Virus record (IMG/VR): IMGVR_UViG_3300031952_000071
Location: 1-35,837 of that record
From: a virus
Direction: 5' to 3' (one strand)
DNA: 35,837 nt
Shown: positions 1-35,837 of the stretch, one piece after another
Layout of the letters: each line of letters starts with the position of its first letter
Position numbering within the stretch: position 1 is the stretch's first letter
Position numbers and translations under genes: made by a program
Notes under the pieces: model-generated
Told to the model about the DNA's origin: nothing
The model's database searches: none
What the model saw: only the letters and a program-made list of their open reading frames with translations

Positions 1-194
1 AGTTCAGGGACCCTTCCCAAAAAGAAAGGCGGGATGATGATTTCCATGGAAGCCGGAGACGACAGCAAACCTGATCCGACTGACCAGGGGGAACCCGGAG
101 AAGGTGAGGACGATGAGGATATGCAAGGCATGGACCCGCGCCTCATGGAACTCATCAAAAAGAAAAAGGCTGAAAAAATGTCTGGAATGAGGAT
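1..194. repeat. Left copy of 194-bp terminal direct repeat
   Basis: These bases are repeated at 35644-35837. I found one difference: A at 67 against G at 35710, which changes a Lys codon to Glu. The repeat lies inside one coding gene, so it is better explained by a circular or circularly permuted genome read past its start than by a special end sequence. A true fixed direct terminal repeat cannot be excluded. Confidence 0.95.
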
Positions 195-204
195 GGCGCA
201 CTAA
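1..204 (+). CDS. Small acidic/basic virion-operon protein, C-terminal part
   Basis: This is the last 67 codons of an 89-aa protein whose start is at 35578 at the other end of the window. The visible part has a Gly/Met patch, a strongly acidic middle (GEGEDDEDMQ) and a Lys-rich tail (LIKKKKAEK). The stop TAA (202-204) abuts the ATG of the connector gene, so the two are probably co-translated. No family is recognised. Its place between fibre/decoration genes and the connector suggests a small virion or assembly protein. Confidence 0.8.
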   Translation, partial: SSGTLPKKKGGMMISMEAGDDSKPDPTDQGEPGEGEDDEDMQGMDPRLMELIKKKKAEKMSGMRMAH

Positions 205-1137
205 ATGATCGACTACACCGTCGACGCGCTTATCAATAAAGTGAAAACGCGGGGGACAATCCCCACGTCACAGGCTCTTTATTTGCCGGCGGACTTCGTG
301 GACATCATGAGTGACGTCATGCACGACACCGTTGTGCCAGCCATCGTCTCAGTGAGAGAAGAATACTTTGTCACCTACCAAGACCAAGCCATAGTCGCCG
401 GACAGAACAATTACCGAATCCCCAGCCGCGCCGTCGGAAACATGCTTCGTGACGTCGTGTTGGTTAATTCGGCGGGAACGGAAATATCAATCCCGCGCCT
501 CGACCCGGAATCGCAGAAATCTTCGCCATCTCTTGTTTCGCAATCCACCTATGGGTTCAAGCTGATGGGGGACGAAGTGATCCTCATCCCCACGCCGGCC
601 GGAACGAACGGGGACAGCGTCCGCATGTACTATGAACGGCGCCCGAACAATTTGATCCTTGCCGCATCCGCAGCGAAGATCCTGACCTTTAATCCGACCA
701 CCAAGATCGTCGGCATCGACGCCACGCCCAGCAACTTCGCCGTGACGGACACTTTCGACATCCTCCGACCGGACCCGATTTTTTCATCTGTCGGAGACGA
801 CATCGCCATCACCACTTTATCGGGGACGAACCTAACCTTAACTGCGGCACTTCCCAGCGGGATCGCAGCCGGCCAGTGGATTGCGGAATCCGGCCTGTCC
901 CCGGTCCCGCAGATCCCCTACGAAGGCGGACTCTGGCTTGTCCATGAGGCGCTCTGCGCCGTTTTGGAAGGAATGACCGACAACGCCGGGCTTGTGAACG
1001 CCCGGAAGAAAGCAGACCGCCTAAAAGAGAATTTCATGAAGATCATCACCCCCCGGGTGCATGGGAGTCCACAGAAGATCGTGCAGCGAAGCGGCATATT
1101 TGATTACAGTCGTGTCGGTGGCAGGTGGAGACGATAA
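205..1137 (+). CDS. Putative head-tail connector (portal adaptor) protein
   Basis: A 310-aa protein. The N-terminal third is helical. Near residues 70-85 it has NNYRIPSRAVGNMLRDV, a motif I recognise from adaptor proteins of P22-like and related podoviruses, and a helical C-terminal segment (about 240-280) precedes a basic tail. By family analogy it would dock under the portal after DNA packaging and form the platform for the tail hub. The next gene is the large hub protein, which is the usual adaptor-then-hub order. The ATG directly follows the upstream stop. The assignment rests on motif, size and position. Confidence 0.6.
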   Translation: MIDYTVDALINKVKTRGTIPTSQALYLPADFVDIMSDVMHDTVVPAIVSVREEYFVTYQDQAIVAGQNNYRIPSRAVGNMLRDVVLVNSAGTEISIPRLDPESQKSSPSLVSQSTYGFKLMGDEVILIPTPAGTNGDSVRMYYERRPNNLILAASAAKILTFNPTTKIVGIDATPSNFAVTDTFDILRPDPIFSSVGDDIAITTLSGTNLTLTAALPSGIAAGQWIAESGLSPVPQIPYEGGLWLVHEALCAVLEGMTDNAGLVNARKKADRLKENFMKIITPRVHGSPQKIVQRSGIFDYSRVGGRWRR

Positions 1138-3611
1138 TGCCCTTTCAATGGACAACACTCGAAGCCAAGGGCGTCAGAACTCATCCCAACCCGCTTAAAC
1201 TTCCGGCCGGGAGCCTCCTTGTCGGGCAGAACATCGTCATCGACCGGGAAGACGTGATCGAACTTCGCCGCGGATCGAAACTTTATGGGGTTCTGGCCGA
1301 CATCAAGAAACTTTTCAACTACCAGAACCGGATTCTCGCCCATGCCGGATCTGCCATGTACTACGACTCGGACAATGCCGGAACCATGACGGGACTGACC
1401 GGAACCTTTGACGCGCCCACCGGGGCCAACCGGATCCGATCCATGGAAGCGAACAAGAATTTCTACTTCACCTCGGCCACTGGCGTCAAAAAGATGGACG
1501 TCTACAACTCCACGCCCGGTCGAGCCGGCATGTACAAAGCGCTCGGAGGGACGGGCGCGACGACTGGCGGATCTGGATACATGGCGAACAACACGCAGGT
1601 GGCCTATCGGATCGTTTGGGGGATTACCGACGCCAACAGCAACAAGATCATCGGGGCTCCGAGTCAGCGGATCATCGTCATCAACAATTCAGGGGGGACC
1701 CGGGACGTTGCCCTGACTTTCGATATTCCCTCCGGCATCACGGTCAATCACATTTTCCAAATTTATCGCAGCGCGCAATCAACCGGCGTGGCGGTGGAAC
1801 CTTCCGACGAACTGCAACTCATCGTTGAACGAGCACCCACAGCGGGCGAAGTCGCCGCATTCTCGGCCAGCTACACGGATGCCACACCAGACAACCTGCG
1901 TGGCGCGGCGCTCTATACCAACCCGTCCCAGCAAGGCATCGCGGAAGCGAACGACGAGCCACCCCTCGCCAAAGATATCTGCGTCTTCAAGGGATCGACC
2001 ATCTACGCCAACGTGATCTCGAAGCACCGAATGTACATTACCCTCATTGCGGCCGGCGGAAGCGGATTGGTGAATGATGACACCGTAGCGATTGCGGGAA
2101 CTGTATACACCGGAAAGGCGACTGAAACCCCGGCCAGCGGACAATTTAAGGTGAGCACGGGCGGAACTGCGGCGCAGAACATCGAGGACACGGCCAAGAG
2201 CCTCGTCAAGGTGATCAACCAATACGCTACGAACACGCTGGTATACGCCTACTACGTTTCGGGATATCAGGATCTTCCCGGACAGATTTTGATCGAGGAG
2301 CGAAGCATCGGCGGTGCGGTTTTTTATGCTCTCAGCAGCCGGGGCAGCGCTTTCTCTCCCAACCTTCCAGCCTCTGGAACCACCTATCAGTCAACGAACG
2401 ACATTCAACAGAGCTACGTCGCCATCTCCAAGCCCGGTCAACCGGAGGCGGTACCTCTCAAAAACTATTTCCCAGTAGGGAGTGGGGCGGCCGCCATTCT
2501 GCGGATCATCGCCCTTCGGGACTCAGCCTTTATTTTGAAAGAGGATGGCATCTACCGAATCACGGGCGAAAGCGTGGACGACTTCCGCATTGAGGAATTT
2601 GATAGAACGACCATCCTCACCTGCCAAGAATCCGCCGTTCCTTTGAACAATCAAGTTTACGCATGGACGACGCAGGGCATCGTGGCTATATCCGAAGGCG
2701 GGACGCGAATCATGAGCCGACCTATCGAACTGACGCTCCTCCAAATCTCCACCGGGAACTACGTGAATTTTGACTCCGCCTCTTTCGGGATCGGATACGA
2801 GAGCGACCGTAAATACGCTTTTGCCACCGTCACGGGGACCGCCGACACGTACACCAAGCGCGTCTACGTCTACAATTTCCTTACCGAGACGTGGACGTGG
2901 TGGGACTTCAACCTGTCTTGCGGCCTCGTCTCCAAACGGGATAACAAACTCTACCTCGGAGACGCCGCCCTCGGGTACCTTCGGCAAGAGAGGAAGGATT
3001 ACCGGATCACGGACTATGCCGACCGGGAAATCGCTCTCAACATTTTATCATCCAGCGGAACCACCATCGAATTGGCCGACACAACCGGACTCGTGGCCGG
3101 ATGGTCGGTCGCTCAATTCAGCGGGACGATTGTGGTCAGGGACAGCGTGATCGAAGAAGTCGTCGATGGATCACACGTCCGTGTGGCCGACACTCTGAAC
3201 TGGGAGAGCGGGACCGCCACGGCCTACGAACCCATTGAGGCGATCATGACATGGGCGCCGCTCCACGGCAATATGCCGGCCGTCATGAAACACTTTCAAG
3301 ATCAGGTCGCCATCTTCTCCAACGCCAACTTTGACTCGCTTGAATTCAGCTACACCTCGAATGTTTCCATCGTGTCAGAAGCGGTGGAATTGATTCCCAA
3401 GGGTGGAGCTCCATGGGGATTGTTCCCATGGGGCGAGGCGGAGTGGGGGGGCGGTACGCCGCAGCTTCAACCGATACGAACGCTCGTTCCGAAAGAGAAG
3501 GCGCGCTGCCATTGGCTGAATTTGTCCGCCACGCACAATCAGGCGCTTACCACCTTTGCCCTGTCGGGATTGACTTTGTTTTTTGAAGCGACGTCATCGA
3601 GGAGCAAATAA
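1137..3611 (+). CDS. Large tail hub/nozzle protein (P22 gp10-like position)
   Basis: An 824-aa, mostly beta-rich protein. I use ATG 1137, which overlaps the connector stop by one base and has GGTGGAG just upstream, rather than the in-frame GTG at 1125. The N-terminus (residues 15-50: NPLKLPAGSLLVGQNIVI, then a V/I-E-RRGS segment) is typical of podoviral tail hub or DNA-stabilisation proteins. Residues about 300-390 resemble a small beta domain also seen in other virion proteins here. The C-terminus is Trp/Gly-rich (PWGLFPWGEAEWGGG) and ends with a beta sandwich. It probably forms the tail tube tip that plugs the packaged genome. Confidence 0.6.
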   Translation: MPFQWTTLEAKGVRTHPNPLKLPAGSLLVGQNIVIDREDVIELRRGSKLYGVLADIKKLFNYQNRILAHAGSAMYYDSDNAGTMTGLTGTFDAPTGANRIRSMEANKNFYFTSATGVKKMDVYNSTPGRAGMYKALGGTGATTGGSGYMANNTQVAYRIVWGITDANSNKIIGAPSQRIIVINNSGGTRDVALTFDIPSGITVNHIFQIYRSAQSTGVAVEPSDELQLIVERAPTAGEVAAFSASYTDATPDNLRGAALYTNPSQQGIAEANDEPPLAKDICVFKGSTIYANVISKHRMYITLIAAGGSGLVNDDTVAIAGTVYTGKATETPASGQFKVSTGGTAAQNIEDTAKSLVKVINQYATNTLVYAYYVSGYQDLPGQILIEERSIGGAVFYALSSRGSAFSPNLPASGTTYQSTNDIQQSYVAISKPGQPEAVPLKNYFPVGSGAAAILRIIALRDSAFILKEDGIYRITGESVDDFRIEEFDRTTILTCQESAVPLNNQVYAWTTQGIVAISEGGTRIMSRPIELTLLQISTGNYVNFDSASFGIGYESDRKYAFATVTGTADTYTKRVYVYNFLTETWTWWDFNLSCGLVSKRDNKLYLGDAALGYLRQERKDYRITDYADREIALNILSSSGTTIELADTTGLVAGWSVAQFSGTIVVRDSVIEEVVDGSHVRVADTLNWESGTATAYEPIEAIMTWAPLHGNMPAVMKHFQDQVAIFSNANFDSLEFSYTSNVSIVSEAVELIPKGGAPWGLFPWGEAEWGGGTPQLQPIRTLVPKEKARCHWLNLSATHNQALTTFALSGLTLFFEATSSRSK

Positions 3612-4018
3612 TGGCGGGACTCCCCACACAACGCAGACTATCGCGGGAAGACTTCCCCGGAGCTCCATCATGGTTCGACGTCGTTATGGGCGTCGTCAAC
3701 GGGTTTATGAACGACGTCTATCTGGCCTTGAACGGAACCCTGACCTTCGGAGCGAACGTCTCCGGCCTGATCAAGTCCTTTCGGATCACGGCGGGCGCGA
3801 CAGCGGACACCAACACTTTTACGTTTACACACGCAATGAAAAAGAAACCGGAGGGCGTCATCCTCATAGCAGTGACGGCAGTGACCAACAACTACGCACC
3901 CGTCACGTCCGCGGTTTCCTTGAGCTGGCGAATGAACGATGTCGGACAAATTGTAATCGACGCCATAACCGGACTGACGAATGGGACAATCTATGACGTT
4001 CGGGTTTTGGTGGTCTAA
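3611..4018 (+). CDS. Small tail-associated protein, unknown
   Basis: A 135-aa protein. Its ATG overlaps the preceding TAA by one base, with a GGAG site upstream. Residues 1-45 are amphipathic (FPGAPSWFDVVMGVVNGFM) and the rest is predicted beta strands, with repeated Thr/Val segments ending VRVLVV. It could be a small trimeric tail or fibre-base protein, since C-terminal beta domains of this look occur in receptor-binding adaptors, but no specific family is recognised. Its place between the hub and the ejection proteins supports a virion role. Confidence 0.6.
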   Translation: MAGLPTQRRLSREDFPGAPSWFDVVMGVVNGFMNDVYLALNGTLTFGANVSGLIKSFRITAGATADTNTFTFTHAMKKKPEGVILIAVTAVTNNYAPVTSAVSLSWRMNDVGQIVIDAITGLTNGTIYDVRVLVV

Positions 4019-4032
4019 AAGGAGAAACGCAT

Positions 4033-5688
4033 ATGCCATTTATTGAGGAAGACGAGGAGACAAAACGTCAGCGTGAATTAGCCGAGGGCGGCGGGATACC
4101 CATCTCGGGAACGCAGGCCGGGACGATCCCGGGAGCCGGCGGAGCGCCGCAACCCGGAGCCAAAGCACCGAATTCCTTTGTGGACGTCGCCGCCTACCTG
4201 AAGGCGAACAAAGAACAATCGCAGGCCACCGCGCAGCGCGTGGCGGACACCATGGCGCAGGAACGAGTTGGATTACAGAGTGGATTACAAGGCGTGACCG
4301 AGGGCTATCAGAAGAATGTGGCCGCCGGAACCGTTAACCTTGACGATGAACTCGTAAAAAGAGCCGCCTCGAACCCGACCGAATTTGTCAAAAACCCGAA
4401 CGACGTGAGCTCCTTCGCCAAACTCCGCGATGCCTCCTACGCCGGACCCGGTAACTTTGAGGACACTGCCGACTTCGGAACTGTTCTCGAACGAATCCAG
4501 TCAGGACAAGCGAAGGCCAAAACGATTGATACCTCCGAGGGCCGCAAGGCTTACCTGTCCAGCATGGGAACCAACCCAACGGCTGGCGTGGTATCCTTGG
4601 ACGACCTCCTCATTGGCGCAGATCCCGCAGCGCGGGCGAAACTCACCCAGGCCGCTGGCGGATTCGATACGCTGAGCGGAGCACTGGAAGAATCCAAAAA
4701 GAAAGCATCCGAGGCACTAACATCAGGACAGCAGGCCACCGAAGCGGCAAAAGCGGGTGTTGCCAATCGGTTTACAATGGAAGGCGGTGTGATCCCATCT
4801 TTCCAGAACCTCATGGAACAAAAGCTCGGAACGACACGGACGCGAGCTCAACAGAATGCAGCAGCCATCCAAGCGGCGGTAAAGCAGGGCGTCGGATTAA
4901 CTGATCAAGAGCGGGAACTGATCGGTGCCGGCAATTGGGATGAGGTTCTTCGCCTGAGAGGTCTTCTCGGCGGGCAAACTCCCTTTGACGACAGTGCCGC
5001 ACAATACGAAAGAAACATTGATCTCACTCCGTATCTCACGACACAAAATCCAGAATTGGTTTACACAAAAGAAAACGTGGCTACGCCGGAAGATTACGCT
5101 ATGGAAACAGCGCTTCAACAGCTTTCAGGGGACAACTTCGACATTCTTCCGAGCGATGCAAGCCAAGCGGGTAAGGCACCAAAGTCACTTGCACAGATTC
5201 AAGGAAATCCAGAATCGGATCTCCGCTCTCTATTAAATGAACTGGATACAACGTTTATCAATCAATATGGCGGATTTAATCGTGGAGCGTATCCCATTCA
5301 AAACGGACGGATGGTTCTGACTGATCCTAATCTTGCAACGTCAGTGAAAGGGATGATCGACATATTTAATCGAAATCCCGAAAAACTGACTCCTGCACAG
5401 AAGGAATTGGTCACTCAATTGCAAGCCGATCTCGATTCCAGCACCGCCATTCCTCCTGTTGATGGAAGTGGCGGCGGAGAAGGTGCCTTCATCCCAGTGG
5501 AGGGTTCGGATCGAATACGGATTGTTGGCGGAGAATTCAAATGGTGGGACGGGACTCAATGGGTTCCGAAACCACAGGAAACACGTGTCCGAGATGATGG
5601 GACATGGGAGAAATTTAACTACGACACAGGTCAATATGAGCCAATTGCGGATCAGACGAAACCACCGATTATGAGGGGGATGATATGA
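4033..5688 (+). CDS. Putative internal virion (ejection) protein, 551 aa
   Basis: It starts after AAAAGGAGAAACGCAT, a strong ribosome site. The sequence is rich in Ala, Gln, Gly and Lys. It has a low-complexity N-terminus (about 1-50), long helical segments (50-130, 220-310) with coiled-coil character, and a C-terminal tail with aromatic strands (EFKWWDGTQWVP, YDTGQYEP). No catalytic motif is visible. Genes of this kind downstream of the tail hub usually encode proteins packed in the capsid and ejected with the DNA. The adjacent genes 5685, 6721 and 7851 look similar in style, so this is the first of an ejection set. Confidence 0.5.
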   Translation: MPFIEEDEETKRQRELAEGGGIPISGTQAGTIPGAGGAPQPGAKAPNSFVDVAAYLKANKEQSQATAQRVADTMAQERVGLQSGLQGVTEGYQKNVAAGTVNLDDELVKRAASNPTEFVKNPNDVSSFAKLRDASYAGPGNFEDTADFGTVLERIQSGQAKAKTIDTSEGRKAYLSSMGTNPTAGVVSLDDLLIGADPAARAKLTQAAGGFDTLSGALEESKKKASEALTSGQQATEAAKAGVANRFTMEGGVIPSFQNLMEQKLGTTRTRAQQNAAAIQAAVKQGVGLTDQERELIGAGNWDEVLRLRGLLGGQTPFDDSAAQYERNIDLTPYLTTQNPELVYTKENVATPEDYAMETALQQLSGDNFDILPSDASQAGKAPKSLAQIQGNPESDLRSLLNELDTTFINQYGGFNRGAYPIQNGRMVLTDPNLATSVKGMIDIFNRNPEKLTPAQKELVTQLQADLDSSTAIPPVDGSGGGEGAFIPVEGSDRIRIVGGEFKWWDGTQWVPKPQETRVRDDGTWEKFNYDTGQYEPIADQTKPPIMRGMI

Positions 5689-6626
5689 CCATTGCACCAA
5701 TGCTTATAGGCGGAGGAATCGCGGCAGCGGGCGCGGCCGGACTCTTCGGTAAGAAGAAGAATTCAGCCCGTGAGATGATGGACCAGATCCTCTCTCAATA
5801 CAACGGGATCAACTCTCCGGGCATTGAGGAACAAAAGGTCATCCTGCAAAACCTCGTCCAGCAAGGGTTGGTGACGCCGGAAGATGCGGCCACGGTCAAC
5901 CTTGGGGAATCGGCCTATGGCGGAATCAATCTCGACCCGCGTGCCCGTGAAGCGCAGATGGGCGCTTTGTCCCAACTCTCGGACATCGTGAACGCCGGCG
6001 GTCTCACAGCCACCGACCAATCCAGAATCAGAGACATCCAAGACCGCATGGAGACGGAGAGGCGTGGAGCCGAGGGCGCCATCATGGAGAACGCCCGGGA
6101 ACGGGGCGTGGGCGGATCCAACCTCGAAATCGTCAACCGTTTAATGGCCAACCAAGGCGCGGCCACAAGGGCATCCTCTGAAGGTATGGATGCGGCGGCG
6201 CAAGCCGAACAAGCCAAGCTGGCCGCGATTCAGTCCATGGGCACGCTCGGAACCGGGATGCGGGGCCAAGAATTTGACGAGGCCGCCCGTAAAGCGGAAG
6301 CCTCCGACGCTATCGCTCGATTTAACGCCGGGAACAAACAGTCTCAGATCAATCTGAATGTGGGAGCGCGAAATATCGCTGCCGCGACAAATCTGGGTGA
6401 GAAACAGCGCGTGGCCGACACCAACATCGGTCAATCCAACGTCAACCGGGTCCGTAATGCCGACCTGATCCAGCAGAAATATGACAACGATCTGAAACTG
6501 GCTACCGCTAAGGCGAATGCAATGGCTGGTATTGCAGGGGATGAGACAGAAGAGCAACGACGCAAAGACCAGCTCTATTCCAGCCTCATTGGTTTGGGCG
6601 GGAACGTCATGGCGAGAGGAGGCTGA
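5685..6626 (+). CDS. Putative internal virion protein with N-terminal Gly/Ala hydrophobic segment
   Basis: A 313-aa protein. Its ATGA overlaps the upstream stop and AGGGGG precedes it. Residues 1-22 (MTIAPMLIGGGIAAAGAAGL, then FGKKK) form a short glycine-rich hydrophobic helix followed by lysines. The remainder is helical and rich in Ala, Gln, Glu and Arg. This architecture matches P22 gp7-like and T7 gp14-like ejection proteins, which enter or cross the host envelope. Function is inferred from architecture and context only. Confidence 0.55.
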   Translation: MTIAPMLIGGGIAAAGAAGLFGKKKNSAREMMDQILSQYNGINSPGIEEQKVILQNLVQQGLVTPEDAATVNLGESAYGGINLDPRAREAQMGALSQLSDIVNAGGLTATDQSRIRDIQDRMETERRGAEGAIMENARERGVGGSNLEIVNRLMANQGAATRASSEGMDAAAQAEQAKLAAIQSMGTLGTGMRGQEFDEAARKAEASDAIARFNAGNKQSQINLNVGARNIAAATNLGEKQRVADTNIGQSNVNRVRNADLIQQKYDNDLKLATAKANAMAGIAGDETEEQRRKDQLYSSLIGLGGNVMARGG

Positions 6627-6628
6627 CC

Positions 6629-6721
6629 ATGCCCTGCAAATCTGATCGTCAGAAACGGGCGGATGAGGAAAAAAAGAACGCCAAAATGCGCGCCCTCGCA
6701 GGATTGGCGGGGAGGAAATAA
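6629..6721 (+). CDS. Thirty-residue basic microprotein
   Basis: ATG 6629 is preceded by GAGAGGAGGCTGACC, whose AGGAGG lies in the last codons of the upstream gene. The peptide begins MPCKSDRQKRADEEKKNAKM and ends ALAGLAGRK. The TAA overlaps the next ATG by one base. The strong ribosome site and one-base coupling on the right argue that it is translated. It has one Cys and a net positive charge. It may mainly couple translation of the two ejection proteins, or be a DNA-binding internal virion peptide. Confidence 0.6.
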   Translation: MPCKSDRQKRADEEKKNAKMRALAGLAGRK

Positions 6722-7848
6722 TGGCTATCAATCTGACACCCGGACTGCCCATGGATGACGACCCGAAAAAGCGCGTCCGCGATTACATCATGGCCAAGTA
6801 TTTTCAGGCACCCGGACAGCCAGCACCCGAGCCGTTAAACAAACTCGATCTTTCGACCATGCCGGTCGTCTCATCTGAACCGCCACCTCCCGCACCGGAT
6901 CCGTACTCGCCGGAAGAACGGGCGAAATTGGGTAAAAGCGGAAGCGCCACCCAGTTGATCGGTGAGATTCTGGCCGGATTAGGCGACGCCTTCGCCTCCT
7001 CACGGGGCACCGGAGGAACGAAGTTCGGAGAGACGTCCAGAGCCATTTCTGACGCCTCCCGCGCCGAGAAGCTCGCCACATTCGACGCGAAAAAGAAAGC
7101 CGTTCAGAGCGACGCCGTGCGGAAGTATCTGGCGGAGAAATACAACCTGCCGGAGAACATCGATGTGGAATCCGGTGAGAAGCTCGCCACGTTGAAAAAC
7201 GCCGAGGACATGAAACGGATACAGGCGGAAGCCACGTCACAGACTGCGGCGGACCGGAAAGCACTGGCTGATGAACGCATCGGACTCCAACGGGAACGGA
7301 TCGGCAATCAGGAAGCCGAACGGGACAAGATGCACGATGAAAAGCTCATCCGCGCCAAAACCGACATCACCACCAAATTCAACTCAGACGCGGCGGTCAA
7401 GAAAGCGCAGCAATCTATGGACGCCGCCAGTACCATCCGTGAGCTGGCGACCAGCGGAAACCCCATCGCGGCGGCCGCCATCCCCACATATATGGCGAGG
7501 ATGAGCGGCGAGGTTGGCAACCTATCAGAGGCCGATAAGAAGCCTTTTGGCGGCTCCAGAGCCATCCTCCAGCGCGTGGAGGCCAGCCTGAAGCAGTCTG
7601 CCACCGGCACATTGACTGCAGCCAACCAGACGTACATTCTCGGCATCGTTGATTTGATCGAAAAGAAGTCCAATGCAAACCTCGACCGGCTGGCCAAAAG
7701 CCGCGCCGGCCAATACTCGAAAGCGGATTCGCGCCTTAATTCCGATGAGATCTATCAGATGCTTCGGCCTGGCGATCAAATTCAATCTGGCGCAGAATCT
7801 CCGAGAGGAACCAATAAAATTGGTCGGTTTGAGGTATCGGTGGAATAA
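6721..7848 (+). CDS. Putative internal virion protein, 375 aa
   Basis: It begins after GGGGAGGAAATA. It has a proline-rich segment (about residues 33-65, SSEPPPPAPDPYSPEERAK) and a Gly/Ala-rich helix (about 78-100, LIGEILAGLGDAFASS). A long charged helical stretch (110-230) is probably a coiled coil. The C-terminal half is helical, with AAAAIPTYMARMSGEVGNLS and later GTLTAANQTYILGIVDLIEK. No enzyme motif is seen. Lying among Ala-rich genes after the tail hub, it is a good candidate for a capsid-internal protein that travels with the DNA. Confidence 0.5.
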   Translation: MAINLTPGLPMDDDPKKRVRDYIMAKYFQAPGQPAPEPLNKLDLSTMPVVSSEPPPPAPDPYSPEERAKLGKSGSATQLIGEILAGLGDAFASSRGTGGTKFGETSRAISDASRAEKLATFDAKKKAVQSDAVRKYLAEKYNLPENIDVESGEKLATLKNAEDMKRIQAEATSQTAADRKALADERIGLQRERIGNQEAERDKMHDEKLIRAKTDITTKFNSDAAVKKAQQSMDAASTIRELATSGNPIAAAAIPTYMARMSGEVGNLSEADKKPFGGSRAILQRVEASLKQSATGTLTAANQTYILGIVDLIEKKSNANLDRLAKSRAGQYSKADSRLNSDEIYQMLRPGDQIQSGAESPRGTNKIGRFEVSVE

Positions 7849-7850
7849 TA

Positions 7851-9149
7851 ATGGCTACTTACAAAATCAAAGATCCTGAAACCGGGAAAACAATCAAACT
7901 TACAGGCGATTCCCCGCCCACGGAACAAGAACTTGAGGAGATTTTCTCTAAAGTTAGGGGTCCGGCCGAACCTCCGGAAGGTGTTTTATCGAAAATTGGA
8001 TCTTTATTGGGTACGGGATGGGAAAGCCTGACAATTCCTGAAAAGAAATCACGTGAAGGATTGAAGATGCTTTCGGAGATGGTTCCAAAGCTGGAACCAT
8101 CCGGTAATCTTCCACTGGATGTGCTCAAAGGAACGCCTCGTGTTGCCGCCGAGACATTAGCGGAAACCGCGCCTGGTTTTGTTTCACGTGGATCAATTTT
8201 AACGGCGGGGCTGTTGAAAGGAGCGCAAAAAACCGCACCCGCAGTTAAAGCCATTGTTCGAGGGGGTGGTAAACAGCTTGAATCCGCTTCCGGCTTGGTG
8301 CCCGGATCGCTTGAAGCAGCCTATAAAGATCCATCGCTGATATTTTCCAAAGGAAAAGAAGCCGCAAAGCCCCTCTATGAAGCAGCACGCAAAGAATTGC
8401 CAAAAGGCGCGAATTTATTTGAAGGCATGTGGAAGCCCGAAGAAATTGTCGATGCGGCGCAAAAACATATATCAAAAGGCGGCACATTAGAACCATCTGA
8501 ATCACTCATCGCTCGCAAGGCTACGGATGCCCTTTTGAAATCCAAGCGTTATGTCAAAGACGCCTTGATGGAATTAAGAAATACCTTCGATGCGTCAGCC
8601 AAATCCAGTGAAAACATAAAAATGGCTGATCCTCTTTTCCGACGAGGAATTATGGCAGACGCCTTGCGTAATTTCCTCCCACAAAACAAATTCGGAGGCG
8701 CGTCCGCCTTTAAGATGGGGATAGCCCCGGCTTTAGCAGGACTCGGTGGATTCGTCGGAGGACCCCCTGGGGCAGCAGCAGGGGGCGCTGCAGCAGCCAT
8801 GGCATTATCCCCGGCAGTTCAGGGTGGTGCTGCCACAGTAGCCGGAATTCTTGGAAGAAATGTTGTTGCTCCATTGGTTGGAAATCCCGCCTTGGCCGTG
8901 GCCGGAAAAGAAGCGATTCGCACATTCGCTGCCGACAAATCGCAATCTCAGAACACTGCTGTAGGCTCCTCCAAACTTGCGGAACGGATTAAGACAAATC
9001 CACAGGTTTACGGAAAGTATGCCCAAACCCTTCTGAACGCTGCCCAGCGCGGGGCGCAATCGCTTACCTCCACCGACTTCGTTCTCCAACAGCGAGACCC
9101 GGAATACCGGGCGATGAAAGACCGGCTCGATAAGGAGGAAGGGCAATGA
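7851..9149 (+). CDS. Putative internal virion protein with glycine-rich membrane segment
   Basis: A 432-aa protein. The N-terminal 40 residues (MATYKIKDPETGKTIKLTGD, then a PTEQELEEIF-type helix) resemble the short beta-plus-helix head often found on phage injected proteins. Residues about 285-350 are a long Gly/Ala/Pro hydrophobic region (ALAGLGGFVGGPPGAAAGG and onward) able to span a membrane. The C-terminus is charged and helical (QQRDPEYRAMKDRLDKEE). It is consistent with an ejection protein forming part of a trans-envelope channel. The stop overlaps the next gene in ATGA. Confidence 0.5.
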   Translation: MATYKIKDPETGKTIKLTGDSPPTEQELEEIFSKVRGPAEPPEGVLSKIGSLLGTGWESLTIPEKKSREGLKMLSEMVPKLEPSGNLPLDVLKGTPRVAAETLAETAPGFVSRGSILTAGLLKGAQKTAPAVKAIVRGGGKQLESASGLVPGSLEAAYKDPSLIFSKGKEAAKPLYEAARKELPKGANLFEGMWKPEEIVDAAQKHISKGGTLEPSESLIARKATDALLKSKRYVKDALMELRNTFDASAKSSENIKMADPLFRRGIMADALRNFLPQNKFGGASAFKMGIAPALAGLGGFVGGPPGAAAGGAAAAMALSPAVQGGAATVAGILGRNVVAPLVGNPALAVAGKEAIRTFAADKSQSQNTAVGSSKLAERIKTNPQVYGKYAQTLLNAAQRGAQSLTSTDFVLQQRDPEYRAMKDRLDKEEGQ

Positions 9150-9577
9150 AGCATTCACAAATAAACTGGGCGCACCTGATCACGCTCGGAAAAAAACTCG
9201 TTGGGAAGCCATATGTCCTCGGAGCGGAAGTTAACCTCAAAGATCCCGACACGGATCACATCAAGGCCATCGATTGCTCCGAGATCGTCGAGTGGTTATT
9301 CGCTCAAATCAATATCGCTGTCCCTGACGGATCATACAATCAGGCAAAAGTGGTCACACGAATTTCGCCCGGGCAACCCATTTTGATTGGGGATCTCGGA
9401 TTTAAGTGGAATCCTGAAAACGAGGGAATACATCACGTTGGTATATTTATTGGTGACGATACGATCCTTGAGGCCAAGGGGAAGAAGTGGGGAGTAGTGT
9501 TGACACCCGTTAAAGATTTCACCGCTTCTGAGCATTTTGCCTTTTGGGGGAGACTTAAGGATATCGAGGACGCATGA
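9146..9577 (+). CDS. NlpC/P60-family cysteine peptidase, probable endolysin
   Basis: A 143-aa single-domain protein preceded by AAGGAGGAAGGGCA. It has the NlpC/P60 signature: Cys44 in AIDCSEIVEWLF, His97 in HHVGIFIG, and a downstream acidic/polar residue (Glu109 in LEAKGKKWG) as probable third member of the catalytic centre. The upstream KPYVLGAEV segment matches the usual (K/R)PYxxGG region. Family members cleave peptide stems of peptidoglycan. There is no signal peptide or binding domain. Three membrane proteins follow, so it is probably the lysis enzyme. A virion-associated role is possible because ejection genes lie directly upstream. Confidence 0.8.
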   Translation: MKHSQINWAHLITLGKKLVGKPYVLGAEVNLKDPDTDHIKAIDCSEIVEWLFAQINIAVPDGSYNQAKVVTRISPGQPILIGDLGFKWNPENEGIHHVGIFIGDDTILEAKGKKWGVVLTPVKDFTASEHFAFWGRLKDIEDA

Positions 9578-9951
9578 ATATCGAGATCGGAGCGCTCATC
9601 ACCGGATTTGTCGCCATCATCGCTGCTGCCATTTCGTATGGGATGAATAAAAAAGCTGATGAGCGAGCCGAACGCGATATCGCCGAAATCCAGAAAAAGA
9701 TCGAAGGAATGGACAGGTGGTCGCGTAACCATGAGGAAAAAGAGGGCGTCTGCCGTTTGAATTTTACGCAAAAGAATTCCGGACTTGAAAAACAAATTGA
9801 GATCGCCTCAACAAACCACGATCAGGTCATGGATCTGATCCGGCGGGTGGAATCCGCCATAAGTAGGATGGATGAGAAATTCGACGCGCTCACCAAGACT
9901 GTCAGCGACTTCGTGAGTCGCCGTAGCTGGGAATCAATCGATAGAAGATAG
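9574..9951 (+). CDS. Membrane-anchored coiled-coil protein, lysis cassette
   Basis: A 125-aa protein whose ATGA overlaps the hydrolase stop. Residues 4-24 (EIGALITGFVAIIAAAISYG) form one transmembrane helix. From about residue 30 to 115 the sequence is highly charged and heptad-like, predicting a coiled coil. One N-terminal helix and a long coiled coil is the general plan of inner-membrane spanins and of some holin-associated proteins. Position after the hydrolase supports a lysis role. No named family is recognised. Confidence 0.6.
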   Translation: MNIEIGALITGFVAIIAAAISYGMNKKADERAERDIAEIQKKIEGMDRWSRNHEEKEGVCRLNFTQKNSGLEKQIEIASTNHDQVMDLIRRVESAISRMDEKFDALTKTVSDFVSRRSWESIDRR

Positions 9952-9963
9952 AGGAGGGAACAA

Positions 9964-10194
9964 ATGAATAAAATCGGACTGCTTAAAATACTTCTATTTA
10001 ACGATAGCCGGAAAGTCGGTATTGGCCTTTGGTTTTACATTTCCACGGAGGTTTTCTTTTTAATGCGGCTCGTCGACACGCAGACATGGATGGCCTGTAA
10101 GGTTATGGCGCTTACCCTCATCGGCGGCGGGACGCTCGCGGATAAATTCATGGAGGCAAAAAAGGGGGCACCTAATGTTCCCAAACCTTCTTAA
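9964..10194 (+). CDS. Holin-like small membrane protein
   Basis: A 76-aa protein after GAGGAGGGAACAA. Hydrophobic stretches at about residues 20-37 (IGLWFYISTEVFFLMRL) and 42-57 (WMACKVMALTLIGGGTLA) could form two membrane helices, followed by a short polar Lys/Pro tail. Size, two helices, charged tail and location next to an endolysin fit a class II-like holin. Holins have no catalytic residues and low conservation, so this is architectural inference. The next gene starts inside its end. Confidence 0.55.
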   Translation: MNKIGLLKILLFNDSRKVGIGLWFYISTEVFFLMRLVDTQTWMACKVMALTLIGGGTLADKFMEAKKGAPNVPKPS

Positions 10195-10672
10195 GAACTG
10201 GCAGAAGGGCGCCATTGTTGGGCTGGTTCTCGCTTGCCTTACTTGCCTTACGCTTTTAGTCCAGTGGAAAAAGACGGATTCCGAACTCAAAGAAGCGCAG
10301 CTGGCCTATGAACACCCCGCCATCAAGGAAATAGTCCGCGAAGTTAAGGTGCAGGGGCCAGAGCGGATCGTTTACCGGACGATCAAGGAACCGGGGGGCA
10401 TCGAGCGAACGGAAACCGTCACGGAACGCCAGGTCACCGCATCCATCACCGAATCCGGGCATTGGAGTGAACCCGTGCCCGTCTCCACCGTGATCACGCC
10501 CATCCGGACCGACAGATATCTCTTAACCTTTGGGGTTAATCGTTTGACGCCGGATCTGGACGGAAAGGCGATACTTGTGGGATACGGTTTCAAAAACAGG
10601 CTGGATATTCAGGCGGGGGCGGTGAAGGATGTTGAAATTCGACCGATGGTGTTGGTGACGCTGCGGTTTTAA
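10175..10672 (+). CDS. Membrane-anchored periplasmic-type protein, possible spanin or lysis accessory
   Basis: A 165-aa protein whose ATG lies 20 bases before the end of the holin-like gene, after AAAGGGGGCACCTA. One transmembrane helix is seen at residues 11-29 (KGAIVGLVLACLTCLTLLV), containing two Cys. A helical stretch (32-60) is followed by a Thr/Arg/Glu-rich region and a predicted beta-rich C-terminus ending VLVTLRF. It could be an inner-membrane spanin-like protein, but the C-terminal beta domain is unusual for that. It is the last gene of the late operon and its stop overlaps the convergent micro-ORF at 10669-10749 by four bases. Confidence 0.55.
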   Translation: MFPNLLKNWQKGAIVGLVLACLTCLTLLVQWKKTDSELKEAQLAYEHPAIKEIVREVKVQGPERIVYRTIKEPGGIERTETVTERQVTASITESGHWSEPVPVSTVITPIRTDRYLLTFGVNRLTPDLDGKAILVGYGFKNRLDIQAGAVKDVEIRPMVLVTLRF

Positions 10673-10749
10673 AGCTTTCTTTCGATTAACTCTAATTTAT
10701 AGAGGATGAGAAGCAACAAAATTATAATCCAGATTAATAGATAAGACAT
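10669..10749 (-). CDS. 26-aa single-helix membrane micropeptide (tentative)
   Basis: The peptide begins MSYLLIWIIILLLLILYKLE and ends LIERKL. Nearly the whole first 17 residues are hydrophobic, then the tail is charged: a one-pass membrane peptide. The start lies four bases after the stop of the upstream micro-ORF. No Shine-Dalgarno site is visible, so it would depend on coupling. Third in a minus-strand series of small membrane proteins behind an HTH gene. It may be a toxin-like, exclusion or lysis-modulating peptide, or not expressed. Confidence 0.35.
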   Translation of the reverse strand: MSYLLIWIIILLLLILYKLELIERKL

Positions 10750-10753
10750 TTAA

Positions 10754-10909
10754 TTAATCTATGTCCACGTCTTCCGAGGAAACTTCTCTTATTTTCATTA
10801 ACATTTTCTTAATATCGATCAACTGTTTCATGATCTGGGTTTGATTCCATATGACCATCCCCAAGCTGAGAATTATAACCCAATCGATTACTGATTTTGA
10901 GATATACAT
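10754..10909 (-). CDS. 51-aa single-pass membrane protein
   Basis: Residues 7-22 (VIDWVIILSLGMVIWN) are a transmembrane helix, followed by an amphipathic helix (QIMKQLIDIKKMLMKI) and an acidic C-terminus (SSEDVDID). The start has only a weak ribosome site and lies 20 bases beyond the preceding stop. Helix plus amphipathic helix resembles small phage membrane regulators and exclusion peptides, but no family is recognised. Confidence 0.5.
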   Translation of the reverse strand: MYISKSVIDWVIILSLGMVIWNQTQIMKQLIDIKKMLMKIREVSSEDVDID

Positions 10910-10929
10910 AGCGGATTACCAATTAAGAT

Positions 10930-11079
10930 CTATTCCACGAACATATTAACGATGAAGGTTCCGAGTAGAACAAGGAGTAAACCACCAAAAATTCCTAGTG
11001 ACCATACACCTATTATTTTAAATGTGGAAAAACAGACGATGGCCAATCCCAATAATCCGACAATCCATCCGAAGACCAT
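10930..11079 (-). CDS. 49-aa two-helix membrane protein
   Basis: ATG 11079 on the minus strand follows TAGGAGGATAA, a near-perfect ribosome site that overlaps the stop of the HTH gene. The peptide is almost entirely hydrophobic, with helices at about residues 2-18 (VFGWIVGLLGLAIVCF) and 23-46 (IIGVWSLGIFGGLLLVLLG and onward). Tight coupling to the HTH gene implies one operon. A small hydrophobic protein made beside a regulator suggests superinfection exclusion, a holin antagonist or a toxin-type peptide; the sequence cannot distinguish these. Confidence 0.65.
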   Translation of the reverse strand: MVFGWIVGLLGLAIVCFSTFKIIGVWSLGIFGGLLLVLLGTFIVNMFVE

Positions 11080-11087
11080 TTATCCTC

Positions 11088-11336
11088 CTATTGCCGCATT
11101 AATGACTTACCGGGTTCTCGTTTTTTGACCATTCTCGACTTGATTTTATCCACTTCGCTTTCTTGGAATCCCAAGACGACCCGTGAGCCAATTTGAAAAC
11201 GCCGGACCTTAATTTTCTTCTGCAAAACCCACTTATAGAGAGTCATTTTGGTGATCCCCAACATCCGCATCACATCATTGGCTCCGAGCAATTCAACACC
11301 CCCATTAATCATTATGGAACTCGTGGTGTCTATCAT
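11088..11336 (-). CDS. Excisionase/MerR-type HTH DNA-binding protein
   Basis: An 82-aa protein preceded by AGGAGGATAACAGT. Residues 16-40 (LLGANDVMRMLGITKMTLYK) form the helix-turn-helix, and the wing follows (FQIGSRVVLGFQESEVDKI), the usual layout of HTH_17/excisionase-family proteins. A basic tail follows. It is the first gene of the minus-strand operon and lies next to overlapping promoters, so it may regulate its own and the divergent operon, or act as recombination directionality factor for the integrase at 13500. It is the only recognisable DNA-binding protein at this switch, so it is also the candidate repressor. Confidence 0.7.
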   Translation of the reverse strand: MIDTTSSIMINGGVELLGANDVMRMLGITKMTLYKWVLQKKIKVRRFQIGSRVVLGFQESEVDKIKSRMVKKREPGKSLMRQ

Positions 11337-11374
11337 ACTGTTATCCTCCTATCAAATAGTTTAAAGATTTTTGT

Positions 11375-11403
11375 TTGACTTCTATTTCTATTTGGTATAT
11401 ACT
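11375..11403 (+). promoter_or_regulatory. Rightward early promoter
   Basis: TTGACT (11375-11380), 17-bp spacer, TATACT (11398-11403): a close match to a sigma70 promoter. It would start transcription near 11410 and drive the recombination genes from 11463. The -10 region includes TGGTATATAC (11393-11402), shared with the 16.8-kb promoter. Confidence 0.75.
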
Positions 11404-11405
11404 CG

Positions 11406-11434
11406 ATTGTAACAGTTAGATAATCACTATTCAA
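11406..11434 (-). promoter_or_regulatory. Leftward promoter for the HTH operon
   Basis: On the minus strand, TTGAAT (11434-11429), 17-bp spacer, TACAAT (11411-11406). Transcription would start near 11399 and read the HTH gene. Its -10 box lies two bases from the -10 box of the rightward promoter and the two point toward each other, so RNA polymerase cannot occupy both. Confidence 0.7.
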
Positions 11435-11462
11435 GGAATAAACGAGCCAGGAGGAAAGTCCA

Positions 11463-12401
11463 ATGGAAGAAAAACAAGAGATTGTTGACAAGTTGCCGGC
11501 GAATGTAATTCCGCCGACGAATGGAGACAGTGAAGTTATTGAGGGGGCGGTCACGCCTTTCGAGGGTGATTACATGGAAGTCACGGTTGACGTGGCGAAG
11601 CACCTGGCCGAATATGAAAAGGCCATCGACACGATCATGAATTTCATCATCCGCCGATGTTATGCGGGGGACTTTGTGAGTCATGACAAGGAATCGACGC
11701 CCCTTGAAGACCGGACGGTCAACTTGATCGGGGCGGCGGCGGAGCGAATTGCTAGGGACTTGGGGATTCAGGAATCCAACCGGACCCAGCCCCTTAAGAA
11801 AATGAACGAGAAGTTTCCCGGCCACTACAATTATCAATGTGAGGGTGATTTCACGTTTCGGGGCCGATCCGTTCACGCCATAGGCATTGCCTCGACGAGA
11901 AACCCGTTTTATTCACGGGCTTATGGGCAGGACAAGAAACCCGAAGAAATCCGAGAGGAATATATCCAAAGGGAATGCTGGCGGGATTGCACCAAACAGG
12001 GGATCAAAGGTTTATTCGGCTTGCGCCGGATTCCGCTCATGAAACTCAAGGAATTGGGCTATGACATTTCCAAGGTCAAGTATGTGAACTTCAAAGAGGG
12101 GGAAAAGAGCGCGGGGAAGGTCAACCCGAACGCGACTGCGGCGCCGACAGGGACGGAAGCCCCCGTTTCCGACGGAAATCAATCCGCTATCACGATTGAC
12201 GACATGAAGGCATCCGTCTCGAAGAAGGGAAAGCCTTTCTATGCCGTCACCGACTCAGAAGGTTCACGGATGTATGTTTGGGGTGATGCCAAGTCCGATA
12301 ATGTCAACGCGCTCTTGATTGCATGGCGCGACAAGAAGCCCGTCAACGTCATCATAAAAACGTCCGGTAATTATTCGACTATTACGGAGATTGTCAAATG
12401 A
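11463..12401 (+). CDS. Predicted phage recombination (annealing-type) protein
   Basis: A 312-aa protein after CAGGAGGAAAGTCCA, first gene of the rightward operon. Residues 45-110 are helical. About 118-205 form the most family-like region (YNYQCEGDFTFRGRSVHA, then NPFYSRAYG, and a WRDCTKQGIKGLFGLRRIP segment). A linker rich in Ala/Thr/Gly (about 208-235) leads to a compact C-terminal beta domain (235-312) resembling a small nucleic-acid-binding fold. It overlaps by ATGA with a RecB/Cas4-like nuclease, the usual exonuclease-plus-annealing-protein pairing of phage recombination systems, so a single-strand annealing or ssDNA-binding role is inferred. No motif proves it. Confidence 0.45.
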   Translation: MEEKQEIVDKLPANVIPPTNGDSEVIEGAVTPFEGDYMEVTVDVAKHLAEYEKAIDTIMNFIIRRCYAGDFVSHDKESTPLEDRTVNLIGAAAERIARDLGIQESNRTQPLKKMNEKFPGHYNYQCEGDFTFRGRSVHAIGIASTRNPFYSRAYGQDKKPEEIREEYIQRECWRDCTKQGIKGLFGLRRIPLMKLKELGYDISKVKYVNFKEGEKSAGKVNPNATAAPTGTEAPVSDGNQSAITIDDMKASVSKKGKPFYAVTDSEGSRMYVWGDAKSDNVNALLIAWRDKKPVNVIIKTSGNYSTITEIVK

Positions 12402-13363
12402 GCGGGCCCGCAGTTTCTTTAACCATTCCAGGGGTTGAGACGCTCAAAGCGGAAATTGAAAAGAGGCGCGAGCAAGCCCTCTCACTTAAGATCGGATCTT
12501 ACCCGCGAAAAAATCCCATCCTTTCCGATCTCGGAGATTGCGACCGGCAAATCGCCTATGGTGTTACGGAATGGCAATCCAAAAAACTCCCAACCGTCGA
12601 TCTTCAAGCTCGGTTTGACGTGGGGAATCTGATGGAGCGCGAGATGATCCGGGAACTCATGGAGCTCGGCTTTGACTTCATCGGTGGACAGGAATCGGTT
12701 GTTATCAAAGGGAGGGGGGCCGTTCTTCTGGCTACTGGAAAGATCGACGGATTCATCAAATGGCAGGGCGAGAAGATCCCCGTAGAATTCAAATCCATGC
12801 ACCCAAATATCTATAACCAGGTCGAATCCATTGAGGACTTCCAGAAGAAACCGTGGCTCCGAAAATACACCCGGCAGTTGATGTTGTATTGCTTCGGTCA
12901 TAACAAGGAATACGGCCTCTTCGGGCTCACCGATTGCCTGGGAGGAAGGAAATGGTTCATCCTCTACCTTGACTTCGCTGAATGCGAATTGATGCTTAGG
13001 AGATTGGAGACCGTCCAAAGCCATCTCTCGGCAGGGACACTGCCGGACCGAATACCCTACCGGGAAGAGATCTGCGGTAAATGTGATTTCGCCACGATGT
13101 GCCTCAAAGACATCATGCGGACGGAAGCCGAGATCCTGACGGATGATGCTCTTATCGCTGACCTAGAAAAGAGAGAAAAACTCAAGGTGTCCGCAAGCGA
13201 ATACAAGAAAATCGACGAATCCGTTAAAAAGACGCTCAAGGGAATCGCCAAGGGGGTAGCCGGTGATTTCATGATTGTCGGAAAACCAACCCACAAAGAT
13301 TCCTATACAGTTGAGGCATCGGACGGTTGGGGATGTTCGATTCAAAAGTTGGATAGTAGATAA
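12398..13363 (+). CDS. Cas4/RecB-like PD-(D/E)XK exonuclease with Fe-S cysteines
   Basis: A 321-aa protein. Four cysteines have the Cas4/AddB iron-sulphur layout: Cys48 (LGDCDRQ) near the N-terminus, then Cys226, Cys229 and Cys235 (ICGKCDFATMC). Nuclease motifs are in order: an early acidic motif (GNLMERE, 76-82), Asp117 in GKIDGF, Glu130-x-Lys132 in PVEFKS, and the QxxxY motif Gln160-Tyr164 (RQLMLY). Such enzymes resect DNA ends to give 3' single strands for recombination. A C-terminal helical tail (about 250-321) is extra. The ATGA overlap with the upstream recombination gene indicates a two-gene recombination module. Confidence 0.8.
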   Translation: MSGPAVSLTIPGVETLKAEIEKRREQALSLKIGSYPRKNPILSDLGDCDRQIAYGVTEWQSKKLPTVDLQARFDVGNLMEREMIRELMELGFDFIGGQESVVIKGRGAVLLATGKIDGFIKWQGEKIPVEFKSMHPNIYNQVESIEDFQKKPWLRKYTRQLMLYCFGHNKEYGLFGLTDCLGGRKWFILYLDFAECELMLRRLETVQSHLSAGTLPDRIPYREEICGKCDFATMCLKDIMRTEAEILTDDALIADLEKREKLKVSASEYKKIDESVKKTLKGIAKGVAGDFMIVGKPTHKDSYTVEASDGWGCSIQKLDSR

Positions 13364-13499
13364 ACTTCTCACCCCCACCTTTGTTACAAATCTGTTACTT
13401 CACCAACGAATGAGATCGTTTTTTCATTCCTCGACGGAAAATTTACAACATGTTTACTTGAAAAGAAGGAGATCATGATTAACCCTAATCTTAGGTGCC

Positions 13500-14411
13500 A
13501 TGGAACAATTAGAACTCTTCACAGACGAAGCATTTATTTTGAGGGTCCCCTTTCCGGAGGCGATCCGGATCTTTCAGGAGAATTACTGGAACCATCTCCC
13601 TTCCGCAAAAGTAACGAAAGCCCACTTCCGCCGGCTCGCTTTATTCTTCAAAGGATATTTCCTCGATTCCATCTCCAAAGCCGACATAGAACGGTACCGG
13701 CGATGGATGAAAGAAATGGGATACGCCGAGGCCACCACCAACAAAGCGCATATGATTCTTTCCCGCATCTATCGGAAATTTGAGGAATACAAAGAGGGGA
13801 AAACCGTCAATGGGGTGGATTTTTCCCGGATAAAATTGCCGTTCAAGAATCCGGCCGCGATGGTGCCGAAGGTGAGTGAACGCCGGTTTGCCCGGACCGT
13901 CTTTATCACGAAGGAGCAAAAGAAAATCCTGTGCAGCTACGCTGATGAGGATCTATCCGAAATCATCGACGGACTGTATTGGACGGAATTAAGACCGTCA
14001 GACTTTTTCAGAATCACCGATAAAAGTATCGATTTATCGATAAGGGTTATATTCGGAATCCAGAACAAGACCATCACCACCAAAAACCCCAGCGGCGTGC
14101 CATTCAAAGTTTACATCCCAAACGACAAGATGGAGATCATCCGCCGTCGTATCGAAAACACGAAGCCGGGAACACCGCTCTTTCGACGAAAAAATATACA
14201 GAAGCGCTGGGCATGGGTACGCCTCCTGGCCAAAATGCCCTTCATCCAAATGAGAGACATCCGAGGCTCGGCGGCCAGCCACCTTTTGGATCAGGGAATA
14301 GACCCCGAGACTGTTCGGAAAACCCTAGGACATACAACCCTTCGAATGTTGCCCCTTTACGACAAGCGTCCCGAGAGTCGAATGATGGAGGCCACCCAGA
14401 TCTTGGTCTGA
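13500..14411 (+). CDS. Tyrosine recombinase (phage integrase)
   Basis: A 303-aa protein: SAM-like N-terminal core-binding domain (about 20-110) and a C-terminal catalytic domain. Visible catalytic residues are Arg165 (WTELRPSDF), a beta-hairpin Lys (Lys190 or Lys195), Arg255 (MRDIRGSAASHLLDQG), His278 (KTLGHTT) and Tyr287 (LPLYDKR). The usual first His of the HxxR box is Arg252, and the residue after the box Arg is Gly. ATG 13500 is the only usual start after the in-frame TGA at 13476 and has a poor ribosome site. The much stronger AAGGAG site serves ATG 13475 in another frame. The candidate attP lies about 220 bp downstream. Confidence 0.88.
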   Translation: MEQLELFTDEAFILRVPFPEAIRIFQENYWNHLPSAKVTKAHFRRLALFFKGYFLDSISKADIERYRRWMKEMGYAEATTNKAHMILSRIYRKFEEYKEGKTVNGVDFSRIKLPFKNPAAMVPKVSERRFARTVFITKEQKKILCSYADEDLSEIIDGLYWTELRPSDFFRITDKSIDLSIRVIFGIQNKTITTKNPSGVPFKVYIPNDKMEIIRRRIENTKPGTPLFRRKNIQKRWAWVRLLAKMPFIQMRDIRGSAASHLLDQGIDPETVRKTLGHTTLRMLPLYDKRPESRMMEATQILV

Positions 14412-14427
14412 ATTTAAAAAATATTTC

Positions 14428-14456
14428 TTGACTCGAAATTTATTTTAAAGCAGTAT
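14428..14456 (+). promoter_or_regulatory. Possible promoter for the structured intergenic RNA
   Basis: TTGACT (14428-14433) is a good -35. With a 17-bp spacer the -10 is CAGTAT, only a partial match. If used, the transcript would begin near 14463, almost exactly at the first arm of the large inverted repeat. Confidence 0.35.
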
Positions 14457-14495
14457 CGGATCATTATGCGAGGGTATGGGTTTAAACCAAAATTT

Positions 14496-14531
14496 AAAAA
14501 ACCGCGGCGCGAAAGTGCTAGTGGTTTTTTT
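14496..14531. terminator. Bidirectional intrinsic terminator with GAAA tetraloop
   Basis: AAAAAACCGC pairs with GTGGTTTTTT around an inner GCGC-GAAA-GTGC hairpin. A-run on the left and T7 on the right make it functional in either direction. It is well placed to end the integrase transcript. Confidence 0.75.
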
Positions 14532-14589
14532 ATGCCCGAACCAACCCATAGCCTCGCAGCCATGAATAGGTCTCGGGCATTTTTATTTC
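14532..14589 (+). terminator. Second intrinsic terminator-like hairpin
   Basis: ATGCCCGA (14532-14539) pairs perfectly with TCGGGCAT (14573-14580); ACC/GGT extends the stem past a bulged C. It is followed by TTTTATTT. The loop is long (about 26 nt) and contains arm A' of the larger inverted repeat, so formation may depend on the upstream arm. Confidence 0.5.
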
Positions 14590-14627
14590 AACTGGACGAA
14601 CCGCTTCAAAAATCTACCTAGCAACTT

Positions 14628-14666
14628 GCGGGTGTGGTTCAATGGTAGAATGCAACCTTGCCAAGG
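14628..14666 (+). other. 5' half of a tRNA-Gly(GCC): candidate attP core
   Basis: The 39 nt from GCGGGTG to CCAAGG read as a tRNA-Gly acceptor 5' strand, D-arm (GTTC-AATGGTA-GAAT) and anticodon stem-loop with anticodon GCC (CCTTGCCAAGG). Pairing breaks at the third base of the 3' side of the anticodon stem, and no matching T-arm or CACCCGC acceptor strand follows. It is therefore a fragment, not a working tRNA. A tRNA fragment beside a tyrosine integrase is the classic attachment-site arrangement, although carrying the 5' half is less common than the 3' half. Confidence 0.65.
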
Positions 14667-14694
14667 ATAGGCAATAGGTCGTAAACCTGAAGTG

Positions 14695-14717
14695 AGTTCG
14701 TCCCTCGGGGGCGAACT
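14695..14717. repeat. Perfect 10-bp hairpin
   Basis: AGTTCGTCCC pairs with GGGGCGAACT (one G-T pair) around a three-base loop. No T-run follows, so it is not a terminator. It lies 29 bp beyond the tRNA-Gly fragment and may be a recombination arm site or part of a leader RNA. Confidence 0.55.
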
Positions 14718-14799
14718 TGAACGCATCTGCATCAATTGACGTAATCCAAGACATCATCCTTCGTGATGTCCCAATCATTCCCTCTTTCCCCTCGATAAG

Positions 14800-14840
14800 C
14801 CCGTCATCGCACTCCCCCCGCGGTGACGGGTCTTTTTTTT
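14800..14840 (+). terminator. Intrinsic terminator before the replication module
   Basis: CCCGTCATCGC (14800-14810) pairs with GCGGTGACGGG (14820-14830), an 11-bp stem with one G-T pair, followed by TCTTTTTTTT. It ends 13 bases before the ATG at 14854, so transcripts entering from the left must pass it by read-through or antitermination. Confidence 0.85.
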
Positions 14841-14853
14841 ATGAGGTCCCGCG

Positions 14854-15195
14854 ATGACCCAGTTAACTTTCGACGACGTTGGGGCACGGCGATTTCCGGA
14901 CATCCAAAAGCACATCGAAGAGAAATTCCTCAAATTCCACGAAGAAAATCCAGAGGTCTACAGGCTATTCAAAAAATTCGCCCATCAGTCCCGCCGGTTT
15001 AAGGATCACTTTGGCGCCAAAGCCATCGCGGAGCGGATCCGCTGGGAAGTGGCTTCCTACTCGATCCCGGGTGACTTCAAAATGAACAACAACTTCCCCT
15101 CCGTCATGGCCCGGATGCTGATCGAAGAAGACCCCTCTTTCCATGATTTTTTTTCAATTCGCCACACCCCCGGCGCAGTTGAGATTATCCAATGA
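14854..15195 (+). CDS. Conserved phage protein of unknown function (replication neighbourhood)
   Basis: A 113-aa protein after TGAGGTCCCGCG. It has the pattern I recognise from a widespread unnamed phage family: ENPEVYRLFKKFA (residues 30-42), an IAERIRWEVAS core (about 60-70), FKMNNNFPSVMARML (75-90), and a final Pro-x-x-x-x-FFSIR segment. The family is compact and helical and usually sits in early or replication gene clusters. Its reaction is unknown. The next gene starts four bases before its end, implying co-translation with the initiator. Confidence 0.65.
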   Translation: MTQLTFDDVGARRFPDIQKHIEEKFLKFHEENPEVYRLFKKFAHQSRRFKDHFGAKAIAERIRWEVASYSIPGDFKMNNNFPSVMARMLIEEDPSFHDFFSIRHTPGAVEIIQ

Positions 15196-15935
15196 AAGAC
15201 AAATTTTATTTTCCTCATGACTACAATTCGCGCAATGATGAAAAGATTTTGATGGCGCGTGCTGAATTCAACAATGCCGAGGCTTTCGGAATGTACTGGA
15301 TGATTGTTGAAAGCATGGCGGAAACTAGAGACGGTTTTCTTAATCGGGTGGCGATCGCCCCCTTGTCGCTCAGTCTCGGAATTAGTTCGGATAGGCTAGA
15401 AGCCTTCGTATCGCTATGCGTTAAAATCGGCCTATTTTTTGACCAAAATGGAAGGTATTCCGCTCACCGGATGGTGGAGCATAAAAGAATCCGTTTTCTC
15501 CTCAGTAAATCAGGCAAAAAAGGCAACAAAATTCGATGGCCTAAGCATCGCCCCCCGAATCCAAAGGAAAGGAAAGGAAAGGAAAGTAAACAAGAAGAAG
15601 AAACCCCCCTACCCCCCAAAGGGGGGAATGTTGTTTTGATTCCCGAAGATCTCAATCCGAACGAACCGGAGATCAGGGACTGGCTGGATTACAAGAAGCA
15701 GAAAGGCCAGACCTACAAATCCAAAGGCTTGGAGGCGCTCTGGCGCTGCTTCCGGGCCATCCCAGCGGACAAACGGCGTGAGGCGGTGGATCACAGCATG
15801 GCCAACAATTGGGCGGGACTATTTCAAAAAAACGGAGGGAATAATGGCAATCATAGACAGCAAAGAACTGATGAAGAACGCCTTAAAGGATCTGGAAAAT
15901 TCGCAGGAGTCACCGAAGAAATCATCTTGTCATAG
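15192..15935 (+). CDS. Replication initiator/replisome organiser, DUF4373-like N-terminus
   Basis: A 247-aa protein. Residues 1-110 match the DUF4373 (Lin1244/Lin1753-like) pattern: KFYFPHDYNSRNDEKIL, then EAFGMYWMIVESMAE, a winged-helix origin-binding domain. A disordered Lys/Glu/Pro linker (120-145) is encoded by a pentanucleotide repeat and C/G runs. Residues about 150-210 form a C-terminal domain (IRDWLDYKKQKGQTYKS, MANNWAGLFQ) like that in phage replication proteins. It probably binds the phage origin and recruits the DnaC-like loader in the next gene, which overlaps its last 92 bases. Confidence 0.75.
   Translation: MKDKFYFPHDYNSRNDEKILMARAEFNNAEAFGMYWMIVESMAETRDGFLNRVAIAPLSLSLGISSDRLEAFVSLCVKIGLFFDQNGRYSAHRMVEHKRIRFLLSKSGKKGNKIRWPKHRPPNPKERKGKESKQEEETPLPPKGGNVVLIPEDLNPNEPEIRDWLDYKKQKGQTYKSKGLEALWRCFRAIPADKRREAVDHSMANNWAGLFQKNGGNNGNHRQQRTDEERLKGSGKFAGVTEEIILS
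15563..15586 (+). repeat. AAAGG pentanucleotide tandem repeat
   Basis: Four AAAGG units plus AAAG lie inside the linker of the replication initiator gene, followed at 15604-15626 by two C6 runs and a C6-AAA-G6 hairpin. Each gain or loss of one unit would shift the reading frame. Alternatively the purine tract is part of an origin inside the initiator gene, as in lambda O. Confidence 0.85.
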
Positions 15936-16725
15936 CTTTGAGTGCAAGAAAGAATGGGAGACAAAACCGGAGGATTGGTATCGCAATCCTTACGGTCAGT
16001 GGCAATGTCGGGAGGGGTTTTGCCCCACATGCAGGGAAGAGTTTCAGATTCGTGAAAACGAAAAAAAACGGATTGAGGCTGAAGAAAAAGCGAAGTGGTT
16101 GGTTGATGCGCCGGCGGCGCGACTCTGTAAAGTTCCGGCCATCCTAAGAACCATATTCCCACGGAAGTTTGCGAACGTGGAATATATTCTTCCAGAATCA
16201 TTCCAGCCATATATTTTTCCGGCCGAACGCGGCCTCTGTTTAACTGGAAAGCCGGGCGTCGGGAAGACGATGATTATGGCGATGATCGTGCGCGATCATT
16301 TTAAGCAAGCATCAGCTAACCCGAAGTGGGGCTCATCACATTGGGAACACTTTGGTTTACCGGGGAAGTTTAACTCCCCATGGAAATTCCTTTGTTACCC
16401 GGAATTCATCATGGAACTTCAAGACCGGTATCGGAAAGAGTCCGAGGAATCCGTCCTCGACCTGATTAAAAAAATATCCGAATGGCAGTATTTAATCATC
16501 GACGACCTCGGCGCCGAGAAACCGACGGATTTCGTGAAGCAAGCCACCTACCTGATTATCAACCACCGGGAAATGCACGAAAAGGCGACGTTCATCACAA
16601 CAAACTTCTCATTAGATTTTCTGGATGAAAATATTGACTCTCGTATTGCCTCTCGGATCTGTGGAATGTGCGACATAAAACAAATTACCTCCGACGATAA
16701 AAGAAAGTTGACGAGGCGGAATTAA
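15844..16725 (+). CDS. DnaC-like helicase loader ATPase
   Basis: I use ATG 15844, which follows CGGAGGGAATA (293 aa); the longer in-frame start at 15778 lacks a site. An N-terminal cysteine cluster (Cys29, Cys34, Cys55, Cys60, Cys63) suggests a zinc-binding domain. The AAA+ domain has Walker A GKPGVGKT (135-142), Walker B LIIDD (217-221), a sensor-1-like FITTNFS segment, and an arginine-finger candidate in DSRIASRI. DnaC-family ATPases load hexameric helicase onto single-stranded DNA. No helicase gene is present, so it probably acts on host DnaB-type helicase. Confidence 0.85.
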   Translation: MAIIDSKELMKNALKDLENSQESPKKSSCHSFECKKEWETKPEDWYRNPYGQWQCREGFCPTCREEFQIRENEKKRIEAEEKAKWLVDAPAARLCKVPAILRTIFPRKFANVEYILPESFQPYIFPAERGLCLTGKPGVGKTMIMAMIVRDHFKQASANPKWGSSHWEHFGLPGKFNSPWKFLCYPEFIMELQDRYRKESEESVLDLIKKISEWQYLIIDDLGAEKPTDFVKQATYLIINHREMHEKATFITTNFSLDFLDENIDSRIASRICGMCDIKQITSDDKRKLTRRN

Positions 16726-16780
16726 GGCATAAGGGAGGGAGGAACAAGATTGACCCCTGTTATAGAGGCGATAATAGCCA

Positions 16781-16809
16781 TTGACAATAGTGGTATTCTA
16801 TGGTATATA
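16781..16809 (+). promoter_or_regulatory. Consensus promoter of the small-gene operon
   Basis: TTGACA (16781-16786), 17-bp spacer, TATATA (16804-16809). It would start near 16816 and drive the genes from 16847. A weaker TTGACC-N16-TAATAG (16750-16777) lies just upstream. Confidence 0.8.
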
Positions 16810-16815
16810 CCATAG
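16798..16815. promoter_or_regulatory. 18-bp perfect palindrome over the -10 box: operator
   Basis: CTATGGTATATACCATAG equals its own reverse complement and covers the -10 element, so a dimeric repressor bound there would block transcription. Its core TGGTATATAC recurs at 11393-11402 in the other early promoter. The binding protein is unknown; the HTH protein at 11088-11336 is a candidate. Confidence 0.7.
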
Positions 16816-16846
16816 TAGGACACCACGAAGAACAAAGGAGGCTGCC

Positions 16847-17008
16847 ATGGAACGAAAAAAGGTGATGGAAGCAATCCTGACACACTATCTGGGAATTGAG
16901 GGATCGGAGGATCAGAAAACAATGCTGTGGGAACTGTTGAAGCGGATCGGCGACATGGATCTCTTGGCGATCGCTCACCAATTGAGACTTGAGATGGTGC
17001 TCGGATGA
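16847..17008 (+). CDS. 53-aa helical protein, first gene of the operon
   Basis: ATG 16847 follows AAAGGAGGCTGCC. The protein is helical and amphipathic (MERKKVMEAILTHYLGIEG, then MLWELLKRIGDMDLLAIAHQ). No family is recognised. Being the first product from a strong, operator-controlled promoter makes it a candidate early regulator or host-interaction protein. It overlaps the next gene by ATGA. Confidence 0.65.
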   Translation: MERKKVMEAILTHYLGIEGSEDQKTMLWELLKRIGDMDLLAIAHQLRLEMVLG

Positions 17009-17208
17009 ATTACTCAGAGGTCGCCAAGGTTGTCGGCCATGAGGCGTTCTGGAGCGCCGGTGGATTGAGCATCCGGGTCAAGGTACTCGACGTCAAGTTC
17101 GCCTACGGCCGGACCCGCTACCGGATCCAGCCGATTGCGGGAAGCGGTACCACTTGGACGGAACAAATCCGCCCGGTTTGCCCGGTTGAAAACGGAGAGG
17201 TGAAATAA
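17005..17208 (+). CDS. 67-aa small beta-type protein, unknown
   Basis: The ATGA start overlaps the preceding stop. The sequence alternates beta strands (LSIRVKVLDVKFAYGRTRYR, IQPIAG), consistent with a small barrel such as an SH3-like fold. There is a single Cys near the end. Function unknown; operon position suggests an early accessory protein. Confidence 0.6.
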   Translation: MNYSEVAKVVGHEAFWSAGGLSIRVKVLDVKFAYGRTRYRIQPIAGSGTTWTEQIRPVCPVENGEVK

Positions 17209-17209
17209 C

Positions 17210-17503
17210 ATGGGCGGGATTAATAACGCGAAGGCCAAATTCATTGGCTACATGGAAGACGGCGAATTCCATTTCCCGCTTTACAACGTGATCAAGTCGG
17301 ATCAGGCGGGAATGATCGGCAGCACCGTCTCGGACGAAACCCTGATCAACGATCTCCACATCCCGATTCCGCTGACGCCGACATTCGGCACGTGGAAACA
17401 GTTCGTTGCTCTTGGCCGGCGCTGCCGCTACTGTTTTGCCGCGCTGGAAGGCCGGTATCCCGGATGCGCCCATTATCCGCATCCGAGTGTCAAGGTGGCA
17501 TGA
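17210..17503 (+). CDS. 97-aa protein with C-terminal Cys/His cluster
   Basis: It starts one base after the upstream stop, with GAGAGGTGAAATAAC before the ATG. The C-terminus has Cys73-x2-Cys76 and then Cys-x-His-x2-His (GRRCRYCFAALEG, PGCAHYPH), a plausible zinc site. The N-terminal two thirds is beta/loop. Function unknown. Confidence 0.6.
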   Translation: MGGINNAKAKFIGYMEDGEFHFPLYNVIKSDQAGMIGSTVSDETLINDLHIPIPLTPTFGTWKQFVALGRRCRYCFAALEGRYPGCAHYPHPSVKVA

Positions 17504-17504
17504 G

Positions 17505-17756
17505 ATGGACGCCGAAAGTCGCTGGGAGAATCGGATGGAGTGGGCGGAAGAACGCCGGCGAGGGGATGACATCGAAATCAACAAGACACGGCCGGTGACA
17601 GGCGACTGGCAATGCGAGGCGCGCTACTGTACCAAAACGGGGACGGTAGAAGTGGAAGTGAAGCGGGTGGATGAACGGAAGGGGACGTGGGTTGTGTTGT
17701 GCGCGGAGCACAACAACGACGAAACGCCCCACGAACTCTACCGGGGACGGATCTGA
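17505..17756 (+). CDS. 83-aa charged protein with a cysteine pair, unknown
   Basis: I place the start at ATG 17505, one base after the preceding stop and after AAGGTGGCATGAG; a longer in-frame version would overlap the preceding gene. The N-terminus is very charged (RWENRMEWAEERRRGDD). Then Cys37-x4-Cys42 (WQCEARYCTKTG), beta strands and a C-terminal CAEHNNDETPHE supply possible metal ligands. It may be a small zinc ribbon. No family recognised. Confidence 0.55.
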   Translation: MDAESRWENRMEWAEERRRGDDIEINKTRPVTGDWQCEARYCTKTGTVEVEVKRVDERKGTWVVLCAEHNNDETPHELYRGRI

Positions 17757-17757
17757 T

Positions 17758-17886
17758 ATGAATTTGCGGCTGGTAACGGCTAGGGATCTAGCCGCAAAGA
17801 AGCAACGGAAAGTAAAGGGCGGGGAACGGTCTGAGAGGGGCCTAACTCCCCGCCCGGATTTTATCAGATTGGAGGTCATGCAATGA
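17758..17886 (+). CDS. 42-aa basic protein (tentative)
   Basis: ATG 17758 follows the previous stop by one base, after CGGGGACGG. The peptide is strongly basic (RLVTARDLAAKKQRKVKGGE) and ends at a TGA overlapping the next ATG. Tight packing on both sides favours translation, but the ribosome site is mediocre. Function unknown. Confidence 0.45.
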   Translation: MNLRLVTARDLAAKKQRKVKGGERSERGLTPRPDFIRLEVMQ

Positions 17887-18728
17887 GCAAATGCACAGGA
17901 TTCAAGGGATTCGATAAAGATTTGAAGTGCCGAGGTTACCAATACAAAATCGGCGAAGAACATAAACACGAGGGAGATATCACTCTCTGCGAAAAAGGCT
18001 TTCACTTCTGCGAATATCCTCTGGATACTTTCAATTTCTACCCGCCACCGAACTCACTTTTTGCCGAGGTTGAGGGTTTCGATGTTTCTAAGAAAACAGA
18101 TTCAGATACCAAGAGGGTTTGCAAAAGATTGCTCATCAAAACCGAGATCTCATTCAAGGCGATGGTCGAAGCGGCAATAAAATTTACTTTTGATCGTGCT
18201 GATTGGTCAAAAAAAGAAAAACACGTTACCGGGGACACTGACGGCGCAGTTGAGTCCAAAGACCGGGGAGCCGCCTCCGCCACAGGATACCAGGGAGCCG
18301 CCTCCGCCACAGGAGACCGGGGAGCCGCCTCCGCCACAGGAGACCGGGGAGCCGCCTCCGCCACAGGAGACCGGGGAGCCGCCTCCGCCACAGGATACCA
18401 GGGAGCCGCCTCCGCCACAGGAGACCGGGGAGCCGCCTCCGCCACAGGATACCAGGGAGCCGCCTCCGCCACAGGAGACCGGGGAGCCGCCTCCGCCACA
18501 GGAGACCGGGGAGCCGCCTCCGCCACAGGAGAGGAAGGTTGCGCAGTCGCCCTCGGTATCGAGGGAAAAGTAAAGGGGATTAAAGGTACTTGGCTTACCG
18601 CTGCTGAATGGGAAAAAAAGGGTGGATGGCATCGCATCGACGTTAAAACTGTGAAGGTTGATGGGGAGAAAATAAAGGCCGACACTTTCTATGTGTTGAA
18701 AAAAGGTGAATTCACGGAGGTGATCTGA
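17883..18728 (+). CDS. DUF7666-type protein with ten 9-residue repeats
   Basis: A 281-aa protein after TTGGAGGTCATGCA. The N-terminal domain (about residues 1-115: TGFKGFDKDLKCRGYQYKIG, then CEKGFHFCEYPLDTF) matches DUF7666, common in phages and prophages. Residues 127-216 are ten copies of (D-R or Y-Q)-GAASATG plus a degenerate eleventh, predicting a small beta-helix. The C-terminal domain (about 230-281: GTWLTAAEWEKKGGWHRID) is shared with relatives of this family. Function is not established. The near-identical DNA of the repeats suggests recent unit gain and loss. Confidence 0.75.
   Translation: MSKCTGFKGFDKDLKCRGYQYKIGEEHKHEGDITLCEKGFHFCEYPLDTFNFYPPPNSLFAEVEGFDVSKKTDSDTKRVCKRLLIKTEISFKAMVEAAIKFTFDRADWSKKEKHVTGDTDGAVESKDRGAASATGYQGAASATGDRGAASATGDRGAASATGDRGAASATGYQGAASATGDRGAASATGYQGAASATGDRGAASATGDRGAASATGEEGCAVALGIEGKVKGIKGTWLTAAEWEKKGGWHRIDVKTVKVDGEKIKADTFYVLKKGEFTEVI
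18261..18530 (+). repeat. Ten tandem 27-bp repeats
   Basis: The unit encodes nine residues and differs mainly at two codons (gaccgg or taccag). The order of first-residue pairs is DR, YQ, DR, DR, DR, YQ, DR, YQ, DR, DR. Each unit contains a small GGAG/CTCC inverted repeat. There are no spacers, so it is not a CRISPR array. Confidence 0.95.
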
Positions 18729-18730
18729 GG

Positions 18731-18787
18731 ATGAGCACATGTCAATTTTTCAAGGTCATCGAGGAACCCGATGATGTTCAACTTTGA
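18731..18787 (+). CDS. 18-aa leader peptide before rusA-like gene (tentative)
   Basis: ATG 18731 follows GGAGGTGATCTGAGG, a very strong ribosome site located at the end of the preceding gene. The peptide (MSTCQFFKVIEEPDDVQL) ends inside the next gene, whose ATG is at 18771. It probably exists to couple translation of the resolvase gene to this strong site. Confidence 0.4.
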   Translation: MSTCQFFKVIEEPDDVQL

Positions 18788-19139
18788 GATTCCCGGACCC
18801 CTTCCTGGTATGAACGACATTATCAGCGCCTCCCGGACGCACTGGAACAAGAGCCGGCAGCAGAAGAAGACCTTCACGAACATGTGCGGAATGTCCGTGA
18901 TCGCCGCCCGGGTGCCCGTCTTCAAAGATCCCGTGCATGTCGAGTTTGCTTGGTACGAGAAGAACCAAAAGAGGGACAGGGACAACGTGAGTGCCGGAGC
19001 GAAGTTCATCCTTGACGCTTTGGTGGAGACGGGGCGGCTCAAGAATGACACGGCGCACTGGGTGCGCGGGATTTCCCACACATTCCCGGCGCCCGATTCC
19101 AAAAATCCACGAGTGATGGTGACGATTTATGACGCCTAA
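18771..19139 (+). CDS. rusA: RusA-family Holliday junction resolvase
   Basis: A 122-aa protein, the usual RusA length. The N-terminal strand/loop IPGPLPGMNDIISA and the diagnostic KRDRDNVSAGAKFILDAL, followed by LKNDTAHW, contain the conserved aspartates that bind metal in RusA dimers. The enzyme cuts four-way DNA junctions, probably to resolve recombination or replication branches before packaging. Two adjacent ATGs (18771 and 18774) are possible. The start lies within the 18-codon leader frame and the end overlaps the next gene by 11 bases. Confidence 0.85.
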   Translation: MMFNFEIPGPLPGMNDIISASRTHWNKSRQQKKTFTNMCGMSVIAARVPVFKDPVHVEFAWYEKNQKRDRDNVSAGAKFILDALVETGRLKNDTAHWVRGISHTFPAPDSKNPRVMVTIYDA

Positions 19140-19425
19140 CCAAAAAAGGCAATTCAAGATGGTGCACGGTCAGACGTGTAATGAGAACGCGCAAGGCAAG
19201 GAACTCTGCGACTGCGCCTATTCCTCGGTCGTTTGTCTCACGCATTCAGTTCACTACCTCGTCGAGAAGATGATCGAGATCCTACATCAACTGGAAAACT
19301 CGAAGACGCCGGACGAACTTCCAATTCTCGCTGATCCCATCCGGCAACGGCTGCGCGAACAAATTTTGAATGACCTCGATCGAGTCTCAACACAGATGCT
19401 GGAAAATTGGCGTGCACAAATATGA
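19129..19425 (+). CDS. 98-aa Cys-rich N-terminal protein, unknown
   Basis: The N-terminal 40 residues contain Cys17, Cys27, Cys29 and Cys36 plus several His (MVHGQTC, ELCDCAYSSVVCLTHSVH), a likely zinc-binding knuckle. Residues 45-98 are helical and Leu-rich (EILHQLENSK, LNDLDRVSTQMLENW). It could be a small nucleic-acid-binding protein. It overlaps the resolvase gene by 11 bases and the next frame by ATGA. Confidence 0.6.
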   Translation: MTPNQKRQFKMVHGQTCNENAQGKELCDCAYSSVVCLTHSVHYLVEKMIEILHQLENSKTPDELPILADPIRQRLREQILNDLDRVSTQMLENWRAQI

Positions 19426-19550
19426 CGCTGACCGCCGCTTGCAGAACTACGGTTCTTTTGTTGGCGAGCGAATGTATCAAGAATGGCGAAAAAAGGAGAG
19501 AGGCGATGGACGAAAAAAAAGAAAAGAAACTGAGCCGGCGGAGATGGTGA
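19422..19550 (+). CDS. 42-aa small protein with A8 slippery tract (tentative)
   Basis: The ATGA start overlaps the preceding stop. The peptide begins MTLTAACRTTVLLLASE and ends in Lys/Arg/Glu-rich sequence. An internal ATG at 19506 has a strong AAAGGAGAG upstream. Codons 31-33 are GAA AAA AAA G, and a -1 shift here would continue into the frame ending at 19687. Whether this, the internal start, or the shifted product is made is unclear. Confidence 0.35.
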   Translation: MTLTAACRTTVLLLASECIKNGEKRREAMDEKKEKKLSRRRW

Positions 19551-19687
19551 AGGAACGAAAAGGCGTCACCCAAGTCTTAGGGAACGACTTTTTGGATGGG
19601 TTACAAAACCTGAAGCCCATCGTCCTAAAAATCAAAGCGCATCTCGCGGCGGCTAATGCAGACCGCGCCGCGGCGCCGAGGAACTGA
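19544..19687 (+). CDS. 47-aa protein or C-terminal part of a frameshift product
   Basis: From ATG 19544 the frame reads MVKERKGVTQVLGNDFLDGL and continues helical to NADRAAAPRN. Its own ribosome site is too close to the ATG; the start overlaps the TGA of the upstream frame (ATGGTGA), so coupling is plausible. The same frame is open back to 19370, with an ATG at 19472 as alternative start. The helical, protein-like sequence suggests it is translated in some form. Confidence 0.45.
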   Translation: MVKERKGVTQVLGNDFLDGLQNLKPIVLKIKAHLAAANADRAAAPRN

Positions 19688-19689
19688 CC

Positions 19690-20403
19690 GTGCCCATAAC
19701 AGCCTTGCCAGCACATCTCCAAAAGAACAACGCCATGGCCGTGGGGACAGGATCTGACTGGGACGTATTTGGCCTCAGATACATTCCGCAGCATTGGTTC
19801 ACCTTCGGACCCAACGCCACGGAAAAGATCGGATGGATCACGCTCCTTTCCATCCCCTACTGGTTTCGGATGCGGGAATTGGAGATCAAGGTTTACAGTT
19901 CAACGTTTACAGTAACCCTTCCCGAGCCCATCCGCTGGACTCGCCTCGTATTCCCCCTCCCAGTGCCCGCCAAATGGCGCAGGTACAGCCTTCTCATCAT
20001 CGGCAGGGGGGTAACACGCTGGGAATCGAAGAATGCGAAATCGCAACTTTTCATCGCCCCCTATGTGGAGGGTTGGCGCAGCTCCTTCTTTGGTCGCCGA
20101 AACAATCTTCCCGCCACCGAGATGAACCCGGGACACGCCGAATATCGAGATCCCGTTCTCTTGGACGGGCTCACCCCGGAGCGGTCTCTCAAGTTTTACA
20201 GCCCAAGCGTCCTGCAATATTGGGCGAATTGGAGCATCCAGTTCGTGTGGCCGCTTCATTTTGTTTTCCGAATTCACTGGGGAAAAAGGAATCCGTCGAA
20301 CGGCCGGAAGGCGCACAGTTTCCAGTTCCGTTGCGGGTTCCGCCACGACCCTTTCGATGACTACATCCATGGGCCTTCGATCTCCATGGGAGAGGGGAAC
20401 TGA
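19690..20403 (+). CDS. 237-aa aromatic-rich protein, unknown
   Basis: GTG 19690 follows CGAGGAACTGACC; an in-frame ATG at 19735 is the alternative. The protein is unusually rich in Trp, Phe, Tyr, Arg and Pro (for example YIPQHWFTFGPNA, IPYWFRMRELEIKVYSS, WANWSIQFVWPLHFVFRIHW). Strands dominate and no transmembrane helix is clear. I do not recognise it. It is the largest unassigned gene of this operon and overlaps the next gene by one base. Confidence 0.65.
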   Translation: MPITALPAHLQKNNAMAVGTGSDWDVFGLRYIPQHWFTFGPNATEKIGWITLLSIPYWFRMRELEIKVYSSTFTVTLPEPIRWTRLVFPLPVPAKWRRYSLLIIGRGVTRWESKNAKSQLFIAPYVEGWRSSFFGRRNNLPATEMNPGHAEYRDPVLLDGLTPERSLKFYSPSVLQYWANWSIQFVWPLHFVFRIHWGKRNPSNGRKAHSFQFRCGFRHDPFDDYIHGPSISMGEGN

Positions 20404-20789
20404 TGGCACGCTACCGGAAGAAACCCGTCGTCATTGAGGCGACGCAATGGTTCAAAAATGGCGATCATCCTCAGGATGGGGAAGAAACATTTATCAGCCC
20501 ATCCGACGGAAAAAAACGTAAGTACGAAGGGAAAGTAGTCCGCTATTTTCGCCTGCCCGGAAGTAGTGACAGTGAATGCCACAACTGCGGGAAGGTTATG
20601 CACGTCCACGGGTGGATCGACACACTCGAAGGCGGGCATATCGTGTGCCCCGGAGATTGGATTATCACCGGAGTGAAGGGCGAACGATATCCGTGCAAGC
20701 CGGACATATTCGAGGCCACCTACGAACCGGTTACGGAGGAAGTAGAAGCAAACCCGGGAAATCCGATGGAGGGAGTGCGCATTGACTGA
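20403..20789 (+). CDS. Conserved phage protein with PGDWIITGVKGE motif
   Basis: A 128-aa protein whose N-terminus YRKKPVVIEATQW and C-terminal block (TLEGGHIVCPGDWIITGVKG, then YPCKPDIFEATYEPV) match a very widespread unnamed phage/prophage family. Its function is not known to me. This copy has a central insertion with Cys-x2-Cys and two His (CHNCGKVMHVHGW) that may bind zinc. Start ATG 20403 is preceded by GAGAGGGGAAC. Confidence 0.75.
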   Translation: MARYRKKPVVIEATQWFKNGDHPQDGEETFISPSDGKKRKYEGKVVRYFRLPGSSDSECHNCGKVMHVHGWIDTLEGGHIVCPGDWIITGVKGERYPCKPDIFEATYEPVTEEVEANPGNPMEGVRID

Positions 20790-20825
20790 GGAAGAAGAAC
20801 TCCTTCTGGATTGCTGGAGAATCTT

Positions 20826-21368
20826 ATGGACGTAAAACCATTTGAAATCGTGGATTCGATCCGCCAGAGACTGAGATACTGGAAGATCAAGAATCTGGCT
20901 GATAGTGCGTGGATTGAGGAGTTTTCGGTCGAGGACGGAAAACTTGATTTACTGACGCTGGATCTACGCCTGTGGACAGTCCGGGGATTCGAGGTCAAGA
21001 TCAGCCGGTCTGACTTCCTGTCCGACCGGAAGTGGCCGAACTATCTGCCGTATGTGAACTATTTTTATTTCGCCACGCCTCCGGGACTGATTAAGCCGGA
21101 GGAACTTCCGCCAGAAATTGGACTTCTCGAAATCGGGGCGGAAAAACCGTTTGAGCGTGTGAAAGCCCAGTTATTGCAGCCAACGTTCGTCAGGGAAACG
21201 CATGGCGAACGGTACATGACGCGCCTACTCCTCAAGTACTTGCGTGACGTTGCATGGCGAGATCGGCGGAATATCGGACAGTGTCCGGACTGTGGCAAAC
21301 AGTTGAAAACGATGGACGGGCGGATGAACGCCGGCTATCAACGGCAGGAGACTTATCATGGAGTGTGA
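20826..21368 (+). CDS. MmcB-like nuclease-fold protein
   Basis: I choose ATG 20826 (180 aa) after CTGGAGAATCTT over the in-frame TTG at 20811. Residues 40-105 match the MmcB/DUF-type PD-(D/E)XK-like core: LDLLTLDLRLWTVRGFEVKI, then SRSDFLSDRKWPNYLPYVNY and YFATPPG. Glu-x-Lys in FEVKIS and the upstream Asp are candidate metal ligands. The C-terminal part adds CPDCGKQ, one half of a possible zinc site. MmcB is associated with DNA repair. Here it may cut or process DNA during replication. The next start lies inside its last codons. Confidence 0.6.
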   Translation: MDVKPFEIVDSIRQRLRYWKIKNLADSAWIEEFSVEDGKLDLLTLDLRLWTVRGFEVKISRSDFLSDRKWPNYLPYVNYFYFATPPGLIKPEELPPEIGLLEIGAEKPFERVKAQLLQPTFVRETHGERYMTRLLLKYLRDVAWRDRRNIGQCPDCGKQLKTMDGRMNAGYQRQETYHGV

Positions 21369-21438
21369 AAAGTATCTCCGCTCCAAAGACCTGATCGACG
21401 AAAGGGGGAATCTAAAATGGATAAATCAAATGGAATAA
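21358..21438 (+). CDS. 26-aa peptide (tentative)
   Basis: ATG 21358 follows GGCAGGAGACTTATC, a strong ribosome site inside the end of the nuclease-like gene. The peptide is MECEKYLRSKDLIDERGNLK plus six residues, and it overlaps the start of the heptad-repeat gene. It may be a coupling leader or a real small protein. Confidence 0.4.
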   Translation: MECEKYLRSKDLIDERGNLKWINQME

Positions 21439-21758
21439 ATCTTAGTGTTGTATGGGGTTGGAGAATTGGTTTCTGGGCCGAGGGGAACAAGCTCTGGGCC
21501 GAGGGGGACAAACTCTGGGCCGAGGGGGACAAACTCTGGGCTGAGGAGGGCAAGCTCTGGGCTGAGGGGGGCAAGCTCTGTGCCGAGGGGGGCAAGCTCT
21601 GTGCCGAGGGGGACAAGCTCCGGGCAGAGGGGAACAAGCTCTGGGCCGAGGCGATCATTGCCGTTCACGGCAATATCAGAATGGAATGGAAAAACTATTC
21701 TCCAGAGAAAGACGATTTCGAATGTCACTTGGAAACCGGAGAAGTATTTAAGCCATAG
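21417..21758 (+). CDS. Heptad-repeat protein (LWAEGDK repeats)
   Basis: A 113-aa protein after AAGGGGGAATCTAAA. Residues 19-74 are eight tandem copies of a seven-residue unit (LWAEGDK, with W varied to C or R and D varied to N or G), then a partial ninth. The C-terminal 36 residues (AVHGNIRMEWKNYSPEKDD and onward) form a separate small domain. A seven-residue period can form a helical or coiled-coil rod. Similar LWAEG-repeat proteins occur in other phages. Function unknown. Confidence 0.7.
   Translation: MDKSNGINLSVVWGWRIGFWAEGNKLWAEGDKLWAEGDKLWAEEGKLWAEGGKLCAEGGKLCAEGDKLRAEGNKLWAEAIIAVHGNIRMEWKNYSPEKDDFECHLETGEVFKP
21471..21638 (+). repeat. Eight tandem 21-bp repeats
   Basis: Unit close to CTCTGGGCCGAGGGGGACAAG, each coding for seven residues. 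The repeats are less uniform than the 27-bp array at 18261 and stop in a partial ninth copy at 21639-21650. Confidence 0.9.
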
Positions 21759-21778
21759 ATTTAAAGGGGGAATCCGAA

Positions 21779-21832
21779 ATGAAAGCTGAAATCATGATAA
21801 CTGGGGATTCCAAGAAAAAAGCCCATGATTGA
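21779..21832 (+). CDS. 17-aa leader-like peptide (tentative)
   Basis: ATG 21779 follows AAAGGGGGAATCCGAA. The peptide MKAEIMITGDSKKKAHD ends eight bases into the next gene. As at 18731, a good ribosome site precedes a micro-ORF overlapping a gene with a weaker start, suggesting translational coupling. Confidence 0.3.
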   Translation: MKAEIMITGDSKKKAHD

Positions 21833-22055
21833 ACGACTTGTCCGCTACTTTCGGAGGCCGCCCCCATGCCAACACGAAATTCGAGATGGGAAAATGCGCT
21901 GGATTGAAGTAGATGAGAAAAAGAACAAGCCGCCTGAACTCCTGCTTGAAGTGGAGCACACCTGTCAAATTTGTGGAGTGGTTACGTTCAAAAATTGGTT
22001 CACGGAGGAAGCATGTCAGAAGTACAGAATCAAAACACCCCAACGGGCATCCTGA
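21825..22055 (+). CDS. 76-aa zinc-ribbon-like protein
   Basis: Residues 15-18 (CQHE) and 47-50 (CQICG) provide Cys/His and Cys-x2-Cys ligands typical of a small zinc ribbon; a further Cys (EEACQK) follows. The N-terminus is basic (MIERLVRYFRRPPP). Likely a nucleic-acid- or protein-binding accessory protein. It overlaps the next gene by 43 bases. Confidence 0.6.
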   Translation: MIERLVRYFRRPPPCQHEIRDGKMRWIEVDEKKNKPPELLLEVEHTCQICGVVTFKNWFTEEACQKYRIKTPQRAS

Positions 22056-22303
22056 TCGATCAACTGAAAATAGAGGTCGAGGCCGCGCACTCGAAGGGCA
22101 TGAAGCTTTGGGAAGAGCGCTTGCATCTTTGGATCAGACCCAAGCCGAACTGGATGCCATCTGCAATTTGGAACTGGATGCTAAGCGTTGTTTTAACCCA
22201 AAACGTTTCTATGCGATCTCCTCTGGCCGAAAAGAATCTCGACCAAGCTCTGCTGCTCGAAAAGAAAAAGGGGGAAATGCGCCATGGAGTATCTCTCATC
22301 TAA
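22013..22303 (+). CDS. 96-aa protein, possibly carrying compensating frameshifts
   Basis: ATG 22013 follows CGGAGGAAGC. Residues 1-37 (through GILIDQLKIEVEAAHSKGMK) look like a normal helical phage protein. Residues about 38-65 in this frame are Trp/Pro-rich (IRPKPNWMPSAIWNWM), while the +1 frame over the same bases gives a much more natural helix (LASLDQTQAELDAICNLELD). The end (SPLAEKNLDQALLLEKKKGE) again looks natural in the annotated frame. Two compensating indels are possible. Confidence 0.5.
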   Translation: MSEVQNQNTPTGILIDQLKIEVEAAHSKGMKLWEERLHLWIRPKPNWMPSAIWNWMLSVVLTQNVSMRSPLAEKNLDQALLLEKKKGEMRHGVSLI

Positions 22304-22580
22304 GCCAAGCGACTGGATTCTGGAACGCGCCCGTGAAAAGGCACAGAACGAACGGGAAGGCGAGACGGACATGATTGCCTCTGGCGTCATGAAACAGCAT
22401 CGGTTCACAACCGCGGAAGAACACGTCGACAAACGGACGGGATGGTTTGTGTCCGAAGCCTCTTTGGAATGGATCGACGTTTATTTTTCGGACATGAAAA
22501 AGACAATCGAACGTCTGGACAGCGAACTCCTCAACCTACTACGTGACCGTGCCAGCTACTTGGAACAACCACTGCAATGA
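22284..22580 (+). CDS. 98-aa charged helical protein, unknown
   Basis: ATG 22284 follows AAGGGGGAAATGCGCC. The N-terminal half is charged (EYLSSKPSDWILERAREK) and the C-terminal third is a Leu/Glu/Lys helix (VYFSDMKKTIERLDSELLNL) with heptad character. It overlaps its neighbours on both sides. No family recognised. Confidence 0.6.
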   Translation: MEYLSSKPSDWILERAREKAQNEREGETDMIASGVMKQHRFTTAEEHVDKRTGWFVSEASLEWIDVYFSDMKKTIERLDSELLNLLRDRASYLEQPLQ

Positions 22581-22768
22581 GGCAAGTACGCTATTACCTC
22601 CAAGCACGGGACAAAAAGATAATCGAGCTATTGCTCGGAACGGAAACGGAGGAACCCCTCTCGCCAAAAGAAATAGGGATACGATTGGGAATAACCGTAT
22701 GGACGGTTTACCGACGGATCGGCAAACTCAAAAAAGAGAGACCGGCCCCGACCGTTGCCACCCTCTAA
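22577..22768 (+). CDS. 63-aa helix-turn-helix protein, possible late-gene regulator
   Basis: The ATGA start overlaps the upstream stop. Residues 29-52 (LSPKEIGIRLGITVWTVYRR, then IGKLKK) form a clear HTH like the last helices of sigma70 region 4 or LuxR-type domains. The N-terminal RDKKIIELLLG resembles the preceding helix. As the last early gene directly before the packaging genes it may activate late transcription. A small-terminase-like DNA-recognition role is another possibility. Confidence 0.6.
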   Translation: MRQVRYYLQARDKKIIELLLGTETEEPLSPKEIGIRLGITVWTVYRRIGKLKKERPAPTVATL

Positions 22769-22887
22769 GTTCCACGAAAAACAAATTCGCCAAAAAATGT
22801 CAATTTGATTCCTTCCTAAAAGTATCCACCATCCACTAAACTGTAAGGCGTTAATTCATCACGATTCCTTGTGGGGAGGGAAACAGG
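22769..22887. other. 119-bp early/late junction
   Basis: It lies between the HTH gene and the first late gene. I see no convincing sigma70 promoter (TTGATT at 22806 lacks a proper -10, and TAAACT near 22837 lacks a -35) and no strong terminator. It is a candidate location for an activator-dependent late promoter or the packaging start signal. Confidence 0.4.
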
Positions 22888-23139
22888 ATGGCAACAGCGA
22901 CAAAAAGCCGGTCACGAAGTACAAAAGCCCAAAATTCAAACGTTGTAATACCTCCGAAGATTCAAACCCCACCCGTTACCGCCTACGCTGTCATCAAAGC
23001 CCCCATCGGCGACAATCTCTGGCAGCTCGTCACCTACACCATCCAAAACGGGGCCATCGTCAAAACAGAAAAATCAGTCGAAGATCTCCGTGAGATTCTT
23101 ATCGCCAAAGTTACAGACTTGGTGGGTGGGCTTCAGTGA
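22888..23139 (+). CDS. 83-aa small protein, unknown
   Basis: It starts after GGGGAGGGAAACAGG. A basic Ser/Thr/Lys/Arg-rich N-terminus (ATATKSRSRSTKAQ) precedes an alpha/beta domain (VTAYAVIKAPIGDNLWQLVT, then VEDLREILIAKVTDLV). First gene of the late operon. Overlaps the next gene by GTGA. Function unknown. Confidence 0.6.
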   Translation: MATATKSRSRSTKAQNSNVVIPPKIQTPPVTAYAVIKAPIGDNLWQLVTYTIQNGAIVKTEKSVEDLREILIAKVTDLVGGLQ

Positions 23140-23366
23140 TCGCCTCATTTTTATGGGCATTCGTCTCACTCGTCGCCATTGCGGCACTCTACGACTTGGC
23201 CAATAAAGTCATCGACGCCTTCAAACCGATTGAACCGCCAACCACAGGTGAGATGATCGACAACACCATTTTTGCTCAACAGATCAAGGATCTCAGAAAC
23301 GATGTGAACGCGCTGAAGGTCACCGCCGGATTCAAGGCGGCGCAAAGCAAGGTAGAAGCCAAATAG
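23136..23366 (+). CDS. 76-aa membrane-anchored protein, unknown
   Basis: GTG 23136 overlaps the preceding TGA and has GGTGGGTGGGC upstream. Residues 3-20 (ASFLWAFVSLVAIAALYDLA) form one membrane helix. The rest is polar and helical (AQQIKDLRNDVNALKV). A membrane protein immediately before the terminase is unusual. It may serve lysis control or superinfection functions. Confidence 0.55.
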   Translation: MIASFLWAFVSLVAIAALYDLANKVIDAFKPIEPPTTGEMIDNTIFAQQIKDLRNDVNALKVTAGFKAAQSKVEAK

Positions 23367-23382
23367 AGGGGAAAAAGAGGAA

Positions 23383-23712
23383 ATGGCTCAATTTAAGTCG
23401 GGACGATCGAAAACGGGTGGACGACAAAAAGGGACGCCCAATAAGTGGCGGTTTCCCGAGATTGAGGAAATCTGCCAAGCCCATGATTACGATCCCCTGA
23501 TTGAGCTGATCAAGGCCAGGAAGAAAGCCAAATTTTTGGCGACGAAGATCAAAATTGACATTGCCATTTTGCCGTTCACGAGAGCAAAGCCGAAAATCGA
23601 AGTAGACGTAACCGGAGGACTTGTCGGTCTATCCAACCCGCTCAGACAAAAATCAGCGGAGGATCTGATCGCCCTTCTACCCGTGACCAATGCCCCGGGC
23701 GCACGAACCTGA
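23383..23712 (+). CDS. Putative small terminase subunit
   Basis: A 109-aa protein after AAAGAGGAA. The N-terminal GRSKTGGRQKGTPNKW resembles the GRPKGSPNK motif at the start of many small terminase-type and DUF5681-like phage proteins. A helical middle (EIEEICQAHDYDPLIELIKA) follows, then a beta-containing C-terminus. It is directly upstream of and overlaps the large terminase gene, the usual place for the DNA-recognition subunit. There is no clear HTH, so confidence is moderate. Confidence 0.5.
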   Translation: MAQFKSGRSKTGGRQKGTPNKWRFPEIEEICQAHDYDPLIELIKARKKAKFLATKIKIDIAILPFTRAKPKIEVDVTGGLVGLSNPLRQKSAEDLIALLPVTNAPGART

Positions 23713-25129
23713 CCAGCATCAGGTCATCGATGCACTCTGGGCCAAAGGAGTCTTGTGGTGGAAGCTGAAGCCTGTCCAAAAGTTAATGCACCAACGCGAG
23801 GTGTCGAGCGACTCGATGCTCTGCGTGGACAATTGCGCCCGGCAACTTGGGAAATCCTTTCGCCTCTGCGCCCGAGCCATCGGAGCCGCCATTTCTATCT
23901 CCGAAGCCATTATCCCCTTTGCCGCCCCCACCTTGAAAATGATTCGAAACATAACGATCCCGATCTTCCGCGAAATCTGTCAGGACGCCCCAGCCGACGT
24001 GCGTCCGATCTTCATCAAGTCGGAGGGGAAGTTTGTATTCCCGCACAACAACTCGGAGATCGTTCTGGCCGGCGTGAACAACGATCATGCGGACGACCTG
24101 CGGGGACGAAAAGCGCATCTGGCCATAATCGACGAGGGCGGATTCATCGACGATTTGGAATATCTGATCGAGGACATCATCTCCCCCCAGCTTTTGACGA
24201 CCAATGGCAAGATCATCATGGCCTCATCCCCCTCCCGCACGCCAGCCCATCCCTTCAAAAAATACTGCGCTCAAGCATTGAGGGAAGGCTGTTATTCCGA
24301 ATACGATATCTATCAAGCCGGATACTCCCAAGAAACTATCGAGCGGTTCAAAAAGAAAGCCGGCGGGGAGAACTCGACCACGTGGAAGCGGGAATATCTT
24401 TGCCAATTCGTAGTGGACGAAAACTATGCCATCATACCGGAGTGGAGAGCGGAATACGAGAAGGCCATCCCACGGGACGATTACTTCCGGTTTTATCACC
24501 TGTACGAATTCATGGACATGGGAGTAAAAGACAAGACGGTGGTGATCTTCGCCTATTACGACTTTTTGAACGCGCGCCTCGTGATCATCGGCGAACTCGT
24601 GATGAACGGGCCGCAAATGACCACCGAGAAACTGGCCGCGGCGATCAAGGTCAAGGAGAACACGCTCTGGGCAGGCCGGAAGGTTCACCGACGAATCGCC
24701 GACAACAACAATCCGCTCCTGCTTCAGGATTTGGGATCTCTGCACAAAATTTACTTCCAGCCGACACAAAAAGACGGGAAGACCGAAAAGACAACCATCT
24801 TGGAAGCCATGGTGAACGAGCTTCGCATCCAAGTCGGGGCCGGACGGATTGTGGTGGATCCATCCTGCATCGAGACCATTGGATGCCTCAAGTTCGGCAT
24901 CTGGAACGAACACCGGACGACCTTCGAACGAGTGGAAGAATTTGGACACTTCGACGCCGTGGCGGCGCTTATTTATGGCAACAGGGATATTGACCGGCAC
25001 ACCAACCCCATCCCAGCCAATTTGAACATCAGCCTGAACACGCACTACATAACGCCCAGTGTGCTGCGTGATCCAACGGTGGAGAGCGTGAAAAAGATGC
25101 TGAACATTAAGAGACGGAGGAGAGAGTGA
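23690..25129 (+). CDS. terL: Terminase large subunit (packaging ATPase-nuclease)
   Basis: A 479-aa protein. The ATPase domain has a Walker A variant CARQLGKS (49-56), Walker B LAIIDE (144-149) and coupling motif ASSPSR (178-183). The RNase H-like nuclease domain has acidic residues Asp277 (FMDMG), Asp339 (RIADNNNP) and Asp423 (GHFDAVAALIYG). It pumps DNA through the portal and cuts it at headful or site-specific ends. The gene starts inside the small-terminase-like gene and its stop overlaps the portal start in GTGA. Confidence 0.92.
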   Translation: MPRAHEPDQHQVIDALWAKGVLWWKLKPVQKLMHQREVSSDSMLCVDNCARQLGKSFRLCARAIGAAISISEAIIPFAAPTLKMIRNITIPIFREICQDAPADVRPIFIKSEGKFVFPHNNSEIVLAGVNNDHADDLRGRKAHLAIIDEGGFIDDLEYLIEDIISPQLLTTNGKIIMASSPSRTPAHPFKKYCAQALREGCYSEYDIYQAGYSQETIERFKKKAGGENSTTWKREYLCQFVVDENYAIIPEWRAEYEKAIPRDDYFRFYHLYEFMDMGVKDKTVVIFAYYDFLNARLVIIGELVMNGPQMTTEKLAAAIKVKENTLWAGRKVHRRIADNNNPLLLQDLGSLHKIYFQPTQKDGKTEKTTILEAMVNELRIQVGAGRIVVDPSCIETIGCLKFGIWNEHRTTFERVEEFGHFDAVAALIYGNRDIDRHTNPIPANLNISLNTHYITPSVLRDPTVESVKKMLNIKRRRRE

Positions 25130-27261
25130 TCAGACCGAATGTGGTGACTAACTCAGTCATGGAAGCCCCGCCAAACGCGGTGGGCGGATACATGTCCCCT
25201 GCCACGCCACCGGCGGCTTCCGCACCTGCGCCCGTTGACCCGAATATTGAGAAGCAGAAGCAGCAGATGGACAACCTCAACAAACGGCTCAAGGAATACT
25301 TCGCCAACAAAGACAAGACGGAGATCGCCTCCGACCTCATGAAAAAGGTGGACGCACACGTCACCTTCCTCGAAGCCTCCGGCCGGTCGTACCTCTTGAA
25401 CCGCTCATACAAATATTACTACCGGGGGATCGAGAAAAAAGGCCAGCTCGAGAAAGCCGGCGAGCAAGAGGAATACCTGATCGGCCACTTCAACCATTAC
25501 CGGAACATTTTGCAGCACCTGATCAACATGACGACCTCGGAGAAGCCGAACCTCGAACCACGTGCCGCCAACACCGACGCCAAAAGTCAAGGCCAGACCA
25601 TCATCGCCAAGGGTGCCATCGATTATTACCAGCGGGAAGCCCATCTCGACCGAATCTTTAAGAAAGCCACGGAGCACGGTGTCTATTTGAGCGAAGGATA
25701 TGTGGTGACCGAATGGGATGAGAACCTTGGGGAAGATTACGTCGCTGATCAAAACATCGGCGTCACGAAAAAGAAGGGCGACATCCGGTTCACGAACGTC
25801 GGACCCTTCGACTGCTTCTACGATTTCACGCGGGACTCATCGGCCAAGCATGACTGGCGGATCGTTCGGTTTTGGGAGAACCGATACGACTACGCGGCCA
25901 AGTATCCCGAACTGGCCGACAAGATCCTCCTCCTCGCCAAGGACGACAAGAACCCCCGCAATCGGCGCCCGTGGTTATCCGACACGCAAGACTCCGATCT
26001 GATCCCCGTTTACCGTTTCTACCATGCGAAGACCCCGGCCGTACCGGAAGGGCGGTTTGTGGAATTTCTCTCAAGCGATTTGGTGACGCTGGATGGTGGC
26101 CTGCCCTACCGGCGCATCCCCGTTTACCAAATGATGCCGGACGAACAAGACGGGACGCCCTTCGGCTACACCATCGCCTTCGACCTCCTCCCCATCCAAG
26201 AAGCAATCGATGGTCTGATCAACACCATTCTGACCAACGCCGCCACCTTTGGCGTCCAGAACATCGCCATCCCGGACGGAGCCAACATTGACGTGGTGGC
26301 CGTGTCCGGTGGCCTGAATATCATCAAATTTGACTCCAAAACCGGCAAACCCGAGATCCTCGAAATGCTCCATACCCCGCCAGAACTTTTTAACTTCGTG
26401 ACCATGCTCGTCCAAATGCTGGAAACCCTGTCCGGCCTGAACTCCGTGGTGCGCGGGAACCCCGAGGCCAGCCTCAAAAGCGGCGCGGCACTCGCCCTTG
26501 TGGCCAGTCAGGCCATCCAGTTCAACTCCGGGCTCCAACAATCCTTCGCTCAACTTTGCGAAGACGTTGGGATGGGGATTCTGGACATCCTGAAGGAATA
26601 CGGAGATACCCCACGAATTTCGGAGATCGCTGGGAAATCAAACCGTCATTACATGCGGTATTTTAAAGGCGAGGAGATCAAAAACGTGAACCGAGTGACC
26701 GTGGAACGCACCAACGCCCTCTCCGCCACCACCGCCGGCAAGATGCAGATCGCAGACACCCTGCTGGAACGGAACCTCCTGCACACCCCGGAGGAATACA
26801 TCCAGCTCGTGACGACCGGCCGGCTGGAACCCCTCCTCCAAGCCCAACAGAACCAACTGACCCTCATCCAAGCCGAGAACGAAGACCTGTCGGACGGCAA
26901 AGAGGTGACGGCCATCCTGACAGACGACCACGTTTTGCACATCCGCGAGCATCAGGCCGTTCTTGCCAGCCCAGAGGCACGCCAAGACCCGAATATCGTC
27001 CAAGTGACACTCAACCACCTCCAACAGCACATGAGGCTGTTATTGGGCGGTGACCCCATTTTAGGACTTCTTGGACAGCCCGTAATGCAGCCTCCGGCAC
27101 CCATTCCTCCCTCACCGGGCGGGAACGGAACCAAAGGCGGCGCAGCGGACGTCATAGACGTCACGAATCCAGTCATAAAAGCAGCCGACAAAGTGAATAT
27201 TGCCTCACAACCAACTAATCCGGCCACGGGGGAGAAGTACAACCCTGTGACAGGTCAATAA
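25126..27261 (+). CDS. Portal protein (P22-like size)
   Basis: A 711-aa protein, close to P22 gp1 (725 aa). GTG 25126 is chosen because CGGAGGAGAGA precedes it; an in-frame ATG at 25159 has no site. A Pro/Ala-rich N-terminus precedes the core. Portal-like features include LEKAGEQEEYLIGHFNHYRN, the SGLNSVVRGNPEASLKSGAA region (about 440-460) and a Gln-rich helical C-terminus (LQAQQNQLTLIQAENE), matching the long barrel-forming helix of P22-type portals. It forms the dodecameric DNA channel at one capsid vertex. Confidence 0.85.
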   Translation: MIRPNVVTNSVMEAPPNAVGGYMSPATPPAASAPAPVDPNIEKQKQQMDNLNKRLKEYFANKDKTEIASDLMKKVDAHVTFLEASGRSYLLNRSYKYYYRGIEKKGQLEKAGEQEEYLIGHFNHYRNILQHLINMTTSEKPNLEPRAANTDAKSQGQTIIAKGAIDYYQREAHLDRIFKKATEHGVYLSEGYVVTEWDENLGEDYVADQNIGVTKKKGDIRFTNVGPFDCFYDFTRDSSAKHDWRIVRFWENRYDYAAKYPELADKILLLAKDDKNPRNRRPWLSDTQDSDLIPVYRFYHAKTPAVPEGRFVEFLSSDLVTLDGGLPYRRIPVYQMMPDEQDGTPFGYTIAFDLLPIQEAIDGLINTILTNAATFGVQNIAIPDGANIDVVAVSGGLNIIKFDSKTGKPEILEMLHTPPELFNFVTMLVQMLETLSGLNSVVRGNPEASLKSGAALALVASQAIQFNSGLQQSFAQLCEDVGMGILDILKEYGDTPRISEIAGKSNRHYMRYFKGEEIKNVNRVTVERTNALSATTAGKMQIADTLLERNLLHTPEEYIQLVTTGRLEPLLQAQQNQLTLIQAENEDLSDGKEVTAILTDDHVLHIREHQAVLASPEARQDPNIVQVTLNHLQQHMRLLLGGDPILGLLGQPVMQPPAPIPPSPGGNGTKGGAADVIDVTNPVIKAADKVNIASQPTNPATGEKYNPVTGQ

Positions 27262-27271
27262 GGAGACTTAT

Positions 27272-28315
27272 ATGAAAACAGCCCGACGCATTCTCGTAAC
27301 ACTTCTGGTCGCGGCCGGACTGATCCTCGCGTCTGGGCCGTTGCGACCAACTTTCGCAGAGATAATTTATAGTGCCGATCTCGTGAACAATTCATGTTTG
27401 GCGACAAATGTAAATTACGACCTTACTCTTGATGATATTGATGGTCTATCCATACAGGTAATCTATTCGAGCACCAGCCTTTCCAGTAAAACATTTTTGG
27501 ATGGGAAAAAATCTACGGCCACCATTACCGTTTCATCTAATACTTCACTTGTTGGAGGAAAACTCGCCATCTACACAGTTCGTCTTGATGAAGGGAATCA
27601 ATGGACGGCGATGACAACGGCATCAGGGACGGCAAAATCAATATCGGACGCCATTATGGCCAACTCAACACTCTCGTCGATTATCACCGCTACATGGTCA
27701 AGTGCTGGCGTGGTCAGCGCAACCTCGAATGTCGTTGGCACAAATCCTTATACTCTTTATACTTCGACCAATGCTGCGCTGCGACTTAATGGATCAGCCT
27801 CCAATAATAGTGATATATTTTTAAATGGTTCGGAGTCTAATGTTGATCTCACGACGGATTTGATCACTGTCACTGGCCATGGATTTGGTACAGGTGTCGC
27901 AATCCTCTATTCCACAACCGCACTAACCGGAATAACCGGACTTGTGAACCAGACAACTTATTACATCATCCGCAATGATTACGACCGAATTCAACTTGCA
28001 TCGTCCTTGACAAATGCTATCGCTGGTACCGAAATTAATATGTCCGCTCAAACCGGAGGCGGGACTTATACACTAACTCCGATAGGAATATCCGGTACAT
28101 TTACATCCAAGTTGCAAGGTGGAAACGACGGGACAAATTTTTCTGATCTATACATCGATTTAAACCAATGCTCCATTTCCTTCGCATCCCCTTTTACCGC
28201 TTCTTTTATCGTCTGGGATTTAGGGCAGGTTTATTTCAAATTTCTTCGATTAGTGCATACGACTGGTACATGGGGATGCATTAATCTAAGAGGTCTTGTC
28301 AATGGTAAAAAATAA
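27272..28315 (+). CDS. Protein with signal peptide and phage beta-domains, unknown
   Basis: A 347-aa protein after AAGGAGACTTAT. Residues 1-29 look like a Sec signal peptide (RRILVTLLVAAGLILASGP, then FAE). The rest is Thr/Ser/Asn-rich and beta-structured. Residues about 65-150 resemble the small phage structural domain also found in the 33848 gene. Residues about 195-270 (VTGHGFGTGVAILYSTTAL, TTYYIIRNDYDRIQLASSL) resemble fibre-type repeats. The DNA is clearly more AT-rich than neighbouring genes. It lies between portal and scaffold and may be an added surface or secreted protein working with the GH27-like enzyme. Confidence 0.6.
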   Translation: MKTARRILVTLLVAAGLILASGPLRPTFAEIIYSADLVNNSCLATNVNYDLTLDDIDGLSIQVIYSSTSLSSKTFLDGKKSTATITVSSNTSLVGGKLAIYTVRLDEGNQWTAMTTASGTAKSISDAIMANSTLSSIITATWSSAGVVSATSNVVGTNPYTLYTSTNAALRLNGSASNNSDIFLNGSESNVDLTTDLITVTGHGFGTGVAILYSTTALTGITGLVNQTTYYIIRNDYDRIQLASSLTNAIAGTEINMSAQTGGGTYTLTPIGISGTFTSKLQGGNDGTNFSDLYIDLNQCSISFASPFTASFIVWDLGQVYFKFLRLVHTTGTWGCINLRGLVNGKK

Positions 28316-28325
28316 GGAGATTTTC

Positions 28326-31124
28326 ATGAAGAAATTACTATTTTCGACTGCTTTTATTGTCGGTATGTCGATGTTTTTGTTCGGTGAATCCAACTATAAT
28401 TTTACCGGAACCGATAAGGTTTACACGTCACAAAAAGACCAACCAGATGGCTATGCTGGAATAGACGAAGATGGGAATGTGATAAAAGCTCCCGAAATAA
28501 TGGGCGGATTGGACAAGGCAAAATCTGTTTTATTTAATCCGCCACCGCCGCAATTGCCGACCGATCCGCAAGGAGATTGGGATTTCACTGTATTGAATGC
28601 CACCGCCACAATCGTGCCGAACAAAGCGATGTGGATATGGAAAACAAATGCCGGAGCATATTTCAATGGAAACGGCGTCAGCATAGTTACGGTCACCTGG
28701 ACTTCCCACGGATTCGTGACTGGTAGTACTCTGAACATTCAGGGAATCTATCAGAAACCCAGCTATTGCGGGCAATTCCCGATCGTAGTGGACAACGCAA
28801 ATCAATTTCACTACACATATACACCAGGCGAGTCCGGCGTTGGCGCTGGGTTTGCTCAGGTTTGGAGGCAAGTTGATTGGACAATTGAAAACCGAATTCC
28901 TGGCACCGTCACAATCGTTAATTCAACAATGACTGGAATTCCTGGAGTGACGTTCACTAATACAAGCTCAACCTATCCATTAACTGGTGCCGGTGCAACT
29001 ACGCCAGACCTTGCAGAAATTCCTTGGGTTGGGCCATGGACTATGATTGTGGTTGGTCAGCCTTGGTCGAACATCTATGGAAATAAAGGATATTTTGGAC
29101 TGGATTATAGCAACACAATTGACCAGAAATCCTACAGTGGCAAACCAATCAGCCGAAATGCTCATACTCCGACAACCGTCATAAATGACAGACCTGCTTA
29201 CCATTATTGGAACACCTTTATCGTTTTAAAAGTTGGCAATCCCTATATCCAAGTAAATGACGAGTATTCTACGAATGATTTTATTGCTTATCCGTATAGC
29301 AACGCAGGTCATTTTGCCATTCAAAAATTGGGGACTATGTATCCTCAAGGGATTTTTCGGGTTTCGTACATCTTGTTTTACAATCGTGAATTGACTGATA
29401 CCGAAATTTATCAGGCATGGGGGTATTTGAACAATTATCTGGCACCCAAAGGAATTGACCTGACTTACTCAAGACCTCCCCTGTCAAAAACTATTGAACC
29501 CAATTTTAAACCAGGCGGATTATTGACCAAACCGTATATGGGCTGGGCCAGTTTTGGGCGATTCGTTTGGTCATCCGGTGCGCAGATCGTCAAAGACACG
29601 GCGTTGGCGATCAAAAATTTGGGGCTGGATAATTACGGATACAACTATGTGATAAACGACGGAATTGTAAATTCCACCTACGATAAACCGTACAGGGACA
29701 TTTACGGAAAAGCCACCAATATCGATCACCTTTTCCCTTCCGGGATTAAAGATGTGGTCGATTATGTTCATGCCCTGGGTTTAAAGTATGGGCATTATTC
29801 TCTTACGTCTGGAAATCAACCTGGACTTACGACAAATGATTACTATGTTTTTGTAGGGAGCGAAGAGCGTGAATTTCAAGATGCACAGGATTTTGCGGAT
29901 TATGGAATAGACTTTCTCAAATATGATACTTGGGGGACAAATTCCAGGTATTTACAAAGACTTGATGCGTGGGGCATTAATTCTCTTACTGAAAGTTATT
30001 CTCAAATGGCTTTGGGGTTAAAATCGACTGGGCGACCGATTTTATTCAATGCCGCCGTTGGGGCCGGACGGTCACCTTATGCAAATGTGATGAGGAAATA
30101 CGGCGCGTGTTCAGCCAGAATTACAACTGACTTGGCTCATACGACGGATACAAGTTATCCAAAATGGAATATCACCGCCGCTTCATGGAATCACACCACA
30201 AAAACTTTAACTAAAACGGCTGGTTTCGCTACCTATACCTATGTCTCAGGTGATGTAATCAGAATAATAAGCGGAACCGGTGTCGTGCCTGGGATTTATT
30301 CTATCGCCAGCAAAGTTTCTGACAATGCCTTAACGTTAGCTTCGGAGATCACTTCGGCAGGAACAGACCCCAGTGATGTGGCTGTTAATGGAGATCCACT
30401 TGCTGGCATAGGCCGGGGCATCGGAATTTGGACTGGAATTGAGGCTCAGTTTGCATTTTACGACACGGCAAGCACGACTACGTATCCTCTAAATGACAGT
30501 AGGATACAAGCCTCATGGACTGGCCCTGGAATGGGTTATTTTCCTGATCCAGATTGGCTAGTTGTTCCCGATTATTTGAACGGTACAATCAATCCACTTG
30601 GACTTACTGCCGTTGAAGGAAGGACGAGTTTCAATTTCTGGTGCATGCTGGCCGCTCCCCTAGTGTTGGATACTGATCTGAGAACACTTCAAGTGACTGA
30701 TCCGACTTATACCATTATCACCAATACTGACCTGATAAACATAGACCAAGATCTCCTTTGCTGGCAAGCCATTAGAGTAGGTCATGATTTACATTCTGCG
30801 ACCAATACCGACGTTTGGGCCAAACCTCTCTCCGATGGATCATGGGCGATTGGATTTTTTAATCGGGATGGTAGCAACACTCGTACAATCGAAGTCGATT
30901 GGAGCGAAATTTACGGAGCAATCAACTCAGCTTACACCTGGAATAAAGTCGATCCCAATATTTCCAATTATCCAAGTTTTGCCAACGCGCAACCAACCAC
31001 AATTGGAACAACTGATTTGTCCGGAAATAGTTTAACAATAAGTCTCGTCGGTGGTGGCGCCACCGGCGTCCAGGCCGTGAATGTCCCAATCCATGGTTGC
31101 GCTATCATAAAGGTGAAACCATGA
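28326..31124 (+). CDS. Secreted GH27 alpha-galactosidase-like enzyme with lectin-like domain
   Basis: A 932-aa protein; ATG 28326 after ATAAGGAGATTTTC is preferred to the upstream in-frame start at 28296. Residues 1-20 are a signal peptide. About 225-385 look like a concanavalin/LamG-type module (LFYNRELTDTEIYQAWGYL). From about 402 the GH27 pattern appears: PYMGWASFG, GIKDVVDYVHALGLKYGHYS, the nucleophile region FLKYDTW (Asp534), the acid/base region ARITTD (Asp602), GPGMGYFPDPDW, SFNFWCMLAAPLVLDTDL and ITNTDLINIDQDLL, then the C-terminal beta domain WAKPLSDGSWAIGFFNRDG. A phage-type beta insert of about 75 residues follows Asp602. GH27 enzymes remove alpha-linked galactose or related sugars. 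It may act on host surface glycans or as an exported enzyme. Confidence 0.8.
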   Translation: MKKLLFSTAFIVGMSMFLFGESNYNFTGTDKVYTSQKDQPDGYAGIDEDGNVIKAPEIMGGLDKAKSVLFNPPPPQLPTDPQGDWDFTVLNATATIVPNKAMWIWKTNAGAYFNGNGVSIVTVTWTSHGFVTGSTLNIQGIYQKPSYCGQFPIVVDNANQFHYTYTPGESGVGAGFAQVWRQVDWTIENRIPGTVTIVNSTMTGIPGVTFTNTSSTYPLTGAGATTPDLAEIPWVGPWTMIVVGQPWSNIYGNKGYFGLDYSNTIDQKSYSGKPISRNAHTPTTVINDRPAYHYWNTFIVLKVGNPYIQVNDEYSTNDFIAYPYSNAGHFAIQKLGTMYPQGIFRVSYILFYNRELTDTEIYQAWGYLNNYLAPKGIDLTYSRPPLSKTIEPNFKPGGLLTKPYMGWASFGRFVWSSGAQIVKDTALAIKNLGLDNYGYNYVINDGIVNSTYDKPYRDIYGKATNIDHLFPSGIKDVVDYVHALGLKYGHYSLTSGNQPGLTTNDYYVFVGSEEREFQDAQDFADYGIDFLKYDTWGTNSRYLQRLDAWGINSLTESYSQMALGLKSTGRPILFNAAVGAGRSPYANVMRKYGACSARITTDLAHTTDTSYPKWNITAASWNHTTKTLTKTAGFATYTYVSGDVIRIISGTGVVPGIYSIASKVSDNALTLASEITSAGTDPSDVAVNGDPLAGIGRGIGIWTGIEAQFAFYDTASTTTYPLNDSRIQASWTGPGMGYFPDPDWLVVPDYLNGTINPLGLTAVEGRTSFNFWCMLAAPLVLDTDLRTLQVTDPTYTIITNTDLINIDQDLLCWQAIRVGHDLHSATNTDVWAKPLSDGSWAIGFFNRDGSNTRTIEVDWSEIYGAINSAYTWNKVDPNISNYPSFANAQPTTIGTTDLSGNSLTISLVGGGATGVQAVNVPIHGCAIIKVKP

Positions 31125-31205
31125 AGATGAGTTTAAAGCCCCACCGCGAATAGCGACGGGAAAGAGGTTCCCACCAAAAGCGGAACCGGCAAAGGAGAAA
31201 ACATC

Positions 31206-32168
31206 ATGACAACAGCAGCCCCAGCAGCCCCAGCAGCACCGGCCGCAGTGCCGGCATCAGGAACATCCGGAGGATCAGCGGATCCGACAAAGGCGGCAGG
31301 CCAACAGCCTCCCGCAAGCGGAACGTTACCCAATGGCCAACAGCCACCGGCAGGACTCACGCCGGCAGAGAAGCGTCAGTGGAAAATGGCGATCAATGGC
31401 AAAGAGACTGATTTGGACATCACCGGGATCGAGTTCAAGGACCCGAAACTTGAGGAAAAGCTCAAGATGCTTGTCCAGAAGGGACTCGGCGCCGATGAGA
31501 AGTTTCAGCACTCGGCCAAAGTCGAGGTCATGCTGCAGCAGTTCATTCACTTGCTGAAAACAGATCCGGTCAAAGCTCTGCGCCACCCTCTGATCGGCCA
31601 TGATATGCGGAAACTGGCTGAGGAGTTTCTGGCCAATGAACTGGAACGGGAAGGCATGGACCCGGAGAAACGGGCGATCATGGAGGAACGGGAAAAGCTC
31701 GAAGCGGACAGGGATGAACTCAAGAAACAGACTGAGGATGCGAACCAAAAGAAGGTTGAGGTACTCCGCGAACATTACAGCAAGGAATATTCGACCGACA
31801 TCCTGACCACACTCAAGACCTCCGGCCTTCCACAGTCGCCGCGGACGGTTCAACGCATGGCGCACTATATGTATGAGGGCTTGAAACGCGGCATCGAACT
31901 CAAGGCTTCCGATGTTTTGCCGATTGTTCGCCAAGATTACATCGAAGACATCAAGGCCATCATGGGAGGACTTGACGAAGACGCGCTCTACGCTCTTGTC
32001 GGGGACGAAATCGCAGGGAAGATCCAGAAGGCCGGGATCAGTAGATTGAAGCGGCCAGGAAACCTTGTGCCGAAAGAGCAGCAGCCCCCGGCCGGAGGAG
32101 AGCCGCCGAAGCCGCCGAAGTACCGCTCGACAAACGACTTCGAAAAACTCGTCAATGAAAGAATTTGA
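31206..32168 (+). CDS. Scaffolding protein
   Basis: A 320-aa protein after AAAGGAGAAAACATC. The N-terminus is an Ala/Pro/Gly-rich disordered region (1-50). The middle is highly charged and helical (EREKLEADRDELKKQTEDAN), typical of coiled-coil scaffolds. The C-terminal region is Pro/Lys-rich and ends in a short charged helix (RSTNDFEKLVNERI) that could bind coat protein. Its place directly before the major coat gene is the standard one. It would direct procapsid assembly and leave before or during packaging. Confidence 0.75.
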   Translation: MTTAAPAAPAAPAAVPASGTSGGSADPTKAAGQQPPASGTLPNGQQPPAGLTPAEKRQWKMAINGKETDLDITGIEFKDPKLEEKLKMLVQKGLGADEKFQHSAKVEVMLQQFIHLLKTDPVKALRHPLIGHDMRKLAEEFLANELEREGMDPEKRAIMEEREKLEADRDELKKQTEDANQKKVEVLREHYSKEYSTDILTTLKTSGLPQSPRTVQRMAHYMYEGLKRGIELKASDVLPIVRQDYIEDIKAIMGGLDEDALYALVGDEIAGKIQKAGISRLKRPGNLVPKEQQPPAGGEPPKPPKYRSTNDFEKLVNERI

Positions 32169-32350
32169 ATCAGTGCGAATTTTACATCAGGTTGCACCAA
32201 AGGTGCGAAAACCGAAACACCCGGTTCATACGACTGGCAAACCGGTACCTGTGTCTCGAGCATCATTTGATTTGCAAAAGAAGCATGGCGGAATGGGAGG
32301 AGGCGGGGGATAACCCGCCCACCAACCCAACCGCCGAAACCGAGGACTGA
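32165..32350 (+). CDS. 61-aa Cys/His protein (tentative)
   Basis: TTG 32165 overlaps the scaffold stop (TTGA). The peptide has Cys4, Cys14, Cys30, then LEHHLICKR with two His and Cys36, a possible zinc site, followed by an acidic tail. The start codon is weak and its ribosome site poor, so it may be translated only by coupling. Confidence 0.4.
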   Translation: MNQCEFYIRLHQRCENRNTRFIRLANRYLCLEHHLICKRSMAEWEEAGDNPPTNPTAETED

Positions 32351-32460
32351 AACCGGACGCGCAAGCTATCCGGTGAACGCAGATGGGGACGGACGCCGCA
32401 AGGCTATCCAACACCGCTGAAACATCCAAGGCCAGACTGACTTAAAAAGGAGAAAAGGAT

Positions 32461-33732
32461 ATGGCTACAATAGCTACAAACCTATCCGGTCTCTTTAAGG
32501 AAACCTATGCGGACGTAGTGATCCAACTCGTCCCCGAGGTGGCCAAGCTGGTGAAGATGGTGGATTTCGTCCCCAGCGATAAAGAGATTGGAAATCTGTA
32601 TCACCAACCCGTGATCGTGAACAACGAGCACGGCGTGACGTATGCGGCTCAGAACGGCGGAGCGTTCACCCTGAACGCGGCCATCGCCATGAACATGCAG
32701 GACGCCCAAATTCCCGGAGCGCAGATCATCCTGCGATCCGCCATCGATTACGAATCGGCTGCGCGCGCCTCGAACGACAAGAAAGCGTTTGTGAAAGCGA
32801 CCAGCCTTCTCGTCAAAAACATGATGGAGTCAATGCGCAAACGTGTGGAAATCGCGTGTTGGTACGGCACAGATCCAGACGGGATTGGCCAAGCATCGTC
32901 CAGCGTGAACACCGACACCACCCACACCGTCGTTCAGATCTCCACCGCCTCATGGGCGACCGGAATCTGGGCCGGTATGGAGGGATCGAAGATCCAGTTC
33001 TATCTTGATTCGAGCGATGCTCTGATCTCGAGCTCGACGGACTCCATCTTTGCGATTGACTCTGTGGATGTGGACAATAAGAAGCTGACTGTGAGTGGGA
33101 CAACCACCGGGATCAGCGCTCTTGACACGGCTCTCGCTGCGGCCTGCAACATCTTCTTCAACGGCGCCAAGGCGAAAGAAATGAGCGGACTCTCGAAAAT
33201 TCTTCAAAACACGGGAAGCCTGTTCAACATCAGTGCCACCACTTACAACCTCTGGCGGGCCAATTCTTACAACGTGTTGAGCACGGCTCTCACGTTCGGG
33301 AAAGCGGTCGCCGGGTTGGCGAATGCGGTTGGCAAAGGTCTCGAGGAAAAGGTGACCCTTTGGCTGTCCCCGAAAACGTGGGGCAACCTGAACACCGACC
33401 TCGCGGCTCTTCGCCGGCTGGATTCTGGATGGCGAGCATCGAAAACGGAGGCTGGAACGCAGAACATCAGCTACTACAGCCAGAACGGTGAAGTCGAGAT
33501 CGTGTCTCACTCGATCATCAAAGAAGGCGAAGCGATGGCAATCCCCATGGCCCGCGTGAGGCGGCTCGGGGCAGTTGACATTACCTTCAAAACCCCTGGC
33601 ATGGGAGACGATGAGTTCTTCCTCCACTTAGCGGATGCGGCTGGATTTGAGCTGCGCTGCTACACCGACCAGCACATCTTCTTGGAGACACCGGCCAAGG
33701 CGGTGAGGTATTACGGGATCGTCAACACCTAA
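32461..33732 (+). CDS. Major capsid protein (P22/N4-gp56-type coat)
   Basis: A 423-aa protein after AAAAGGAGAAAAGGAT, one of the best ribosome sites in the genome, as expected for the most abundant virion protein. Features: N-terminal arm (LFKETYADVVIQLVPEVAKL), a beta/hinge region with VNNEHGVTYAAQNGG, long helices (KKAFVKATSLLVKNMMESMR), an insertion-like domain (about 150-240), and a C-terminal HK97-type core (KVTLWLSPKTWGNLNTDLAA, GFELRCYTDQHIFLETPAKA). Scaffold precedes it and decoration genes follow. Confidence 0.85.
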   Translation: MATIATNLSGLFKETYADVVIQLVPEVAKLVKMVDFVPSDKEIGNLYHQPVIVNNEHGVTYAAQNGGAFTLNAAIAMNMQDAQIPGAQIILRSAIDYESAARASNDKKAFVKATSLLVKNMMESMRKRVEIACWYGTDPDGIGQASSSVNTDTTHTVVQISTASWATGIWAGMEGSKIQFYLDSSDALISSSTDSIFAIDSVDVDNKKLTVSGTTTGISALDTALAAACNIFFNGAKAKEMSGLSKILQNTGSLFNISATTYNLWRANSYNVLSTALTFGKAVAGLANAVGKGLEEKVTLWLSPKTWGNLNTDLAALRRLDSGWRASKTEAGTQNISYYSQNGEVEIVSHSIIKEGEAMAIPMARVRRLGAVDITFKTPGMGDDEFFLHLADAAGFELRCYTDQHIFLETPAKAVRYYGIVNT

Positions 33733-33847
33733 GCATAAACCTCAGGGGAAAGGAGGGAGCAGCGCCCCTAAAAAGGCGTCGCCCCCGCCCCGGGGTGCAC
33801 AGACTCAGGAAGCACAAGCCTCGCAAGAGGATCTTAAGGAGGACACT
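33733..33847 (+). promoter_or_regulatory. GC-rich leader between coat and decoration gene
   Basis: 115 bases with two purine-rich stretches and a potential 7-bp stem, GCGCCCC (33762-33768) with GGGGTGC (33792-33798, one G-T pair). No T-run follows, so it is not an obvious terminator. It may stabilise the coat message or be a processing site. Confidence 0.35.
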
Positions 33848-34405
33848 ATGTCAGAATTTGGAAGAATCGTAGTCGAAACGGAGGAGTCCGCTGTGACGCT
33901 TTACGCGAAACTCGGGCTGGATGAAAACTCTCCGGCAAAATCGCTTCAAGCCTTAGCGGCTTGGATCGGTGGATGCGCAGGCGGAGTGACCGGAATCAAA
34001 CTTCATATGTGCCCTGGCGTCCGGGCCAGCTTGGCCGGAACGTTCACAGGCGACCCGACAGCGGCGCAAGCCCTGACGATCAATGGCGTGACGTTCACCG
34101 CAAGAGCGAGTGGAGCCGTCGCCAATGAGTTCAATATCGTCACCGGAGCGAACGCCGCGCCGTTGGCCGCCGCCATCAATGCCAGCGTGTCGAACAAAAT
34201 CCTAAACCTGATCAAGGCCGTGGCGACCAGCGCACAGGTCATCACGCTTTATTCGATTGTCCCCGGACAAATCGGAAACCTGATCACGGTGACGGAGAAC
34301 TTCGGCAACTTCACACTGGCGGGCGGAGCCGTTGCCCTTGCGGGCGGAACCGAAAGCGCCGATGTGCAGATCGCGCATGGAATAGCGGCCGAGACATCAG
34401 CTTAA
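33848..34405 (+). CDS. Putative capsid decoration or surface protein
   Basis: A 185-aa protein after CTTAAGGAGGACACT. Residues 1-45 are helical/acidic. Residues about 60-165 show a domain common in phage surface proteins: ALTINGVTFTARASGAVANE, then LAAAINASVS, then VITLYSIVPGQIGNLITVTE. It is rich in Ala, Gly, Thr and Val and ends GGAVALAGGTESADVQIAHG. Position after the coat gene and this fold suggest an outer capsid protein. A fibre base is possible. Confidence 0.55.
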   Translation: MSEFGRIVVETEESAVTLYAKLGLDENSPAKSLQALAAWIGGCAGGVTGIKLHMCPGVRASLAGTFTGDPTAAQALTINGVTFTARASGAVANEFNIVTGANAAPLAAAINASVSNKILNLIKAVATSAQVITLYSIVPGQIGNLITVTENFGNFTLAGGAVALAGGTESADVQIAHGIAAETSA

Positions 34406-34417
34406 AAGGGGGATGAT

Positions 34418-34849
34418 ATGGCGCAGACAGTCGTCTTAAACGGGGTGAATTATCGAATCCCCGAACTCGGCGAATCCCCGCCGACAGAGAACTGGGGACC
34501 TCAGCTAACGAGTTACCTTGTTGCCTTGGCAAACGCCTATGGCAATACTGCGCCCGGATTTTTGAATGTACAGGCCATCACCTCCACGCCGATCACGGCG
34601 GTCAGTGGAAAGACGTATTTGGTGAACACCTCCGTGGCGAGGACGATAAACCTTCCCGCGCCGGCGATCAACGCCTTCGTCATCATCAAGGACGTGAGCG
34701 GATTGGCGGAGACAAACAACATCACGGTGCACCCGACGGCAAGCGTCCAGATCGACGGGGTGGCGGCAGACAAGACGCTTTCGATCAACAACGAACTCTG
34801 CCTACTCGTTTCCGACGGAACCAACTGGTACGTCTTACTGGAAATATAA
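34418..34849 (+). CDS. Putative fibre-like virion protein
   Basis: A 143-aa protein after AAAAGGGGGATGAT. N-terminal residues 1-40 (MAQTVVLNGVNYRIPELGES, then NWGPQLTSYLVALA) resemble the anchor of short phage fibres. Residues 60-143 are repeated beta strands (TYLVNTSVARTINLP, IKDVSGLAETNNITVHP, LCLLVSDGTNWYVL), a pattern seen in trimeric head or tail fibres. Probably displayed on the virion. Confidence 0.55.
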   Translation: MAQTVVLNGVNYRIPELGESPPTENWGPQLTSYLVALANAYGNTAPGFLNVQAITSTPITAVSGKTYLVNTSVARTINLPAPAINAFVIIKDVSGLAETNNITVHPTASVQIDGVAADKTLSINNELCLLVSDGTNWYVLLEI

Positions 34850-34861
34850 AGGAGAACGATC

Positions 34862-35569
34862 ATGCTATCAAAGCGCATTAAGACTTTAATCGGAGCCGGC
34901 CTTCTCCTTTCGGCGTATGCCGTGGGAGCCGCCGCCACCGTTCGATACGTGGAAATAAGAAGCACACTCCAACCCGGAACCACGGGGCAGGGGCCGTGCG
35001 TCTCATCGGGAACCGTCAAGGAACTCTACACCGACACAGTTACTGTCCGTCAAAATCTAAACGCGAGCGTGGCCACTATGTCAAGCGCGACGATCTCGAC
35101 CGTCTATTCAACGTCAGGCACATTCTCTGGGATTTTATCGGGCAAAGGCGTTACCAACGGGGGCAACGCCGATGTCGGATGGATCGGGCAATATGTTTCC
35201 TCATCGACTTTAGCTATTAACGGCCCCGCTTTGAATGTATGGGGGGATATAATTAGCATCCCATTGACGGCTGGCGATTGGGACGTAGCGATTGGATGTG
35301 TATTTACACTTAACGGAGCGACTGGACTTGACGACCTGTTTATTGGAGCAAGCACAACCGCTGGAAACAGTTGGACTGGAATGGTTGCCGGGATAAGTCA
35401 ATTGGAGCTCGCATTCCCTATCGGCATACAACCAACAGGATATTCCCTCCCCCGAATTCGCATTTCAATCAGTTCACCGGCGACGGCCTACTTAAAGGTT
35501 TTCTTAGGGGGGTATTCCGGCGGACCGATTAAGGTTGCTGGCGGGATAACAGCGAGAAGGGTTCGATAG
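34862..35569 (+). CDS. Signal-anchored fibre-type protein
   Basis: A 235-aa protein after AAAGGAGAACGATC. Residues 4-24 (KRIKTLIGAGLLLSAYAVGA) form a signal peptide or membrane anchor. A Thr/Ser/Val-rich shaft-like region (45-100) precedes a C-terminal beta domain (ISIPLTAGDWDVAIGCVFTL and the final ARRVR) that I recognise from phage fibre C-termini. A hydrophobic leader on a virion-type domain is unusual and links it to the two signal-peptide genes at 27-31 kb. Confidence 0.55.
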   Translation: MLSKRIKTLIGAGLLLSAYAVGAAATVRYVEIRSTLQPGTTGQGPCVSSGTVKELYTDTVTVRQNLNASVATMSSATISTVYSTSGTFSGILSGKGVTNGGNADVGWIGQYVSSSTLAINGPALNVWGDIISIPLTAGDWDVAIGCVFTLNGATGLDDLFIGASTTAGNSWTGMVAGISQLELAFPIGIQPTGYSLPRIRISISSPATAYLKVFLGGYSGGPIKVAGGITARRVR

Positions 35570-35577
35570 GAGATTTT

Positions 35578-35837
35578 ATGAAAATGACATACGAAGTTAA
35601 AAAGAAATTGCTCGAGGAACTCATGGAAATGATGGACGACATGAGTTCAGGGACCCTTCCCAAAAAGAAAGGCGGGATGATGATTTCCATGGAAGCCGGA
35701 GACGACAGCGAACCTGATCCGACTGACCAGGGGGAACCCGGAGAAGGTGAGGACGATGAGGATATGCAAGGCATGGACCCGCGCCTCATGGAACTCATCA
35801 AAAAGAAAAAGGCTGAAAAAATGTCTGGAATGAGGAT
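35578..35837 (+). CDS. Small acidic/basic protein, N-terminal part (continues at 1-204)
   Basis: ATG 35578 follows GATAGGAGATTTT. The visible part covers 86 of 89 codons and, through the terminal repeat, joins the segment ending at 204. The N-terminus is a charged, Met/Leu/Glu-rich helix (KKKLLEELMEMMDDMS), followed by the Lys/Gly, acidic and Lys-rich segments described at the left end. At the polymorphic position this copy has Glu where the left copy has Lys. Confidence 0.8.
   Translation, partial: MKMTYEVKKKLLEELMEMMDDMSSGTLPKKKGGMMISMEAGDDSEPDPTDQGEPGEGEDDEDMQGMDPRLMELIKKKKAEKMSGMR
35644..35837. repeat. Right copy of 194-bp terminal direct repeat
   Basis: It matches 1-194 except at 35710 (G here, A at 67). 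See the left copy. Confidence 0.95.

Follow-up and report, generated by a model that had tools for sequence, protein, structure and literature searches.

The present study describes a gene for a glycoside hydrolase, P0001, that carries a predicted Sec signal peptide and lies in the structural operon of a phage, directly after a second gene, P0002, whose product is also predicted to begin with a signal peptide. Both were found in the window, by which we mean the whole stretch of 35,837 nucleotides that makes up positions 1 to 35,837 of IMG/VR record IMGVR_UViG_3300031952_000071. As judged from profile matches over the cut-off and from both catalytic aspartates, P0001 belongs to glycoside hydrolase family 27 (GH27). 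Sequence comparison further indicates that the GH27 gene and the end of its partner are a mobile cassette maintained by selection, and it sits in a slot where related phages hold fibre-type genes. Neither the family nor the occurrence of enzymes in fibre slots is new; the novelty lies in the predicted exported form and in the fact that it recurs. Our preferred reading, tentative and given a little under an even chance, is that the two genes could encode a host-recognition module that is exported by Sec and joins the virion late, at lysis, with P0001 as its enzymatic half.

Genome and structural operon

The two ends of the window are identical over 194 bases (1-194 and 35644-35837), which suggests a circularly permuted or terminally redundant genome. 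Since the gene order of a sister phage, L004 (capsid protein 84% identical, same gene order), in addition continues across the window ends, the genome of about 35.6 kb is probably complete. The operon runs from the terminase and portal genes through P0002 and P0001 to a conserved gene and the major capsid protein (MCP) gene (Table 1), and tight ribosome-binding sites and 10-base spacings make it continuous through the cassette. The initial annotation had located the GH27 gene between portal and scaffold, and this position is borne out, with the name scaffold given by position, as the gene at 31206-32168 matched no family in Pfam or PHROG.

The lysis genes comprise an NlpC/P60 endolysin without a leader, a holin-like gene next to it and a possible i-spanin at 10175, a set that suggests a Gram-negative host. 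A tyrosine-type integrase gene (13500-14411, PF00589 1.1e-8) suggests that the phage may be temperate. Comparisons with defence systems, NCBIfam, Rfam and plasmids gave no match. Two open reading frames of the window could code for collagen-like phage proteins, one at 17883-18728 with DUF7666 and collagen-like repeats and a second at 21445-21789 with SGPRGTN-type repeats.

Table 1. Positions of the cassette, its parts and the neighbouring genes in the window
Feature	Position	Strand	Basis
Portal protein (P22-like), left border of the slot	25126..27261	+	phrog_156 3.4e-21, PF16510 2.7e-9
Partner gene P0002, 347 aa: signal peptide, tail-type middle domain, jelly-roll (predicted)	27272..28315	+	rule, model, PHROG
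Predicted Sec signal peptide of P0002 (site TFA-E, residue 29/30)	27272..27358	+	sequence, rule
Stretch common to L002, 82% nucleotide identity: last ~75 codons of P0002 and whole GH27 gene	28088..31124	+
GH27 gene P0001, 932 aa	28326..31124	+	ATG start; Pfam, PDB matches
Predicted Sec signal peptide of P0001 (FLFG-ES site)	28326..28385	+	eye and rule
Putative lectin/LamG-like region, residues 186-395	28881..29510	+	likeness to L004 GDSL protein
GH27 barrel, first part, residues 398-604	29517..30137	+	Pfam, PDB 1uas, alignment
Codon of D534, probable catalytic nucleophile (KYD)	29925..29927	+	alignment
Codon of D602, probable acid/base (RxxxD)	30129..30131	+	alignment
86-aa insertion in GH27 barrel directly after the acid/base	30138..30395	+	alignment gap
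GH27 barrel, second part, residues 691-815	30396..30770	+	PDB 1uas, alignment
C-terminal beta-sandwich, Melibiase_C region	30771..31121	+	PF17801 3.5e-9 at residues 827-871
Conserved gene before MCP, probable scaffold, right border of the slot	31206..32168	+	57% identity L004, 27% L013
Major capsid protein	32461..33732	+	phrog_14242 4.3e-7; 84% identity in L004
Third signal-peptide gene, fibre-type C-terminal domain, after the capsid genes	34862..35569	+	rule; phrog_11393 tail fiber 0.0012

Domain organization and active site of P0001

The ATG start of P0001 is preceded by TAAGGAG and by an in-frame TTG at 28296, and a relative in another contig, L002, with an 88% identical protein starts at the same residue as the ATG. 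The protein is laid out as a signal peptide, a lectin-like region and a GH27 catalytic domain. Pfam Melibiase_2 matched it in two stretches, including residues 420-576 (E 1.9e-22, 80.3 bits against a cut-off of 23), and Melibiase_C matched with 37.1 bits against a cut-off of 22.9, so that the profile search proposed in the initial annotation placed the core inside GH27. A phmmer search of the PDB returned rice alpha-galactosidase 1uas (E 6.8e-33), aligned over two separate segments (residues 398-584 and 728-865), as well as other GH27 structures.

The roles of residues in GH27 (nucleophile, acid/base, substrate-binding Asp pair, CEW loop) are taken here from what we understand of the family in general. 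D534, within FLKYD, aligned to the nucleophile motif and D602, within RITTD, to the acid/base motif, the alignment partners being L002, L021, L022, L023 and L025; D534, R598, T600 and D602 were invariant in the alignments of P0001 with GH27 proteins. Thus, the GH27 core with both aspartates that had been read from the letters of the window stands, as does the homology behind the term alpha-galactosidase-like. The specificity which that term implies is doubtful, because the substrate-binding pair is N444-D445, with Asn in place of the first Asp, and the CEW loop (SLCEW of alpha-galactosidases) reads NAAV, A-A-V replacing C-E-W. With these two features against plain specificity, alpha-galactosidase activity of P0001 is not assured.

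The barrel motifs, KYD, RxxxD and the C-terminal beta-sandwich are common to P0001 and GH27 alpha-galactosidases (rice 1UAS, human GLA 1R46, 4NZJ). P0001 differs from them in N444, in AAV for CEW, in the 86-aa insert beside the acid/base, in the N-terminal lectin-like region and in its setting in a phage structural operon. The insert is a gap in all other aligned GH27 proteins except L002 and had no relatives in the phage records searched; the lectin-like region was likewise not seen in the other GH27 proteins aligned. No family model matched residues 186-395 in Pfam and other profile searches; when compared against shuffles they resemble, with z 7.1, the lectin-like region of an L004 protein that has a GDSL domain, and the fold may accordingly be called lectin-like or LamG-like. 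A full-length AlphaFold model from a three-sequence alignment had a pLDDT of 29. The GH27 domain showed no significant match to any phage fibre family in PHROG, and the best match of P0001 to such families was a weak one to phrog_529 (E 0.048) within residues 94-195.

Signal peptides

The N-terminus of P0001 is MKKLLFSTAFIVGMSMFLFG, followed by ES, a textbook Sec leader, and that of P0002 is MKTARRILVTLLVAAGLILASGPLRPTFA, followed by E. A third protein with a signal peptide, the product of 34862-35569, begins MLSKRIKTLIGAGLLLSAYAVGAAA. Leader-bearing proteins of L006 (15242-16471) and L014 (1663-5877) share the C-terminal domain of this third protein. All signal peptides were called by eye and by a home-made rule. 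The leader ascribed to P0001 in the initial annotation was recovered in this way. That annotation had missed the signal peptide and the equally foreign base composition of the upstream gene 27272-28315, as well as the third signal-peptide gene and the identical ends of the window. The leader of P0001 is preserved in L002 despite seven non-synonymous changes there.

It could be that these N-termini are hydrophobic segments that stay uncleaved and anchor or trimerise a virion appendage without any export. Relatives of P0002 occur with and without a leader in the same slot, so that the leader is a separable N-terminal addition, which speaks for such a role. The leaders, however, have basic n-regions, h-regions and signal-peptidase-like sites, they recur on unrelated fibre types, and known fibre relatives are without such a segment; we regard this explanation as improbable.

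Base composition and transfer of the cassette

P0002 and P0001 have the lowest GC3 among the genes listed (0.402 and 0.418), as compared to 0.71 for the large terminase (TerL), 0.72 for the portal, 0.64 for the scaffold-position gene and 0.72 for the MCP, in line with the earlier remark that the GH27 gene is more AT-rich than its neighbours; the GC content of P0001 is 0.444. The 88% identical relative of P0001 lies on L002, an 11.5 kb contig of IMG/VR. The 82% nucleotide match between the two contigs is confined to the end of P0002 and the whole GH27 gene, and no further nucleotide match to L002 was found in the rest of the window. The TerL and portal of L002 are unrelated to those of the window phage, and its cassette is placed between the terminase and portal genes with a P0002 relative directly upstream (the L002 genes being named by sequence and position). 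Between P0001 and L002 the dN/dS is 0.086 for the whole gene and 0.06-0.115 in each mature domain, the insert having 0.115; such low values indicate that the active-site domain is under selection. It is this match in an otherwise unrelated phage, together with a dN/dS of about 0.09, that marks the GH27 gene and the end of its partner as a mobile, selected cassette. The gene had been taken as a lone oddity, and that view falls, since P0001 is half of a two-gene cassette that moves between unrelated phages and stands in a fibre-type slot.

The abrupt change in base composition would also be expected of an artefact, that is, a host gene or a chimeric contig. This is hardly credible, as the independent contig L002 has the same two-gene cassette in another phage, the tight ribosome-binding sites and 10-base spacings carry the operon on, and leader-bearing genes fill this slot in the sister L004 as well.

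The same slot in related phages

The P0001 gene occupies the portal-scaffold slot, in which related phages carry fibre-type genes. L004 has there a P0002 relative (43%) and two more leader-bearing proteins of 353 and 634 aa, which have a common N-terminal segment directly after the leader (z 13.3 against shuffles). The 634-aa protein contains a GDSL hydrolase domain (PF13472 1.8e-10), and its C-terminal part has a relative in the minor tail protein of a Streptomyces phage. In 11 related records the slot contains a small protein of 112-203 aa, often followed by a tail-fibre-type gene, and none of these has a leader; the leaderless slot relatives are L013, L019 and L038-L049 (capsid protein about 40%; L013 and L049 are one contig). 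In some of these phages the small protein shows a sequence relationship with the last part of P0002, and the gene after it is often related to the fibre of L013 (phrog_11439 tail fiber), the membership of fibre-like genes in the slot being partly judged by eye. L011, with a terminase of 37% identity, has a P0002 relative with a leader and two further leader-bearing genes. In L019 and L047 the open reading frame of the capsid gene is without its 5' part, and small HNH-like genes lie beside it (L019 5010-5468, L047 9504-9986), which suggests a homing endonuclease or an intron in the major capsid gene.

The arrangement extends further. A scan with four P0002-type queries found P0002-type proteins at 18 IMG/VR loci, 17 besides the window, and in several unrelated phages the P0002 relative bears a leader and the next gene codes for a large fibre-type protein that bears one too. 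One of these, in L009, is a tail fibre with an S74 chaperone domain (tail-fibre PHROG 3e-18, Peptidase_S74 7.2e-10). By a fixed rule, leaders were present on 9 of 11 partner genes, on 5 of 11 next genes (at least 150 aa) and on 7 of 141 other genes of the same records, with two leaderless phages counted in (Fisher p 4e-10, a guide only, as homology to the partner was the criterion for choosing the loci and some of them are related to each other). None of 14 fibre-type control proteins had a leader (12 from phage records and two from L013 and L019). The fibres of tailed phages are generally taken to be assembled in the cytoplasm, and a partial literature search, weak evidence in itself, found no report of leader-bearing ones. 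Leader-bearing fibre-type proteins form a wider phage pattern, apparently undescribed so far. In L014 (1663-11637) four consecutive signal-peptide genes coding for 245-1404 aa, some with fibre-like repeats, come directly after a P0002 relative.

The partner protein P0002

P0002 has PHROG tail matches at 1e-7. Its AlphaFold model, built with 13 relatives, has a pLDDT of 86.8 and predicts a jelly-roll made from N- and C-terminal strands around a middle domain. The modelled middle domain matches domains of phage tail sheaths and of T7-type tail nozzles (8kee, Z 12.5, rmsd 1.9, 90 residues; 9jyz, Z 9.0). For the modelled jelly-roll the best solved match is XepA of prophage PBSX (6i56, Z 10.1, rmsd 2.5, 102 residues, 10% identity), which other jelly-rolls trail at Z 8 to 9, among them a chain of phage capsid 8cjz (Z 8.6); the link to XepA is thus at the level of fold only. 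BFVD matches of the model were phage baseplate, tail-fibre and structural proteins with low TM-scores.

A possible exported appendage or secreted effector

How could such a pair function? The late operon would make P0002, as a jelly-roll base or partner, and P0001, with a lectin-like region and a GH27-type glycosidase. The host Sec system would carry both to the periplasm, where the leaders would be removed. At lysis, periplasm and cytoplasm would mix and the pair could join the virion as a glycan-cutting receptor-binding appendage, whose lectin-like region and GH27 domain would meet envelope glycans; there the GH27 domain may cut off an alpha-linked sugar, or bind to it. In this scheme the enzymatic activity and the specificity for a sugar are suppositions, as are export and late joining. 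Tailspikes of P22 are known to be able to attach to completed heads outside the cell. An appendage on the virion is favoured because the slot of the relatives holds fibre-type genes and because no other leaderless fibre or receptor-binding candidate was found in the genome, in which several virion-operon genes are without known relatives. Among the roles proposed in the initial annotation, the evidence therefore leans to a host-surface appendage or depolymerase module. Against it, Sec export should separate P0001 and P0002 from heads that are assembled in the cytoplasm. If XepA is a guide to P0002, it also points the other way, since it is reported to be exported while the phage develops and to be missing from mature particles (PMC6834076).

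The same likeness is the main support for a secreted effector, a reading that is less probable and ranks close behind that of a virion appendage. P0002 and P0001 would then be secreted or anchored outside the infected cell without entering the virion, and would change surface glycans; they could thereby block superinfection, keep new virions off debris or open the envelope or a biofilm at lysis. Both genes have clean Sec leaders, which would not serve lysis timing, since the endolysin is without a leader and is followed by a holin-like gene, and the integrase leaves room for a temperate phage. Against an effector, on the other hand, speaks the structural slot, in which relatives have leaderless fibre-type proteins; the genome would be left without an evident receptor-binding protein, and S74 and tail-type domains are found on leader-bearing relatives at other places.

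A secreted glycosidase could also free sugars for the host, as an auxiliary metabolic gene of the kind proposed for a soil-virus chitosanase. Soil viruses are known to encode active glycoside hydrolases (PMC9485262), and the other GH27 genes that were met (L021, L022, L025) look bacterial. P0001, however, is coupled to a jelly-roll partner in a late structural operon, and the sister L004 has other leader-bearing genes instead, one with a GDSL domain. The lectin-like region and the insert are not in other GH27 proteins aligned, and no transport or metabolic genes were noticed nearby. We consider such a role very improbable.

The preferred appendage reading may have a general form, in which a set of unrelated tailed phages export their host-recognition appendages, each a jelly-roll base with a fibre or an enzyme as its tip, via Sec to the periplasm and add them to virions only at lysis, when the compartments mix, GH27 being one exchangeable enzyme tip. 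This is rather unlikely, and we know of no report of a tailed phage that is assembled in this way.

Comparison with known systems

P0001 resembles tail fibre and tailspike depolymerases of podophages in the slot between portal and MCP, in its putative lectin-like and hydrolase modules, in cassette swapping and in having a partner protein. It differs from them in that both P0001 and P0002 have Sec signal peptides, and in that the enzyme belongs to GH27 instead of being a beta-helix lyase or an endosialidase. XepA and YomS of the Bacillus prophages PBSX and SPbeta have a jelly-roll like that of P0002, a likeness of fold only; unlike P0002, they have no GH27 partner and their proposed function is lysis. 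The mosaic adhesive trimer (MAT) fibres of Bdellovibrio are phage-fibre-like, have a signal peptide and in some cases S74, and bind glycans outside the cell (PMC10769870); they are bacterial genes, whereas P0001 and P0002 are phage genes. V-Csn, the soil-virus chitosanase described as an auxiliary metabolic gene, is like P0001 a glycoside hydrolase of an environmental virus but of a different family, and a term search of its paper for export or a fibre slot gave nothing (PMC9485262).

Because the same leader-bearing partner and fibre-type proteins occur in several unrelated phages, and the slot also has leaderless relatives, appendage export can be tested directly. If appendages are exported, the question becomes how virions get them, or whether phages release decoy or receptor-removing fibres. 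A GH27 gene in a phage structural operon is also a possible source of new glycan-cutting enzymes.

Host and distribution

Neither P0001 nor the partner alignment had relatives in scans of 84,980 genomes, which hence gave no prophage and no host. By TerL and MCP the nearest phage is one of Silvanigrella (Bdellovibrionota), with 30% and 24% identity, too distant for an inference of the host; its portal lies elsewhere, without this slot. The hint from Silvanigrella towards MAT-like predator adhesins was set aside, as no MAT match was found, and a PDB search with the leader-bearing fibres of L009 and L014 gave no match to MAT fibres. GH27 in a phage structural operon appears to be very rare: pattern scans of IMG/VR, of limited sensitivity, returned only L002 and a gene at a prophage edge, and a further IMG/VR scan for GH27 nothing additional. 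GH27 matches from gut contigs labelled as phage (L021-L023) were rejected as comparable cases, the contigs carrying bacterial-type genes. The gene at the prophage edge (L025, 202-1731) was likewise rejected, for it adjoins the prophage and is probably a host gene.
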